From Azoarcus sp. (lineage in GTDB: Bacteria; Pseudomonadota; Gammaproteobacteria; Burkholderiales; Rhodocyclaceae), in assembly GCA_031268195.1 (NCBI GenBank), contig JAIRXQ010000037.1, positions 1 through 64,000 of the forward strand: a stretch of DNA of 64,000 nt. Direction: 5' to 3'. Made by a program: the position numbers and the translations under genes. How positions within the stretch are numbered: position 1 is the stretch's first letter; each line of letters starts with the position of its first letter. Positions 1-64,000 of this stretch are shown one piece after another. The notes below the pieces were generated by a model. It saw only the letters and a list, made by a program, of their open reading frames with translations, was not told where the DNA came from and searched no databases.

Positions 1-432
1 CTCGACGCCGCCTACCGCGACGCCCTCGTCCGCCTCGGCCCCACCGAATACCGCCTGCGCCACATCCAGAGCGCCAGCGAAGCCGACGCCAAAGACATCG
101 CCGCCCAACTCGATGACGGCAAAAAATTCGACAAACTGCTCAAACGCTCCACCGACGAAGCCACCCGCGACAAAGGCGGCGACCTCGGCTGGAAAATCCC
201 CCTCGCCCTGCCAGCGGAAGCCGCCGAACTCATCCGGCCGCTCAAAAAAGGCGAACACACCCCGCGCCCGGTCAAAATCGGCGAAACCTGGCACAGCTTC
301 CAAATCGAAGAACTGCGCCCCCTCACCCCGCCCAAACGCGAAGAACTCCTCCCCCAACTACGCTAGGGCCTCGTCCAGCTCAAAACCGCGCAATACCTCG
401 AACGCCTCAAAAACGCCGCCCAGGTCAAATAA
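1..432 (+). pseudogene. C-terminal part of a parvulin/SurA-type peptidyl-prolyl isomerase (5' end outside window); in-frame TAG at 364-366
   Basis: Frame 1 reads LDAAYRDALVRLGPTEYRLRHIQSASEADAKDIAAQLDDGKKFDKLLKRSTDEATRDKGGDLGWKIP..., a rotamase-like pattern. TAG interrupts LPQLR*GLVQLKTAQYLERLKNAAQVK, with the natural-looking stop at 430-432. Confidence 0.6.
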
Positions 433-434
433 CG

Positions 435-522
435 ATTTTTGCGCCGTACCTGCTCATTGAGGCGCTTGGTCAGTACGCCGTAGAGCGTGGCCAAGTCCGC
501 GTCCAGCAGCACTTTCTGATTG
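435..522 (-). pseudogene. ORF6N-type (KilA-N related) DNA-binding domain fragment
   Basis: Minus-strand peptide RNQKVLLDADLATLYGVLTKRLNEQVRRK matches the ORF6N signature; the rest of the ORF is antisense to the PPIase 3' end. Confidence 0.6.
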
Positions 523-539
523 CGCAAAGGGGGGAACGG

Positions 540-767
540 CTGCCACAAGCACCGAAGTACACGCCAGCCTGGGAAAACTACGTCATTGCTCAGAGCGTGG
601 CGGCTTCACGCGGGCAAATGCCTGAGCACACGCTTGCGTTCGGGGTTGAGGTGAACGGGATCTATTTGCGGCTTTGTTTTCAGCTCTCCGAGGTGACCGA
701 GGAAGACAAAGCTGATATGAGTGACATTGTGAGTGATTTGGAGTCTCTAGTCGGTAATGACGCGAGG
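540..767 (+). pseudogene. C-terminal fragment of a conserved hypothetical protein
   Basis: KYTPAWENYVIAQSVAASRGQMPEHTLAFGVEVNGIYLRLCFQLSEVTEEDKADMSDIVSDLESLVG looks protein-like but runs into an IS-like relic and lacks a credible start. Confidence 0.4.
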
Positions 768-769
768 GT

Positions 770-925
770 GCCCAGCGTGCCGAAGCGCGTGATCAGCGCT
801 TGCTCCCAAGCGGCTTCCGCCGTCTTCGATTGGCCGCTCCGGGACAAATGCCAGTCCAGCGGTTCGCGATTGCAGCGGTCAGCGGCCAGCGCAAAGATGT
901 CTGTCCAAACAGGCGTTGTCTGGAC
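770..925 (-). mobile_element. IS3-family-like transposase (integrase core) remnant
   Basis: Minus-strand TPVWTDIFALAADRCNREPLDWHLSRSGQSKTAEAAWEQALITRFGTLG resembles the rve-domain segment of IS3-type OrfB; both flanks missing. Confidence 0.6.
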
Positions 926-1158
926 GTCCTGGCATTTAATATCGAAACCTGAGTATCGATAGATTTCCAGCAATGGAGCGCGGCTTTCCAGTGATGGACA
1001 ACGCCGGGCGGCTGGTTTACTTTGCTCGGGTGTTTGTGGCGTCCGGCGTGGCGGATTTTCTTGATATTTGACAGAAATATCAGGTTGCGCGCATCGGCGT
1101 TATCGATGTTTTCAGCATTTCCATGTTGCCTGCCGTTCGCAGGAAAGGAGTCGGTCAA

Positions 1159-2589
1159 ATGATCTCGTTCATTGTTTCCGTCTTGGCGCTGCTCGTGGGG
1201 TATTACTTTTACGGCAGGTTTGTGGAGAAGGTGTTCGGCATCGAGCCCGATCGCGCAACGCCCGCCAAGCGCATTGCGGACGGCGTCGACTTTGTGGAGA
1301 TGAGCTGGCCGAAAGTGCTGCTCATCCAGTTCCTGAACATCGCGGGGGTGGGGCCGATTTTCGGTGCGATCCTTGGGGCGTACTGGGGGCCGTGGGCGTT
1401 TGTGTGGATCGTGTTCGGCTGCATCTTCGCGGGGGCGGTGCACGATTATCTGTCCGGTATGATGTCGCTGCGCAGCGACGGCGCATCCATCGCGGAAATC
1501 GTGGGCAACTACCTCGGCAACGCCGCGCGCCAGATCATGCGTGTGTTCTCGGTGATTCTGTTGCTGCTGGTGGGGGTGGTGTTCATGACCAGCCCGGCGC
1601 AAATCCTTTCGAGCCTGATCGACCCGGACGGGACGACGACGGTTTATTACGTGGTGCTCGGCGTCATCGTCGCTTATTACATCCTGGCGACGTTGCTGCC
1701 GATCGACAAAATCATCGGCCGCATCTATCCGGTTTTCGGCGCGGTGCTGCTCATCATGGCCTTCGGTATCGTGACCATGCTTTTTACTACGGGCGAGATC
1801 GCCAATGTGCCGGAGTTCAATTTCGAGAACCTGCACCCGAAGGGCAATTACCTTTTCCCGTTCCTTTTCATCACTATTGCCTGCGGGGCGATTTCCGGTT
1901 TCCACGCCACGCAGTCGCCAATCATGGCGCGCTGCCTGCGCACCGAAAAGGAGGGGCGGCGCGTGTTTTACGGCGCGATGATCGCAGAGGGTGTGGTGGC
2001 GTTGATCTGGGCCGCCGCTGCGATGGCGCACTTCGGCGGGCAGGAAGGGCTGGCGGCGGCGGGCGCGCCCGCTGTCGTGGTCAAGACGGTTTCGCTCGAT
2101 CTGATGGGCGCGGTCGGTGGCGTTCTCGCCATTCTCGGCGTGGTGGCCTGCCCGATTACTTCGGGCGACACGGCTTTCCGTAGCGCGCGGCTGACGCTCT
2201 CGGACTGGCTCGGCTTCGATCAGGCGCCGTTCAGGAACCGGCTGACGGTGGCGGTGCCGCTCTTTGTGCTCGGCGTTGCGCTGTGCTTTATCGATTTCCA
2301 GATCATCTGGCGCTACTTTGCGTGGTCGAACCAGACGCTGGCGACGGTGGCGCTGTGGGCCGGGGCCGCGTATCTGGCCAAATATGGCAAGAATTACTGG
2401 ATTGCACTCGTTCCGGCAGCGTTCATGACGGCGGTGGTGACGAGCTACATTCTGTGCGCCAAGGAAGGATTGGGTCTGCCTTACGAGGGGAGCCTCGCTG
2501 TCGGTGTCGTGACTGCGTTCGCGTTGTTTGTGTGGTTCCTGTACGCTTGGCGCTCCGTCAAGGCTTCTGTGGACGCCACGACGGGCTGA
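1159..2589 (+). CDS. cstA: Carbon starvation protein CstA family transporter
   Basis: MISFIVSVLALLVGYYFYGRFVEKVFGIEPDR...; RBS aggaaaggag upstream of ATG 1159. Confidence 0.85.
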   Translation: MISFIVSVLALLVGYYFYGRFVEKVFGIEPDRATPAKRIADGVDFVEMSWPKVLLIQFLNIAGVGPIFGAILGAYWGPWAFVWIVFGCIFAGAVHDYLSGMMSLRSDGASIAEIVGNYLGNAARQIMRVFSVILLLLVGVVFMTSPAQILSSLIDPDGTTTVYYVVLGVIVAYYILATLLPIDKIIGRIYPVFGAVLLIMAFGIVTMLFTTGEIANVPEFNFENLHPKGNYLFPFLFITIACGAISGFHATQSPIMARCLRTEKEGRRVFYGAMIAEGVVALIWAAAAMAHFGGQEGLAAAGAPAVVVKTVSLDLMGAVGGVLAILGVVACPITSGDTAFRSARLTLSDWLGFDQAPFRNRLTVAVPLFVLGVALCFIDFQIIWRYFAWSNQTLATVALWAGAAYLAKYGKNYWIALVPAAFMTAVVTSYILCAKEGLGLPYEGSLAVGVVTAFALFVWFLYAWRSVKASVDATTG

Positions 2590-2626
2590 GTGCGCGCGAG
2601 CTTCGTTCGCGCACTGAAGAAGCTTG

Positions 2627-2663
2627 CCGCTCCGGACATGGTTTTTCGCCATGTCCGGAGCGG
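2627..2663 (+). terminator. Perfect 15-bp inverted repeat between cstA and the SNF transporter
   Basis: CCGCTCCGGACATGG-TTTTTCG-CCATGTCCGGAGCGG; no downstream T-run. Confidence 0.5.
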
Positions 2664-2683
2664 TTCGTTGACAGGAACCCGTT

Positions 2684-4036
2684 ATGAGTCGTGCCGCTTC
2701 CCGCCATACCTGGAGCAATCGCTGGGCTTTCATTCTCGTCACCATGGGCTCGGCCGTGGGATTGGGCAACATCTGGCGTTTTCCCTATCTGGCGGGTGAC
2801 AGCGGCGGCAGTGTTTTTGTACTGATGTATCTTGTCTGTGTGGCAGTGATCGGGCTGCCGCTCTTGATGGCGGAAATCCTCATCGGGCGGCGCGGGCGCG
2901 GCAATCCGGTGGCCGCGATGCTGAACACGGCAGAGGAAGCCGGTCGTTCGCCCTGGTGGGCGGCGCTGGGCTGGACGGGGGTGGTCGGGGCGTTGTTGAT
3001 TCTGTCGTACTACAGCGTCGTGGCGGGCTGGATTGCGGATTATCTGTTTCAGGCGGTCACGGGCGCGCGAGCCGAGACGGCGGCCGTGGCCGCGGAGGGG
3101 TTCACGGCGCTGACCAGCGACCCGTTGCGCATGATGTTCTGGCACACGGTTTTCATGATCTTGTCCGTCGGGGTGGTGGCGCGCGGCGTGGTCTCGGGGA
3201 TCGAGGCGGCCAACAAGATCATGATGCCTTCGCTGTTCCTGATTCTGTTTTTGCTCATGCTCTACGGCGCGTGGGTGGGCGACATGCCGAGCGCAGTGCA
3301 TTTCCTGTTCGACTTCAAAGTCGAGGCGATCACGCCGCGCGTGGTGATCGAGGGCGTGGGACAAGCTTTTTTCTCGCTCAGTCTCGGCATGGGTGCGATC
3401 ATGGCCTACGGCTCTTACCTCGACCGCAATACCGGCATCGGCGGCACCTGCCTCTGGGTTGCGGGGGCGAATACGCTCGTCGGGCTGCTGTCCGGGCTGG
3501 CGATTTTTTCGCTGACTTATGGTTACGGACTGAGTCCGTCCGAAGGGCCGGGGCTGATCCTGAAGACCTTGCCGCTGGTGTTCTCGCACATGCCGGGCGG
3601 GCGGGTGTTCGGTGCTCTCTTTTTCCTGTTCGTGCTGTTCGCGGCATGGACCTCGTCGATTTCGCTGGTGGAGCCGTTCGTGTCCTGGCTCACCGAACGT
3701 CTCGGCATCCACCGCGTCAAAGCGGCGCTGGTGACTGGCGTGCCGGTGTGGTTGTTGGGGTTGGCGGTGTGCCTGTCGTTCAATCACTGGTCGGATGTCA
3801 CGATTTTTGGGCGCGATCTGTTCAAGGCGCTCGAAGACCTCACCACCAAGCTCATGATGCCGCTCTCCGGGCTGGCCATCGCCATCTACGTCGGCTGGAT
3901 GATGGGCCGCGCCGTGGTCAGCGACGAGATTCGCCTCACGCATCGCCGCTTTGCGCTGTGGTTCGGCGTTTTGCGCTACGTCGTGCCCATCGGCATCGTG
4001 ATGGTGTTTTTTCATGTCCTGGGTTTGCTGAAATAA
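2684..4036 (+). CDS. Sodium-dependent transporter, neurotransmitter:sodium symporter (SNF) family
   Basis: WSNRWAFILVTMGSAVGLGNIWRFPYLAGDSGGS signature. Confidence 0.9.
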   Translation: MSRAASRHTWSNRWAFILVTMGSAVGLGNIWRFPYLAGDSGGSVFVLMYLVCVAVIGLPLLMAEILIGRRGRGNPVAAMLNTAEEAGRSPWWAALGWTGVVGALLILSYYSVVAGWIADYLFQAVTGARAETAAVAAEGFTALTSDPLRMMFWHTVFMILSVGVVARGVVSGIEAANKIMMPSLFLILFLLMLYGAWVGDMPSAVHFLFDFKVEAITPRVVIEGVGQAFFSLSLGMGAIMAYGSYLDRNTGIGGTCLWVAGANTLVGLLSGLAIFSLTYGYGLSPSEGPGLILKTLPLVFSHMPGGRVFGALFFLFVLFAAWTSSISLVEPFVSWLTERLGIHRVKAALVTGVPVWLLGLAVCLSFNHWSDVTIFGRDLFKALEDLTTKLMMPLSGLAIAIYVGWMMGRAVVSDEIRLTHRRFALWFGVLRYVVPIGIVMVFFHVLGLLK

Positions 4037-4046
4037 CAGGGATGAG

Positions 4047-5096
4047 TTGAGCATGGCGCACTTTGGTTTTCCCCTGGAAGCGATCCTGATTTTTTTGGCC
4101 GCGATCGGTTTTTCGGTTTATCTCGATCTTTTCGCCCACAAGAAAAGCAAGGAAATCACCTTGGGCGACGCGGCGCGCTGGACGCTGTTCTGGGTGGGGC
4201 TGGCGCTCGTTTTTTACGCCTATCTGTGGCTGCGTTTCGATAAAACGTGGGCGGATCTCTACCTCGCGGGCTATGCGCTGGAAAAATCGCTGTCGGTCGA
4301 TAACCTGATGGTGTTCATGGCGATCTTCGCCTCCTTCGGCATCAAGGGCATCTTGCAGCATCGCATTCTTTATTACGGCATCGTCGGGGCACTGGTTTTT
4401 CGCGCCATTTTCGTGGTCATCGGCACGGGGCTGTTCATGGCGAGTCCGTGGGTCGGCTTCCTGTTTGCGGCTTTCGTCATCTGGAGCGCGGTCAAGATGC
4501 TGCAACAGCCGGACGCCGAGGCAGACATCGAGGACTATTCGCACCACTGGTCGGTACGGTTCACCGGGCGGTTGATGCCCATTTATACGAAGCTGCATTT
4601 CGAGCGCTTTTTCATCCGCCATGGCGAGTTGCCCGAAACCGGCGCCGCGGAAAATGCCGCGCCGGGTGTGACGCGCAACGGGCTCTGGTATGTCACGCCC
4701 GCGTTTTTGTGCCTGATGGCGATCGAGACTTCCGACATTGCGTTCGCTTTCGACTCCGTCCCGGCGGTCATCGCCGTGACGCAGGAACCTCTGCTCGTGT
4801 ATGCGGCGATGATTTTCGCGATCCTCGGCCTGAGGAGTCTTTACTTTGTGCTCGCGGCGCTTACCCGCTATCTCGTGCATCTCGATAAGGCGGTGATTGC
4901 GCTGCTATTTTTCATCGGCGCGAAGATGGCGCTTCAGTCCTACAACCACGCCATCGCCGATACGGGGTTCGAACTCTCGCCGGGATGGAGCCTCGCGGTC
5001 GTTCTCGGCGTGCTAGGCCTCGGCGTGGTTGCTTCCTTCGTTTTTCCGGGCAAGGAGAAAAGCTCCGCCCATCTCGACAAGGCTTCAGACACATGA
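4047..5096 (+). CDS. TerC/Alx family integral membrane protein
   Basis: ALEKSLSVDNLMVFMAIFASFGI and DSVPAVIAVTQEP motifs. Confidence 0.9.
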   Translation: MSMAHFGFPLEAILIFLAAIGFSVYLDLFAHKKSKEITLGDAARWTLFWVGLALVFYAYLWLRFDKTWADLYLAGYALEKSLSVDNLMVFMAIFASFGIKGILQHRILYYGIVGALVFRAIFVVIGTGLFMASPWVGFLFAAFVIWSAVKMLQQPDAEADIEDYSHHWSVRFTGRLMPIYTKLHFERFFIRHGELPETGAAENAAPGVTRNGLWYVTPAFLCLMAIETSDIAFAFDSVPAVIAVTQEPLLVYAAMIFAILGLRSLYFVLAALTRYLVHLDKAVIALLFFIGAKMALQSYNHAIADTGFELSPGWSLAVVLGVLGLGVVASFVFPGKEKSSAHLDKASDT

Positions 5097-5548
5097 CCGC
5101 CAACAAAACAGAAAAGCGCTACCTCGACGATCTTGTCGCGGGCGAGCGCTTCACGAGCCGTGAGTTCCCGCTCGATGCGGAAAAGATCAAATCCTTCGCC
5201 CGCGACTGGGACCCGCAGCCCTTCCACCTCGATGAGTCCGCCGCCGCCGCGTCGTTTTTTGACGGGCTGGCGGCCAGTGGCTGGCACACGGCGGTGATCA
5301 GCATGCGCTTGATAGTGGAAAGCGTGCCCATCGGCAGCGGCTTGATTGGCGCGGGCGTCGAACTCAGCTGGCCGCGCCCGACCCGGCCCGGTGACGTGCT
5401 CCACGTCGAGAGCACGATCCTCGATGTCACGCCTTCCCGCAGCAAACCGGATCGCGGCTTCATCACCCTGCAAAGCGACACCCTCAACCAGCGCGGCGAG
5501 CCGGTGCAAAAACTGGTGTCGAAAGTGCTGGTGTTCCGGCGGCCGTAA
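5093..5548 (+). CDS. MaoC-like dehydratase / hot-dog fold protein
   Basis: FARDWDPQPFHLDESAAAASFFDGLAASGWHTA motif; ATGA overlap with terC. Confidence 0.85.
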   Translation: MTANKTEKRYLDDLVAGERFTSREFPLDAEKIKSFARDWDPQPFHLDESAAAASFFDGLAASGWHTAVISMRLIVESVPIGSGLIGAGVELSWPRPTRPGDVLHVESTILDVTPSRSKPDRGFITLQSDTLNQRGEPVQKLVSKVLVFRRP

Positions 5549-7612
5549 ATGGGAACGTCTCCCCTCATGGCTTTTCTCGATCTTCCCCAACTCGTCCGCG
5601 CGGGCGGCAGCGTGCAGCTGCCGGGCTCCAAAAGCATTTCCAACCGTGTTCTGCTGCTGGCGGCGCTCTCCGGAGGGGTGACCGAAATCCGTCATTTACT
5701 GGCGTCCGACGACACGGCGCGCATGCTCGATGCCTTGCGCACCTTGGGCGTCGAATGCCTCGAGGACGCGGAGGGCGGTGTGCGGGTCACGGGCTGTGGC
5801 GGGCGCTTTCCGGTGCGCGCCGCGCAACTGTTCCTCGGCAATGCGGGCACGGCCTTCCGTTCGCTCACCGCTGCGCTGGCGCTCTCCGGGGGCGATTACG
5901 TGCTGGAAGGCGTGCCGAGGATGCACGAGCGCCCCATCGGGGATCTGGTCGACGCGCTGCGGCAACTGGGGGCGGAGATCGACTATCTGGCAAAGCCGGG
6001 TTTCCCGCCTCTGCGCCTGAAAGCGGCAACGATCAAACCCGGCGGCGTGGTCAGGGTGCGCGGCGATGTTTCGAGCCAGTTTCTCACCGGATTGCTCATG
6101 GCGCTGCCGCTCACCGGGGTGGAAAACACGGTGGAGGTGGAAGGCGAGCTCATCTCCAAACCCTACGTGGAAATCACCCTCGCGCTGATGGCGCGTTTCG
6201 GCGTGCGCGTGGCGCGGCAGGGCTGGCAGGCATTCAGCGTTCCGGCGGCGGGCTATGTTTCGCCCGGCGCATTCGCGGTGGAGGGCGATGCTTCGTCTGC
6301 CTCTTATTTTCTCGCGGCGGGCGCGATCAGCGCGAATGCCGACGATCCGGTGCGGGTGACAGGTGTGGGCCGCGCTTCGATCCAGGGCGATGTGCGTTTC
6401 GTCGAGGCGTTGCAAGCGATGGGCGCAAGCATCGAGATGGGCGACGACTGGATCGCCGCCAGCCGTCCGCCGCAAGGCTTGCGCGGCATCGAACTCGATT
6501 GCAACCACATCCCGGATGCGGCGATGACGCTGGCGGTGACGGCGCTCTTTGCCACGGGCGAAACCCGGCTCACCAACATCGCCAGCTGGCGGGTGAAAGA
6601 AACCGACCGCATTGCCGCGATGGCGACGGAGTTGCGCAAACTGGGCGCGACGCTGGAAGAGGGCGACGATTTCCTCGCCCTCCGGCCGCCCGCGGGCGGG
6701 CTGCGTCCGGCCATCGTCGATACCTACGACGATCACCGCATGGCGATGTGCTTTTCGCTCGCCGCATTCGGTACGCCCTTGCGCATCAACGGTCCCGGTT
6801 GTACGGCAAAGACCTTCCCCGATTACTTCGCGCGCCTGCGCGCCATCGCCGTCCCCGCGCCGGTGATCGCCATCGACGGGCCGAGCGCTTCGGGCAAGGG
6901 CGCGGTGTCGGCCAGGGTCGCGGCGGCGTTGGGCTTTCATTATCTCGATTCCGGCGCCCTCTACCGCCTCACGGCGCTGGCGGCGCGCGAGCGTGGCGTG
7001 GATTGGGACGACGAAGCGGGCGTGGCCGACATCGCGCGCACGCTCGATGCGGCCTTTCGCGCGGGCGAGATCTGGCTGAACGGCAAGGCTGCGGGCGCGG
7101 CCATCCGCGAGGAAGACATTTCCGCCGGTGCATCGAAAGTGGCGGCGCTGCCCAAGGTGCGCGAGGCGCTGCTGTTCCGGCAGCGCGCCTTTCATCGTGC
7201 GCCGGGGCTGGTGGGCGATGGACGCGACATGGCCTCGGTGGTGTTCCCGAAGGCTTGCCTGAAAGTTTTCCTCACCGCCAGCGCCGCAGTGCGCGCCGAG
7301 CGGCGCTATAAGCAGTTGCAGGAAAAAGGGTGGGCGGCGGACTACGCGGCCATCCGGGCCGAGATCGATGCGCGTGACACGCGCGATGCAAGCCGCGCCG
7401 TCGCCCCTCTGCGGCAAGCGCCGGACGCAAGGCTGCTGGACACGGATGGCGTGGGCATCGAGGAAGCGGTCGCGCGGCTACTGGGGTGGTACCGCCGCGC
7501 TTGCGCAGTAAGGCGTGACCGGGCGGTTTTTTTGCGCCGCCGCCCTGGGGATTGCGGCCAGGGTGCAGCTCAAGTTGGCAAACCAAACATAACGGAAATA
7601 GGGTGGGCTTGA
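5549..7612 (+). CDS. aroA-cmk: Bifunctional EPSP synthase / cytidylate kinase fusion
   Basis: N-terminal [17 protein letters not shown] (EPSPS) joined in frame to [35 protein letters not shown] (CMK, about 6862 on). Confidence 0.92.
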
Positions 7613-7637
7613 TTGCCAGGGGTTTGGCTGTTAGCAT
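7609..7637 (+). promoter_or_regulatory. Possible sigma70-type promoter of rpsA
   Basis: TTGATT-N17-TAGCAT, implying a leader of about 170 nt before ATG 7816. Confidence 0.35.
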
Positions 7638-7815
7638 GCCCGGCTCGCCTTGGAGTCTGTCCACGGCGGCGACCGTTGCAGGCGGTCGGCCTCGTGCGGG
7701 GCCGGAAGCCGGGCGCGGCCGGTGAATTTCATGTGCGGTGGAAGCTCTGCCGCGTTTTGTCGTCAACCCACCCGTTTGCCGACGCACGGCGGCTCCGATC
7801 CACCCATCTATATTC

Positions 7816-9528
<1,713 letters not shown>

Positions 9529-9534
9529 ACGGCG

Positions 9535-9825
9535 ATGCCCATGACCCGATCGGAGCTGGTAGCACAACTGGCGGCGCGTTTTCCCCAGTTGGTGGCGAAG
9601 GATGCCGATTTTGCCGTGAAGATGATCCTCGATGCGATGACCAGCGCGCTGGCGCGCGGTCATCGTATCGAAATTCGCGGCTTCGGCAGTTTCGCGCTCA
9701 ATTACCGGCCACCGCGCGTGAGCCGCAATCCCAAATCCGGCGACAAGGTGAACGTGCCTGAAAAGTACGTGCCCCACTTCAAGGCCGGCAAGGAATTGCG
9801 CGAGCGGGTCGATGCCGGCGCGTGA
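9535..9825 (+). CDS. ihfB: Integration host factor subunit beta
   Basis: [17 protein letters not shown]...[45 protein letters not shown]. Confidence 0.93.
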
Positions 9826-9868
9826 GTGTGAATTGGCGCGGCATCGATCACGATATGCAGTTAAAATC

Positions 9869-9898
9869 GGAAGGCAGCCTCGGCTGCCTTCTTTTTCG
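9869..9898 (+). terminator. Rho-independent terminator after ihfB
   Basis: GAAGGCAGCCTCGGCTGCCTTCTTTTTC. Confidence 0.75.
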
Positions 9899-9915
9899 CC
9901 TCGCGCTCGGAGATA

Positions 9916-10212
9916 ATGCCGTCTATGCGTGCCATCGTCTGGTCGATCCGTATCGTTTTATTTTTCGTGCTCTTGGGCTTCGCGATCAAGAACAACGATC
10001 CCGTGGTCTTGCACTTTTTCTCCGGCAGGGAATGGTCGTTGCCGCTGGCGTTCATCATTCTGGTGGCGTTCGCGGTAGGCGCGCTCCTTGGCGTGACGGC
10101 CACCATTACCTCGCTGCTTCGGCAGCGCCATGAAATCTCCCGCCTGCGCAGGCAGCTCGACCGCGCCGAAAACGCGGCCGTCGAAGCGGCGCAGGCCGCC
10201 GATTCTTTCTGA
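9916..10212 (+). CDS. lapA: LapA family (DUF1049) inner membrane protein
   Basis: VLFFVLLGFAIKNNDPVVLHFF..., adjacent to lapB. Confidence 0.8.
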   Translation: MPSMRAIVWSIRIVLFFVLLGFAIKNNDPVVLHFFSGREWSLPLAFIILVAFAVGALLGVTATITSLLRQRHEISRLRRQLDRAENAAVEAAQAADSF

Positions 10213-10218
10213 TCCCGC

Positions 10219-11394
10219 ATGGAAATCGAACTCTGGTGGCTATTGGCGCTGCCGCTCTTTTTCGCTCTCGGCTGGCTTGCGGCGCGCATCGACATCCGGC
10301 AGGTCGTGCATGAATCGCGGGCGCTGCCGCGCTCCTACCTGAGCGGACTCAATTTCCTGCTCAACGAGCAGCCGGACAAGGCGATCGACGCTTTCGTCGA
10401 AGCGGTGCGCATCGACCCGCAAACGGCGGAACTGCATTTCGCCCTCGGCTCGCTTTTCCGGCGCCGGGGCGAAACCGACCGCGCCATCCGCATGCACCAA
10501 TTGCTGATCGACCGTGAGGACATCACCGAGGAACAACGCCTGCAAGCCCTGGGCGAACTGGGGCAGGATTTCCTCAAGGCGGGCCTGCTCGACCGCGCCG
10601 AAGCCGTTTTCCTCAAGCTCAAGGGCACGCGCATCGACAATGTGGCCGCCGATTACCTGCTCGAAATCTACCAGCAGGAAAAAGAGTGGGGCAAAGCCAT
10701 CGACATCGCCAATGACCTGCCCGAACACGAAAGCGTGTATTGGCAGCGCGAGGTGTCCAACTTTCATTGCGAACTGGCGATACGGGCGTTGGCCGACTCC
10801 CGCTTCGATGCGGTGGAATCGCACACTCAGCAGGCACTGGCGATCAGTCGAAAATGTGTGCGCGCAAGCCTCGTTCTGGGCGATCTGCGTGCCGCGCAAG
10901 GCCGCGACGAGGAAGCGCTGGACGTGTGGAAACGCATCGAAAGCCAAAACCCGGAGTATCTCTCGCTCGTGGCGCAACGCCTCCTCGACGCCTATGGGCG
11001 GCTGGGCAAAGTGGAGCAGGGCCATCTGCTGCTGCGCTCGTGGCTCGAACGCCATCCTTCGCTCGATCTGCTCGACGAACTGTTTCATTGGGAAATCGAA
11101 AAAGTCGGCCCGACCGCGGCCTACGAACTCGTGCGCGAGGAGTTGCGCCGCAACCCGACCCTGCTCGGTCTGGATAAATTGCTGGAAGCGGCCCTGCTGA
11201 CAGTGCCGCCGAGCTATCGCAACGACATCGAACTCGTCAAGCAGCTGATCCACGGCCATACGCGCCAGGTGGCGCGCTATCGCTGCGAATCCTGCGGCTT
11301 CAAGGCGCGGCAGTTCTATTGGCGCTGCCCGGCCTGCGGCGGTTGGGAAACCTATCCGCCGCGCCGTACCGAAGAGTTCGATCTCACGCCGTAA
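10219..11394 (+). CDS. lapB: Lipopolysaccharide assembly protein B (TPR plus rubredoxin-like zinc site)
   Basis: TPR protein ending [30 protein letters not shown]. Confidence 0.92.
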
Positions 11395-11434
11395 TCACGA
11401 ATCACGAATCACGACAGCACGCAGGGAGCAAGGC

Positions 11435-12760
11435 ATGAAAGTAACGGTCGTTGGAACAGGTTATGTCGGATTGGTGAGCGGTGCATGTCTGGCCGATGTC
11501 GGCAACGATGTGTTGTGCCTGGATGTCGATCCGGGAAAAATCCGCATTCTGGAATCCGGTGGCCTTCCGATCCACGAACCCGGCCTGCTGGAGATCGTGC
11601 GCCGTAACGTCAACGCGGGACGGCTCGCCTTTACCACCGATATCGAACGCGCGGCCCGCCACGGCCTCGTGCAGTTCATCGCTGTCGGCACTCCCCCGGA
11701 CGAGGACGGTTCCGCCGACCTGCAATACGTGCTGGCGGCGGCGAAGAACATCGGCCGCTACATGGACGACTACCGCGTCGTGGTCGATAAATCCACCGTG
11801 CCGGTCGGCACCGGCGACAAAGTGCGCACCGCCATTGCCGAAGCGCTGGCGGCCCGTGGCGCGCAGTTCGAATTCGCGGTGGTGTCCAACCCCGAATTCC
11901 TCAAGGAAGGCGCGGCGCTCGACGACTTCATGCGTCCCGACCGCATCGTGGTGGGGGCCGAGGACGCCCGTGCCATCGCCCTGATGCACGCGTTATACGC
12001 CCCATTCCAGCGCAATCATGAACGCCTGCTGGTAATGGACATCAAAAGCGCCGAACTCACCAAATACGCCGCCAATGCCATGCTCGCCACGCGCATCAGC
12101 TTCATGAACGAACTGGCGAACCTTGCCGAAACCCTGGGCGCGGACATCGAACTGGTGCGGCAGGGCGTGGGGTCCGATCCGCGCATCGGCTGGCATTTCC
12201 TCTACGCCGGTTGTGGCTACGGCGGCTCGTGTTTCCCCAAGGACGTGAAGGCGCTGGTGCGCACCGGGCACGATGCTGGGCACGATCTGCTGGTGTTGAG
12301 CGCCGTGGAAGAAGCCAACGATGCCCAGAAGCGTCGCCTCGTCGCCAAGATCACCGCCCGTTTCGGGGACAAGCTCGCCGGGTTGCGCTTCGCCCTGTGG
12401 GGACTGGCCTTCAAACCCAACACCGACGACATGCGCGAAGCGCCGAGCCGGGTCATTGTCGATGAACTCACGCGGCGCGGCGCCGACATCGTCGCTTACG
12501 ATCCGGTGGCGGTGAACGAGGCGCGTCGCGTCTTCGCGGACAGATACCCGACGCTTTCCTACGCCGCGCATCCAATGGACGCGGTCGCCGGGGCTGATGC
12601 GCTCGTCATCGTCACCGAATGGAAGGAGTTTCGCAGTCCTGATTTTGACGCCATCCGCGCTACGCTCAAACAGCCCGTCATCTTCGACGGTCGCAACATG
12701 TACGACCCGGCGGCCATGCGCCGGCACGGCATCGACTATCACGGCATGGGTCGGTGTTGA
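11435..12760 (+). CDS. ugd: UDP-glucose 6-dehydrogenase
   Basis: [47 protein letters not shown] active-site Cys motif. Confidence 0.93.
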
Positions 12761-12775
12761 TCGACCGGAGAAAAA

Positions 12776-13666
12776 ATGGATTACCCAACCCTCGAAGACT
12801 GCGTTGGCCAAACGCCGCTGATCCGCTTGAAGCGCATCGGCGCGGGTCGTAACAACGTCATCCTCGCCAAACTCGAAGGTAACAACCCGGCCGGCTCGGT
12901 CAAGGATCGCCCCGCCCTGTCGATGGTGATGCGCGCCGAGGCGCGCGGCCAGATCCGCCCCGGCGATTGCCTGATCGAGCCCACCAGCGGCAACACCGGC
13001 ATCGCATTGGCGATGGCCGCCGCCATTCGCGGCTACCGTATGATCCTGGTGATGCCCGAGAACCAGAGCATCGAGCGTCGCCAGACCATGCATGCCTTTG
13101 GGGCCGAACTCGTCCTCACGCCCAGGGAAGGCGGCATGGAGATGGCGCGCGACGTGGCCGCGAAAATGCGTGACGAGGGCAGGGGCATCATCCTCGATCA
13201 GTTCGCCAACCCCGACAATCCACTGGCGCATTACGAGACGACCGGCCCGGAGATTTGGCAGCAGACTGGCGGCACCGTCACCCATTTCGTCAGCGCGATG
13301 GGCACCACCGGCACCATGATGGGCGTCTCGCGCTATCTCAAGGAACAAAACCCCGCCGTGCGCGCCATTGGCTGTCAGCCCGCCGAGGGATCGCAGATCG
13401 CGGGCATTCGCAAGTGGCCGCCGGAATACATGCCCAAAATCCACGACGCCAGCCTCGTCGATCAACTCGAATACGTGAGTCAGGGCGACGCTGAGGAAAT
13501 GGCCCGCCGCCTCGCGCGCGAAGAAGGCTTGTTCGTGGGCGTCTCGTCGGGCGGCGCCCTGCATGTGGCGCTGCGGCTGGCCGCCGGACTCGAAAACGCC
13601 GTCATCGCCGGTATCGTTTGCGATCGCGGCGACCGTTACCTCTCCACCGGCGTCTTTCCGGCCTGA
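12776..13666 (+). CDS. cysM: Cysteine synthase B
   Basis: LEGNNPAGSVKDRPALSM, PTSGNTGIALAMAAAIRGY. Confidence 0.92.
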   Translation: MDYPTLEDCVGQTPLIRLKRIGAGRNNVILAKLEGNNPAGSVKDRPALSMVMRAEARGQIRPGDCLIEPTSGNTGIALAMAAAIRGYRMILVMPENQSIERRQTMHAFGAELVLTPREGGMEMARDVAAKMRDEGRGIILDQFANPDNPLAHYETTGPEIWQQTGGTVTHFVSAMGTTGTMMGVSRYLKEQNPAVRAIGCQPAEGSQIAGIRKWPPEYMPKIHDASLVDQLEYVSQGDAEEMARRLAREEGLFVGVSSGGALHVALRLAAGLENAVIAGIVCDRGDRYLSTGVFPA

Positions 13667-13674
13667 GCATCATC

Positions 13675-14469
13675 ATGACATCAGCGCTGATCTTCGATAT
13701 TGAAACCATTCCGGACATCGCCGGCCTGCGCCGTCTCCACGAACTGCGCGAAGAAAACATTTCCGACGCGGAAGTCGCCGAACTCGCCTTTCAGCGCCGC
13801 CGCGCCGCCACCGGCAGCGACTTCATGCCGCATTACCTGCAACGGGTGGTGACGATTTCCTGCGCCCTCTACCGTCCCGGCCAGTTCCGCATCTTCTCGC
13901 TCTCCGAACCCGACAGCAGCGAAGGCGGCATCATCCAGCGTTTCTTCGACGGCATCGAAAAATACACCCCGCAACTCGTCTCCTGGAACGGCGGCGGCTT
14001 CGATCTGCCCGTGCTGCACTATCGTGGCCTCATCCACGGCGTCACCGCGCCGCGCTACTGGGATCTCGGCGGCGGCGATTATTTCGATTCGCGCGAATTC
14101 AAGTGGAACAACTACATCAGCCGCTACCACATGCGGCATCTCGATTTGATGGATTTGCTCGCGCTCTACCAACCGCGCAACAACGCTCCCCTCGATGATC
14201 TCGCCAAGCTCATGGGCTACCCCGGCAAACTCGGCATGGACGGTTCCGCCGTCTGGAGCGCGTGGCAAGAAGGCCGCATCGCGGAGATTCGTGATTACTG
14301 CGAAACCGACGTAGTCAACACCAGTTTGGTCTACCTGCGCTTCCTCAAGATGCGCGGCGTGCTGGATCAGGAAGGTTGGGGGCGTGAAGTGGCAATGGTG
14401 CGCGAGACGTTGGAGAAGATCGACGCGAAGCACTGGCGGGAGTTTCTGGCGGCGTGGCCCGACGCCTGA
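13675..14469 (+). CDS. Predicted 3'-5' exonuclease related to the PolB exonuclease domain
   Basis: LIFDIETIPD, SWNGGGFDLPVL, YCETDVVNT exonuclease motifs. Confidence 0.85.
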   Translation: MTSALIFDIETIPDIAGLRRLHELREENISDAEVAELAFQRRRAATGSDFMPHYLQRVVTISCALYRPGQFRIFSLSEPDSSEGGIIQRFFDGIEKYTPQLVSWNGGGFDLPVLHYRGLIHGVTAPRYWDLGGGDYFDSREFKWNNYISRYHMRHLDLMDLLALYQPRNNAPLDDLAKLMGYPGKLGMDGSAVWSAWQEGRIAEIRDYCETDVVNTSLVYLRFLKMRGVLDQEGWGREVAMVRETLEKIDAKHWREFLAAWPDA

Positions 14470-14831
14470 CGCCTGACGCCGAACCGCTGCTAGTGCCGGT
14501 GATTGCCTGCCCATCCACGGATTTTCGAAAATTCCTTGAAATTTTTGCAAAAGACGAAACGGTTCAACGTGCCTTTACGAATATCCCACTGCCAGGCAAC
14601 TATGTCGACACAAGGGCTTGGCCTGAGCCGATAAGTGTTTTATATGTGCGGAATGACCGGCAAGGCACATTTCCTGTTTTCAAGGAACAGGGATATGCCA
14701 TCAGTGTCGGAACGTCCAACCGCCATGCCGAGATAAAAGTGAAAGGTCAAGATTCAGGTTATTGGGTGAACTATCTTTTCAGCAGAGGCGCTTGCTGGAG
14801 ATTAGTATTCATTAATGACCAATCCACTTAA
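14454..14831 (+). pseudogene. Signal-peptide-less chimeric copy of the DUF4348-like domain protein encoded at 15894-16781
   Basis: CPSTDFRKFLEIFAKDETVQRAFTNIPLPGNYVD...SRGACWRLVFINDQST is nearly identical to the second domain of 15894-16781; about 1,950-bp offset repeat; GTG start overlaps the exonuclease 3' end. Confidence 0.7.
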
Positions 14832-14839
14832 CGGATGGC

Positions 14840-15180
14840 AAGTTTTGCCCTGGGCGGCAGGCGCTTGTGCCCAGTAAAGCACCAGATAGAACTGGCTGCC
14901 GCGGTTGGTCGAGTTCGCTGGTGCGGCGCGAAAGCGATTTGTCTTCGTCGAGCTGCTTGCCGGTAGCTTCGCGCGGACGATAGCCGTCGAGCCATAACAC
15001 CGCAGTCATACCGGATTGGCAGCGCGAGTGGCGAGTTTCACCCCGCCGTGGAATCGCCGCGCCCTTGGCTTGGCACATGCGCAGATGTCGCCTTCTTCGA
15101 CGTTCTGCGACAACAGCATTTCGCCGTTGGCGAGATCGACGATGTTGGCTATGCCGTCTACGGTACTTTCACCCGAATCA
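14840..15180 (-). pseudogene. icd: Relic of monomeric NADP-dependent isocitrate dehydrogenase
   Basis: Minus-strand pieces in two frames: IVDLANGEMLLSQNVEEGDI; MCQAKGAAIP..SGMTAVLWLDGYRP; EATGKQLDEDKSLSRRTSELD; NRGSQFYLVLYWAQAPAAQ. They follow the order of the monomeric IDH C-terminal half, with a large internal deletion and frameshifts. Confidence 0.75.
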
Positions 15181-15211
15181 ATCAATGATATAAAAATATT
15201 TCCAAAGCCTA

Positions 15212-15247
15212 TTGACATTTTAAAAATCACAAATGATAATCATCATC
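15212..15247 (+). promoter_or_regulatory. Sigma70-like promoter overlapped by a Fur-box-like sequence
   Basis: TTGACA (15212-15217)-N17-GATAAT (15235-15240). ACAAATGATAATCATCATC (15229-15247) matches 15/19 positions of GATAATGATAATCATTATC. Confidence 0.6.
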
Positions 15248-15300
15248 ATTTATTATTCACTTGGCTTTTATAATTAACTTCACATACGGAGCAAACAACT

Positions 15301-15870
15301 ATGGCACACCATATCGCATCAAAAGTTCGTTGCACAATTCAGGCGACAGTTTTCTGGGCAACGATGTTCATTGCTGTTTTCGCTTTGCTCACCCTGACGG
15401 CGGGCAGTCATGCGTCCGAGAATGACGCGCCAGAAAACCCCGACATAGAACGCGGCATGACCATGCGAAATGAAATTGTCGAGTTTGTCTTGGCGGAATA
15501 CGGAGATCGCCAATGGGGTATGCAAATTGACTTTACCCATTTAGTGGAAAAATATATCAAAATCGGAGATGATTTTGAGTCCACCAAAGAGCTTCTTTCA
15601 AAAAACGGGTTTAAAGTACACGATGATAAAGGACTCAAAGAATACATGACGGACACAGTGTACGGTCCAAACGGACGAAAAATAGTCAGAGCAAAACACA
15701 ATACTTATCGTGTCTTTGCCGCTTATAAAATGAAATATCCAATGAAATGGACAAAGCCACTTTACAAGTTTAGATATTATGATTGGAAGCTTCAAATATT
15801 TCTCGGACGCAGCCCTGAATCAGAGCGAGTAGATAGGCTATTAGCGGTAGCCAACCTCAGGGCATTTTAA
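15301..15870 (+). CDS. Secreted/periplasmic protein of unknown function
   Basis: Signal peptide MAHHIASKVRCTIQATVFWATMFIAVFALLTLTAGSHA; body not recognised; RBS-like cggagc upstream. Confidence 0.7.
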   Translation: MAHHIASKVRCTIQATVFWATMFIAVFALLTLTAGSHASENDAPENPDIERGMTMRNEIVEFVLAEYGDRQWGMQIDFTHLVEKYIKIGDDFESTKELLSKNGFKVHDDKGLKEYMTDTVYGPNGRKIVRAKHNTYRVFAAYKMKYPMKWTKPLYKFRYYDWKLQIFLGRSPESERVDRLLAVANLRAF

Positions 15871-15893
15871 TTTCACACACGGAGCGAACGGCT

Positions 15894-16781
15894 ATGGCAC
15901 ACCATATCGCAGCAAAAGTTCGTTGCACAATTCAGGCGACAGTTTTCCGGGCAACAATGTTCATTGCTGTTTTCGCTTTGCTCACCCTGACGGCGAGTAG
16001 TCAGGCGTCCGAGAATGACGCATCAGAAAACCCCGCCTGCCCATCCACGGATTTTCAAAAATTCATTGAAATTTTTGCGGAGGATGAAGCGGTTCAAAGG
16101 CATTTTACGAAAACGCCTTTGATTGTTCTGGACATCGAACAGGACGCCAAGCCCAGGCCAATACAAATCATGGACATGCAGGATTATCAGCGCATCGGCT
16201 TCCCCATTTTTCCATCTTCCCAAGAGAGAGCAAAACGTTCGCTTATATTCCGGGTGAGCGGCATATCGGGTATCAATGCGGAAGCGGTCACCTACCACCT
16301 CACAAACAACGGAGAACATCTCACAGAAAATAGGACTGTGTTTTATCGCTTCAGCAAGGATACGTGTTGGCGGCTTGTGTCCATCGATTACTCCATGCGA
16401 GATGAACGAGCGCAGACTGCCACGGGCGCGGAAACAGACTCCAAGTCAACAGTCCCATGTCCGTCCAGAGATTTCAAAAAATTTTTTGCGATTTTTGCAA
16501 AAGACGAAACGGTTCAACGTGCTTTTACGAATATCCCACTGCCAGGCAACTATGTCGACACAGAAGCTTGGCCTGAGCCGATAAGTGTTTTATATGTGCG
16601 GAATGACCGGCAAGGCACATTTCCTGTGTTCAAGAAACAGGGATATGCCATCAGTGCCGGAACGTCCAACCGCCATGCCGAGATAAAAGTGAAAGGTCAA
16701 GATTCAGGTTATTGGGTGAACTATCTTTTCAGCAGAGGCGCTTGCTGGAGATTAGTATTTATTAATGACCAATCCACTTGA
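15894..16781 (+). CDS. Secreted protein with two tandem DUF4348-like domains; candidate immunity protein
   Basis: Signal peptide nearly identical to that at 15301; two repeats starting CPSTDFQKFIEIFAEDEAVQRHFT and CPSRDFKKFFAIFAKDETVQRAFT, each ending in CWRLV. Confidence 0.7.
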   Translation: MAHHIAAKVRCTIQATVFRATMFIAVFALLTLTASSQASENDASENPACPSTDFQKFIEIFAEDEAVQRHFTKTPLIVLDIEQDAKPRPIQIMDMQDYQRIGFPIFPSSQERAKRSLIFRVSGISGINAEAVTYHLTNNGEHLTENRTVFYRFSKDTCWRLVSIDYSMRDERAQTATGAETDSKSTVPCPSRDFKKFFAIFAKDETVQRAFTNIPLPGNYVDTEAWPEPISVLYVRNDRQGTFPVFKKQGYAISAGTSNRHAEIKVKGQDSGYWVNYLFSRGACWRLVFINDQST

Positions 16782-16832
16782 ATATTGATGGAAAATCGAC
16801 ATCCAACCTTCTAACTACACAGGAGATGCAAA

Positions 16833-18260
16833 ATGCCACTTCAGGACGCAATGAATACTATCCTCCCGCCGATAAACGGGATTAACCCTCATATCACATC
16901 TAATGCCAATGGTTCAATTAACGATTTTAACAACCCACGAGATAATCATCCTGGAGGGATACATAGTGCAATTGACATAAATTATCAGGGAGGAACGGTC
17001 TCACCCTTAAATCAAGGGCACCCACCAATCTACTCTCCCGTAAATGGAACAGTCGAAGCTGTTGCTGGAGGCGATGGTACTTATGGAACAGTTCGCATTC
17101 AAGATGGAGAAGGAAATGTGCATTCATTTCTCCATACAGATACACAGACCGTCTATGTAGGACAAACTATACACGTGGGTGATCAAATTGGAACTATGGG
17201 CGGCAGAGGGCCTATGGGGTCTAATCAATATGCACCACATGTCGACTATAATATAAAAGACCCAAATGGTCAGCGTATTGATCCGGCAGTTTGGTGGGAA
17301 GATCACGAACCTTCACCGCCCGAGCCAAATCCAGACTCTGGATCAAACCTCGCCCCGGATACCCCATCGGACAGTCCGGACAATTCGCCGGATGCCTCGA
17401 TCAATCCGCCAGAGAGCCTAAACAGTCCACCGGGAGGCGTGGCCTCTGCCGGTCTGCTGGGTTCCTTGTTGGGCGGCCTTGCCGGTCTGATCAAGGGCGC
17501 GTCTTGGGGATCGCAGCTACCGTCCTTATCCGACTCCAACGATTCGCTGGGAGGCTCGGTCTCCAGCGGCGGTTTGGGCGATCTGTTGGGCGCTCTGCTG
17601 AATAGCATTTCCAGCCTGCTCAAGAGCCTTTCACGGAGTTCACAGCCGCCAGCCACGTCAGCGGTTCTTGGTGATTCCGGCGATTCCGGCGATTCCGGCG
17701 ATTCCAGCGATTCCAGCGATTCCAGCGATTCCAGCAATTCTAGCAATTCCAGCAATTCCGGTGATTCCGGCAATCCGGACAGTCATGGTGACGCAAGCAG
17801 TGCAGGCAGCCATTCGACCGGGGGCGGCTCCTATTTTGCCCCGATATCCGACGTCACCGGCTTTCCGCCGTCATTGGACGAACCGTATTATTTTCCGGAA
17901 GTGCCAAGTGACAATTGGCAAGACTTTACACCACCAGCGCTCGGTACGATACAAGCAGTTCCTTTACGAGACTCGGACGGCAATTACATTCTCGATGATA
18001 ACGGCATACCTATCTCTGAATTTCCCGTCCTTGATGTAACCGGCACCCGACTGGAGGATGATTATTATCTGTTTGAAGAAAATACACCCGCTGCGCAAGA
18101 TACCTTCTGGAACGAAAGCGGCAGTTATCCGCCCGCTGGTCCGGCTAATAATAGTTGCATGTCTTGTGGTTGGGATCCGAGCGTGGGCGGGTATGGTGAT
18201 GGTATTGGAATTTGTCTTTGGAATGATTACAGCTGCGGGGATGGAAATTGCGCCTGCTGA
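16833..18260 (+). CDS. M23-like (LytM) domain protein with hydrophobic Gly/Leu segments, Ser/Asp/Gly repeat tract and Cys-rich C-terminus; candidate effector
   Basis: HSAIDINYQGG...VNGTVEAV...GTVRIQDGEGNVHSFLH...VYVGQTIHVGDQIGTMGGRGPMGSNQYAPHVDYNIKDPNG; RBS aggag before ATG 16833. Confidence 0.75.
   Translation: MPLQDAMNTILPPINGINPHITSNANGSINDFNNPRDNHPGGIHSAIDINYQGGTVSPLNQGHPPIYSPVNGTVEAVAGGDGTYGTVRIQDGEGNVHSFLHTDTQTVYVGQTIHVGDQIGTMGGRGPMGSNQYAPHVDYNIKDPNGQRIDPAVWWEDHEPSPPEPNPDSGSNLAPDTPSDSPDNSPDASINPPESLNSPPGGVASAGLLGSLLGGLAGLIKGASWGSQLPSLSDSNDSLGGSVSSGGLGDLLGALLNSISSLLKSLSRSSQPPATSAVLGDSGDSGDSGDSSDSSDSSDSSNSSNSSNSGDSGNPDSHGDASSAGSHSTGGGSYFAPISDVTGFPPSLDEPYYFPEVPSDNWQDFTPPALGTIQAVPLRDSDGNYILDDNGIPISEFPVLDVTGTRLEDDYYLFEENTPAAQDTFWNESGSYPPAGPANNSCMSCGWDPSVGGYGDGIGICLWNDYSCGDGNCAC
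17668..17775 (+). repeat. In-frame 9-bp tandem repeat array (gattccggc/gattccagc/aattccagc)
   Basis: About twelve consecutive 9-mers coding GDSGDSGDSGDSSDSSDSSDSSNSSNSSNSGDSGN. Confidence 0.9.
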
Positions 18261-18430
18261 CGACATCCTCCCAACCCGGACAAATCCCGCCGGGAAATAG
18301 CACTCGCTGCGCGTGCGGCGAAAGATCGCCGCTTGGGACGACGAGTTCCTCGCCAGCCTCATCTCTTCATAAGCGTCGGACTCGTCAAGCAGCGCTCACC
18401 CGATTGTCCTGCCGGAAATACCGGGGCGGC

Positions 18431-18458
18431 TTGACAAAGCGCCGCCTGCCTCTATAAT
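18431..18458 (+). promoter_or_regulatory. tRNA-Val promoter
   Basis: TTGACA-N16-TATAAT just upstream of the tRNA. Confidence 0.75.
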
Positions 18459-18472
18459 CCGCCCCTCTTAGC

Positions 18473-18549
18473 AGGCGCGTAGCTCAGTTGGTTAGAGCAC
18501 CACCTTGACATGGTGGGGGTCGTTGGTTCGAATCCAATCGCGCCTACCA
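18473..18549 (+). tRNA. tRNA-Val (GAC), CCA encoded
   Basis: AGGCGCGTAGCTCAGTTGGTTAGAGCACCACCTTGACATGGTGGGGGTCGTTGGTTCGAATCCAATCGCGCCTACCA; cloverleaf pairing by eye. Confidence 0.95.
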
Positions 18550-18601
18550 GCCATTTGCGCCAACCAGCCATTTGGCCCGGATCGCATCAGGAAGCCTCAG
18601 A

Positions 18602-18628
18602 AACCCCGCTACGGCGGGGTTTTTTGTT
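18602..18628 (+). terminator. Rho-independent terminator after tRNA-Val, overlapping the 3' end of the convergent tai4-like gene
   Basis: AACCCCGCTACGGCGGGGTTTTTTG. Confidence 0.8.
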
Positions 18629-19073
18629 GGTTCACCGTCCCTCGGTGAATGTGCTTGGGATGGATGACCAAACGCTTGACCTGCGCGTCCAGTTCCTCGC
18701 TGTGATACAGATCCAGGCACTTCAGGAAATCGAAACGGACATCCTTGATTTCCGATTCGACCAGCGGGTTGTGATAATTGCGCGCCAAATAACCATCCAC
18801 CAGGGTATTGATCGCGTCCGGGGCCTTCTCCAGGTCGTATTCAGTCCAGTCGCGCAATGCGCTGGCGCTGCGTCCCGCATCGATGGCTGCACCTTTGTCA
18901 TTCTTGTAGGTGTTTGCGATGCAGGTAGCCAGCACCATGTCCTTGTAATTCTGTACATGGGTACGCGCGCCTGCTTGCGGAGAGGTACGCTGATCGCCTG
19001 CCGCATGGCAAACCGGCGTCCAGAAGGCGAGCGCCGAAGCCGTCAGGATGCCGGCCCAGATCGCCTGTTTCAT
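18609..19073 (-). CDS. tai4: T6SS amidase immunity protein, Tai4 family
   Basis: Signal peptide, then VQNYKDMVLATCIANTYKNDKGAAIDAGRSASALRDWTEYDLEKAPDAINTLVDGYLARNYHNPLVESEIKDVRFDFLKCLDLYHSEELDAQVKRLV, a Tai4-like pattern; sits directly after the Tae4 relic. Confidence 0.75.
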   Translation of the reverse strand: MKQAIWAGILTASALAFWTPVCHAAGDQRTSPQAGARTHVQNYKDMVLATCIANTYKNDKGAAIDAGRSASALRDWTEYDLEKAPDAINTLVDGYLARNYHNPLVESEIKDVRFDFLKCLDLYHSEELDAQVKRLVIHPKHIHRGTVNQQKTPP

Positions 19074-19228
19074 GACAGGCTCCGGAAGTTCGTGCGATTG
19101 GTGCGATATCCCACCCTCGGTTCATTGAAGTAGCAGTGGTCATAGCATGTATTGCCATCGAACAACGTCGCATGGCCTGCGGCGTCTGACCAGCCGGAAA
19201 CCTCAAAAAGGGTCTGCTCATTTGTCAT
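19070..19228 (-). pseudogene. tae4: Truncated Tae4-type T6SS amidase effector (C-terminal 52 aa only)
   Basis: Reverse complement reads MTNEQTLFEVSGWSDAAGHATLFDGNTCYDHCYFNEPRVGYRTNRTNFRSLS* with ATGA overlap to tai4; in-frame TAA directly upstream. Confidence 0.7.
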
Positions 19229-19451
19229 TTATTTTTTCAGGTTTTCATCGCAATTCGATGCAAAATGGTAAATAGTCTGGGATTGAGTTTCAAGCGTTGC
19301 TTTTGAAAGAGCTGTGTTTGAATATGCTCGACTGCTCATGGTCGGAGCGACGGGGCTAGTGGCTATTAAAAATATTTTATTTTCATATTCTGTGGGCGCG
19401 GCGTGCTGCGGCTATGTTGTACGTGTCTGATCATGGTATAGTTTCGAAGAT

Positions 19452-19472
19452 CAAGGAGACAGGTTCTCCTTG
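19452..19472 (+). promoter_or_regulatory. Hairpin in thrS leader
   Basis: CAAGGAGA-caggt-TCTCCTTG. Confidence 0.4.
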
Positions 19473-19555
19473 TTGGTGGAAAAAATGGGTCTTTTGGAGG
19501 GTATGCCAGAGCGTGCTTCTCCGAAAATTCATTTTGTTTCTTTTGTTTCAATAAG

Positions 19556-19590
19556 TTGGTAGGTTTGCTCGAATCCGTTTGCCCTACCAA
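19556..19590 (+). promoter_or_regulatory. Inverted repeat in thrS leader with tRNA T-arm-like loop
   Basis: TTGGTAGG-tttgctcgaatccgtttgc-CCTACCAA. Confidence 0.35.
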
Positions 19591-19618
19591 TGCCCAGTCG
19601 ACTGGCGAAAAGTGTGTG

Positions 19619-19646
19619 AAAAGTGCGGTGTGGCCGCGCTTTTTTC
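19619..19646 (+). terminator. Terminator/attenuator-like hairpin upstream of thrS
   Basis: AAAAGTGCGG-TGTGG-CCGCGCTTTTTT (one G-U pair), U-run, about 70 nt before thrS ATG. Confidence 0.55.
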
Positions 19647-19714
19647 GTTTACGGCGTATGCGGTGCCTGGGCGTTGGCGGTGGCTTGCATATAGGTATAC
19701 GTGAAGGCCACATC

Positions 19715-21631
19715 ATGCCCGACATCACCTTGCCCGACGGCGCCGTCCGCAGCTTCGATCATCCGGTCACGGTGGGCGAGGTGGCGACCGCCATCGGCGC
19801 GGGGCTGGCAAAGGCAGCGCTGGCAGGGAAGGTGGACGGGCGGCCGGTCGATCTGTCGCACCGCATCGACACCGATGCAACGCTTGCGATCATCACCGAC
19901 AAGAACCCGGAAGGCGTCGACATCCTGCGCCACTCCTGTGCACACCTGCTGGCGCAGGCGGCCAAAGAACTGTTTGCGGATGCGCAGGTGACGATCGGGC
20001 CGACGGTCGAAAACGGTTTTTACTACGATTTCTCCTACAGGCGTCCCTTCACGCCCGAAGATCTCGCGCGCATCGAAGCGCGCATGGTCGAGATCGCCCG
20101 GCGCGATCTCGCGGTGACGCGCGAAGTCTGGCCGCGTGAGCAAGCGGTCGAATTCTTCAAAGGCGCTGGCGAGCATTACAAGGCCGAGATCATCGCCTCG
20201 ATTCCGGCGGGCGAGGCCGTTTCGCTCTACCGTCAGGGGGATTTCGTCGATCTCTGCCGGGGGCCGCATGTGCCTTCGACCGGCAAGTTGAAGGCGTTCA
20301 AGCTCACCAAGCTCGCGGGGGCGTACTGGCGCGGCGATTCCAATAACGAGATGCTCCAGCGCATCTACGGCACGGCGTGGGCGAAGAAAGAAGATCTCGA
20401 TGCTTACCTGCACATGCTCGAAGAAGCCGAGAAGCGCGACCATCGCCGGATCGGCCGGCAGCTCGACCTGTTCCACTTGCAGGACGAAGCGCCGGGCATG
20501 GTGTTCTGGCACGCGAAAGGCTGGACGCTGTGGCAGCAGGTCGAGCAATACCTGCGCCGCACCATCTCGCGCCACGGTTATCAGGAAGTGCGCACGCCGC
20601 AGATCGTCGATCGCGCGCTGTGGGAGCGCTCCGGGCATTGGGACATGTATGCCGAGCTGATGTTTACCACGCACTCGGACAAGCGCGACTACGCGGTGAA
20701 GCCCATGAATTGCCCGTGCCACGTCCAGATTTTCAATCAGGGGCTGAAAAGCTACCGTGATCTGCCTCTGCGCATGGCCGAGTTCGGCTCCTGCCACCGC
20801 AATGAGCCGTCTGGCGCCTTGCACGGCATCATGCGTGTGCGCAACTTCGTGCAGGACGATGCCCACATCTTCTGCTCGGAAGAACAGGTCCAGTCCGAAG
20901 CGGTGGCCTTCATCCACCTGTTGCAAAAGGTTTACCGCGATTTCGGTTTCGAGGACGTGCTGGTGAAGCTCTCCACCCGGCCCGATAAGCGTGTGGGCTC
21001 CGACGAGCAGTGGGACGTCACCGAAGCGGCGCTGGCCGCCTCGCTCGCTGCCGAGGGGCTGGCCTACGATTTGCAACCGGGCGAAGGCGCCTTCTACGGG
21101 CCGAAGATCGAGTTTTCACTCAAGGACAGCCTTGGGCGCGTCTGGCAGTGTGGCACCCTGCAACTGGATTTCAACCTTCCGCACCGGCTCGGCGCCGAAT
21201 ACGTCGCCGAGGACAACACGCGCAGGGTGCCGGTCATGCTCCACCGCGCCATCCTTGGTTCGCTGGAGCGCTTCATCGGCATTCTCATCGAACACCATGC
21301 CGGAGCAATGCCGCTGTGGCTCGCGCCGGTGCAGGCCGTCGTGATGAGCATCTCGGACGGGCAGGCCGACTACGCCAACGATGTCGCAAAGCGGCTACTC
21401 GATGCAGGTTTCCGTGTCGAAACCGATTTGCGCAACGAAAAAATCAACTATAAAATCCGCGAGCACAGTGTGCACAAGCTACCTTACCAGATCGTCGTCG
21501 GCGACAAGGAAAAGGCTGCGGACAAGGTGGCAGTGCGCATCCGGGGCGGCCAGGATCTTGGCCAACTGTCCCTCGATTCGCTGATTGAACGCTGGCTTCG
21601 TGAAATTGAAGCGAAGGCTGGCCCGGTTTGA
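19715..21631 (+). CDS. thrS: Threonyl-tRNA synthetase
   Basis: [24 protein letters not shown]... TGS domain; [10 protein letters not shown], class II motifs. Upstream 53 codons of the ORF look like leader. Confidence 0.95.
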
Positions 21632-21657
21632 TTTTGGTTTTTGTGGAGATTTGAACC

Positions 21658-22191
21658 ATCGCTCAAGAGAAAAGACAGCGCGTGAATGGAGAAATCAGCG
21701 CGCCGGAAGTCCGCCTGGTAGGTGAGGACGGGGAACCGCTCGGGATTTTGTCCCTGCGGGCTGCCCTTGAGGCGGCTGATGAGGCCGGGCTGGATCTGGT
21801 CGAAATCGCACCCACGGCGCAGCCGCCCGTGTGCAAGGTGATGGATTTCGGCAAGTTCCGCTATCAGGAACAGAAGAAGGCTCACGAAGCCCGTTTGAAG
21901 CAGAAACAGGTGCAGGTGAAGGAAGTCAAATTCCGCCCCGGCACCGACGAGAACGACTACCAGATCAAGTTGCGCAACCTGCGCCGCTTTCTCGAAGAAG
22001 GCGACAAATGCAAGGTGACGCTGCGGTTCCGGGGTCGTGAGATGGCGCACCAGGAGTTCGGCGCGCGCCAGCTCGAACGGATCAAGGCCGATCTCGAAGA
22101 CCTTGGTCAGGTCGAACAGATGCCCAAGATGGAAGGGCGCCAGATGATCATGGTGGTCGCACCGTCCCGAAGCGCGAGCAAGGGCAAGTGA
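21658..22191 (+). CDS. infC: Translation initiation factor IF-3, probable ATC start
   Basis: ATC GCT CAA GAG AAA AGA CAG CGC GTG AAT GGA = (I)[26 protein letters not shown] upstream. Confidence 0.9.
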
Positions 22192-22258
22192 GGCCGGAAG
22201 GATTCGCTCCACGAGGAGCGTGAGCCGCCTTCCCTGCGGGGGCGGACAAAACAAGTGG

Positions 22259-22296
22259 CGCCGGGTGCCAAAAGCCCAGAGACGGGCTACCCGGCG
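22259..22296 (+). promoter_or_regulatory. Structured leader hairpin upstream of rpmI
   Basis: CGCCGGGT...GCCC..GGGC.ACCCGGCG. Confidence 0.4.
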
Positions 22297-22323
22297 ACAT
22301 TCTATAAACGTTGGAGTATCGAA

Positions 22324-22521
22324 ATGCCCAAGATGAAAACCAAGAGCGGCGCCAAAAAGCGCTTCAAGGTACGCGCTGGCGGCAGCATCAAGCGCTCGCA
22401 CGCGTTCAAGCGCCACATCCTCACCAAGAAAACCACCAAGAACAAGCGCCATCTGCGCGGCACCGTAGACATTCATGCCGCCGACGAAAAGCTGATCCGC
22501 GCCATGCTGCCTTTCGCCTGA
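22324..22521 (+). CDS. rpmI: 50S ribosomal protein L35
   Basis: [36 protein letters not shown]. Confidence 0.95.
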
Positions 22522-22531
22522 GGAGAACGCC

Positions 22532-22891
22532 ATGCCCAGAGTCAAACGTGGTGTAACGGCGCGCGCGCGCCACAAGAAAGTTCTCAATCAGGCCAAGGGC
22601 TATCGCGGCCGCCGGAAGAACGTCTATCGCATCGCCAAAGAAGCGGTGATGAAGGCCGGTCAGTACGCTTACCGCGACCGCCGGCAGCGCAAACGCCAGT
22701 TCCGCGCCCTGTGGATCGCCCGGATCAACGCCGCGGCGCGTGAGCTGGGGCTGACTTACAGCACCTTCATGAACGGTCTGAAGAAGGCCGCCATCGAAGT
22801 GGATCGCAAGGTTCTGGCCGATCTGGCCGTGTTCGACAAGCCGGCGTTCGCCGCGTTTGCCGCGCAAGCCCGGGCCCAGCTCGCCGCTTGA
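22532..22891 (+). CDS. rplT: 50S ribosomal protein L20
   Basis: [39 protein letters not shown]. Confidence 0.96.
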
Positions 22892-22924
22892 TCTTCCGGT
22901 TGTTGTGGAAGATCGACGCGGATC

Positions 22925-22953
22925 GAAAAAAGGAGGCTCGGCCTCCTTTTTTT
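22925..22953 (+). terminator. Terminator/attenuator between rplT and pheS
   Basis: AAAAAAGGAGGCTCGGCCTCCTTTTTTT. Confidence 0.75.
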
Positions 22954-22957
22954 CTGA

Positions 22958-24007
<1,050 letters not shown>

Positions 24008-24020
24008 CAGGCAGACGAGC

Positions 24021-26417
24021 ATGCAATTTTCCGAAAACTGGCTGCGGACCTTCGTCGACCCGGCGCTCGATTCCGAAGCCCTCGGCCATCTGATGACAAT
24101 GGCCGGCCTGGAAGTCGAGGAAGCCCATCCGGTCGCGCCGCCGTTCTCCGGCGTGGTGGTGGCGCAAATCGTGACCGCCGAAAAGCATCCCGGCGCCGAC
24201 AAACTGAAACTGTGCAAGGTCGATGTCGGTGCCGCCGAGCCGTTGCAGATCGTGTGCGGCGCCCCCAATGCCGTCGCGGGCATGAAAGTGCCGTGCGCGA
24301 AAGTAGGTGCGGAACTGCCCGGCGGCTTCGCCATCGGGCCCGCCAGGCTACGCGGCGTGGAATCTTTCGGCATGCTGTGCTCGGCGCACGAGCTGGGGCT
24401 GTCCGACGATCACGCCGGCTTGCTGCCCTTGCCAGAAGATGCGCCGGTCGGGATGGATATCCGCCAATACCTCGATCTCGACGATGTGAGTTTCGAGATC
24501 AAGCTCACGCCCAACCGCGCCGATTGCCTCAGCCTGACCGGCGTGGCGCGCGAAGTGGCGGCGCTCACCGGCGCGCCGTTTACACCCGCGCCGCTCGCGC
24601 TGGTTCCGGCCACGCTCGATGCGCGCCGCGCCATCGTGCTCGATGCGCCCAAAGCGTGCCCGCGTTACTGCGGCCGCGTCATCGGCGGGGTGAACGCGAA
24701 AGCGCCGACGCCCGCGTGGATGAAAGATCGCCTGCAACGCTCGGGCATCCGTTCGATCAGTGCGCTGGTCGATATCACCAACTACGTGATGCTCGAACTC
24801 GGCCAGCCCTTGCACGCTTTCGACGACACGCGGCTGACCGGCGCGATCCACGTCCGCCTGCCGCGCCCCGGCGAAGCGCTGCTGCTCCTGAACGAGCAGA
24901 CCATCAAACCCACGCCCGATACGCTGCTGATCGCAGACGAGTCCCGCGCGCTGGCGCTGGCTGGCATCATGGGCGGCGAAGAGACTGGCATCACGCTGGA
25001 GACCACGGAAGTCTTTCTGGAATCCGCCTTCTTCGCGCCGGAGGCCATTACCGGCCGCGCCCGCGCCTACGGCTTCGCTTCCGATGCCTCGCACCGCTAC
25101 GAACGCGGCGTCGATTTCCAGTTGCAGCGCCCGGCTATCGAACGCGCCACGCAACTCATACTGGAGATCTGCGGCGGCGCGGCGGGCCCGGTGGAAGAAG
25201 CGCGCGCCGAGGCCGATCTGCCACGCCGCGACGAAGTGGCGCTACGTCCGGCGCGCGTGCGCAAGGTGCTCGGCATCGCGCTCGACGACGACACCATGCG
25301 CGCGTTGCTGGAGCGCGTGTCGCTGCAAGTGCGCAACCTCGCGGCCGAACTGCGTGTGCGGCCGCCCGCGTTTCGCTTCGACATCGAAATCGAGGCGGAT
25401 CTGATCGAAGAAGTTGCCCGTCTGTACGGCTACGGCAACATTCCCGCTCCCGCGCCGCGCGGTGAACTGGCGATGCTCGCCAGCACTGAATCGGCGCGCA
25501 GCGACTGGACGGTACGGCATCGCCTCGCCGGGCGCGGTTTTCAGGAAGTCGTGAATTTTGCCTTCGTCGAAGCGGCGTGGGAACGCGATTTCTGTGCCAA
25601 TGCCGCCCCGATCCGGCTCGCCAATCCGATCGCCGGCCAGATGGACACGATGCGCTCCAGCCTGATCGCGGGGCTGATTGCCAACGTCGTCACCAATCGC
25701 AAACGGCAGCAGAACCGCGTGCGCGTGTTCGAGATCGGCCGCTGTTTCGCGCGTTGCGACAAGGCCGAGGGCCGCGCGGGGGAGGAAATCCCCGGTTTCT
25801 GGCAGCCGCGCCGCCTTGCGGCGCTGGCGGCGGGTACGGCCTTGCCCGAACAATGGGGCGAGCCTGCGCGCGCAGTCGATTTCTACGATCTCAAGGCCGA
25901 TCTCGACACCCTGTTCGCGCCGCGTGCGTTGACGTTCGCGCCTATCGAACATCCGGCCCTGCACCCGGGGCGCGCGGCCTCGGTGGCGCTCGATGGCCAG
26001 CTCATTGGCGTCATCGGCGAAATCCATCCGGTGTGGGTGCAACGTTACGCGTTGGGCACGGCGCCGATAGCCTTCGAAGTCGAACTCGACGCCGCGCTCG
26101 CGGCGGTGAAGCCGGCCTCCGGCGACATCTCGCGCATGCCTGCGGTGTCGCGTGATCTGGCGCTGGTGGTGCCCACCTCGGTGAGCGCGGAACAGGTGTT
26201 GAACGCATTGCGAGAAGCCGCGCCCGCCACGGTGCGGGAGATCGCGCTTTTCGACCTCTACCAAGGCAAGGGGGTCGAGCCCGACCACAAGAGCCTTGCG
26301 TTCAGGATTTTCATGCAAGATACTCAGCGCACTCTGGAAGACGCCGAAGTCGATGAAGCGGTTTCCGGGCTGCTTCGTCATGTTGAGCGCGCCGTAGGTG
26401 GACGGTTGCGCGTTTGA
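24021..26417 (+). CDS. pheT: Phenylalanyl-tRNA synthetase beta subunit
   Basis: [14 protein letters not shown]... tRNA-binding and B3/B4 domains, ends [12 protein letters not shown]. Confidence 0.95.
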
Positions 26418-26430
26418 AGGAGGGAATTCC

Positions 26431-26736
26431 ATGACCTTGACCAAAGCCGAACTTGCCGATCTGCTTTTCGAGCAAGTCGGGTTGAACAAACGTGAAGCCA
26501 AGGACATGGTGGAAGGTTTCTTTGAGGAAATCCGCGCCGCGCTGGAGCAGGGCGAGGCTGTCCGGCTCTCCGGCTTCGGCAACTTCCTGTTGCGCGACAA
26601 GCCGCAGCGTCCGGGGCGCAACCCCAAGACGGGCGAGGAGATTCCGATTACCGCGCGCCGCGTGGTGACTTTCCATCCGAGCCAGAAGCTGAAGGGCGCT
26701 GTAGAGGAACTGGCCCATGCCGCCCGAGATGCCTGA
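26431..26736 (+). CDS. ihfA: Integration host factor subunit alpha
   Basis: [35 protein letters not shown]...[26 protein letters not shown]. Confidence 0.93.
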
Positions 26737-27100
26737 ATCCGTGCAAGCCGCGGGGTTGCCGCCGATTCCCGCCAAACGTTATTTCAGCATTGGCGAAGTC
26801 AGCGACCTGTGCGGCGTCAAGGCGCACGTGCTGCGTTACTGGGAACAGGAATTCTCCCAGCTAAAGCCGGTCAAGCGCAGCGGCAACCGCCGCTACTACC
26901 AGCATCACGAAGTGCTGCTGGTGCGAAGGATTCGCCACCTGCTCTACGATGAAGGCTTCACGATTTCCGGCGCGCGCAACCGCCTCGACGAAGCCGCGAT
27001 TCAAGATCAAGAAAACGCCATCGCCGCCGAACAGGCGCGGGCGCTGCTGGCCGAACTGCGCAGTGAAGTCGAAGCCACGCTGGGCGTGCTACGCGGGTGA
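26717..27100 (+). CDS. MerR family transcriptional regulator
   Basis: [52 protein letters not shown]. Confidence 0.88.
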
Positions 27101-27153
27101 GCGGATTTTCCGCTGGTAAGTTCGCGGCGATTTGCTACAATCGCGCCCTCGTG

Positions 27154-27231
<78 letters not shown>

Positions 27232-27245
27232 GAAATTCTCGATAA

Positions 27246-27270
27246 ACCGGCTCAGGCCGGTTTTTTTGTT
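27246..27270 (+). terminator. Rho-independent terminator after tRNA-Pro
   Basis: AAACCGGCTCAGGCCGGTTTTTTTG. Confidence 0.8.
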
Positions 27271-27284
27271 TGTCCGGTGTGCCT

Positions 27285-29780
27285 ATGAATTCCAATTCTT
27301 CCTCCGCCGATTCTTCCTCCGTCGCGGCTCCGGCGGCCCTGGTCTGCTACCACTGTGGTCTGCCGGTGTCGGTGGAGACGAATTTTTACGTCGCGGTGGA
27401 GGGCGAGCGGCGGCGCATGTGCTGCGCCGGTTGCGAGGCGGTGGCGCAGGCCATCGTCGGCAATGGGCTGGCCGACTATTACCGCCATCGCGATGCGCTG
27501 CCCGAAAAGCAGGTCGAAGCCTTGCCGGACGAATTGCGCGAGCTGGGGCTGTTCGACCATCCCGAATTCCAGCAAGGCTTCGTGCGCCCGGTCGATGAGC
27601 ATGAGCGCGAGGCTTCGCTGATCCTCGAAGGTATCACTTGCGCGGCCTGCGTGTGGTTGAACGAGCAACACGTCGCGCGCCAGCCAGGGGTGAAGGCGGT
27701 ACAGATCAACTACGCCACCCGGCGTGCGCGTGTGCGCTGGGACGAACGCGACATCAAGCTCTCCGGCATTCTCGCGGCGATCCAGTCCATCGGCTATCGC
27801 GCTTATCCGTACGATGCCGCGCGCGCCGAGCAGGTTGCCGACCGCGAGCGCCGCTCGATGCTGTGGCGGGTGTTCGTCGCCGGTTTCGGCATGATGCAGG
27901 TGATGATGTACGCCTTTCCCGCGTACATAGCCGACGGCGACATGACGCCGGACATGGAAGCGCTGCTGCGCTGGGCGAGCCTCGTTCTGACTCTGCCGGT
28001 GGTGTTCTACTCCGCTGCACCATTTTTCAAACGCGCCTGGCGCGACATCCGCCTACGTCATCTCGGCATGGACGTGCCGGTGGCGCTTGGTATCGGCAGT
28101 GCTTTTCTGGCGAGCGTGTGGGCGACGTTCAAACAGGGGCCGGTGGTCTATTTCGATTCGGTGACGATGTTCGTTTTCTTCCTGCTCGGTGGACGCTATC
28201 TGGAAATGCTGGCGCGCCAGAAAGCGGTGCGCGGCATCGAGGAACTGGGCAAGGTGTTGCCCGCGTTCAGCGATCGCCTCCCGCATTGGCCGCAGCCGGG
28301 GAGCGAGCGCGTGCCCGTGTCGCAACTCGTGCCCGGCGATTACGTGCGTGTGCGCCCCGGCGAAGTGGTGCCCGGCGATGGGGTCGTGGCCGATGGCCTC
28401 TCCGAGGCCAACGAAGCGCTCCTGACCGGCGAGAGCAGCCCGGTGCCGAAAACAGTGGGCGCGCCGCTCACCGGTGGCAGCATCAACATCTCCAGCCCGC
28501 TCGTGCTGCGCATCGAGCAGGTGGGCGACAATACGCGGCTGGCGGCGATCCGTCGCCTGATGGAGCGGGCGGCGGGCGAAAAGCCGCGGTTGGCGACGGT
28601 GTCCGACCGGGGCGCGGTGTATTTCGTCGCCGCGTTGCTGGTGCTGGCGGTGGCGACGGGTATTTTCTGGACTTTCAACGATCCGTCGCGGGCGCTATGG
28701 GTGTTCGTTTCCGTGCTGGTCGTGGCTTGTCCCTGCGCGTTGTCGCTGGCGACGCCGACCGCGCTCACGGTGGCGACCGATTCGCTGGCGCGCATGGGCG
28801 TGTTGGTAACGCGCGGCCATGCGATCGAAGCCTTGGCGCGCGCCAATCATTACGTGTTCGACAAAACCGGCACGCTCACCACCGGCAAGATGACGGTGGA
28901 AGAAGTGCTGCCGCTCGGCAGGCTGGATGCCGCCGCCCTGTGCGCGCTCGGCGCGGCGCTGGAACAGGGTTCCGAACATCCGGTCGCGCAAGGTCTGCGA
29001 CTAAAGGCGGGTGACGTGGCGCTGCCTTCCGTCAGCGAAGTGGTGGCGGTGACAGGGCAGGGGATGACGGGGCGTTACGACCGTTACGACGGGGGCGAAG
29101 TATGGATTGGCCGCCCGGATTTCGTCGCCGCGTGCGCGGATTTGTCCGAGCCGCCGCGGGCGGTCGAACTGGAAACAAAAGTGGGAACGGTGGTGGCGCT
29201 GGCGGACACACAGGGCTGGCTTGGGCTATTTCGCCTTGCCGACAGCCTGCGCCCGGCGGCGCCCGAGTTGATGCGACAGCTCGCGGCAGCGGGCATTCCG
29301 GCGACGATTCTCTCTGGCGATGCCCCGGCGGTGGTGGCGGCGGTTGGACGCGAGCTGGGTATCGCCGATGCTCATGGCGGGCTGAGTCCGCAGGACAAAC
29401 AGACGTTCATTGCCGGGTTGCAGCGCGATCCCGCCAAAGTGGTGGCGATGCTCGGAGACGGTGTCAACGATGCCCCGGTGCTGGCGCAAGCGCATGTCTC
29501 GGTAGCGATGGGCAGCGGCACCGATCTCGCGCGCAATCAGGCCGACATCGTGCTGCTGGGTGAAGATCTCGCCGGATTGGTTGGCGGCGCGCGCCTTGCG
29601 CGCAAGGCGCTGCGCATCATCCGGCAAAATCTGTGGTGGTCGTTCGCGTACAATTTTTCCGCCGTGCCGCTGGCGATGGCCGGCTGGGTGACGCCGCTGA
29701 TGGCTGGCGTCGGCATGGCCGGCAGTTCGCTGCTGGTCGTTCTCAACGCGCTGCGCCTGCAACGGCGCCGCCGGACATGA
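27285..29780 (+). CDS. ccoI: Heavy-metal P-type ATPase of the CcoI/FixI type
   Basis: N-terminal CYHCG..CCAGC, GITCAACVWLNE, CPCAL, DKTGTLTTGK; followed by ccoS. Confidence 0.9.
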   Translation: MNSNSSSADSSSVAAPAALVCYHCGLPVSVETNFYVAVEGERRRMCCAGCEAVAQAIVGNGLADYYRHRDALPEKQVEALPDELRELGLFDHPEFQQGFVRPVDEHEREASLILEGITCAACVWLNEQHVARQPGVKAVQINYATRRARVRWDERDIKLSGILAAIQSIGYRAYPYDAARAEQVADRERRSMLWRVFVAGFGMMQVMMYAFPAYIADGDMTPDMEALLRWASLVLTLPVVFYSAAPFFKRAWRDIRLRHLGMDVPVALGIGSAFLASVWATFKQGPVVYFDSVTMFVFFLLGGRYLEMLARQKAVRGIEELGKVLPAFSDRLPHWPQPGSERVPVSQLVPGDYVRVRPGEVVPGDGVVADGLSEANEALLTGESSPVPKTVGAPLTGGSINISSPLVLRIEQVGDNTRLAAIRRLMERAAGEKPRLATVSDRGAVYFVAALLVLAVATGIFWTFNDPSRALWVFVSVLVVACPCALSLATPTALTVATDSLARMGVLVTRGHAIEALARANHYVFDKTGTLTTGKMTVEEVLPLGRLDAAALCALGAALEQGSEHPVAQGLRLKAGDVALPSVSEVVAVTGQGMTGRYDRYDGGEVWIGRPDFVAACADLSEPPRAVELETKVGTVVALADTQGWLGLFRLADSLRPAAPELMRQLAAAGIPATILSGDAPAVVAAVGRELGIADAHGGLSPQDKQTFIAGLQRDPAKVVAMLGDGVNDAPVLAQAHVSVAMGSGTDLARNQADIVLLGEDLAGLVGGARLARKALRIIRQNLWWSFAYNFSAVPLAMAGWVTPLMAGVGMAGSSLLVVLNALRLQRRRRT

Positions 29781-29787
29781 GGCCGGA

Positions 29788-29997
29788 ATGGAAAGCCTTT
29801 ATTTGTTGATTCCCTTTTCCGTTTTATTGGTGTTCGTGATAGGCGCCCTATTCTGGTGGTCGTTACGTACGGGACAATACGACGACCTCGAAGGTCCGGC
29901 ATATCGGCTCCTGCTCGATGATCGGGATGAGATGGGGGGGGAAGAAAAAAGCAACGCCGAAGAGGAAACAGAAATGTCCGACCGCCATCAGGTGTAA
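29788..29997 (+). CDS. ccoS: cbb3-type cytochrome oxidase assembly protein CcoS
   Basis: MESLYLLIPFSVLLVFVIGALFWWSLRTGQYDDLEGPAYRLLLDD. Confidence 0.88.
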   Translation: MESLYLLIPFSVLLVFVIGALFWWSLRTGQYDDLEGPAYRLLLDDRDEMGGEEKSNAEEETEMSDRHQV

Positions 29998-30052
29998 CGA
30001 ACAGTACATGATCGTGACGTGTGGAAAACACGCACGAGAGATCGCGGTGGCT

Positions 30053-30066
30053 TTGATCTAAGTCAA
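30053..30066 (+). promoter_or_regulatory. FNR/ANR-type site (one mismatch)
   Basis: TTGATCTAAGTCAA vs TTGAT-N4-ATCAA; -10-like CATACT at 30088-30093. Confidence 0.55.
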
Positions 30067-30099
30067 TGGAATAAGGCTCAAACAAGGCATACTGGCCCC

Positions 30100-30204
30100 G
30101 TCTTGCAGGACGTCCGTCCTGCTGTGGCTGTAAAGCCTTGTAGCCGCAAGGGTTTTTGTCTCTCTGTTGGGGTTGGGGGTGCGTGCATGCGCACCCTTTT
30201 TTTT
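30100..30204 (+). ncRNA. Candidate FNR-activated small RNA (or independent leader transcript) ending in a strong terminator
   Basis: No credible ORF; hairpins GCAGGAC-gtcc-GTCCTGC and CCTTG-tagccg-CAAGG; terminator GGGTGCG-tgcatg-CGCACCC-TTTTTTTT at 30177-30204. Confidence 0.5.
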
Positions 30205-30302
30205 GCCCGAACTGCGGCTCATACGCAGGGGCATCCGCATATTTTCCTGTGTCATCAGAGTTTCGCCATTCGGCGGAGTGCAATACAATTCACGGCCGGG
30301 AT

Positions 30303-30316
30303 TTGATCTGTATCAA
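30303..30316 (+). promoter_or_regulatory. Perfect FNR/ANR box upstream of ccoN
   Basis: TTGATCTGTATCAA; -10-like TATCCT at 30338-30343, suitable for a class II promoter. Confidence 0.75.
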
Positions 30317-30426
30317 ATTGTAGATCCCCCCCGAAGGTATCCTTCGGCGGACGATAGCGGTGCCTCATCGCTATCGGAGCTGTTTGGTTGTGCACAGAGG
30401 GTTTTATCAACTAAGAGGTGACTCAC

Positions 30427-31878
30427 ATGCAATCGCAAGCGACTTATAACTACAAAGTCGTGCGCCAGTTCGCCATTATGACTGTAGTGTGGGGTATCGT
30501 GGGCATGCTGGTTGGCGTCATCATCGCCGCTCAACTGGTCTTTCCGGATTTGCTGAATCTTCCGGTTGTCAACGAATTCCTATCCTTCGGCAGACTGCGC
30601 CCGTTACACACCAACGCGGTAATTTTCGCGTTCGGTGGATGTGCCTTGTTCGCGACGTCGTTCTACGTCGTACAGCGCACCTGTCAAACCAGGTTGTTTG
30701 CGCCGGGCCTGGCTACCGTTGTTTTTTGGGGCTGGCAGCTCATCATCGTCGCGGCGGCGGTTTCTCTTCCGGCGGGCAACACCACCGGCAAGGAATACGC
30801 CGAACTCAACTGGATCGTCGACATCGTGATCACCCTGGTCTGGGTGCTTTACGCGATCGTGTTCTTCGGCACGCTGGCGATTCGCAAGGTGAGCCACATC
30901 TACGTTGCGAACTGGTTCTACGGCGCATTCATCATCGCCGTGGCCCTGCTGCACATCTTCAACAGTTTCGAAATTCCGCTCGTGTTCTTTGGCGGCGCGC
31001 TGCTCGATTCCTACTCGTTCTACGCCGGTGTGCAGGACGCGATGGTGCAGTGGTGGTATGGCCACAATGCGGTGGGCTTCTTCCTGACCGCGGCCTTCCT
31101 CGGGATGATGTACTACTTCGTGCCGAAACAGGCCGATCGCCCGGTCTACTCCTATCGCCTGTCCGTGGTGCACTTCTGGGCGCTGATCTTCACGTACATG
31201 TGGGCGGGTCCGCACCATTTGCATTACACCGCGCTGCCCGATTGGGCGCAATCCGTCGGCATGGTGTTCTCGCTGATCCTTCTGGCACCGTCCTGGGGCG
31301 GCATGATCAACGGCATCATGACCCTGTCGGGCGCCTGGCATAAGCTGCGCACCGATCCGGTCCTGAAGTTCCTCATCACCTCGCTGTCGTTCTACGGCAT
31401 GTCGACCTTCGAAGGTCCGATGATGTCGATCAAGAGCGTCAACGCGCTGTCGCACTACACCGACTGGACGATCGGCCACGTGCACTCCGGCGCGCTGGGC
31501 TGGGTGGCGATGGTCGCCGTCGGCTCGATCTACTTCCTGCTGCCGCGCCTGTACGGCAAGACCGAGATGTACAGCACCAAGCTCATCAACACCCACTTCT
31601 GGGTGGCGACGATCGGCATCGTGCTCTACATCGCCTCGATGTGGATCGCCGGGGTGATGCAAGGTCTGATGTGGCGCGCGACCAATCCGGATGGCACCCT
31701 GACCTACACCTTCGTCGAAGCCGTGAAGGCAACCTACCCATTCTGGACCGTCCGTCTCGTGGGTGGCACGCTTTTCCTCGTTGGCATGGTGATCATGTTC
31801 TACAACGTGCTCAAGACCATCGGCAGCGGTAAAGCCTACGATGCACCGGTGGTGGTTCCTGCCGCCGCCCATGCCTAA
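30427..31878 (+). CDS. ccoN: cbb3-type cytochrome c oxidase subunit I
   Basis: [52 protein letters not shown]. Confidence 0.96.
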
Positions 31879-31893
31879 GCCGGAGAAACAAAC

Positions 31894-32523
31894 ATGGCTC
31901 AATCTAAACACGACGCGATCGAACGCAATGTCGCATTGCTGATCGTCCTCACGCTACTTGCGGTCAGCGTGGGCGGCCTGGTGGAAATCCTGCCGCTGTT
32001 CTTCCAGAAGTCGACGACCTCCGCGATCGACCACAACGGCAACGCGCTCAACGTGAAGCCTTACGATGCGCTGAGTCTCGCCGGACGTGACATTTATATC
32101 CGCGAAGGCTGCTACAACTGCCACTCGCAGATGATTCGTCCGTTCCGGGCCGAAACCGAACGCTATGGTCATTATTCGGTGGCTGGCGAGTTCATCTACG
32201 ACCACCCCTTCCAATGGGGTTCCAAGCGCACGGGGCCGGATCTGGCGCGTGTCGGCGGCCGCTATTCGGATGAATGGCAACGCCAGCACTTGCTTGATCC
32301 GCGCGGCAAGGTTCAGGACTCCAACATGCCTGCCTTCACATGGCTGGCCCGCGACCTCAAGGTGCCCGATATCCAGGCCCGGATGAAGGCGATGCGCTTC
32401 CTTGGTGTGCCTTACAGCGACGAGGAGATCGAAAATGCCCCGAAGGCGCTGGAAGGCAAGAAGGAAGTCGACGCGGTGATTGCCTATCTCCAGGGTTTGG
32501 GCAAGGCGCTGAGCAACCTGTAA
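31894..32523 (+). CDS. ccoO: cbb3-type cytochrome c oxidase subunit II
   Basis: [33 protein letters not shown]. Confidence 0.95.
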
Positions 32524-32546
32524 GGTAAGAGTGGAGCCGCGCTGTC

Positions 32547-32738
32547 ATGGAAATTGCCACCATCAATACCATCAGAGCCATCCTGGTCGTGGTGGGCCTG
32601 CTGTGTTTCCTGGGTATTTGTTACTGGGCGTACAGCAAGCATGCAAAGGCGGATTTCGAAGAAGCAGCGCGGTTACCTCTGGCCGATGATGATCTGCCGG
32701 TTGATCCGGTTGACAAGGAAGGAATGACAAATGGCTGA
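32547..32738 (+). CDS. ccoQ: cbb3-type oxidase subunit CcoQ
   Basis: Small TM protein between ccoO and ccoP; FLGICYWAYSKHAKADFEEAARLPL. Confidence 0.85.
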   Translation: MEIATINTIRAILVVVGLLCFLGICYWAYSKHAKADFEEAARLPLADDDLPVDPVDKEGMTNG

Positions 32739-33705
32739 CTTTACCTCTGGTGTTTGGGGCCTGTATGTAGCTGGCCTCATTACCTTTGGGCTGCTTTTCT
32801 GCATCGTCGTGTTGGTACTGAACATGACGACGCGGGAATCTGGCGAGCCCAAATTACAAGGGCATGTGTGGGACGAGACCCTGCGGGAATACAACAACCC
32901 GCTGCCGAAATGGTGGCTGTGGCTGTTCTGGGGCACTCTGGCCTTCGCGATCGTTTATTTCATCAAGTACCCCGGCTTCGGTACGTTTAACGACGGCAAG
33001 GGTTTGCGGGCAGAGTATGCAGAAGACATCGCCGCGGTCGATGGTCCCGAAGGGCTGTACGGCAAGGAGTTCTCCAAGTTCAAGGGAGATCTCGTGGCCT
33101 TGTCGCAAGACCCCGCCGCTGAAAAAGCGGGACGCCGCCTGTTCCTGACATATTGCGCGAACTGTCATGGCGTTGCCGGTACCGGCGGCTCCGGCTTCCC
33201 GGATCTGACCGACAACGACTGGCTGTATGGCAGCGATGCCGCGACCATCAAGGAATCCATCGCGGACGGTCGTAGTGGCGCGATGACTGCCGCCGCCGAT
33301 CTTGGGCTTAACGGGCAGCAGATCGAGGATGCGGCCAACTACGTTTTGTTCATCTCCGATCAGAAAGAGCAGGCCGACCTTGCGAGTGCCGCCCGTGGCA
33401 AGTTGGTGTTCCTGAGTGGCACCCGGAACGAGGACGGAAGCGTCTCCTATGACAAGTGCGCAATGTGTCACGGCGCGAATGGCAAGGGCTCGGTCATCAA
33501 CAACAATGGCCTGGGCGCGCCCGACCTGACCGACGGCATCTGGCTGTATGGTTCGTCGAAGGAAGCCATTGTCGATGGCATCACCAAGGGTCGTAACGTG
33601 GGCAACAACGCCATGAACGCGATGCCGACGTGGAAGGAATTCCTGTCCGAAGACAAGATTCACGTTCTGGCTGCGTATGTTTATGGTCTGAGCAACAAGA
33701 AGTAA
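32731..33705 (+). CDS. ccoP: cbb3-type cytochrome c oxidase subunit III (diheme)
   Basis: CANCHGVAG and CAMCHGANG motifs; WDETLREYNNPLPKWWLWLFW. Confidence 0.95.
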   Translation: MADFTSGVWGLYVAGLITFGLLFCIVVLVLNMTTRESGEPKLQGHVWDETLREYNNPLPKWWLWLFWGTLAFAIVYFIKYPGFGTFNDGKGLRAEYAEDIAAVDGPEGLYGKEFSKFKGDLVALSQDPAAEKAGRRLFLTYCANCHGVAGTGGSGFPDLTDNDWLYGSDAATIKESIADGRSGAMTAAADLGLNGQQIEDAANYVLFISDQKEQADLASAARGKLVFLSGTRNEDGSVSYDKCAMCHGANGKGSVINNNGLGAPDLTDGIWLYGSSKEAIVDGITKGRNVGNNAMNAMPTWKEFLSEDKIHVLAAYVYGLSNKK

Positions 33706-33716
33706 AGCTGAAAAAC

Positions 33717-33748
33717 GCCCCGGAAGTTCGCTTCCGGGGCGTTTTTTG
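33717..33748 (+). terminator. Rho-independent terminator after ccoP
   Basis: CGCCCCGGAAGTTCGCTTCCGGGGCGTTTTTTG. Confidence 0.85.
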
Positions 33749-33793
33749 TTGCATAATTAGAAAACGCTAATACCCCTTTGAGGAGAAACCCCC

Positions 33794-35245
33794 ATGAGCG
33801 AGCAAGAATCCAATGTCTCCCCGGTTTCTCCTTCACTGTCCGCAGAGCCGAGAAAAGGCAAAAGGCTGTACGAAGCCCACAAGAAGATCTACATGCGCAC
33901 CGTCGAAGGGCGCTTTGCCAAGTGGCGCTGGGTCCTGGTGTGGTTGACCCAGATCATTTTCTTCAGTTTGCCCTGGTTGACCTGGAATGATCGTCAGGCG
34001 GTGCTGCTGCATCTGGTTGAACGTAAATTCTATATTTTCGGCGCGGTATTCTGGCCGCAAGACGTGTTTTTCCTGACCGTCCTGCTTATCATATCAGCAT
34101 ATTCCCTGTTCCTCTTCACTGCGATTTCGGGGCGTTTGTGGTGCGGTTACGCCTGTCCGCAAACGGTCTACAGCGAAATCTTCATGTGGATCGAACAAAA
34201 GATCGAGGGCGATCACGCCAAGCGCGCCAGACTCGATACCTCCCCGATGAGCGCGCGCAAATTCGGCATCAAGGCGCTCAAATACGCGATCTGGGGCGTG
34301 TTTTCGCTGTGGATAGGCTTCACGTTCGCTGCCTATTTTTCGCCGCTCAAGGAACTGCTTGCCGAAGCGCCGACGTTGAGCTTCGGCCCCTGGGAAACGT
34401 TCTGGATTTTTTTCTATGCGGGCTTCACCTTCTTGTTCGCCGGTTTCATGCGCGAGCAGGTCTGCAAGTACATGTGCCCCTATGCCCGCTTCCAGTCGGT
34501 GATGTTCGATCAGGATACGCTGATCATCACTTACGACGGCGCGCGCGGCGAGCCGCGCGGCGTACGGCGCAAGGGCGAAGATGCGCCCAGGGGCGATTGC
34601 GTCGATTGCGGGATTTGCGTGCAGGTCTGTCCGACCGGCATCGACATTCGCAATGGCCTGCAGTACGAATGTATCGGCTGTGCAGCCTGTGCCGATGCTT
34701 GCGACGGGGTGATGGACAAGATGAGCAAACTGCGTGGGCTGGTGCGTTACACGACCGAGCACGCAATAAGAGAAGGCTGGAACAGGGCGGAAATCGTGCG
34801 GCACGTCCGCCGTCCGCGCACCCTGGTCTATGGTGCAATCCTGCTCGTGATCGTCGGCGCCTTCCTGTGGGGGCTCGCCACGCGCACGGCCTTGCGGGTC
34901 GATGTGCTGCCTGATCGGGTCGATCCGAGGGTAGTGGGCGATCTGGTTGAAAATGCTTATACGCTGCGGGTCATGAACATGTCAGAATCGCGGCGGACGT
35001 TCAGGGTGAAAGTGACGGGCCTGCAAGGCGCCAATGGCGAAGATTGCCAGTGCCTACAGTTTTTCAATGACGAAGATGTCTACGTGACGATGGATGCGGC
35101 GTTGTCCGAGGAGAAAATCCTGCGGGTGCGTGCGCCGCGCAGTGTCGGCAAGCCGGGCCGGAACCGGATCTATTTCGAGATCCAGGCCGAAGACGACCCG
35201 AATGTGATGCGCCGGGAAAAGACAATTTTTCAGTTTCCTGGCTGA
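33794..35245 (+). CDS. ccoG: cbb3 oxidase accessory protein CcoG (RdxA/FixG), ferredoxin-like
   Basis: LWCGYACPQTVYSEIFMWIE; CVDCGICVQVCPTGIDIRNGLQYECIGCAACADACD. Confidence 0.92.
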   Translation: MSEQESNVSPVSPSLSAEPRKGKRLYEAHKKIYMRTVEGRFAKWRWVLVWLTQIIFFSLPWLTWNDRQAVLLHLVERKFYIFGAVFWPQDVFFLTVLLIISAYSLFLFTAISGRLWCGYACPQTVYSEIFMWIEQKIEGDHAKRARLDTSPMSARKFGIKALKYAIWGVFSLWIGFTFAAYFSPLKELLAEAPTLSFGPWETFWIFFYAGFTFLFAGFMREQVCKYMCPYARFQSVMFDQDTLIITYDGARGEPRGVRRKGEDAPRGDCVDCGICVQVCPTGIDIRNGLQYECIGCAACADACDGVMDKMSKLRGLVRYTTEHAIREGWNRAEIVRHVRRPRTLVYGAILLVIVGAFLWGLATRTALRVDVLPDRVDPRVVGDLVENAYTLRVMNMSESRRTFRVKVTGLQGANGEDCQCLQFFNDEDVYVTMDAALSEEKILRVRAPRSVGKPGRNRIYFEIQAEDDPNVMRREKTIFQFPG

Positions 35246-35261
35246 TGGTGGAAGACAAAAA

Positions 35262-35951
35262 ATGACTATAACCGATTTTCCTTTGCAAACTTCCGCGCTG
35301 GTAGCCTTGGTCATCGTGTTCGCGGTCTTTGCGGCCGTGCTTTCGATCCTGCTGTTTTGGCCTGCGGCCAAAACGGAAACAGGCAACAGCCTGCCCTGGC
35401 GGCAGCAGCCCTGGCCGTGGTTTCTGATCGCGTTGCCCGTGATCGCCGTCATTGGCGGCATCACCACGGCCGTGTTCGCGGTCAGGAGCAACGACGGCCT
35501 CGTGACCAAGGACTACTACAAGGAAGGTTTGGCGGTCGTGAAACAGGTTGCCTACTCTGAGCGGGCGCGCGAACTGGGGCTGTCGGCGACGGCGACGGTG
35601 CGTGAGGGCGCGATCAGCGTCAAATTGTCCAGCGCACAGGACAAAGAGCCGCCTGCCACGCTTTACCTGCGCATCATTCACCCCACCCGTGAAGGGTTCG
35701 ATCAGGAAGTCATGCTGCCAAGGACGCCGGACGGGTTATACTCCGCCCCTGTCGAACCTTTGCAGGCGGGCCGCTGGCGTTTCCTGCTTGCGAATTTGCA
35801 ACCGGGCGACGGCGACGAAACGAAGAACGAAAAGAACGAAAATGAGTCCCGAGGTTGGCGCATGAACGGGGCCGCGAACATCCCGGCGGAGACGGAGGTA
35901 CTGATCAGACCGTCCGATTCCAAGACTGTTGAAGGAGGTGTTGCACCATGA
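35262..35951 (+). CDS. FixH family protein
   Basis: PWPWFLIALPVIAVIGGITTAVFAVRSNDGLVTKDYYKEGLAV, downstream of ccoG. Confidence 0.8.
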   Translation: MTITDFPLQTSALVALVIVFAVFAAVLSILLFWPAAKTETGNSLPWRQQPWPWFLIALPVIAVIGGITTAVFAVRSNDGLVTKDYYKEGLAVVKQVAYSERARELGLSATATVREGAISVKLSSAQDKEPPATLYLRIIHPTREGFDQEVMLPRTPDGLYSAPVEPLQAGRWRFLLANLQPGDGDETKNEKNENESRGWRMNGAANIPAETEVLIRPSDSKTVEGGVAP

Positions 35952-36106
35952 GCGAGTTGTTCTCGACCCAAATTGGGCTGCTTAGCCTGTTTACCATTCT
36001 GTTTGTGGTTGTCATGGCCGGTTTCTTTGTCAAATTCTACTCGGATCGCATTGCAGAAGACGAAAAGAAAGCCGCCCAACAACGGAGGAGCGCCAAAGCC
36101 TCCTGA
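35948..36106 (+). CDS. Small membrane protein, DUF3149-like (52 aa; not in ORF track)
   Basis: ATG overlaps fixH stop; MSELFSTQIGLLSLFTILFVVVMAGFFVKFYSDRIAEDEKKAAQQRRSAKAS*. Confidence 0.7.
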   Translation: MSELFSTQIGLLSLFTILFVVVMAGFFVKFYSDRIAEDEKKAAQQRRSAKAS

Positions 36107-36136
36107 CCGATCGTTAGACGAATCACATCAAGCAAA

Positions 36137-36166
36137 ACGGCCCGAATCGCTTCGGGCCGTTTTTCA
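36137..36166 (+). terminator. Rho-independent terminator
   Basis: AACGGCCCGAATCGCTTCGGGCCGTTTTTC. Confidence 0.8.
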
Positions 36167-36189
36167 TTGTGTGGCAGGGCGCGCGTGTT

Positions 36190-36633
36190 TCAACGATAGA
36201 CGAGTACGGGTGTCTTGCTGTGGGTAAGCACCTTTTGCGTTTCGCTGCCCAGCAGCAGGCCGGCGATGCCTTTACGTCCGTGCGAGGCCATGAAGATCAG
36301 GTCGCAGCCGTGGCGATCCGCCGCACCGATGATCGCCTCGTAGGGCACTTCGCTGACTTGAGTGTCGGTGTCCGCCGTGATGCCTTCGGCTTGTGCCGCG
36401 GCCTTGGCGCGTTCGAGGATGCGCTGTGCTTCCTGCTGCGCGGACTGAGCGAATTGTTCCGGGGTGGTCGGGTCGATCAGCGCGCCTTCGCCGTAGATGG
36501 GCATCGGGAAATCGGGTTGCGAGTAGAAGAACGTGATCCGTGCGCCGATTTCCTTGGCGAAGGCGATGGATCGGGCGACAGCGGTTTCGGACAGCGGTGA
36601 CCCGTCCGTCGGGACGAGAATGTGATTGAACAT
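36190..36633 (-). CDS. Universal stress protein UspA family
   Basis: MFNHILVPTDGSPLSETAVARSIAFAKEIGA...FMASHGRKGIAGLLLGSETQKVLTHSKTPVLVYR. Confidence 0.92.
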   Translation of the reverse strand: MFNHILVPTDGSPLSETAVARSIAFAKEIGARITFFYSQPDFPMPIYGEGALIDPTTPEQFAQSAQQEAQRILERAKAAAQAEGITADTDTQVSEVPYEAIIGAADRHGCDLIFMASHGRKGIAGLLLGSETQKVLTHSKTPVLVYR

Positions 36634-36937
36634 GGTGCGACCTCCCTCCTCGTTATTGAGGCCCGATTATAGTGATAGTCGTCTCGTTTCGCGCAGGCCA
36701 ATGTCAATTTCGTGCGGCGGAAAGTTATCTGCGCGCACCGAGGAAATAGATCACAACAGCCGCGCCGGGCGGCGATGCCGTATCGGTGCGATGGTTTTAC
36801 CATTTGTCGTTGTCACATGGCATGTCATGACGAATGCCGGTTCGCTGCCATGTGGCGTATTTCTGCGGTGCGTGCCAGGGGGAGTTCAGGGCGCGTTCGC
36901 TACCATGTGCGCCGCCCGGCGCGCTAAACGGAGAACG

Positions 36938-38734
36938 ATGATGACCAAGGAGACAACGGCTGGAGCAGGTCGCCAGGCACGTGGCAAGACCACGCCCCGC
37001 CCGGACGATTTTGCATTCGATCCCGCGCAGACCGTCAGGCACAACTGGCGCGAGTTTCATGAAGGCGTCGAAGGCAGTGTCGACCCGATTGGCATAAGTG
37101 CGCCGATCGTGCATGCGCAGTTGGCATGGCTCGTCCACCCGCAGGAACTCGCGGAACGTTGCGCGCATCTGTCGTCGGATTTGTGGAAGCTCCAGCTGCA
37201 CACCCTGCGTCGCATCGCCGGGATGGCAAGCGAAGACCCGATTGCGCCGCACCCCGACGACAAACGGTTTGCCGACCCGGTGTGGACAGATTCGGCATCG
37301 TGGGACTTGGCCAAGGAATGGTATCTGGCCTTCACCCACAACATGCAGGACATGCTCTACGACACGCCGGGATTGAACAGCAAAGAACGCCGGCGCGCCG
37401 CGTTCTGGTGGCGGAAGTGGCTGAACGCCGTTGCGCCCACCAACTTCCTGCCCACCAATCCGGTTGCCTTGCGCAAGGCGATCGACAGCCGGGGCGAGAG
37501 CCTGCGCAAGGGCTTCGAGAATTTCATGGCCGACGTGCAGGCCGGTACGGTGCGCATGACCGACCCCAACGATTTCAAGGTCGGTGGAAACCTCGCCACC
37601 ACGCCGGGTGCGGTCATCTTCCGCAATCGTCTGCTGGAAGTCATCCACTACACGCCCACCCAGCCCAAGGTGTACGCCGAGCCGGTGGTGATCGTGACGC
37701 CGTGGATCAACAAGTTCTACGTGCTCGACCTCGTGCCCAAAAAGAGCATGATCCGTTTCCTGCTCGATCAGGGGCTGGATGTGTTCATCACCAGCTGGAA
37801 GAACCCCGACGAGTCGATGAAGGATTGCACCTTCGACGATTACCTCACCGAAGGCGTGGCGGCCATCGTCGAGGCGGCGCGGAAGTTCACGGGTGCGGAG
37901 AAGGTGCATGGCGTCGGCTATTGCATCGGCGGCACGGCGCTGTCGATCTACATGGCGTGGGCCAACAAGCATTACGGCAAAGACAACGTGCCGGTGGCCG
38001 ATTTCACCTTGTTTACCACCCTGACCGATTTCCACAAGCCGGGCGACATCGAGGTGTTCATCGATGAAACGAGCATCCGCTATCTCACCGACGGCATGGC
38101 GCGCAAGGGCTTTCTCGATGGCAAGGAGATGGCCTCGGCCTTCCGCCTGCTGCGCTCGAACAGCCTGATCTGGACTTACGTCGTGCACGGCTGGCTCTAC
38201 GGCGAGACGCCCGCGCCGTTCGATGTGCTGTTCTGGAACATGGATTCCACGCGCATGCCGTATGCCATGCATTCGTGGTATCTGCGCGAACTCTACCTGC
38301 ACAACAAGCTGATCCGCCCGGACGCGCTCACCATCGCGGGCGAGCCGATCAGCCTGGAGCGCATCGTGCAGCCGCTCTACGCGGTCGCCGCCGTCGACGA
38401 CCATATCGCGCCCTGGGCGCAGACTTACCGCATCAACAATTACGTCATCGGGCCGAAACGCTACGTGCTCTCCAGTTCCGGCCATATCCTCGGCATCATC
38501 AATCCGGTGGTGAATCCACCCAAGCGCAAGTTCTGGGTAAGCGACATCCAGCACCGGTCGGAGACCAGCGAACACTTCCGCGAGCATGCCACCGAAACCC
38601 CCGGCAGCTGGTGGCCGGACTGGATGGCGTGGCTCAAGCCCAAGGCGGGCGAACTGGTGGCGGCGCGGCCTACGGCAACCAAACAGTTCCCGGCACTGGC
38701 GCCCGCACCGGGGACTTACGTGGTCGAGCCGTGA
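36938..38734 (+). CDS. phaC: Class I poly(3-hydroxyalkanoate) synthase
   Basis: Lipase-box-like GYCIGG; YDTPGLNSKERRRAAFWWRKWLNAVAPTNFLPTNP; start among upstream M codons uncertain. Confidence 0.9.
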   Translation: MMTKETTAGAGRQARGKTTPRPDDFAFDPAQTVRHNWREFHEGVEGSVDPIGISAPIVHAQLAWLVHPQELAERCAHLSSDLWKLQLHTLRRIAGMASEDPIAPHPDDKRFADPVWTDSASWDLAKEWYLAFTHNMQDMLYDTPGLNSKERRRAAFWWRKWLNAVAPTNFLPTNPVALRKAIDSRGESLRKGFENFMADVQAGTVRMTDPNDFKVGGNLATTPGAVIFRNRLLEVIHYTPTQPKVYAEPVVIVTPWINKFYVLDLVPKKSMIRFLLDQGLDVFITSWKNPDESMKDCTFDDYLTEGVAAIVEAARKFTGAEKVHGVGYCIGGTALSIYMAWANKHYGKDNVPVADFTLFTTLTDFHKPGDIEVFIDETSIRYLTDGMARKGFLDGKEMASAFRLLRSNSLIWTYVVHGWLYGETPAPFDVLFWNMDSTRMPYAMHSWYLRELYLHNKLIRPDALTIAGEPISLERIVQPLYAVAAVDDHIAPWAQTYRINNYVIGPKRYVLSSSGHILGIINPVVNPPKRKFWVSDIQHRSETSEHFREHATETPGSWWPDWMAWLKPKAGELVAARPTATKQFPALAPAPGTYVVEP

Positions 38735-38893
38735 TGGGGGCAGTCTGAGGACCAATCTGAGCGAGCAAATCTCTATCTGGAGATCTATCCGCGGGACGGG
38801 GTCGAGACGGCATGAGAAGCTGGCCGCGCGCGACTCCTTCCGTCTCGCCTTCGGCGAGCCACCTTCCTCAGGGAGGAATGCTCCAATAAGCGC

Positions 38894-40660
38894 TCAGCGC
38901 GACTCCAGCACCAGCCGGCCGTTTGCCGGTTGTGCCGGGCGAGCGTTGGCTTCGTGCAGACGGCTGAAAATATTGAGCTGTTCTTCCGAGATCGTCACCG
39001 GCTCTTTCATGACCACCCACAGCGTGTCTTCCGTGCAGGGCGGCATGCTGAGCGAGCCCATGTACAGGAAGTGACTCAGCGTTTTCGGTGGGAAGGCGGC
39101 GAGTTCGATGGTGACATCGGGCGTGTATGCGCTGCCTTTTTCCAGCGGCAGGTTGTTGAGCAGCGTTTGCAGGAGTTCGTTTGGTGTGTCGCCACGCGCC
39201 AGTTGCACGGCGAGGATCGCCACTTTGCCGTCGCCGTCGCGGTGGAGGAAATGCGCTTCCATGTCCGACGCGCGGCCATCGAAACGCGATTCACCCGGAC
39301 GGTGCAGGGTGAAGCCTTCCAGCCGGTAGCGGCGGCCGCGCACTTCGATGCCCATCGGCTCCAGTACTTTCACCCGCAGTTCCCGTTCGCCGTGGGCGAT
39401 CAGGACGCGCGTGCGGCGATAGTCGAATTTCACCGGCTCCAGATCGACCTTCACCGGCGCGCTGCTGACGAAATCGATCGGCGATTGCCGTTTGCCCTCG
39501 GCGCACAGTTTCCATTCCGGGCGCAGCCGCCCCCAGAAATCCGGCCCCTGCGCGCCGTAGTAGCTCCAGTCCGTGCCGTCGTCCGGGCTCGGGCTGCTTG
39601 CGCGGAGGGGTGGCGTGCTTGCGCGGCTGGGCGGCGGCATGCGCGCCGCTTCGCGCTGTGTGGCGCGAGCGGGAAAGATCAGCGGCGACGGGTCGTTGCG
39701 TGACGGATACGCGCTGCGTTCCGGTGCGCGTGGCGATCGGGCGGCGGCGGGGGTGATCGACGGGCGCGTGAACGGCAACGTGTTGGGCGCTGGAATGGAC
39801 GCGGGAGTGGACGCAGGAGCGGACACAGAAATGGGTGGAGGCAGAGTGATGGCCGTCGCTTGCCGGGGCATCGGTTGCGCGGCGGGCGTTGTGTCGATGC
39901 GCGTGGGCGGTGGCGGCACGGGTGCAATCGTTTGCACGGGCGCGGGGATGGGCGTCAGCGCGGGTTGGGTCGCGAGCGGCGTGGCGCTGGTGGGGGCGGT
40001 TTCGGTTTTGGCGGGAGGCGGCGCTTGTTCGGGCGGCGCGGCCACGTTGCCTTCGGCCACGCGCAAGAGCCCCGCCCTGGGCGGCGGCGGGCTGATGGCC
40101 ACGGCGGGCGTGGGACGGGCGATTTCTGCGTTGACCTCGCGCGCATCGAGCGATGCGGCATGCACCGCTTTGGCGGCGCGATCCGCGGCGGCGGCGATGC
40201 GGTCGATTTTTTCCGCCGTCGTGCCACGATGACTGGCGCGAGCGCGGGCGGGCGGCGTCCGTTCGTCCGGCGTCAGGCCACATATCTTGCGCCAGATACG
40301 CTCATCCACCGAATTGTGTCGCACCAGCATCGGCGCCTGGTCGGCCACGGTTTCTTCGCGCACCATGTTGGCGTCGCCGTCCAGATAGACGCGCTTGACG
40401 GTGAGAAAACTGCGATTGAGGCAGTCGTAGCGGTTGAGCGCCTTGATGACGCGGTAGCCCGCCTGCTTTGCTTCGTTCTCGCCCAACACGATGCGGCCCC
40501 ACGCGACTTTGGTGCCGTGATCGGAATTGAAGATGGCCGCCGGGTCGAATTCCACCGTGCGCCCGTTGTCTGCGACGATTTTTTCCCACTCCGCGGCGCG
40601 CACGGGCGAGAGCAGGGCGAAAGCGGCGAGCAGCGCGAAGGCGCGGGCGGGCGTGTGCAT
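38894..40660 (-). CDS. Secreted alpha-carbonic-anhydrase-like domain protein with long Pro-rich linker and N-terminal surface-adhesin-like domain
   Basis: C-terminus DWSYYGAQGPDFWG..CAEGKRQSPIDF..MEAHFLH..GSLSMPPCTEDTLWVVMKEP..NARPAQPANGR; N-terminal AEWEKIVADNGRTVEFDPAAI. Confidence 0.8.
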   Translation of the reverse strand: MHTPARAFALLAAFALLSPVRAAEWEKIVADNGRTVEFDPAAIFNSDHGTKVAWGRIVLGENEAKQAGYRVIKALNRYDCLNRSFLTVKRVYLDGDANMVREETVADQAPMLVRHNSVDERIWRKICGLTPDERTPPARARASHRGTTAEKIDRIAAAADRAAKAVHAASLDAREVNAEIARPTPAVAISPPPPRAGLLRVAEGNVAAPPEQAPPPAKTETAPTSATPLATQPALTPIPAPVQTIAPVPPPPTRIDTTPAAQPMPRQATAITLPPPISVSAPASTPASIPAPNTLPFTRPSITPAAARSPRAPERSAYPSRNDPSPLIFPARATQREAARMPPPSRASTPPLRASSPSPDDGTDWSYYGAQGPDFWGRLRPEWKLCAEGKRQSPIDFVSSAPVKVDLEPVKFDYRRTRVLIAHGERELRVKVLEPMGIEVRGRRYRLEGFTLHRPGESRFDGRASDMEAHFLHRDGDGKVAILAVQLARGDTPNELLQTLLNNLPLEKGSAYTPDVTIELAAFPPKTLSHFLYMGSLSMPPCTEDTLWVVMKEPVTISEEQLNIFSRLHEANARPAQPANGRLVLESR

Positions 40661-40903
40661 GAAATGGACTCTATGCCCATCCCTTGCGCGCCGGGTAGGG
40701 CAACTTTGGCGGAAATGCGCAATTTTTCAGGTTCTTATGTGATCTTCGTTGACGCGAAATTCGTGAGCGGGGACGCCTCCAGAGCGCGTGTGGCGGCGGG
40801 CGCGGGGCATCGACTGCATTTCATCACCGTGCGTGGCCGGACCGTCGTCGTCCGGCGCCACGGCGGGGAACCGTCACGCGCCGTTTTTCCGCCTGCCAAA
40901 ACG

Positions 40904-40928
40904 AAAACGCCCCAATGAAGGGGCGTTT
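40904..40928 (-). terminator. Terminator of the pilin gene
   Basis: AAACGCCCCaatgaaGGGGCGTTT followed by T-rich sequence on the minus strand. Confidence 0.65.
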
Positions 40929-40948
40929 GCAGTCCGGGTGTGACAGAA

Positions 40949-41359
40949 TCAACGGCAGCGAGCGGGCCGCCATTTGGGATCGACCGTGCCCGTGTCGCAT
41001 GACCAGGAGATGGAGCCGCCATTGTCGGCTGGGATCAAGAGAACCGTCTGGCTGTTGACTTTAGCGTCGTATTGGATGGTGATCTGGCCGCCGGCTCCAA
41101 CTGTAACGCTGCTGACGGCATTGCCTACAATGTTGCCGTCGATTCCCGCCTCAGCATTGGTTGTCGGCCAAGCATTATTATCGGCATAGAATTCCGTGAC
41201 GCCTGTCTTGGCGGCTTCAGCAAGGCCCAAGCCTTCCGCGACGTGGGCGCGCTTGGTGTAGTCCTGGTAGGCCGGCAGTGCGACGGCGGCGAGAATGCCG
41301 ACGATGGCGACGACGATCATCAGCTCGATCAGGGTGAAACCTTGTTGGATCTTTTTCAT
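40949..41359 (-). CDS. pilA: Type IV pilin major subunit
   Basis: MKKIQQGFTLIELMIVVAIVGILAAVALPAYQDYTKRA prepilin signature. Confidence 0.93.
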   Translation of the reverse strand: MKKIQQGFTLIELMIVVAIVGILAAVALPAYQDYTKRAHVAEGLGLAEAAKTGVTEFYADNNAWPTTNAEAGIDGNIVGNAVSSVTVGAGGQITIQYDAKVNSQTVLLIPADNGGSISWSCDTGTVDPKWRPARCR

Positions 41360-41410
41360 TTGTGAACTCCTGGAAGGAAAACACGGCCTGTGGCCGCTGA
41401 CCCAACAGAA

Positions 41411-41424
41411 GCAACCCTTGTGCC
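41411..41424 (-). promoter_or_regulatory. Sigma54 (-24/-12) promoter of pilA
   Basis: Reverse complement GGCACAAGGGTTGC, GG-N10-GC, about 40 nt of UTR to pilA ATG. Confidence 0.65.
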
Positions 41425-41637
41425 CGCTCCGGGGCAGGGGCTTTACGTGTCGCGGTTCACGAACCGCGCGCCGAAACTGACAAACGGGTGGGGGCGGGTG
41501 TCAAAAGTTGACAATCGTGGCCGCGGAGAATTGTCACTTTTAAGCGCCAAAGGGGCTGCCCGTCTGTATGGCGCGCGCTCACGCAGGAATCAAAAAATGC
41601 TGGACAGCATCGAGGTTGCCGTGGAAGATTCGGCATT

Positions 41638-41740
41638 ATGCTGATGGCACATAAAATTGCGCTGGATTTGAACGACAAGCAGGCGACCTGCATGGTGCGC
41701 GCTTTGCCTACAACTGGGCGTTTGCAAACTGTTTTGAGGT
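41638..41740 (+). mobile_element. IS200/IS605-type TnpB N-terminal relic
   Basis: MLMAHKIALDLNDKQATCMVRA then, in another frame, RFAYNWAFAN, as at TnpB N-termini. Confidence 0.6.
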
Positions 41741-41798
41741 TTTTGGTTCATCAAGTGCAAAATTTTCGCAACAATCACGAAACCCCAAGGCCAAGGCA

Positions 41799-42077
41799 AT
41801 GAAGATAGACTTCGATCCCGAAAAAGATGCCAAGAACATTAAAAGCCATGGTGTTTCACTCGCCAAAGCCGCTAATCTGGCATGGGAGAAGGCGTATTGC
41901 TGGCTCGACGAGCGGTACCCATACGACGAAACCCGAATGCGCGGCTTAGTTCCGCTTGATAACATCCTCTATCATGTAGTATTCGTCGAACGTAATGAAT
42001 TCATGCGAATCATAAGCTTACGGCGTGCTGAACCTTCGGAGGTGAAAAATTATGTCCAAAACTATTACGACGCGTGA
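41799..42077 (+). CDS. brnT: BrnT family toxin
   Basis: FDPEKDAKNIKSHGVSLAKAANLAWEKAYCWLDERYPYDETRMRGLVPLDNILYHVVFVERNEFMRIISLRRAEPSEVKNY. Confidence 0.88.
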   Translation: MKIDFDPEKDAKNIKSHGVSLAKAANLAWEKAYCWLDERYPYDETRMRGLVPLDNILYHVVFVERNEFMRIISLRRAEPSEVKNYVQNYYDA

Positions 42078-42354
42078 CGGCCGAACCTTACGCATACCAA
42101 CAAAGAAAGAAGCCGAACACATCCACGCGGCGGCTTTGCTGGATCCAGACTGCCCACCATTGACGGAAGCCGAGGCTAAAAAGATAAACCGTATCGGACG
42201 ATCCGGCTATCCGAATCTGCGCCTGCTGCAAGATGCAGCTTTGCTCGACGCGGAACCCGTCAAGGCGTTCCGTGCCACCGGAACAGGATGGGAATCGCGA
42301 ATTGTACGCGTTTTGCATGACTGGCTTCAAACACACTCACCAATGGACGCCTGA
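42052..42354 (+). CDS. brnA: BrnA-like antitoxin
   Basis: LDAEPVKAFRATGTGWESRIVRVLHDWL C-terminal motif; overlaps brnT. Confidence 0.82.
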   Translation: MSKTITTRDGRTLRIPTKKEAEHIHAAALLDPDCPPLTEAEAKKINRIGRSGYPNLRLLQDAALLDAEPVKAFRATGTGWESRIVRVLHDWLQTHSPMDA

Positions 42355-42394
42355 GCCAAGTCAAAAATTCCCATCCCACACTGTCGAAAATATC

Positions 42395-42611
42395 GTGATC
42401 GAGCACCTGCGTGCTTTGCGTGGCAAGATTGACGAAATAGCCGAAGACGTGCGCGAGTTCAAGCACCGTGTCGTGAACTTGGAAGCCGGACAAGGCTCAC
42501 TCACGCAACATATCGGACACCTACAACAAACCACTGCGGGCCAGCAACTGAGTTTCGACAGGCTTATCAGAACGTGTCGAACGACTAGAAAAACGGCTCG
42601 AAATCGCCTGA
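42395..42611 (+). pseudogene. Small conserved coiled-coil-type hypothetical gene with a frameshift
   Basis: VIEHLRALRGKIDEIAEDVREFKHRVVNLEAGQGSLTQHIGHLQQTTAGQQLSFDR then +1 frame LSERVERLEKRLEIA*. Confidence 0.6.
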
Positions 42612-42742
42612 CCAAAAAACCCCGCTCTTGCGAGGTTGAGCAGTTCAATGCCGCCCGACGATACCTTTGGTGCCGTGCCTCGCCCCGCCGTGCGCCGCGA
42701 GATTGGGCGATGGCGGCGAGACAGCGCGCGCGATCCAGAAAA

Positions 42743-42776
42743 AACCGCCCGCGCCGGGAAACCGGCGCGGGCGGTT
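42743..42776 (-). terminator. Terminator of the CoA-transferase operon
   Basis: AACCGCCCGCGCCGG-gaaa-CCGGCGCGGGCGGTT, 15-bp stem, T-run on the minus strand. Confidence 0.8.
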
Positions 42777-42781
42777 GGCAG

Positions 42782-42856
42782 GGGCGAACAAGCATTCGCC
42801 CAACGACGTTCGTTCAAGCATCCGGGCTGCGGTGGGGCGAATGGCTATTCGCCCCT
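42782..42856. repeat. Two related palindromic elements (REP-like)
   Basis: GGGGCGAACaagcATTCGCCC and GGGGCGAAT-ggct-ATTCGCCCC. Confidence 0.55.
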
Positions 42857-42878
42857 GCCCAAACCCGGCGGACGTGTT

Positions 42879-43562
42879 TTATAGCCCGACCCTGCTGAGC
42901 ACCATTTCCTTCAGGTTGGGCGAGACGGTGAACGCTGCTTCGGTGCCTGCGCGGATTTGGTCCACGGTGACGCCCGGGGCGTATTCCTCCAGTACCAGCT
43001 TGCCGTCGATGAAGCGGAACACGGCTAGTTCGGTGACGATGGTCGAGACGCGGCCTTTCGCGGTGAGCGGCAGATTGCACTTTTTGAGGATTTTCTTTTC
43101 GCCCTTGGCGGTGTGCTCCATGGCGACGATGACCTTTTTTGCGCCAACGGCCAGGTCCATCGCGCCGCCCATGCCGGGCACGCTCTTGCCGGGTACCATC
43201 CAGTTGGCGAGGTCGGCGTTTTCATCGACTTGCAGGCCGCCGAGCACGCAGGCGTCGAGGTGACCGCCGCGCATCAGCGCGAACGAGATGGAGGTATCGA
43301 ACGTGGAGCCGCCGGGGATGATGCTGCACGGCGCGCCACCGGCGTTTACGACGCGCGGCTGGCCGATGGGGGTGATTTCTTCCGGCACCGGGCCGATGCC
43401 GAGAAAGCCGTTTTCCGATTGCAGCATCAGGGTGACGCCGGGGGGCAGGTAGTTGGCGACCAGCGTCGGCAGGCCGATGCCGAGGTTTACAACGTCGCCG
43501 TCATTCAATTCCAGCGCGATGCGGCGCGCGATGAATTCTTTTGCGCTCATTTGTTCTGACAT
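42879..43562 (-). CDS. 3-oxoacid/acetoacetate CoA-transferase subunit B
   Basis: LNDGDVVNLGIGLPTLVANYLPPGVTLMLQSENGFLGIGP. Confidence 0.9.
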   Translation of the reverse strand: MSEQMSAKEFIARRIALELNDGDVVNLGIGLPTLVANYLPPGVTLMLQSENGFLGIGPVPEEITPIGQPRVVNAGGAPCSIIPGGSTFDTSISFALMRGGHLDACVLGGLQVDENADLANWMVPGKSVPGMGGAMDLAVGAKKVIVAMEHTAKGEKKILKKCNLPLTAKGRVSTIVTELAVFRFIDGKLVLEEYAPGVTVDQIRAGTEAAFTVSPNLKEMVLSRVGL

Positions 43563-43574
43563 GGCTCTCTCCTC

Positions 43575-44282
43575 TTATCCGGGGTAAACGATGTGGTCGA
43601 CCAGCACGCCCGGGGTCATGACGTGATCCGGGTCGATGTAGCCGACTTCGACGATCTGGTGGGCTTCCACGATGACCGTCTCGGCAGCGAAGGCCATGAG
43701 CGGGTTGTGGTTCCGCATCGAGGTGTAATAGACGAGGTTGCCGAATTTGTCGGCCATGACGGCTTCGAGTACCGCGAGATCGGCGCGCAGCGGCAGTTCG
43801 AGCAGATAGTCGCGCCCGTTGATGTTCAACGTCGGCTTACGGTTGAGCTGCTGGCCGTTGAAGGTCAGCGGCTGGTCGACTTCGGCCACCGAGGTGCCGA
43901 CGCCCGTGGGGGTGAGGACACCGCCCAGACCGGCGCCGCCGGCGCGAATGCGTTCCGCGATGGTGCCGATGGGGGAGAGTTCGATTTCGATCTCGCCCGC
44001 AATCATTTGGCGCTGTACTTCTTTGTTGAGGCCGATGTGGCCGGTGATCATCTTTTTGATGCGATGGTTGCGGACCAGCAGGCCGATGCCTTCCGGCCCC
44101 TTGGTGGCGTCGGAAAAGGCCGCGTCATCGCCGATGACGGTCAAATCCTTGACGCCGGAATCGAGAATGGCCTGCATCAGGCGCGGCGGCGTGCCGTTGC
44201 CCATGAAGCCGCCGTACATGATGGTCATGCCGTCGCGCAGGAACGATGCGACTTTGTCAATGTCGAGTCTTTTCGATGTCAT
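43575..44282 (-). CDS. 3-oxoacid/acetoacetate CoA-transferase subunit A
   Basis: MTSKRLDIDKVASFLRDGMTIMYGGFMGNGTPPRLMQAILDSGVKDLTVIGDD. Confidence 0.9.
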   Translation of the reverse strand: MTSKRLDIDKVASFLRDGMTIMYGGFMGNGTPPRLMQAILDSGVKDLTVIGDDAAFSDATKGPEGIGLLVRNHRIKKMITGHIGLNKEVQRQMIAGEIEIELSPIGTIAERIRAGGAGLGGVLTPTGVGTSVAEVDQPLTFNGQQLNRKPTLNINGRDYLLELPLRADLAVLEAVMADKFGNLVYYTSMRNHNPLMAFAAETVIVEAHQIVEVGYIDPDHVMTPGVLVDHIVYPG

Positions 44283-44505
44283 TTTCCCTCTCTCCTGGCA
44301 CGCCCGTTCGCGGCCTTCTACGGCGGTCGAGCCGGGCACCTTTGTTGAACGGTTTGTGGTGGTTAGGCCGTCGCGGGCGACGGTTGTCTCTCCTCCATCA
44401 CGCATTCTAACTGTGGACGTGAGTGGATGGGTGAGGGATGGGAAAATTTGCAGCGGCGGGTTTTTCGCGGTGCGCGGCGGCGCAGGAAAATCTGCTCTTT
44501 CGCGC

Positions 44506-45360
44506 TCACTGCATGTCGTGGTGTGCCAGCGCCTCGTCGAACTGGTAGATCAAATCGTCGGCAATGTCGTCGAGGTCGGTCTGCACGTAGCCGAGGCAAA
44601 TCGCCACGGCGTCGCGCGCTTTGCGCCATTCGGCATCTTGTATCGTGCGCAGGTGCGTGCTGGCGACGTATTCGGCGAGCACATTGATGGCGACCAGGCG
44701 GTGGGATTCGCTATTGAGGTTGCGTGGGTCTTCGAGCTGCGCGTAGTCGTGATGGGTGAGGATGCCCAGTGTCACGGCGTCCGCAAGTCCCCAGGTGCGC
44801 GCGAGGTAGTAGCCGAGGATGGCGTGGTTGGTGCCGATGGCGTCCTCTTCGATGGCGGTGAAGACGTGGCCGGTGTCTTCGTTGCATTTGCGCAGCACGT
44901 CTTTGTATTCGGGGTATTTTTGCATGAGCAGCGGGATGCCGCAGTCGTGGAATAGCCCGAATGTGTAGGCGGTGTCGGGGTTGACGCGCCCGACGATGCC
45001 CGCCAGCCGTTTGGCGGCGACGGCGGTGTAGCGTGAACTGTCCCAGAAGCGTTCGAGCGCGCCGCCGCCGGTGCTGATCGCGTTTTGCAGGAGCGCCTCG
45101 TTGACCAGATTGGCCAGCGAACCGAAGCCGAGCATCTTCACCGCGTCCGTGATCGAGGCGATGCGCCGCCCGCTGCCGACGAGCGGCGAATTGGCGGTGC
45201 GGATGACCATTGCCGCGATCCCTACATCCTGGCTGATGAGGTTGGCGATCGTCTTGCTGTTGATGAGCGGACTTCTCAATTCGTCCGTCAGTCGGGTGAG
45301 GACGGCCGGGCAAGCGGGAATGGCGATTCCGCGCAGGGACTTGTGTTCCTCGGTGTACAT
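44506..45360 (-). CDS. HDOD domain protein
   Basis: IPACPAVLTRLTDELRSPLINSKTIANLISQDVGIAAMVIRTANSPLVG...LGFGSLANLVNEALL. Confidence 0.85.
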   Translation of the reverse strand: MYTEEHKSLRGIAIPACPAVLTRLTDELRSPLINSKTIANLISQDVGIAAMVIRTANSPLVGSGRRIASITDAVKMLGFGSLANLVNEALLQNAISTGGGALERFWDSSRYTAVAAKRLAGIVGRVNPDTAYTFGLFHDCGIPLLMQKYPEYKDVLRKCNEDTGHVFTAIEEDAIGTNHAILGYYLARTWGLADAVTLGILTHHDYAQLEDPRNLNSESHRLVAINVLAEYVASTHLRTIQDAEWRKARDAVAICLGYVQTDLDDIADDLIYQFDEALAHHDMQ

Positions 45361-45496
45361 CTTTGGTTTGTCCTGAATTCGGCATATGAGCGGCGGCGCG
45401 AACACTTTACTGCGAGGCGCGGTGAGGGGCCGCGACTTTATGCACATGGTGGGGCGCATGGGTAGAATTACGCGATTGAACTTGGAGCGACAGGGG

Positions 45497-46639
45497 ATGG
45501 TGATGGAAAAAATTGACGAATGGTTGGCGCTGCTCACGGGCGGCAATGTGATCGCCACGGCGGCGGCGCACATTTTGCTGGTCGTGCTGGCGATTCTGGT
45601 TTTGAACTTCGTGCTGCGCAAAGTGCTGTCCCGTTTCGGCGAGGTTGCCAGCAAAACCGACAAGCCGTGGGATACGGCACTGGTGTCCGCCGCTCGCCAG
45701 CCCTTGTCGGTGCTGGTGTGGGTGCTCGGCATCTCTTTCGTCGGCCAGATCGTGCAGGCACGCGCGCATGTGGCCTTGCTCGATGCCATCCACCCGTTGC
45801 GCATCGTCGGGGTGATCGTCTGCCTCGGCTGGCTGGTGATGCGCTTCATCCACTTCGCCAAGGAAGCGTTCATCCACCGGCGAAGGAAACGCAACGAGAT
45901 GCTCGATCGCACCACCATCGACGCCATCGCTCAACTGCTGCGTATCGTGGCGATGATCGTCACCGCGCTGTTCGTCCTGCAAAGTCTGGGGGTGTCCATC
46001 GAGGGGGCGCTTGCTTTCGGGGGCATCGGCGGGCTGGCGATCGGCCTTGCCGCCAAGGACATGCTGGCCAATTTCTTTGGCAGCCTGATGCTTTATTTCG
46101 ACCGCCCGTTTGCGGTCGGAGACTGGATACGCTCGCCCGACAAGCAGATCGAAGGCACGGTGGAGGATATCGGCTGGCGGCTGACGCGCATCCGCACTTT
46201 CGAGATGCGCCCGCTCTATGTGCCGAACGCGGTCTTTACCAGCATTTCGGTGGAGAATCCCTCGCGCATGACCAACCGCCAGATCAACGAGACTATCGGT
46301 GTGCGCTACGATGACATTGCGGTGGTGAAGGGCATCGTCGATGACACGCGCGCCATGTTGCACGCGCATGCGGAAATCGATCAGGACAAGGGGGTGATCG
46401 TCAGCTTCGTGCAGTTCAACGAGTCCTCGCTCGACATCCTTGTTTATGCGTTTACGCGCACGACGCAGAAGGCCCGCTACTACGAGATCAAGCAGGACAT
46501 GCTGCTGCGGATCGCGGACATCATCGCCGCGCACGGCGCGGAGATTGCGTTCCCGACCCGGGTCAATGTCAATTTGTCGCGCGAGTTGCCCGCCGCTGAG
46601 CCACCGGTGATGCCCGCCGCCGCGCCCGCTTCGGCATGA
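45497..46639 (+). CDS. MscS family mechanosensitive ion channel
   Basis: GVSIEGALAFGGIGGLAIGLAAKDMLANFFGSLMLYFDRPFAVGDWI. Confidence 0.9.
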   Translation: MVMEKIDEWLALLTGGNVIATAAAHILLVVLAILVLNFVLRKVLSRFGEVASKTDKPWDTALVSAARQPLSVLVWVLGISFVGQIVQARAHVALLDAIHPLRIVGVIVCLGWLVMRFIHFAKEAFIHRRRKRNEMLDRTTIDAIAQLLRIVAMIVTALFVLQSLGVSIEGALAFGGIGGLAIGLAAKDMLANFFGSLMLYFDRPFAVGDWIRSPDKQIEGTVEDIGWRLTRIRTFEMRPLYVPNAVFTSISVENPSRMTNRQINETIGVRYDDIAVVKGIVDDTRAMLHAHAEIDQDKGVIVSFVQFNESSLDILVYAFTRTTQKARYYEIKQDMLLRIADIIAAHGAEIAFPTRVNVNLSRELPAAEPPVMPAAAPASA

Positions 46640-47019
46640 ACGCGACGATTTTCGCTGCCATCGGCGTGGGCGCGGCCTGCGGCGCGTGGCTGCGCTTCGT
46701 TTTGGGGGAATGGCTCAATCCGCTCGGCTTCGCGCTGCCGTTGGGGACGCTGGCGGCGAACCTCATCGGCGGTTTTTTCATGGGCGTGGCGCTGGCCGTG
46801 GTGCACGACCATCCCGGCTTGTCGCGCGCCATGCAGCTGGCGATCACCACCGGTTTGCTCGGCGGGTTGACCACTTTTTCCACTTTTTCGGCGGAAGCCT
46901 TCCACCTTGCACAGCGCGGGGCGTGGGGGTGGATGGCGGCACACATGGTGTTGCACGTGGCCGGTTCGGTGCTGCTGAGCTGCCTTGGCTACTATTTGAC
47001 TCGCGGGTGGACCGCGTGA
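46636..47019 (+). CDS. crcB: Fluoride efflux channel CrcB
   Basis: GAACGAWLRFVLGEWLNP..GTLAANLIGGFFMG..TTGLLGGLTTFSTFSAE. Confidence 0.92.
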   Translation: MNATIFAAIGVGAACGAWLRFVLGEWLNPLGFALPLGTLAANLIGGFFMGVALAVVHDHPGLSRAMQLAITTGLLGGLTTFSTFSAEAFHLAQRGAWGWMAAHMVLHVAGSVLLSCLGYYLTRGWTA

Positions 47020-47112
47020 GAGGGTTGATTTAAAGAAATCGATGTAAGTATATGATTTGTTTAAAACAAATAACGGAACAGGAACACGGGCCGCCATTTT
47101 TATTTCTGGCTT

Positions 47113-49712
<2,600 letters not shown>

Positions 49713-49718
49713 GTCGCG

Positions 49719-49806
49719 TTTCCCTACGCCGGTATGATCCGGGTCAGGTTCGAAGGGTTTTTCTCAGCCCGCGCGCACGTCGTGGCGGACACCCCCAGCG
49801 GTGCCG
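49719..49806 (-). ncRNA. TPP riboswitch (THI element)
   Basis: Reverse complement: GCTGGGGGTGTCCG...GGGCTGAGAAAAACCCTTCGAACCTGACCCGGATCATACCGGCGTAGGGAAA, just upstream of thiD. Confidence 0.95.
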
Positions 49807-50051
49807 GTGACGATAATGGATGTGTTCGGAACTGACAAGCGGGAAGTGGCATATTTATTGTAATGACATGTCTAAATGCAATTATTTTGCTGTGAAATAT
49901 TTCACACTGGCTGTTAGTTCAATTGCGGTCGCTAAGGTATTGGTGTCATGGTGTGGCAAAATTCCCCATTATGGTCGGCGTGGCAATATGGGTTCTCTGT
50001 TCCGGTAATGTAGAGCTGGTATTCAGACAAATATCGAGAGGTATCGTGATC

Positions 50052-50678
50052 ATGTGCAAAGTGTTTTCGACCCTGCGCGCCCAAGGCTTACGGCTGGCGG
50101 CGCTCGTGCTGACCGTTGCGGCGATGGCCGGGTGCTCGTCGTATCCTCCCGCGCCTGCCCTGGCGTCGGATGCCAGTTACAACTATGTGATTGGCCCCGG
50201 AGATACCGTCAATATCGTGGTTTGGCGCAATCCCGAGCTGACCATGTCGGTGCCGGTGCGCCCGGACGGCAAGATCACCACGCCGCTGGTCGAGGATTTG
50301 CCGGCGCTCGGCAAGGATGCCACTACGCTGGCGCGCGACATCGAAAAGGCGCTGTCCCGCTTCATCCGCGAGCCGGTGGTGACGGTGATCGTCACCCGGT
50401 TCGTCGGCCCGTACAGCGAACAGATCCGCGTCCTCGGGGAGGCGGCCCGTCCGCTCACCCTGCCGTACAAGCAGAAGATGACGCTGCTCGATGTGATGAT
50501 CGAAGTCGGCGGCATCACCGACTTCGCCGATGGCAACGGGGCCACCATCCTGCGCACACAAGAAGGCAACAAGCAGTATCGGGTGCGCCTTGCGGATCTC
50601 ATCAAGGAAGGCGATGTGACGGCGAATGTCGAAATGCGTCCAGGTGACGTGCTCATCATTCCACAAAGCTGGTTCTAA
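50052..50678 (+). CDS. XrtA-system polysaccharide export lipoprotein (Wza-like)
   Basis: Lipobox AMAGCSS; YVIGPGDTVNIVVWRNPELTMSVPVRPDGKITTPLVEDL. Confidence 0.88.
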   Translation: MCKVFSTLRAQGLRLAALVLTVAAMAGCSSYPPAPALASDASYNYVIGPGDTVNIVVWRNPELTMSVPVRPDGKITTPLVEDLPALGKDATTLARDIEKALSRFIREPVVTVIVTRFVGPYSEQIRVLGEAARPLTLPYKQKMTLLDVMIEVGGITDFADGNGATILRTQEGNKQYRVRLADLIKEGDVTANVEMRPGDVLIIPQSWF

Positions 50679-50751
50679 ACTCGCCGCTTTCTTCTGTGCC
50701 GCCCCTTCCGCGATAACGGTCAAGGGGCGGTGGCGTGGCCGGGGGCAATAG

Positions 50752-52287
50752 ATGGAAGAGCTACTTGGACAAGTCGTTGGCTACCTGCGCGGAATGTGGC
50801 GTTTCCGCTGGTGGGGGCTGGGATTTACCTGGGTGGTCGGCGTGATCGGCTGCGGGGTGGTCTACACCATGCCCGACAAGTACGAATCCTCGGCGAGAGT
50901 CTTTGTCGATACCCGCTCGCTGCTGAATTCGGTGGTGACGAAAGCCGGGGGCGGGGAGGCCAATTACGATCAGCGGGTGCAGGTGCTCGGCAAGACCCTG
51001 ATTACCCGGCCCAATATGGAGAAGTTGATCGAAAAATCCGATCTCGATTTCACGCTCGATGCGCCCGATCCCCGTGCGCGCGAAGAACAGCGTGATGCGT
51101 TGGTCGAGCATCTGCTCTCCACTATCGAGGTGCGCGCCAGCACGCGCGACAACATCTATACCATTTCCTACGTCGACACCAAGCCGTCGCGCGCGCGCCG
51201 CGTGGTGTCGGAGCTGATGAGCCTGTTCGTCGAGTCGGGGCTGGACGACAAGCAGAGCGACGCGCGCAAGACGCGTGTTTTTCTGGAAGAGCAGATCAAC
51301 ATCTATAAGCAGAAGCTCGTCGAGGCGGAAAACCGCCGCAAGCAGTTCGAGCTGGATAACCTCAACATGGCCAAGGGCAGCGAGGGCGGTTTCGTCGGCA
51401 GGCTGGCCGATATCACATCGAAACTGGCTGCGGCGCGGCTTGCCTTGAGTCAGGCGGAGGGCGAACGCGATGCGCTCTACAAACAAACCGGCGCCTCCCA
51501 GGGGCAGGAATGGGTACCGGGGCTGGATGAGCAGATCGCCGGGCTGAAAAACAAGATCACCGATTTGAAGCTGCGATACACCGACGAGCACCCGGAAGTG
51601 CGCGAGGCGAAGCGTGTGCTGGCCGACATGCAGCTTCGCCGTGCGGAGACGCTCGAAGAAATGCGGCGAAGCGGCACGAGCGCACCGGGGGCGGATGCCG
51701 CCAACCCCGCATTCATCCAGTTGAAGATGGAACTGGGCAAGGCCGACGCCAAGGTCGCTACGGCCGGTTTGTTGGTCGATAATCTCGAACGTCAGTCAGC
51801 AATTGCGCGGGAGTCGGCGAAAACGCAACTGGAGGCTGAAAATACGCTGGCCGACATGAACCGTAATTACGGGCTCGATAAACAGAAATACGAACAGTTC
51901 TCGAAAGATCTGCAAAACCTGGATGTGACGGACAGGCCGGAGGTGACGGGTTCGGCCATCGGTTTCAAAGTATTCGAGCCGGCGAACCTGCCCATACAGC
52001 CGTCCGCCCCCAACCGTTTGTTGTTGATGCCGCTGGTGGGGGTGTTGTCGCTGGTGGTGGGGATGGCGCTGACGTTTCTCATCAGCCAGTTCCGTCCCTC
52101 GTTCATGGATACGCACACGCTACGGGATGTGCTGGGCTTGCCTGTGCTCGGTGTCGTGACGATGCTGGTATCGTCCGGGCGTAGGCGCAGGCATACCAAG
52201 GGGTTGTACGCTTTCGGCAGTGGGGTGGCGAGTTTCGTGGTGTGTATTGCGCTGGCGACCCTGGCGCTGAATTCTTTTCGGCATTGA
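50752..52287 (+). CDS. XrtA-system polysaccharide chain-length determinant (Wzz-like)
   Basis: RFRWWGLGFTWVVGVIGCGVVYTMPDKYESSARVFVDTRSLL...; C-terminal TM helices. Confidence 0.88.
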   Translation: MEELLGQVVGYLRGMWRFRWWGLGFTWVVGVIGCGVVYTMPDKYESSARVFVDTRSLLNSVVTKAGGGEANYDQRVQVLGKTLITRPNMEKLIEKSDLDFTLDAPDPRAREEQRDALVEHLLSTIEVRASTRDNIYTISYVDTKPSRARRVVSELMSLFVESGLDDKQSDARKTRVFLEEQINIYKQKLVEAENRRKQFELDNLNMAKGSEGGFVGRLADITSKLAAARLALSQAEGERDALYKQTGASQGQEWVPGLDEQIAGLKNKITDLKLRYTDEHPEVREAKRVLADMQLRRAETLEEMRRSGTSAPGADAANPAFIQLKMELGKADAKVATAGLLVDNLERQSAIARESAKTQLEAENTLADMNRNYGLDKQKYEQFSKDLQNLDVTDRPEVTGSAIGFKVFEPANLPIQPSAPNRLLLMPLVGVLSLVVGMALTFLISQFRPSFMDTHTLRDVLGLPVLGVVTMLVSSGRRRRHTKGLYAFGSGVASFVVCIALATLALNSFRH

Positions 52288-52302
52288 GCGGGAGATGAAC
52301 TG

Positions 52303-53253
52303 GTGACGAGCCTGATCGAAAAAGCGGTAGCGCGTCTCGATACCCTCAAGCGGGCAGTGGGAGAGCTTTCCGGTTTTCCGCCTGATGCCGTGCCTGGGGC
52401 GTTGCCAGCCGACGATGCGCCGTTGCTGCCGGACAGGGGGCGGGCGGTCGTCGAGATTCCTGTTTCGCGCGAAGTGGAAATCAACATCAGGCGCCTCATC
52501 CAGCGCGGCATGGTGACGCCCAATCTGCCGCGTTCGCGCATTGCCGAGGAATTTCGCCTCATCAAGCGCCCGCTGCTGAAAAATGCGACCGCCTCCGGCG
52601 TGCCCGGCGTCGAAAACGGCAGCCTCATCATGGTGACGAGTTCCTTGCCGGGGGAGGGTAAATCCTTCACCGCCATCAATCTCGCCATCAGCATCGCGAT
52701 GGAGATGGATTACCGTGTGCTGCTGGTCGATGCGGACGTGGCGCGGCCGTCGGTGCTGAACCGCCTCGGCCTGCCGCCCGAACGCGGCTTGATGGACGTG
52801 CTGGCCGGGGATGTCAGCAGTCTCAGCGAAGTGATCCTGCGCACGAACATCGAAAAGTTCTCCCTGCTGTCCGCCGGCATGCCGCATGCCCGCGCCACCG
52901 AAATGCTGGCCTCCGACGCGATGGTGCAGCTGCTCGAACAGATGGTCACCCGCTATGCCAACCGGATTATCGTGTTCGATTCGCCGCCGCTGCTGGTGAC
53001 GACCGAGGCCCGCGTGCTGGCGACCCACATGGGGCAGATCATCGTTGTGGTGGAGGCGGCAAAGACGACGCACGGCACGGTCAAGCAGGCGTTGGCGACC
53101 ATCGAGTCCTGCCCGGTCAAGATGATGGTGCTGAACAAGGCGCGTGAGACGAATGTGGGCGGATATGGTTACCGGTACGGGTATGGCTATGGCAGGGGGC
53201 GGGGCAAGAGTCGCCACGGCCCATCGAGCAAGGACGATAAACATGCGCGGTAA
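52303..53253 (+). CDS. XrtA-associated tyrosine autokinase
   Basis: SLIMVTSSLPGEGKSFTAINLAISIAMEMDYRVLLVDADVARPSV; Tyr-rich C-terminus GYGYRYGYGYG. Confidence 0.9.
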   Translation: MTSLIEKAVARLDTLKRAVGELSGFPPDAVPGALPADDAPLLPDRGRAVVEIPVSREVEINIRRLIQRGMVTPNLPRSRIAEEFRLIKRPLLKNATASGVPGVENGSLIMVTSSLPGEGKSFTAINLAISIAMEMDYRVLLVDADVARPSVLNRLGLPPERGLMDVLAGDVSSLSEVILRTNIEKFSLLSAGMPHARATEMLASDAMVQLLEQMVTRYANRIIVFDSPPLLVTTEARVLATHMGQIIVVVEAAKTTHGTVKQALATIESCPVKMMVLNKARETNVGGYGYRYGYGYGRGRGKSRHGPSSKDDKHAR

Positions 53254-54826
53254 AGCCGTCGTCGCTCATGCCGTGCTGGCGCTCTTTGCCGCGTCGATGG
53301 GCGCGGACGCCTCCGCACAGCAGGCCCAAACGGCTACGCCGTCCGCCGAGGCAACACCGCTTCCCGCGCATGGGACGACTTTTGCCAGAGGCAGCCGGAG
53401 CACTTCCGTGGCGGAGCAGGGCAAGCAGAGGCTGCGCATCACGCCCCGGCTCGATACGGTGCTCACATGGACGGACAACGCGGCGTCTACGCCTGAAAAG
53501 CACATGGACTGGCTGCTCGAAGTCTCGCCCGGCATCGGCGTATCGAGCGAGCGTGGCCGTTTCATCGGCATGTTCGATGCGCGTTGGCGCAACGTCGGCT
53601 ATGCCCGCCACGACGAGTTGAGCGAAACCTTCGGCACGCTTCGCGGCGCGGGCATGCTGGAAGCGGTGAAAAATGTGTTTTTCATCGACCTCGACGCCGA
53701 TGTGAGCCGCAACAACAGCATGCAGTTCGGCGGGCGAGCCGATGACGACGATCTGAGCGTCGACAAGAACAACGAGGTGCGGCGCTGGTCGGTCGGGCCG
53801 CGCCTGCACTTTCGTCTCGGCGGCGCGGCCGAGGGGGCGATCCGCTACCGCTCGACCTGGCTCGATGGCAACGACCGCACTTATTACGGACGCCAGCACG
53901 AGCAATTGTGGAACGGCCAGCTCGGTAACGCGAACGCGAGCCGTCATCTGGGCTGGAATCTGGAATACACCGACATCCGCACCGACTACGAGGCGAGCGG
54001 TACGGAAACCGGGCGCAAACTGGGGCGAGCCACCGTATTTGTCAATCTTGTGCGTCAGTTCCGCCTGCGGCTCACCGGCGGCCACGAGTCTTACGACAGC
54101 GTGATGACCGACGACAAGGCCGCAATCGGCGGCGGCGGTTTCGATTGGACGCCGACGCCACGCACCACGATATCGGCGCTGGCTGAAAAACGCGTGTTCG
54201 GCACCGGCTACAACGTCAGCATCCGCCATCGCATGCGCCACCTGTTGCTGGAGGCGGGCGGCGTCCGCGATATTTCGACCTTGTCGGATTCGAGCGTTTA
54301 TATGAACCCGGCGTTCATGGCGCTGTTCAACGATCCGGGCTGGATTGCGCAATTCCCCGATCCGCAGCAGCGCGCCAGTCAGTTGGCGGCGATGTTGCCG
54401 GAGGGCACGGTCAACACTTTCTACCGCGACCAGACGTGGCACGCGGGCGTCTCTTATATCGGTCTGCGCAATACCGTGACGCTGGTGGGGCAACGCTCGC
54501 GGCGGCGCACCCTGGTGACGGGTTCGGTGGCGGATTACGGCTTTTATGGCCAGACCGAGCGCCTCGACTCCACCACGGCGACGCTTGCCTTCAGCCATCG
54601 CCTCACGCCGTTGGCGACGCTCGATGCGATGCTCTCGCATGCGCGCGCGAAGGGCGACAACGATCTCGATACCCGCCGCACCATGGCTTCACTGGGCATG
54701 AATACGCGCTTGGGGCTACAGACTCGCGGCGGCGTGATGTACCGTTTCCAGCGCTCCGATTCGGACACTCAAGCTTATGATTTCACCGAGAACCTGATCC
54801 GGGCGAATCTCGGGGTGACTTTCTAG
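53243..54826 (+). CDS. PEP-CTERM-system-associated outer-membrane beta-barrel-like protein
   Basis: Signal peptide; repeated beta-strand pattern ending IRANLGVTF. Confidence 0.75.
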   Translation: MRGKAVVAHAVLALFAASMGADASAQQAQTATPSAEATPLPAHGTTFARGSRSTSVAEQGKQRLRITPRLDTVLTWTDNAASTPEKHMDWLLEVSPGIGVSSERGRFIGMFDARWRNVGYARHDELSETFGTLRGAGMLEAVKNVFFIDLDADVSRNNSMQFGGRADDDDLSVDKNNEVRRWSVGPRLHFRLGGAAEGAIRYRSTWLDGNDRTYYGRQHEQLWNGQLGNANASRHLGWNLEYTDIRTDYEASGTETGRKLGRATVFVNLVRQFRLRLTGGHESYDSVMTDDKAAIGGGGFDWTPTPRTTISALAEKRVFGTGYNVSIRHRMRHLLLEAGGVRDISTLSDSSVYMNPAFMALFNDPGWIAQFPDPQQRASQLAAMLPEGTVNTFYRDQTWHAGVSYIGLRNTVTLVGQRSRRRTLVTGSVADYGFYGQTERLDSTTATLAFSHRLTPLATLDAMLSHARAKGDNDLDTRRTMASLGMNTRLGLQTRGGVMYRFQRSDSDTQAYDFTENLIRANLGVTF

Positions 54827-54827
54827 G

Positions 54828-55880
54828 ATGTACGAGACTTTTTTCGGGTTTGGCGCCAAGCCCTTCCAGCTCAATCCCGACCCGTCTTTCCTGTTTGGCA
54901 GCCGGGGGCACCGGCGAGCGATGGCTTACCTCGAATATGGCTTGCACCGGGGCGAGGGCTTCATCGTCATCACCGGCGAAGTCGGGGCAGGGAAAACCAC
55001 TATCGTGCGCAGTTTGCTGGAGCGCATCGACGGCAACCGGATCGTCACGGCGAATATCACCAACACCCTGCTCGATGCGCGCGAAGTCCTGCGCATGGTG
55101 GCGACTGCGTTCGGCATTCCGGCGCGCGGGCCGGAGAAAACCGACCTGCTGCTGGCCATCGAAACCTTTCTGGTCAAAATCACTTCGCAGGGCAAGCGGG
55201 CGCTGCTGATCGTCGATGAGGCCCAGAACCTTGGGCCGGCGGCGCTCGAAGAATTGCGCATGCTGTCCAATTTCCAGCTCGAAGATCATTCCCTGCTGCA
55301 AAGTTTTCTCGTGGGGCAGCCGGAATTCCGCAGCATCATGCAGAGCGCGGGCATGCGGCAGTTGCGGCAGCGGGTGATCGCCACTTATCACCTCGGCCCG
55401 CTCGATGCCGCGGAGACGCAAGCCTACGTTTTGCACCGTTTGCGGCGTGTCGGCTGGAAAAACGATCCGAAATTCGATCCTGCCGTTTTCGGGCGGATCT
55501 TCGAGTACAGCGGCGGTGTGCCCCGGCGCATCAATTCGCTGTGCGATCGTTTGCTGCTGGATGCCTGTCTTGCGGAACGGCACGAGATCGGCGCCGGCAA
55601 CGCCCGCGCCGTGATTGCCGAGTTGTATGGCGAATTCTCCACGCTGCCCGCCGTGACGGATGGGAATGAACCCCCGGCGGCCGCTGGCGTGGTGACGAAC
55701 GCGCTCAGGGAAATGACGAACGAGGAGGCTCCGCCGGGCAGGCTCGCTGCCGATTCCTTGAATCGCCGCCTCGAAGCCCGCCTGTCGCGGGTCGAACAAT
55801 CGGTCAGCGCCGCGCTCAGCGTCGTCAATCAACTGGCGCAGACGATACGGCGCGAAGACAACTCTGAATCCTTGCGATGA
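54828..55880 (+). CDS. XrtA-associated ExeA-like ATPase
   Basis: MYETFFGFGAKPFQLNPDPSFLFGSRGH...ITGEVGAGKTTIVRSLLE...LLIVDEAQNL. Confidence 0.9.
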   Translation: MYETFFGFGAKPFQLNPDPSFLFGSRGHRRAMAYLEYGLHRGEGFIVITGEVGAGKTTIVRSLLERIDGNRIVTANITNTLLDAREVLRMVATAFGIPARGPEKTDLLLAIETFLVKITSQGKRALLIVDEAQNLGPAALEELRMLSNFQLEDHSLLQSFLVGQPEFRSIMQSAGMRQLRQRVIATYHLGPLDAAETQAYVLHRLRRVGWKNDPKFDPAVFGRIFEYSGGVPRRINSLCDRLLLDACLAERHEIGAGNARAVIAELYGEFSTLPAVTDGNEPPAAAGVVTNALREMTNEEAPPGRLAADSLNRRLEARLSRVEQSVSAALSVVNQLAQTIRREDNSESLR

Positions 55881-57037
55881 GCGAAACTCTCTATCACCCC
55901 GGCGCGCCGGTGATCTGCGTCGTTGGCGCGCGTCCCAATTACATGAAGGTCGCGCCGATCATCCGCGCTTTTGCCGCCTTGCGGCCCGCCATGCCGACGC
56001 TGCTGGTGCATACCGGGCAGCATTACGATCCGCTGATGAAAGATCGCCTTTTCGTCGATCTCGAATTGCCCGATCCCGATGTGAATCTCGCCGTCGGCTC
56101 CGCTTCGCATGCGGTGCAGACGGCGGAAGTCATGCGCTGCTTCGAGCCGGTCATCGACCAGCACGGCGCGTGTGCGGTGCTGGTGGTGGGCGATGTCAAT
56201 TCCACCCTGGCGTGCGCGCTGGTGGCGGCCAAGCGTGGTATTCCGGTGGTGCATGTCGAGGCGGGGCTGCGCAGCTTCGATCGCCGCATGCCGGAAGAAA
56301 TCAATCGCGTCCTCACCGACCAGCTGGCCGATGTGCTCTACACCAGCGAGCGCGCCGCCGCCGCCAATCTGTTGCGCGAGGGCATCGCCGCCGAGCGCAT
56401 CGAATTCGTGGGTAACGTCATGATCGATAGCCTGCGCGCGGGCCTTGGCAAGGCTGTGCCGCCCGCCGCTTCGCTTGCCGCCGCCGGGCTGGAGGCGGGC
56501 GCGATTGCAGACGGCTACGGCGTCGTCACGCTGCATCGGCCCTCCAACGTCGATCAGCCCGAAACCCTGGGCGCGCTCCTCGATGCGCTGCGCCGCATCG
56601 CCGCGCGCCTGCCGCTCGTCATTGCCCTCCATCCGCGCACGCGCGCCAGCGTCGAGCGCTTCGGCATGGCGCGCGCGCTCGACGCGCCCGGTTTCCTGAT
56701 TCTGCCGCCGCAAGGCTATCTCGAAATGCTCGGGCTGATGGCGAACGCGCGCATGGTGCTCACCGATTCCGGCGGCATGCAGGAGGAAACTACGGCGCTC
56801 GGTGTGCCGTGCCTGACCCTGCGCGAGAATACCGAACGTCCGATCACCATCGAACAAGGCACCAATACCCTGGTGGGAATCGATGCCGAGGCGGTCGTCA
56901 AGACGGCTATCACCACGCTCGACGGCGGCGGCAAGGCCGGGCGAATTCCCGAATACTGGGATGGCCGCGCCGCCGAACGCATCGCCACGCATTTGATGGC
57001 GTGGCTGAATAAATACAAGGAGTCTCCCCTTACATGA
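55877..57037 (+). CDS. wecB: UDP-N-acetylglucosamine 2-epimerase (non-hydrolysing)
   Basis: GARPNYMKVAPIIRAF, HTGQHYDPLMKDRLF, VHVEAGLRSFDRRMPEEINRVLTD. Confidence 0.92.
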   Translation: MSETLYHPGAPVICVVGARPNYMKVAPIIRAFAALRPAMPTLLVHTGQHYDPLMKDRLFVDLELPDPDVNLAVGSASHAVQTAEVMRCFEPVIDQHGACAVLVVGDVNSTLACALVAAKRGIPVVHVEAGLRSFDRRMPEEINRVLTDQLADVLYTSERAAAANLLREGIAAERIEFVGNVMIDSLRAGLGKAVPPAASLAAAGLEAGAIADGYGVVTLHRPSNVDQPETLGALLDALRRIAARLPLVIALHPRTRASVERFGMARALDAPGFLILPPQGYLEMLGLMANARMVLTDSGGMQEETTALGVPCLTLRENTERPITIEQGTNTLVGIDAEAVVKTAITTLDGGGKAGRIPEYWDGRAAERIATHLMAWLNKYKESPLT

Positions 57038-57897
57038 GTGAACTGGTTTCAACGCCCGGACAGGGCATTTTGCGCAATGCGCTGACCGTCGATGTCGAGG
57101 ACTATTTTCAGGTTCAGGCGCTGGCCGACTATTTCCCGCGCGACAAGTGGCCGTCGATGCTGTGCCGGGTCGAGCACAATGTCGACCGCATCCTCGATCT
57201 TTTTGCCGAGCGCGGCGTCGTGGCCACCTTCTTCGTCCTTGGCTGGATCGCCACCCGTTATCCACAACTGGTGCGGCGCATCGCCGATGACGGGCATGAA
57301 CTCGCGTGTCACGGCTACGGGCACGAGCGCGTCATCGCCATGACGCCGGAGGCGTTTCGCACCGACATCGTGCGCGCCAAGGCGCTGCTGGAAGACCTCT
57401 CCGGCGCGCCGGTGCTCGGTTATCGCGCGCCGAGCTTTTCCATCGGCGCATCGACCCCCTGGGCGCACGAAGTCATTGCCGAGGCGGGGTATCGCTACAG
57501 TTCGTCGATCTATCCGGTCAAGCACGATCTCTACGGCATGCCGGGGGCGCCGCGCTTTCCGTATCGCCTGCCTTGCGGGCTGACGGAAATTCCGGTGAGC
57601 ACCGTGCGCATTTTCGGGCGCAACTGGCCCGCGGGCGGCGGCGGCTGGTTTCGTTTGCTGCCGTATGCGATGTCGCACTGGCGCATCGCCCGCGTCAACC
57701 GCGACGACGGCCGTCCGGTGGTGTTCTATTTCCATCCGTGGGAAATCGACCCGGATCAGCCGCGGATCAAAGGTTTGCCGCTCAAGACGCGCCTGCGCCA
57801 CTACATCAACCTTTCGCGCACCGAGGGGCGGCTGCGCTGGCTGCTCGCGGACTTTCGCTGGGGGCGGATGGACGACGTTTTCCGGGACATCGTTTGA
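57034..57897 (+). CDS. XrtA-system polysaccharide deacetylase
   Basis: LTVDVEDYFQVQAL, HELACHGYGHERV, GYRAPSFSI, YFHPWEID. Confidence 0.9.
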   Translation: MSELVSTPGQGILRNALTVDVEDYFQVQALADYFPRDKWPSMLCRVEHNVDRILDLFAERGVVATFFVLGWIATRYPQLVRRIADDGHELACHGYGHERVIAMTPEAFRTDIVRAKALLEDLSGAPVLGYRAPSFSIGASTPWAHEVIAEAGYRYSSSIYPVKHDLYGMPGAPRFPYRLPCGLTEIPVSTVRIFGRNWPAGGGGWFRLLPYAMSHWRIARVNRDDGRPVVFYFHPWEIDPDQPRIKGLPLKTRLRHYINLSRTEGRLRWLLADFRWGRMDDVFRDIV

Positions 57898-58946
57898 TGG
57901 CAGGCGGCGCGATTGGCATCCACACCCTCAGCGCCGGGGATGCCTCGCGCTGGGATGCCTTTGTACGCGCCACGCCGCAGGCCACCTTCTTCCACCTTTC
58001 CGCCTGGCAACGCATCCTCGCTGAAGAATTCGGCCATCGCACCCATTACCTCTACGCCGAGCGCGACGGCGAAATCGTCGCCGTGCTGCCGCTGGCGGAG
58101 GTCAAGAGCCTGCTGTTCGGGCACGCGCTCGTCTCCCTGCCGTTTTGCGTCTACGGCGGCATCGCCGCTGCCGACGACGCGGGCGCGGGCGTGTTGGCCG
58201 CGCTGGAAACCGAAGCCGACGCGCGAGCGCGCCGCCTCGGCGTACGGCATCTCGAATTCCGCAATCTTGCGCCGCGCCATCCCGATTGGCCGCATCAGGA
58301 TATTTACGTCACTTTCCGCAAGACGATTGCGCCCGACGACGAAACCAACCTGCTCGCCATCCCGCGCAAACAGCGCGCGATGGTGCGCAAGGGCATCGCC
58401 AACGGGCTCGTCGCGCATGTCGACGACGACCTCGAACGCTTTTTCGCGCTCTACGCCGACAATGTGCGGCATCACGGTACCCCGGCGTTGCCGAAGCGGT
58501 TTTTCGCCCGCCTGCGGCAAGAATTCGCCGGCGATTGCGAAGTGCTCACCGTGACCGACCATGCCGGGCGGGCGCTCTCCAGCGTGCTCACCTTTTTCTT
58601 TCGCGACGAGGCGCTGGCGTACTACGCCGGCGACGTGCCGCGCGCGCGCGCGCTGGCCGCCAACGACTTCAAATACTGGGAATTGATGCGCCGCGCGCGC
58701 GCGCGCGGCTGCAAGGTTTTCGACTATGGGCGCAGCAAGATCGGCACCGGCCCCTGGCATTTCAAGCAGCACTGGGGTTTCGAGCCGCAGCCGCTCGCCT
58801 ACGAATACCGGCTCTACAAGCGCGGCGGCGTGCCGCAGAACAACCCGCTGAACCCGAAATACCGCCTGTTCATCGCCGCATGGAAACGGCTGCCGCTCGC
58901 GGTGGCCAACGCCATCGGCCCTTTTATCGTGCGCAATCTGGGGTGA
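57897..58946 (+). CDS. FemAB-like XrtA-system-associated protein
   Basis: ATFFHLSAWQRILAEEFGHRTHYLYAERDGEIVAVLPL; KVFDYGRSKIGTGPWHFKQHWGFEPQPL. Confidence 0.88.
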   Translation: MAGGAIGIHTLSAGDASRWDAFVRATPQATFFHLSAWQRILAEEFGHRTHYLYAERDGEIVAVLPLAEVKSLLFGHALVSLPFCVYGGIAAADDAGAGVLAALETEADARARRLGVRHLEFRNLAPRHPDWPHQDIYVTFRKTIAPDDETNLLAIPRKQRAMVRKGIANGLVAHVDDDLERFFALYADNVRHHGTPALPKRFFARLRQEFAGDCEVLTVTDHAGRALSSVLTFFFRDEALAYYAGDVPRARALAANDFKYWELMRRARARGCKVFDYGRSKIGTGPWHFKQHWGFEPQPLAYEYRLYKRGGVPQNNPLNPKYRLFIAAWKRLPLAVANAIGPFIVRNLG

Positions 58947-58950
58947 GGCG

Positions 58951-60162
58951 ATGGTGACCCGGCGGCCCCCGCTGCTCTATCTCACGCATCGCATTCCGTA
59001 CCCGCCCAACAAAGGCGACAAGGTGCGCTCTTTCCACATCCTGCGCCATCTCGCGCGCACGCATCGCGTTTTCCTCGGCACTTTCATCGACGATCCCGAC
59101 GACTTTCGCCACCTCGAAACGCTCAAGGAATGGTGTCAGGGCGTGCGCGCCATCGGCATCGTCCCCCGGCTGCGCCGGGTGGCGAGCCTGCGCGGACTGG
59201 CTTTGGGCGAGGCGCTGAGCCTGCCGTACTATCGCAGCCGCTCGCTCGCGCGCTGGGCGGTGGAGACGGCTGTCTGGGAACGCATCGCTGTTGCCGTCGC
59301 GTTTTCCGGCCCGATGGCGCAATACCTCGATGTGCCGGGGCTGACACGCCGGGTGATCGATTTCTGCGACGTGGATTCGGCCAAATGGATGGAATACGCC
59401 GCCGCGAAGCGCTGGCCGCTGGCGTGGCTCTATCGGCGCGAAGGGCGGCGTCTGGCCGCTTTCGAGCGCGCGGCGGCGCTGGCGAGCGATGCGAGCCTTT
59501 TTTCCACTGAAGCGGAGCGCGAGCTGTTCGCGTGCGCCGCGCCGGATGCGGCAGGCAAGGCCACCGCCATGCGCAACGGTGTCGATGCCGCTTATTTTTC
59601 CCCGGATCACGAGTTGCCCAACCCTTATCCGCCCGGCGGCCCGGTGCTGGTGTTTACCGGGGCGATGGATTACTGGCCCAACATCGACGCGGTGCGCTGG
59701 TTCGTGCGCGAGGTTCTGCCGCTCGTGCGCCAGCGTCAGGCGCAGGCGCGGTTCTGGATCGTGGGCCGCAATCCATCGCCCGCCGTGCTCGATCTGGCGG
59801 GCGAGGCGGTGACGGTGACGGGCGCGGTGGCGGATGTGCGGCCCTATCTGGCCCATGCCGATGTGGTGGAAGCGCCGTTACATATCGCCCGCGGCATCCA
59901 GAACAAGGTGCTCGAAGCAATGGCGATGGCGCGTCCGGTGGTGCTGGCCGCCGCGTCCGCCAACGGGCTGGCGGCGAAAGCGGGCGAGGAATGCGAAGTG
60001 GCCGCCCGCGCGGAAGAATTCGCCGCCGCCACCCTGCGTCTGCTCGAAGATGCCGGAGGGCGCCAGCGCATGGGACGGCTGGCGCGCGAGGCGATGCTCG
60101 CCCGCCACGACTGGGAGGCGAATCTGGCGGTGCTCGACCGGGTGCTGGCGGGCGATGGTTAA
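58951..60162 (+). CDS. XrtA-system glycosyltransferase
   Basis: LYLTHRIPYPPNKGDKVRSFHILRHLARTH...VFTGAMDYWPNIDAVRWF. Confidence 0.88.
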   Translation: MVTRRPPLLYLTHRIPYPPNKGDKVRSFHILRHLARTHRVFLGTFIDDPDDFRHLETLKEWCQGVRAIGIVPRLRRVASLRGLALGEALSLPYYRSRSLARWAVETAVWERIAVAVAFSGPMAQYLDVPGLTRRVIDFCDVDSAKWMEYAAAKRWPLAWLYRREGRRLAAFERAAALASDASLFSTEAERELFACAAPDAAGKATAMRNGVDAAYFSPDHELPNPYPPGGPVLVFTGAMDYWPNIDAVRWFVREVLPLVRQRQAQARFWIVGRNPSPAVLDLAGEAVTVTGAVADVRPYLAHADVVEAPLHIARGIQNKVLEAMAMARPVVLAAASANGLAAKAGEECEVAARAEEFAAATLRLLEDAGGRQRMGRLAREAMLARHDWEANLAVLDRVLAGDG

Positions 60163-61681
60163 GCCAGTCTCCCTCTCCGGCTTTCGCACCGTGGCGCTGA
60201 CGCTCGCGGCGACGCTCATTTGGTGCGTGCTCTGGTACGCGCGCACGGCGGGCGAGATCGCGGCGATCTGGTGGCGCAGCGACACCTTCGGGCACGGGCT
60301 CGTCGTGCTGCCGTTTTTTGCCTGGGCCGTGTGGCGGCGGCGCGAGGCCATCGGCAATTTACGACCGCAGCCCGCGCCGTGGCTGGCCGTGCCGATGGCG
60401 GCGGCGGGGCTGCTGTGGCTGCTCGGCGAGCTGGCTTCGGTGGCGGGCGCGGCTCATACCGGCTTCGTGACGATGAGTGTGCTCGGCCTTACGGCGGTCT
60501 TGGGCCGATCTCTGGCGCGGGCGCTGTTGTTCCCGCTGCTGTTTCTTTTTTTCGCCTTGCCGGTGGGCGAATTCATGTTGCCGTCGCTGATGGCCGTGAC
60601 CGCCGATTTCGTCGTCGCCACGCTGCGCTTCACGGGCATTCCCGTTTATCAGGAAGGCTTGCACTTCGTCATCCCCGGCGGCAGCTGGTCGGTGGTCGAG
60701 GCGTGCTCCGGCATTCGTTATTTGATTGCCTCCCTGATGCTCGGCGCACTCTACGCCTGGCTCAACTACGCCACGCTGCGCAAGCGGCTGGTGTTCATGA
60801 CCGTGGCGTTTGCCATGCCGCTGCTGGCCAACTGGGTGCGCGCCTACCTGATCGTGCTGCTCGGCCATTTTTCCAGCAACCGGCTCGCCACCGGCGTCGA
60901 TCACCTCATTTATGGCTGGGTGTTCTTCGGCATCGTGATCGTCCTCATGTTCTGGGCCGGGCGGCGCTGGGCCGATTCGCCCGCCGCGTTGCGGCGTCCG
61001 CCCGCCGATGCCGCAACGCGGCCGACGCGCTGGGCGCGTCTCGCGCCGCTGGCGCTGACGAGCGCCTTTTTCGTCGTCGCGCACGACTGGCTCGACCGCG
61101 CCGTTGCGCCGTACAGCGTGCACTACGAGCTGCCCGCGCCCGCCGCGGGCTGGCGCATGCACGCGGCGGCGGACATCACTTGGCGCGCGCATTACGAAGG
61201 CGCACGCGGCGCGGCGCAGGCCGTCTACGGCGCGCCCGATGGCGGCGCGGTGCTGCTGCAAACGGCTTTCTATGCCGACCAGCGCGACGGTGCGGACATG
61301 CTGGCCTATGAAAACGGGCTCATCGCCAATCGTCCCAATCAGGCCGCGCAATACTATGGGCCGGATGTCGCCAGCACCCTCGGGCCGCTGCGCAGCGCCC
61401 GCTTGATGGAGGACGGCGAAGCCTGGGTGGTCTGGCAGTGGTACGTGGTCGACGGCAAGCCGGTGTTGCAGGACTGGGAAGCCAAGCTGCGTCTGGCGTT
61501 CGTTCGCTTGAGCGGACGGCGCGACGCGGCGATGGTGTTCGTGCTGGCGACACCGGATGAGGATCACGCCGGCGCGGCGCGGCTGGCCCGCTTCGTTGCC
61601 GAACACGAAGCCGGTCTGCGGGCCCTGTTTGGGCAGGCGCGGGCGGAATGGCGCCCCGCGCCCGCGCCGCAATCAAGGTAG
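60155..61681 (+). CDS. xrtA: Exosortase A with C-terminal EpsI-like domain
   Basis: Catalytic motifs VEACSGIRYLIASL, NWVRAY, DHLIYGWVFFG; multi-TM. Confidence 0.9.
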   Translation: MVKPVSLSGFRTVALTLAATLIWCVLWYARTAGEIAAIWWRSDTFGHGLVVLPFFAWAVWRRREAIGNLRPQPAPWLAVPMAAAGLLWLLGELASVAGAAHTGFVTMSVLGLTAVLGRSLARALLFPLLFLFFALPVGEFMLPSLMAVTADFVVATLRFTGIPVYQEGLHFVIPGGSWSVVEACSGIRYLIASLMLGALYAWLNYATLRKRLVFMTVAFAMPLLANWVRAYLIVLLGHFSSNRLATGVDHLIYGWVFFGIVIVLMFWAGRRWADSPAALRRPPADAATRPTRWARLAPLALTSAFFVVAHDWLDRAVAPYSVHYELPAPAAGWRMHAAADITWRAHYEGARGAAQAVYGAPDGGAVLLQTAFYADQRDGADMLAYENGLIANRPNQAAQYYGPDVASTLGPLRSARLMEDGEAWVVWQWYVVDGKPVLQDWEAKLRLAFVRLSGRRDAAMVFVLATPDEDHAGAARLARFVAEHEAGLRALFGQARAEWRPAPAPQSR

Positions 61682-61692
61682 GAGCGCGAACG

Positions 61693-63594
61693 ATGTGCGG
61701 CATCTGCGGCCTTCTCGATCTGCGCGGCAGGCGCGATTTCGACCCCGCGTGGTTGCGGCGGATGAACGATGCGCTGCGGCATCGCGGCCCGGACGAGGGC
61801 GGCGAACACTTCGAGCCGGGGCTGGCGCTCGGGCATCGGCGGCTGTCCATCATCGATATCGCGACCGGCCAGCAACCGCTGTTCAACGAGGATGGCAGCG
61901 TGGCCGTGACGTTCAACGGGGAGATCTACAACTACCGAAAACTCGTGCCCGAGCTCGAAGCGCTCGGGCACGTTTTCCGCACCCGCAGCGATACCGAGGT
62001 CATCGTGCATGCGTGGGAGGCGTGGGGCGAGGCGTGCGTTGCGCGCTTTCGCGGCATGTTCGCCTTCGCGGTGTGGGATCGCAAGCAGCGCGCGCTGTTT
62101 CTGGCCCGCGACCGTCTGGGCGTAAAGCCGCTGTACTACGCGGCGTTGGGCGATGGTGCGTTCGTTTTCGGCTCCGAATTGAAGGCGCTCATGCAACATC
62201 CGGCCTTTGCGCGCGATATCGATCCGCTGGCGGTGGAGGAATATTTCGCCCTCGGCTATGTGCCCGAACCGCGCACGATTTTCCGCGTCGCGCGCAAGCT
62301 GCCGCCGGGCCATGTGCTGTGCGTGCGCTGCGAGGCGCCGCTGCCGGCGCCGCGCGCTTATTGGGATGTGGATTTCTCCGCGCCGCGCCCGATGGCGTTC
62401 TCCGAAGCCGTGGCCGAGTTCTCGCACCGTCTGCGCGAAGCCGTGCGGCTGCGGCTGGTTTCCGAAGTGCCGTTGGGCGCTTTCCTGTCGGGCGGGGTCG
62501 ATTCCAGCGCCATCGTGGCGACGATGGCGGGGTTGTCGGATGCGCCGGTCAATACCTGCTCCATTGCTTTCGATGATCCGCGTTTCAATGAATCCGGGTT
62601 CGCGCGTCTCGTGGCGGAGCGTTACCACACCCGGCACTTCGCCGACACGGTGGATGCCGAGGATTTCGATCTCGTCGACAGGCTCGCCGCGCTGTTCGAC
62701 GAGCCGTTTGCCGACAGTTCGGCCCTGCCCACTTACCGTGTCTGCCAGCTTGCGCGCCAGCATGTCACGGTGGCGCTCTCCGGCGACGGCGGCGACGAGA
62801 GTCTGGCCGGCTACCGGCGTTATCGCTTGCATGCGGCCGAAGAACGCTTGCGCGCCCTGTTGCCCGCCGGGGCGCGGCGCTGGTTGTTCGGCCCGCTCGG
62901 ACGGTTGTACCCCAAGCTGGACTGGGCACCGCGCCTGCTGCGCGCCAAGACGACTTTGCAGGCTCTGGCGAAGGAGTCGGTCGCGGCCTATTTCCATTCG
63001 GTGTCCATCGTGCGCGACGGCATGCGCGCGCGCCTGTTTTCCGCGCAGTTGCACCGCGAATTGGGCGGTTACGGGGCCATCGAGGTCTTTCGCGCCCACG
63101 CCCGCAACGCACGCACTGGCGATGCGCTCGCGCTCGTGCAATATCTGGACATCAAAACGTGGCTCGCGGGCGATATCAACACCAAGGTCGACCGCGCGAG
63201 CATGGCGCACGCGCTGGAAGTGCGCGCGCCGCTGCTCGATCACGAGCTGGTCGAATGGCTCGCCGGGTTGCCGTCCGGCTTCAAGCTCCACGGCAGGCAA
63301 GGTAAGTATCTGTTCAAGAAAGCGATGGAACCGGCTTTGCCCGCCGAGGTGCTCTACCGGCCCAAGATGGGCTTTTCCGTACCGCTGGCGCGCTGGCTGC
63401 GTGGGCCGCTGCGCGAGCGCTCGCGCAGTGCGGTGCTGGGCGAACGGCTCGCGGACACCGGCTTTTTCAATGCGGACACGCTGCGCCATCTGTTCGAAGC
63501 GCACCAGTCGGGGGGGCGGGACTACGGCGCGCCCTTGTGGGCGCTGCTGATGTTCGACGCGTTCCTGCGTCGTCTCGACGGAGCGGCAACATGA
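61693..63594 (+). CDS. XrtA-associated asparagine synthase-like amidotransferase
   Basis: MCGICGLLDLRG...RHRGPDEGG...FLSGGVDSSAIVATMAG. Confidence 0.92.
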   Translation: MCGICGLLDLRGRRDFDPAWLRRMNDALRHRGPDEGGEHFEPGLALGHRRLSIIDIATGQQPLFNEDGSVAVTFNGEIYNYRKLVPELEALGHVFRTRSDTEVIVHAWEAWGEACVARFRGMFAFAVWDRKQRALFLARDRLGVKPLYYAALGDGAFVFGSELKALMQHPAFARDIDPLAVEEYFALGYVPEPRTIFRVARKLPPGHVLCVRCEAPLPAPRAYWDVDFSAPRPMAFSEAVAEFSHRLREAVRLRLVSEVPLGAFLSGGVDSSAIVATMAGLSDAPVNTCSIAFDDPRFNESGFARLVAERYHTRHFADTVDAEDFDLVDRLAALFDEPFADSSALPTYRVCQLARQHVTVALSGDGGDESLAGYRRYRLHAAEERLRALLPAGARRWLFGPLGRLYPKLDWAPRLLRAKTTLQALAKESVAAYFHSVSIVRDGMRARLFSAQLHRELGGYGAIEVFRAHARNARTGDALALVQYLDIKTWLAGDINTKVDRASMAHALEVRAPLLDHELVEWLAGLPSGFKLHGRQGKYLFKKAMEPALPAEVLYRPKMGFSVPLARWLRGPLRERSRSAVLGERLADTGFFNADTLRHLFEAHQSGGRDYGAPLWALLMFDAFLRRLDGAAT

Positions 63595-64000
63595 GCGGGG
63601 ATAGGTACGGGGATGGGCACCGCCGCCGCGTGCTGCACGTCGTCTATTGCTTCGGCATCGGCGGGCTGGAAAACATGCTGGTGCAACTCATCAACCGCCT
63701 GCCGGAGGATGAGTTCGAGCACGTCCTGCTTGCCTTGACCACGATAGGCGCAAGCCGTGCCCGCATCGTCAGGCCGGATGTGCGTTTCATCGCGCTCGAC
63801 AAACCGCCGGGGCACGCATGGCGGCTCTATCCGCGCATCCTGCGGCTGCTGCGCGAACTGCGCCCGGATGTCGTGCATACCTGCAATCTGGCGGCGCTGG
63901 AGATCGCGCCGCTGGTGCGGCTGGCCGGGGTGGCTCGCCATGTGCACGCGGAACACGGCTGGGAGATGGAAGATCGTCACGGCGGCAACGCGCGTGATCG
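63591..64000 (+). CDS. Glycosyltransferase (XrtA system), truncated by window end
   Basis: RRVLHVVYCFGIGGLENMLVQLINRLPEDEFEHVLLALT...RPDVVHTCNLAALEIAPLVRLAG. Confidence 0.8.
   Translation, partial: MSGDRYGDGHRRRVLHVVYCFGIGGLENMLVQLINRLPEDEFEHVLLALTTIGASRARIVRPDVRFIALDKPPGHAWRLYPRILRLLRELRPDVVHTCNLAALEIAPLVRLAGVARHVHAEHGWEMEDRHGGNARD

Follow-up and report, generated by a model that had tools for sequence, protein, structure and literature searches.

The segment between ccoS and ccoN of an Azoarcus sp. most probably carries the gene of an FNR-activated, Hfq-type, trans-acting small RNA (sRNA) that would block ribosome binding on mRNAs of aerobic and oxidative-stress genes under anoxia; we put the probability of this reading at about 0.85. 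The segment lies in a stretch of 64,000 nucleotides, which was analysed whole and is called the window here. In the proposed mechanism, scarce oxygen would lead FNR, or an AcpR/ANR-type orthologue, to activate a class II promoter from a site at -41.5. The resulting RNA of about 100 nt would terminate at its own terminator, ahead of the ccoN promoter. Its near-invariant and partly unpaired UCUCUCUGUUGGGGUUGGGG would then pair, probably with Hfq, to CCCCAACCCCAACRGAG sequences overlapping Shine-Dalgarno regions, and translation of superoxide dismutases, enzymes of oxygenase-type aromatic degradation, a TusE-like sulfur relay protein and others would be blocked. The promoter, seed and terminator are conserved, covariation is seen at the RNA level, and complementary sites are enriched at translation starts.

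All features of the locus lie on the plus strand. Upstream of the sRNA segment are ccoI and ccoS, the latter placed at 29788-29997 by the ORF list and by synteny; downstream is ccoN (30427-31878), with its start codon at 30418 (GTG) or 30427 (ATG). The first FNR box, TTGATCTAAGTCAA (30053-30066), agrees with TTGAT-N4-ATCAA at 9 of 10 positions and is centred at 30059.5. After a spacer of 21 nt it is followed by the -10 element CATACT (30088-30093). The start expected from this geometry is near 30101, which puts the box at -41.5, the class II distance. An earlier note on this DNA had read the same box, hexamer and geometry, and each was found where it had placed them. The FNR-type activator AcpR of Azoarcus acts at -41.5 (PMC6678401).

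Measured from the expected start through the last U of the terminator tract, the sRNA gene is about 100 nt long (30101-30204). Its 5' part (30101-30150) is a hairpin domain in which the hairpin is kept in relatives and the sequence is not. It is followed by a conserved seed region, UUGUCUCUCUGUUGGGGUUGGGG (30154-30178), and by a Rho-independent terminator (30175-30204) with the stem GGGTGCG/CGCACCC and eight U. The terminator stem-loop, GGGGGTGCGTGCATGCGCACCC, runs into T8 at 30197-30204, so that the strong terminator with eight T expected from the earlier note is present; a separate, perfect FNR box for ccoN, TTGATCTGTATCAA, follows downstream at 30303-30316. A terminator scan found 5 terminator-like sites versus 0.7 expected. 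The stable hairpins that had been anticipated were also borne out, as the 102-nt RNA folds at -45.4 kcal/mol with z = -4.0 versus dinucleotide shuffles. The predicted fold of the full-length RNA places some of the G-rich seed in paired regions.

The spacing of box and -10 element and the terminator recur across relatives beyond chance. We counted 155 distinct loci; a further entry, L197, is a target site and not an sRNA. TTGAN6TCAA occurs within 170 nt upstream in 152 of the 155 loci versus 0.1% of shuffled upstream sequences. A -10-like hexamer lies 20-23 nt after the box in 117 loci, and the pair of box and hexamer was found in no shuffles. Among these 117 scored loci the spacer is 21 or 22 nt in 116, and the hexamer reads CATACT 72 times and CATAAT 16 times. 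Of the 156 loci that have a T run, 153 show a U tract of 7-9 nt. Among 97 distinct sequences, 99.6% of the cells of the terminator stem are paired, and 6 of its 8 pairs have changed on both sides, as compared to 0 of 500 shuffles. A conserved FNR box at -41.5 of the sRNA promoter, the mark of the FNR-activated anaerobic sRNA class, is thus present, and we infer that FNR controls the promoter and that the RNA is expressed anaerobically. Judged from sequence alone, the RNA also has the features of an Hfq-dependent sRNA, namely a Rho-independent terminator, a long U tract and Hfq encoded in the same genome (G000:C42:9422), and it would be expected to bind Hfq.

These features indicate a conserved RNA that has a promoter and a terminator of its own and appears to be neither a coding sequence nor a ccoN leader. 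The earlier note had stated that the segment holds no ORF. Taken literally this does not hold, since short mechanical ORFs do cross it; what stands is that no reading frame is conserved among relatives, because the length of the terminator loop differs between them. These ORFs are what a small protein would have in its favour as the product of the segment instead of a regulatory RNA. We regard such a protein as extremely improbable: indels occur among relatives in the terminator loop and in the upstream domain, every base of the seed is conserved rather than codon positions, and the stem covaries.

The position of the sRNA almost always just upstream of ccoN, together with its strong terminator, would also suit a cis-acting leader or attenuator of ccoN, in which transcription from the first box reads through or terminates in response to a signal. 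This is very unlikely. A second FNR box is found within 450 nt downstream in 130 loci, where it lies below the terminator and serves ccoN itself, which argues against a ccoN leader. Conservation falls on a single-stranded stretch rich in G, U and C and not on an aptamer-like fold, no conserved antiterminator was seen, complementary sites recur at unlinked genes, and two loci carry an OmpW-like gene between the box and the RNA. The proposal of the earlier note that this is a separate sRNA rather than a leader is therefore supported by the conserved box and terminator and by the FNR box of ccoN.

The sRNA is widespread in the family. Of 151 genomes of Rhodocyclaceae, 124 match covariance model R1, which was built on the 3' half; they represent 58 of the 68 genera, Azoarcus, Thauera, Dechloromonas and Accumulibacter among them, and the match nearly always falls between ccoS and ccoN. 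In a DNA search of 60 relatives, the 3' half (30154-30204) showed about 90-98% identity in most genomes of the same genus; for the family's other genera the identity was 85-96%. The sRNA adjoins cco genes in all 26 loci compared; ccoS precedes it and ccoN follows it in every case where the contig or the retrieved stretch extends that far. In the alignment of these 26 loci (A1), the core TCTCTGTTGGGGTT(G)GGGGTGC is invariant except for one G, whereas the 5' half differs freely between loci. Scanning named genomes for an exact pattern detected the sRNA in Azoarcus, Aromatoleum, Thauera, Zoogloea, Dechloromonas, Azonexus, Candidatus Accumulibacter, Sulfuritalea, Denitromonas, Uliginosibacterium and Tepidiphilus, along with a few chance matches, e.g. 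in Nocardioides and Ruegeria. In the wider order, strong covariance-model matches were obtained in only three genomes outside Rhodocyclaceae, and a search for relatives through CcoS in viral contigs found none. The earlier note had made conservation of box plus terminator a test of its proposal, and this conservation held in dozens of genera. Two assemblies contain two copies of the locus each (G012:C105 and G012:C77; G146:C163 and C206), which may reflect a strain mixture or a duplication.

The three loci that lack a box within 170 nt deviate in different ways. In L053 the FNR box is located farther upstream. In L051 and L129 the FNR box is about 750-770 nt upstream of the seed, and an OmpW-like reading frame occupies the interval; the seed-terminator directly follows this ORF (L051:1501-1564, minus strand; L129:1240-1301, plus strand). 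This arrangement suggests that in these two genomes the sRNA has turned into part of a 3' UTR. Such loci, and a 5' domain variable in both sequence and length (median 57 nt), are what would be expected if the sRNA were generally of the 3'-UTR or processed type and functioned as a short fragment, cut by RNase E and beginning close to the seed, comparable to S17S of Bordetella. We consider this unlikely as the general case, since a dedicated promoter lies about 100 nt upstream in most loci, so that processing is not required.

No Rfam family was found at the sRNA site at the gathering threshold; the only Rfam matches within the window are two tRNAs and a TPP riboswitch (49704-49806, minus strand, 63.3 bits). 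A search of mainly open-access literature found no paper describing the sRNA in these genera. FnrS of E. coli and other enterobacteria is an FNR-activated, anaerobic, terminator-ended sRNA which represses aerobic and oxidative-stress genes including sodB (PMC10993149). The Rhodocyclaceae RNA is likewise a predicted FNR-activated, terminator-ended sRNA with sodB among its candidate targets, but its seed, location and taxonomic range are different, and its predicted target set is largely other (TusE-like, boxC, sodC). The FnrS covariance model gave no match in the window, nor in ten relatives at E values up to 5. The sRNA is best explained as a functional analogue, not a homologue, of FnrS.

AniS of Neisseria, which is named in neisserial papers, is an FNR-dependent betaproteobacterial sRNA. 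Its family (RF02274) resembles the Rhodocyclaceae RNA at the 3' end, in UUGGG plus the terminator, but is without the CUCUGUUGGGGUUGGGG core; the best match, in L025 only, scored 26.4 bits versus a gathering threshold of 50, and none was obtained in the window. Thus, the likeness to FnrS and AniS drawn in the earlier note holds for the probable mode of action, whereas the RNA is a member of neither Rfam family. SorY of Rhodobacter (RF02651) is partly similar in CUGUUG..UUGGG followed by a terminator, but is a singlet-oxygen-response RNA of alphaproteobacteria. Its best score was 38.6 bits (L025) versus a gathering threshold of 111, and the window copy gave no match at threshold. These weak sub-threshold similarities, to SorY in a few loci and to AniS in one, lie in the terminator and the CUGUUG..UUGGG stretch.

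S17 of Bordetella pertussis (bdhR1), a strongly conserved sRNA of betaproteobacteria, has a C/U-containing seed and represses numerous mRNAs at the ribosome-binding site; it was also reported in Aromatoleum and AP021857 (PMC11722255). We considered it because that paper names these two. It is a different gene: RF02278 (gathering threshold 50 bits) gave no match at the sRNA site (G000:C21:30100), its copies above the cut-off are at other loci (G000:C37:46473 and G031:C1:514166), their seed part reads TCTCCTCCACCCTCNTC, and the seed of the Rhodocyclaceae sRNA is missing from these loci. The window genome thus also contains a Betaproteobacteria toxic sRNA of the S17/bdhR1 type (RF02278) at G000:C37:46473-46537 (L212). 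In one relative, G089, six RF02278 copies score above threshold, and five of these cluster within about 3.6 kb.

The near-invariant core UCUCUGUUGGGGUUGGGG is probably the seed. Some weak extra matches were the reverse complement of the seed at ribosome-binding sites. CCCCAACCCCAACAGAGAGA or a near copy stands just before a TusE/DsrC-family gene in five genomes. A protein search found a TusE-like paralogue or DsrC relative in 27 of 101 genomes. Most close TusE-like leaders keep the complement through G-U-compatible substitutions (CCCTAACCCTGACAGAGAG and similar), and it was not found in the leaders of more distant DsrC paralogues. The unbiased target pattern CCCNAACCCYNACRGRG was scanned over 151 genomes and gave 29 non-self sites, 25 of which are at a translation start, 17-47 nt before the start codon. 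With a control pattern scrambled except for its SD-like end, 9 sites were found, 3 of them at starts. Target prediction, which the earlier note had proposed, gave an enrichment at starts (25/29 vs. 3/9). Four matches (L289, L299, L304 and L305) have no start codon nearby and were treated as chance.

By Pfam and NCBIfam, the candidate targets are Fe-SOD (sodB), Cu/Zn-SOD (sodC), BoxC, catechol 2,3-dioxygenase, pirin, DsrC/TusE and a WrbA-like quinone oxidoreductase, and the TusE/DsrC paralogue is recurrent among them. There are also two acyl-CoA dehydrogenases of the glutaryl-CoA type (GcdH-like), one from the scan and the second recognised by the similarity of its start, and a secreted lipoprotein in four genomes. 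NifS, NifX, a TonB receptor and a phasin are candidates that are not obviously aerobic; within the genus, sites are found at NifS (G015) and at a hemerythrin-domain protein (G002). Base pairing with mRNAs of aerobic and oxidative-stress genes, as in sRNAs of this class, is predicted from complementarity, and repression would be the direction of regulation. The mean pairing energies with the seed are -27.0 and -20.6 kcal/mol for TusE-like and sodB leaders, respectively, as compared to averages of -12 to -18 kcal/mol for the background of cco leaders and DsrC paralogues (P = 6e-11 and 1e-13). All pairing energies at ribosome-binding sites are inflated, since UCUCUC in the seed matches Shine-Dalgarno sequences generally; moderate values are therefore no evidence by themselves.

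In the window genome itself, the best site, CCCCAGCCCCGACAGAGAGAC, would form 24 uninterrupted pairs, two of them G-U, and lies 25 nt ahead of an ATG. The ORF behind it encodes 91 aa (L343:1046-1318, plus strand, G000 contig 34) and belongs to no Pfam or NCBIfam family. The sodB leader of the window genome has no long complementary site, so the link to sodB rests on relatives. We rejected sodB as a universal target, as strong sites occur in only some sodB leaders. Exact 11-mer searches in the genus returned mostly the sRNA itself and sites inside coding sequences. With an 18-mer and 3 mismatches, total matches in the genus barely exceeded the reversed control, and only selected sites were followed.

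A wider reading is rather likely, with somewhat less assurance than the mode of action itself. It holds that this is a family-wide, previously undescribed FNR-driven sRNA forming the post-transcriptional arm of the Rhodocyclaceae oxygen response. With one near-invariant seed it would read a dedicated ribosome-binding-site code (CCCCAACCCCAACRGAG) at a regulon that shifts between lineages: sodB and sodC, genes of oxygenase-type aromatic degradation and, in roughly one genome in four, the TusE/DsrC paralogue. In a few lineages the RNA would have relocated to the 3' UTR of an OmpW-like gene under FNR control. Rhodocyclaceae such as Azoarcus, Aromatoleum, Thauera, Dechloromonas and Accumulibacter serve as models and in industry for denitrification, anaerobic aromatic degradation and phosphorus removal, processes that each hinge on shifts between oxic and anoxic conditions. 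For these bacteria, a conserved anaerobic sRNA whose predicted targets include both oxygen-defence genes and genes of aerobic aromatic degradation would supply a level of regulation that has been missing so far. Its existence would further suggest that the FnrS strategy, in which an FNR-activated sRNA shuts off sodB and other aerobic genes, had an independent origin. Because promoter, seed and target sites are all short and well delimited, the idea can be tested directly in genetically tractable strains.

An IscR-like sequence (CCCGACTA-N-AGTCAAG / GTCGGG) was noticed just upstream in several TusE-like and sodB leaders (L249-L261; L311-L340). Its presence in these leaders suggests that they may be under joint iron-sulfur and sRNA control.
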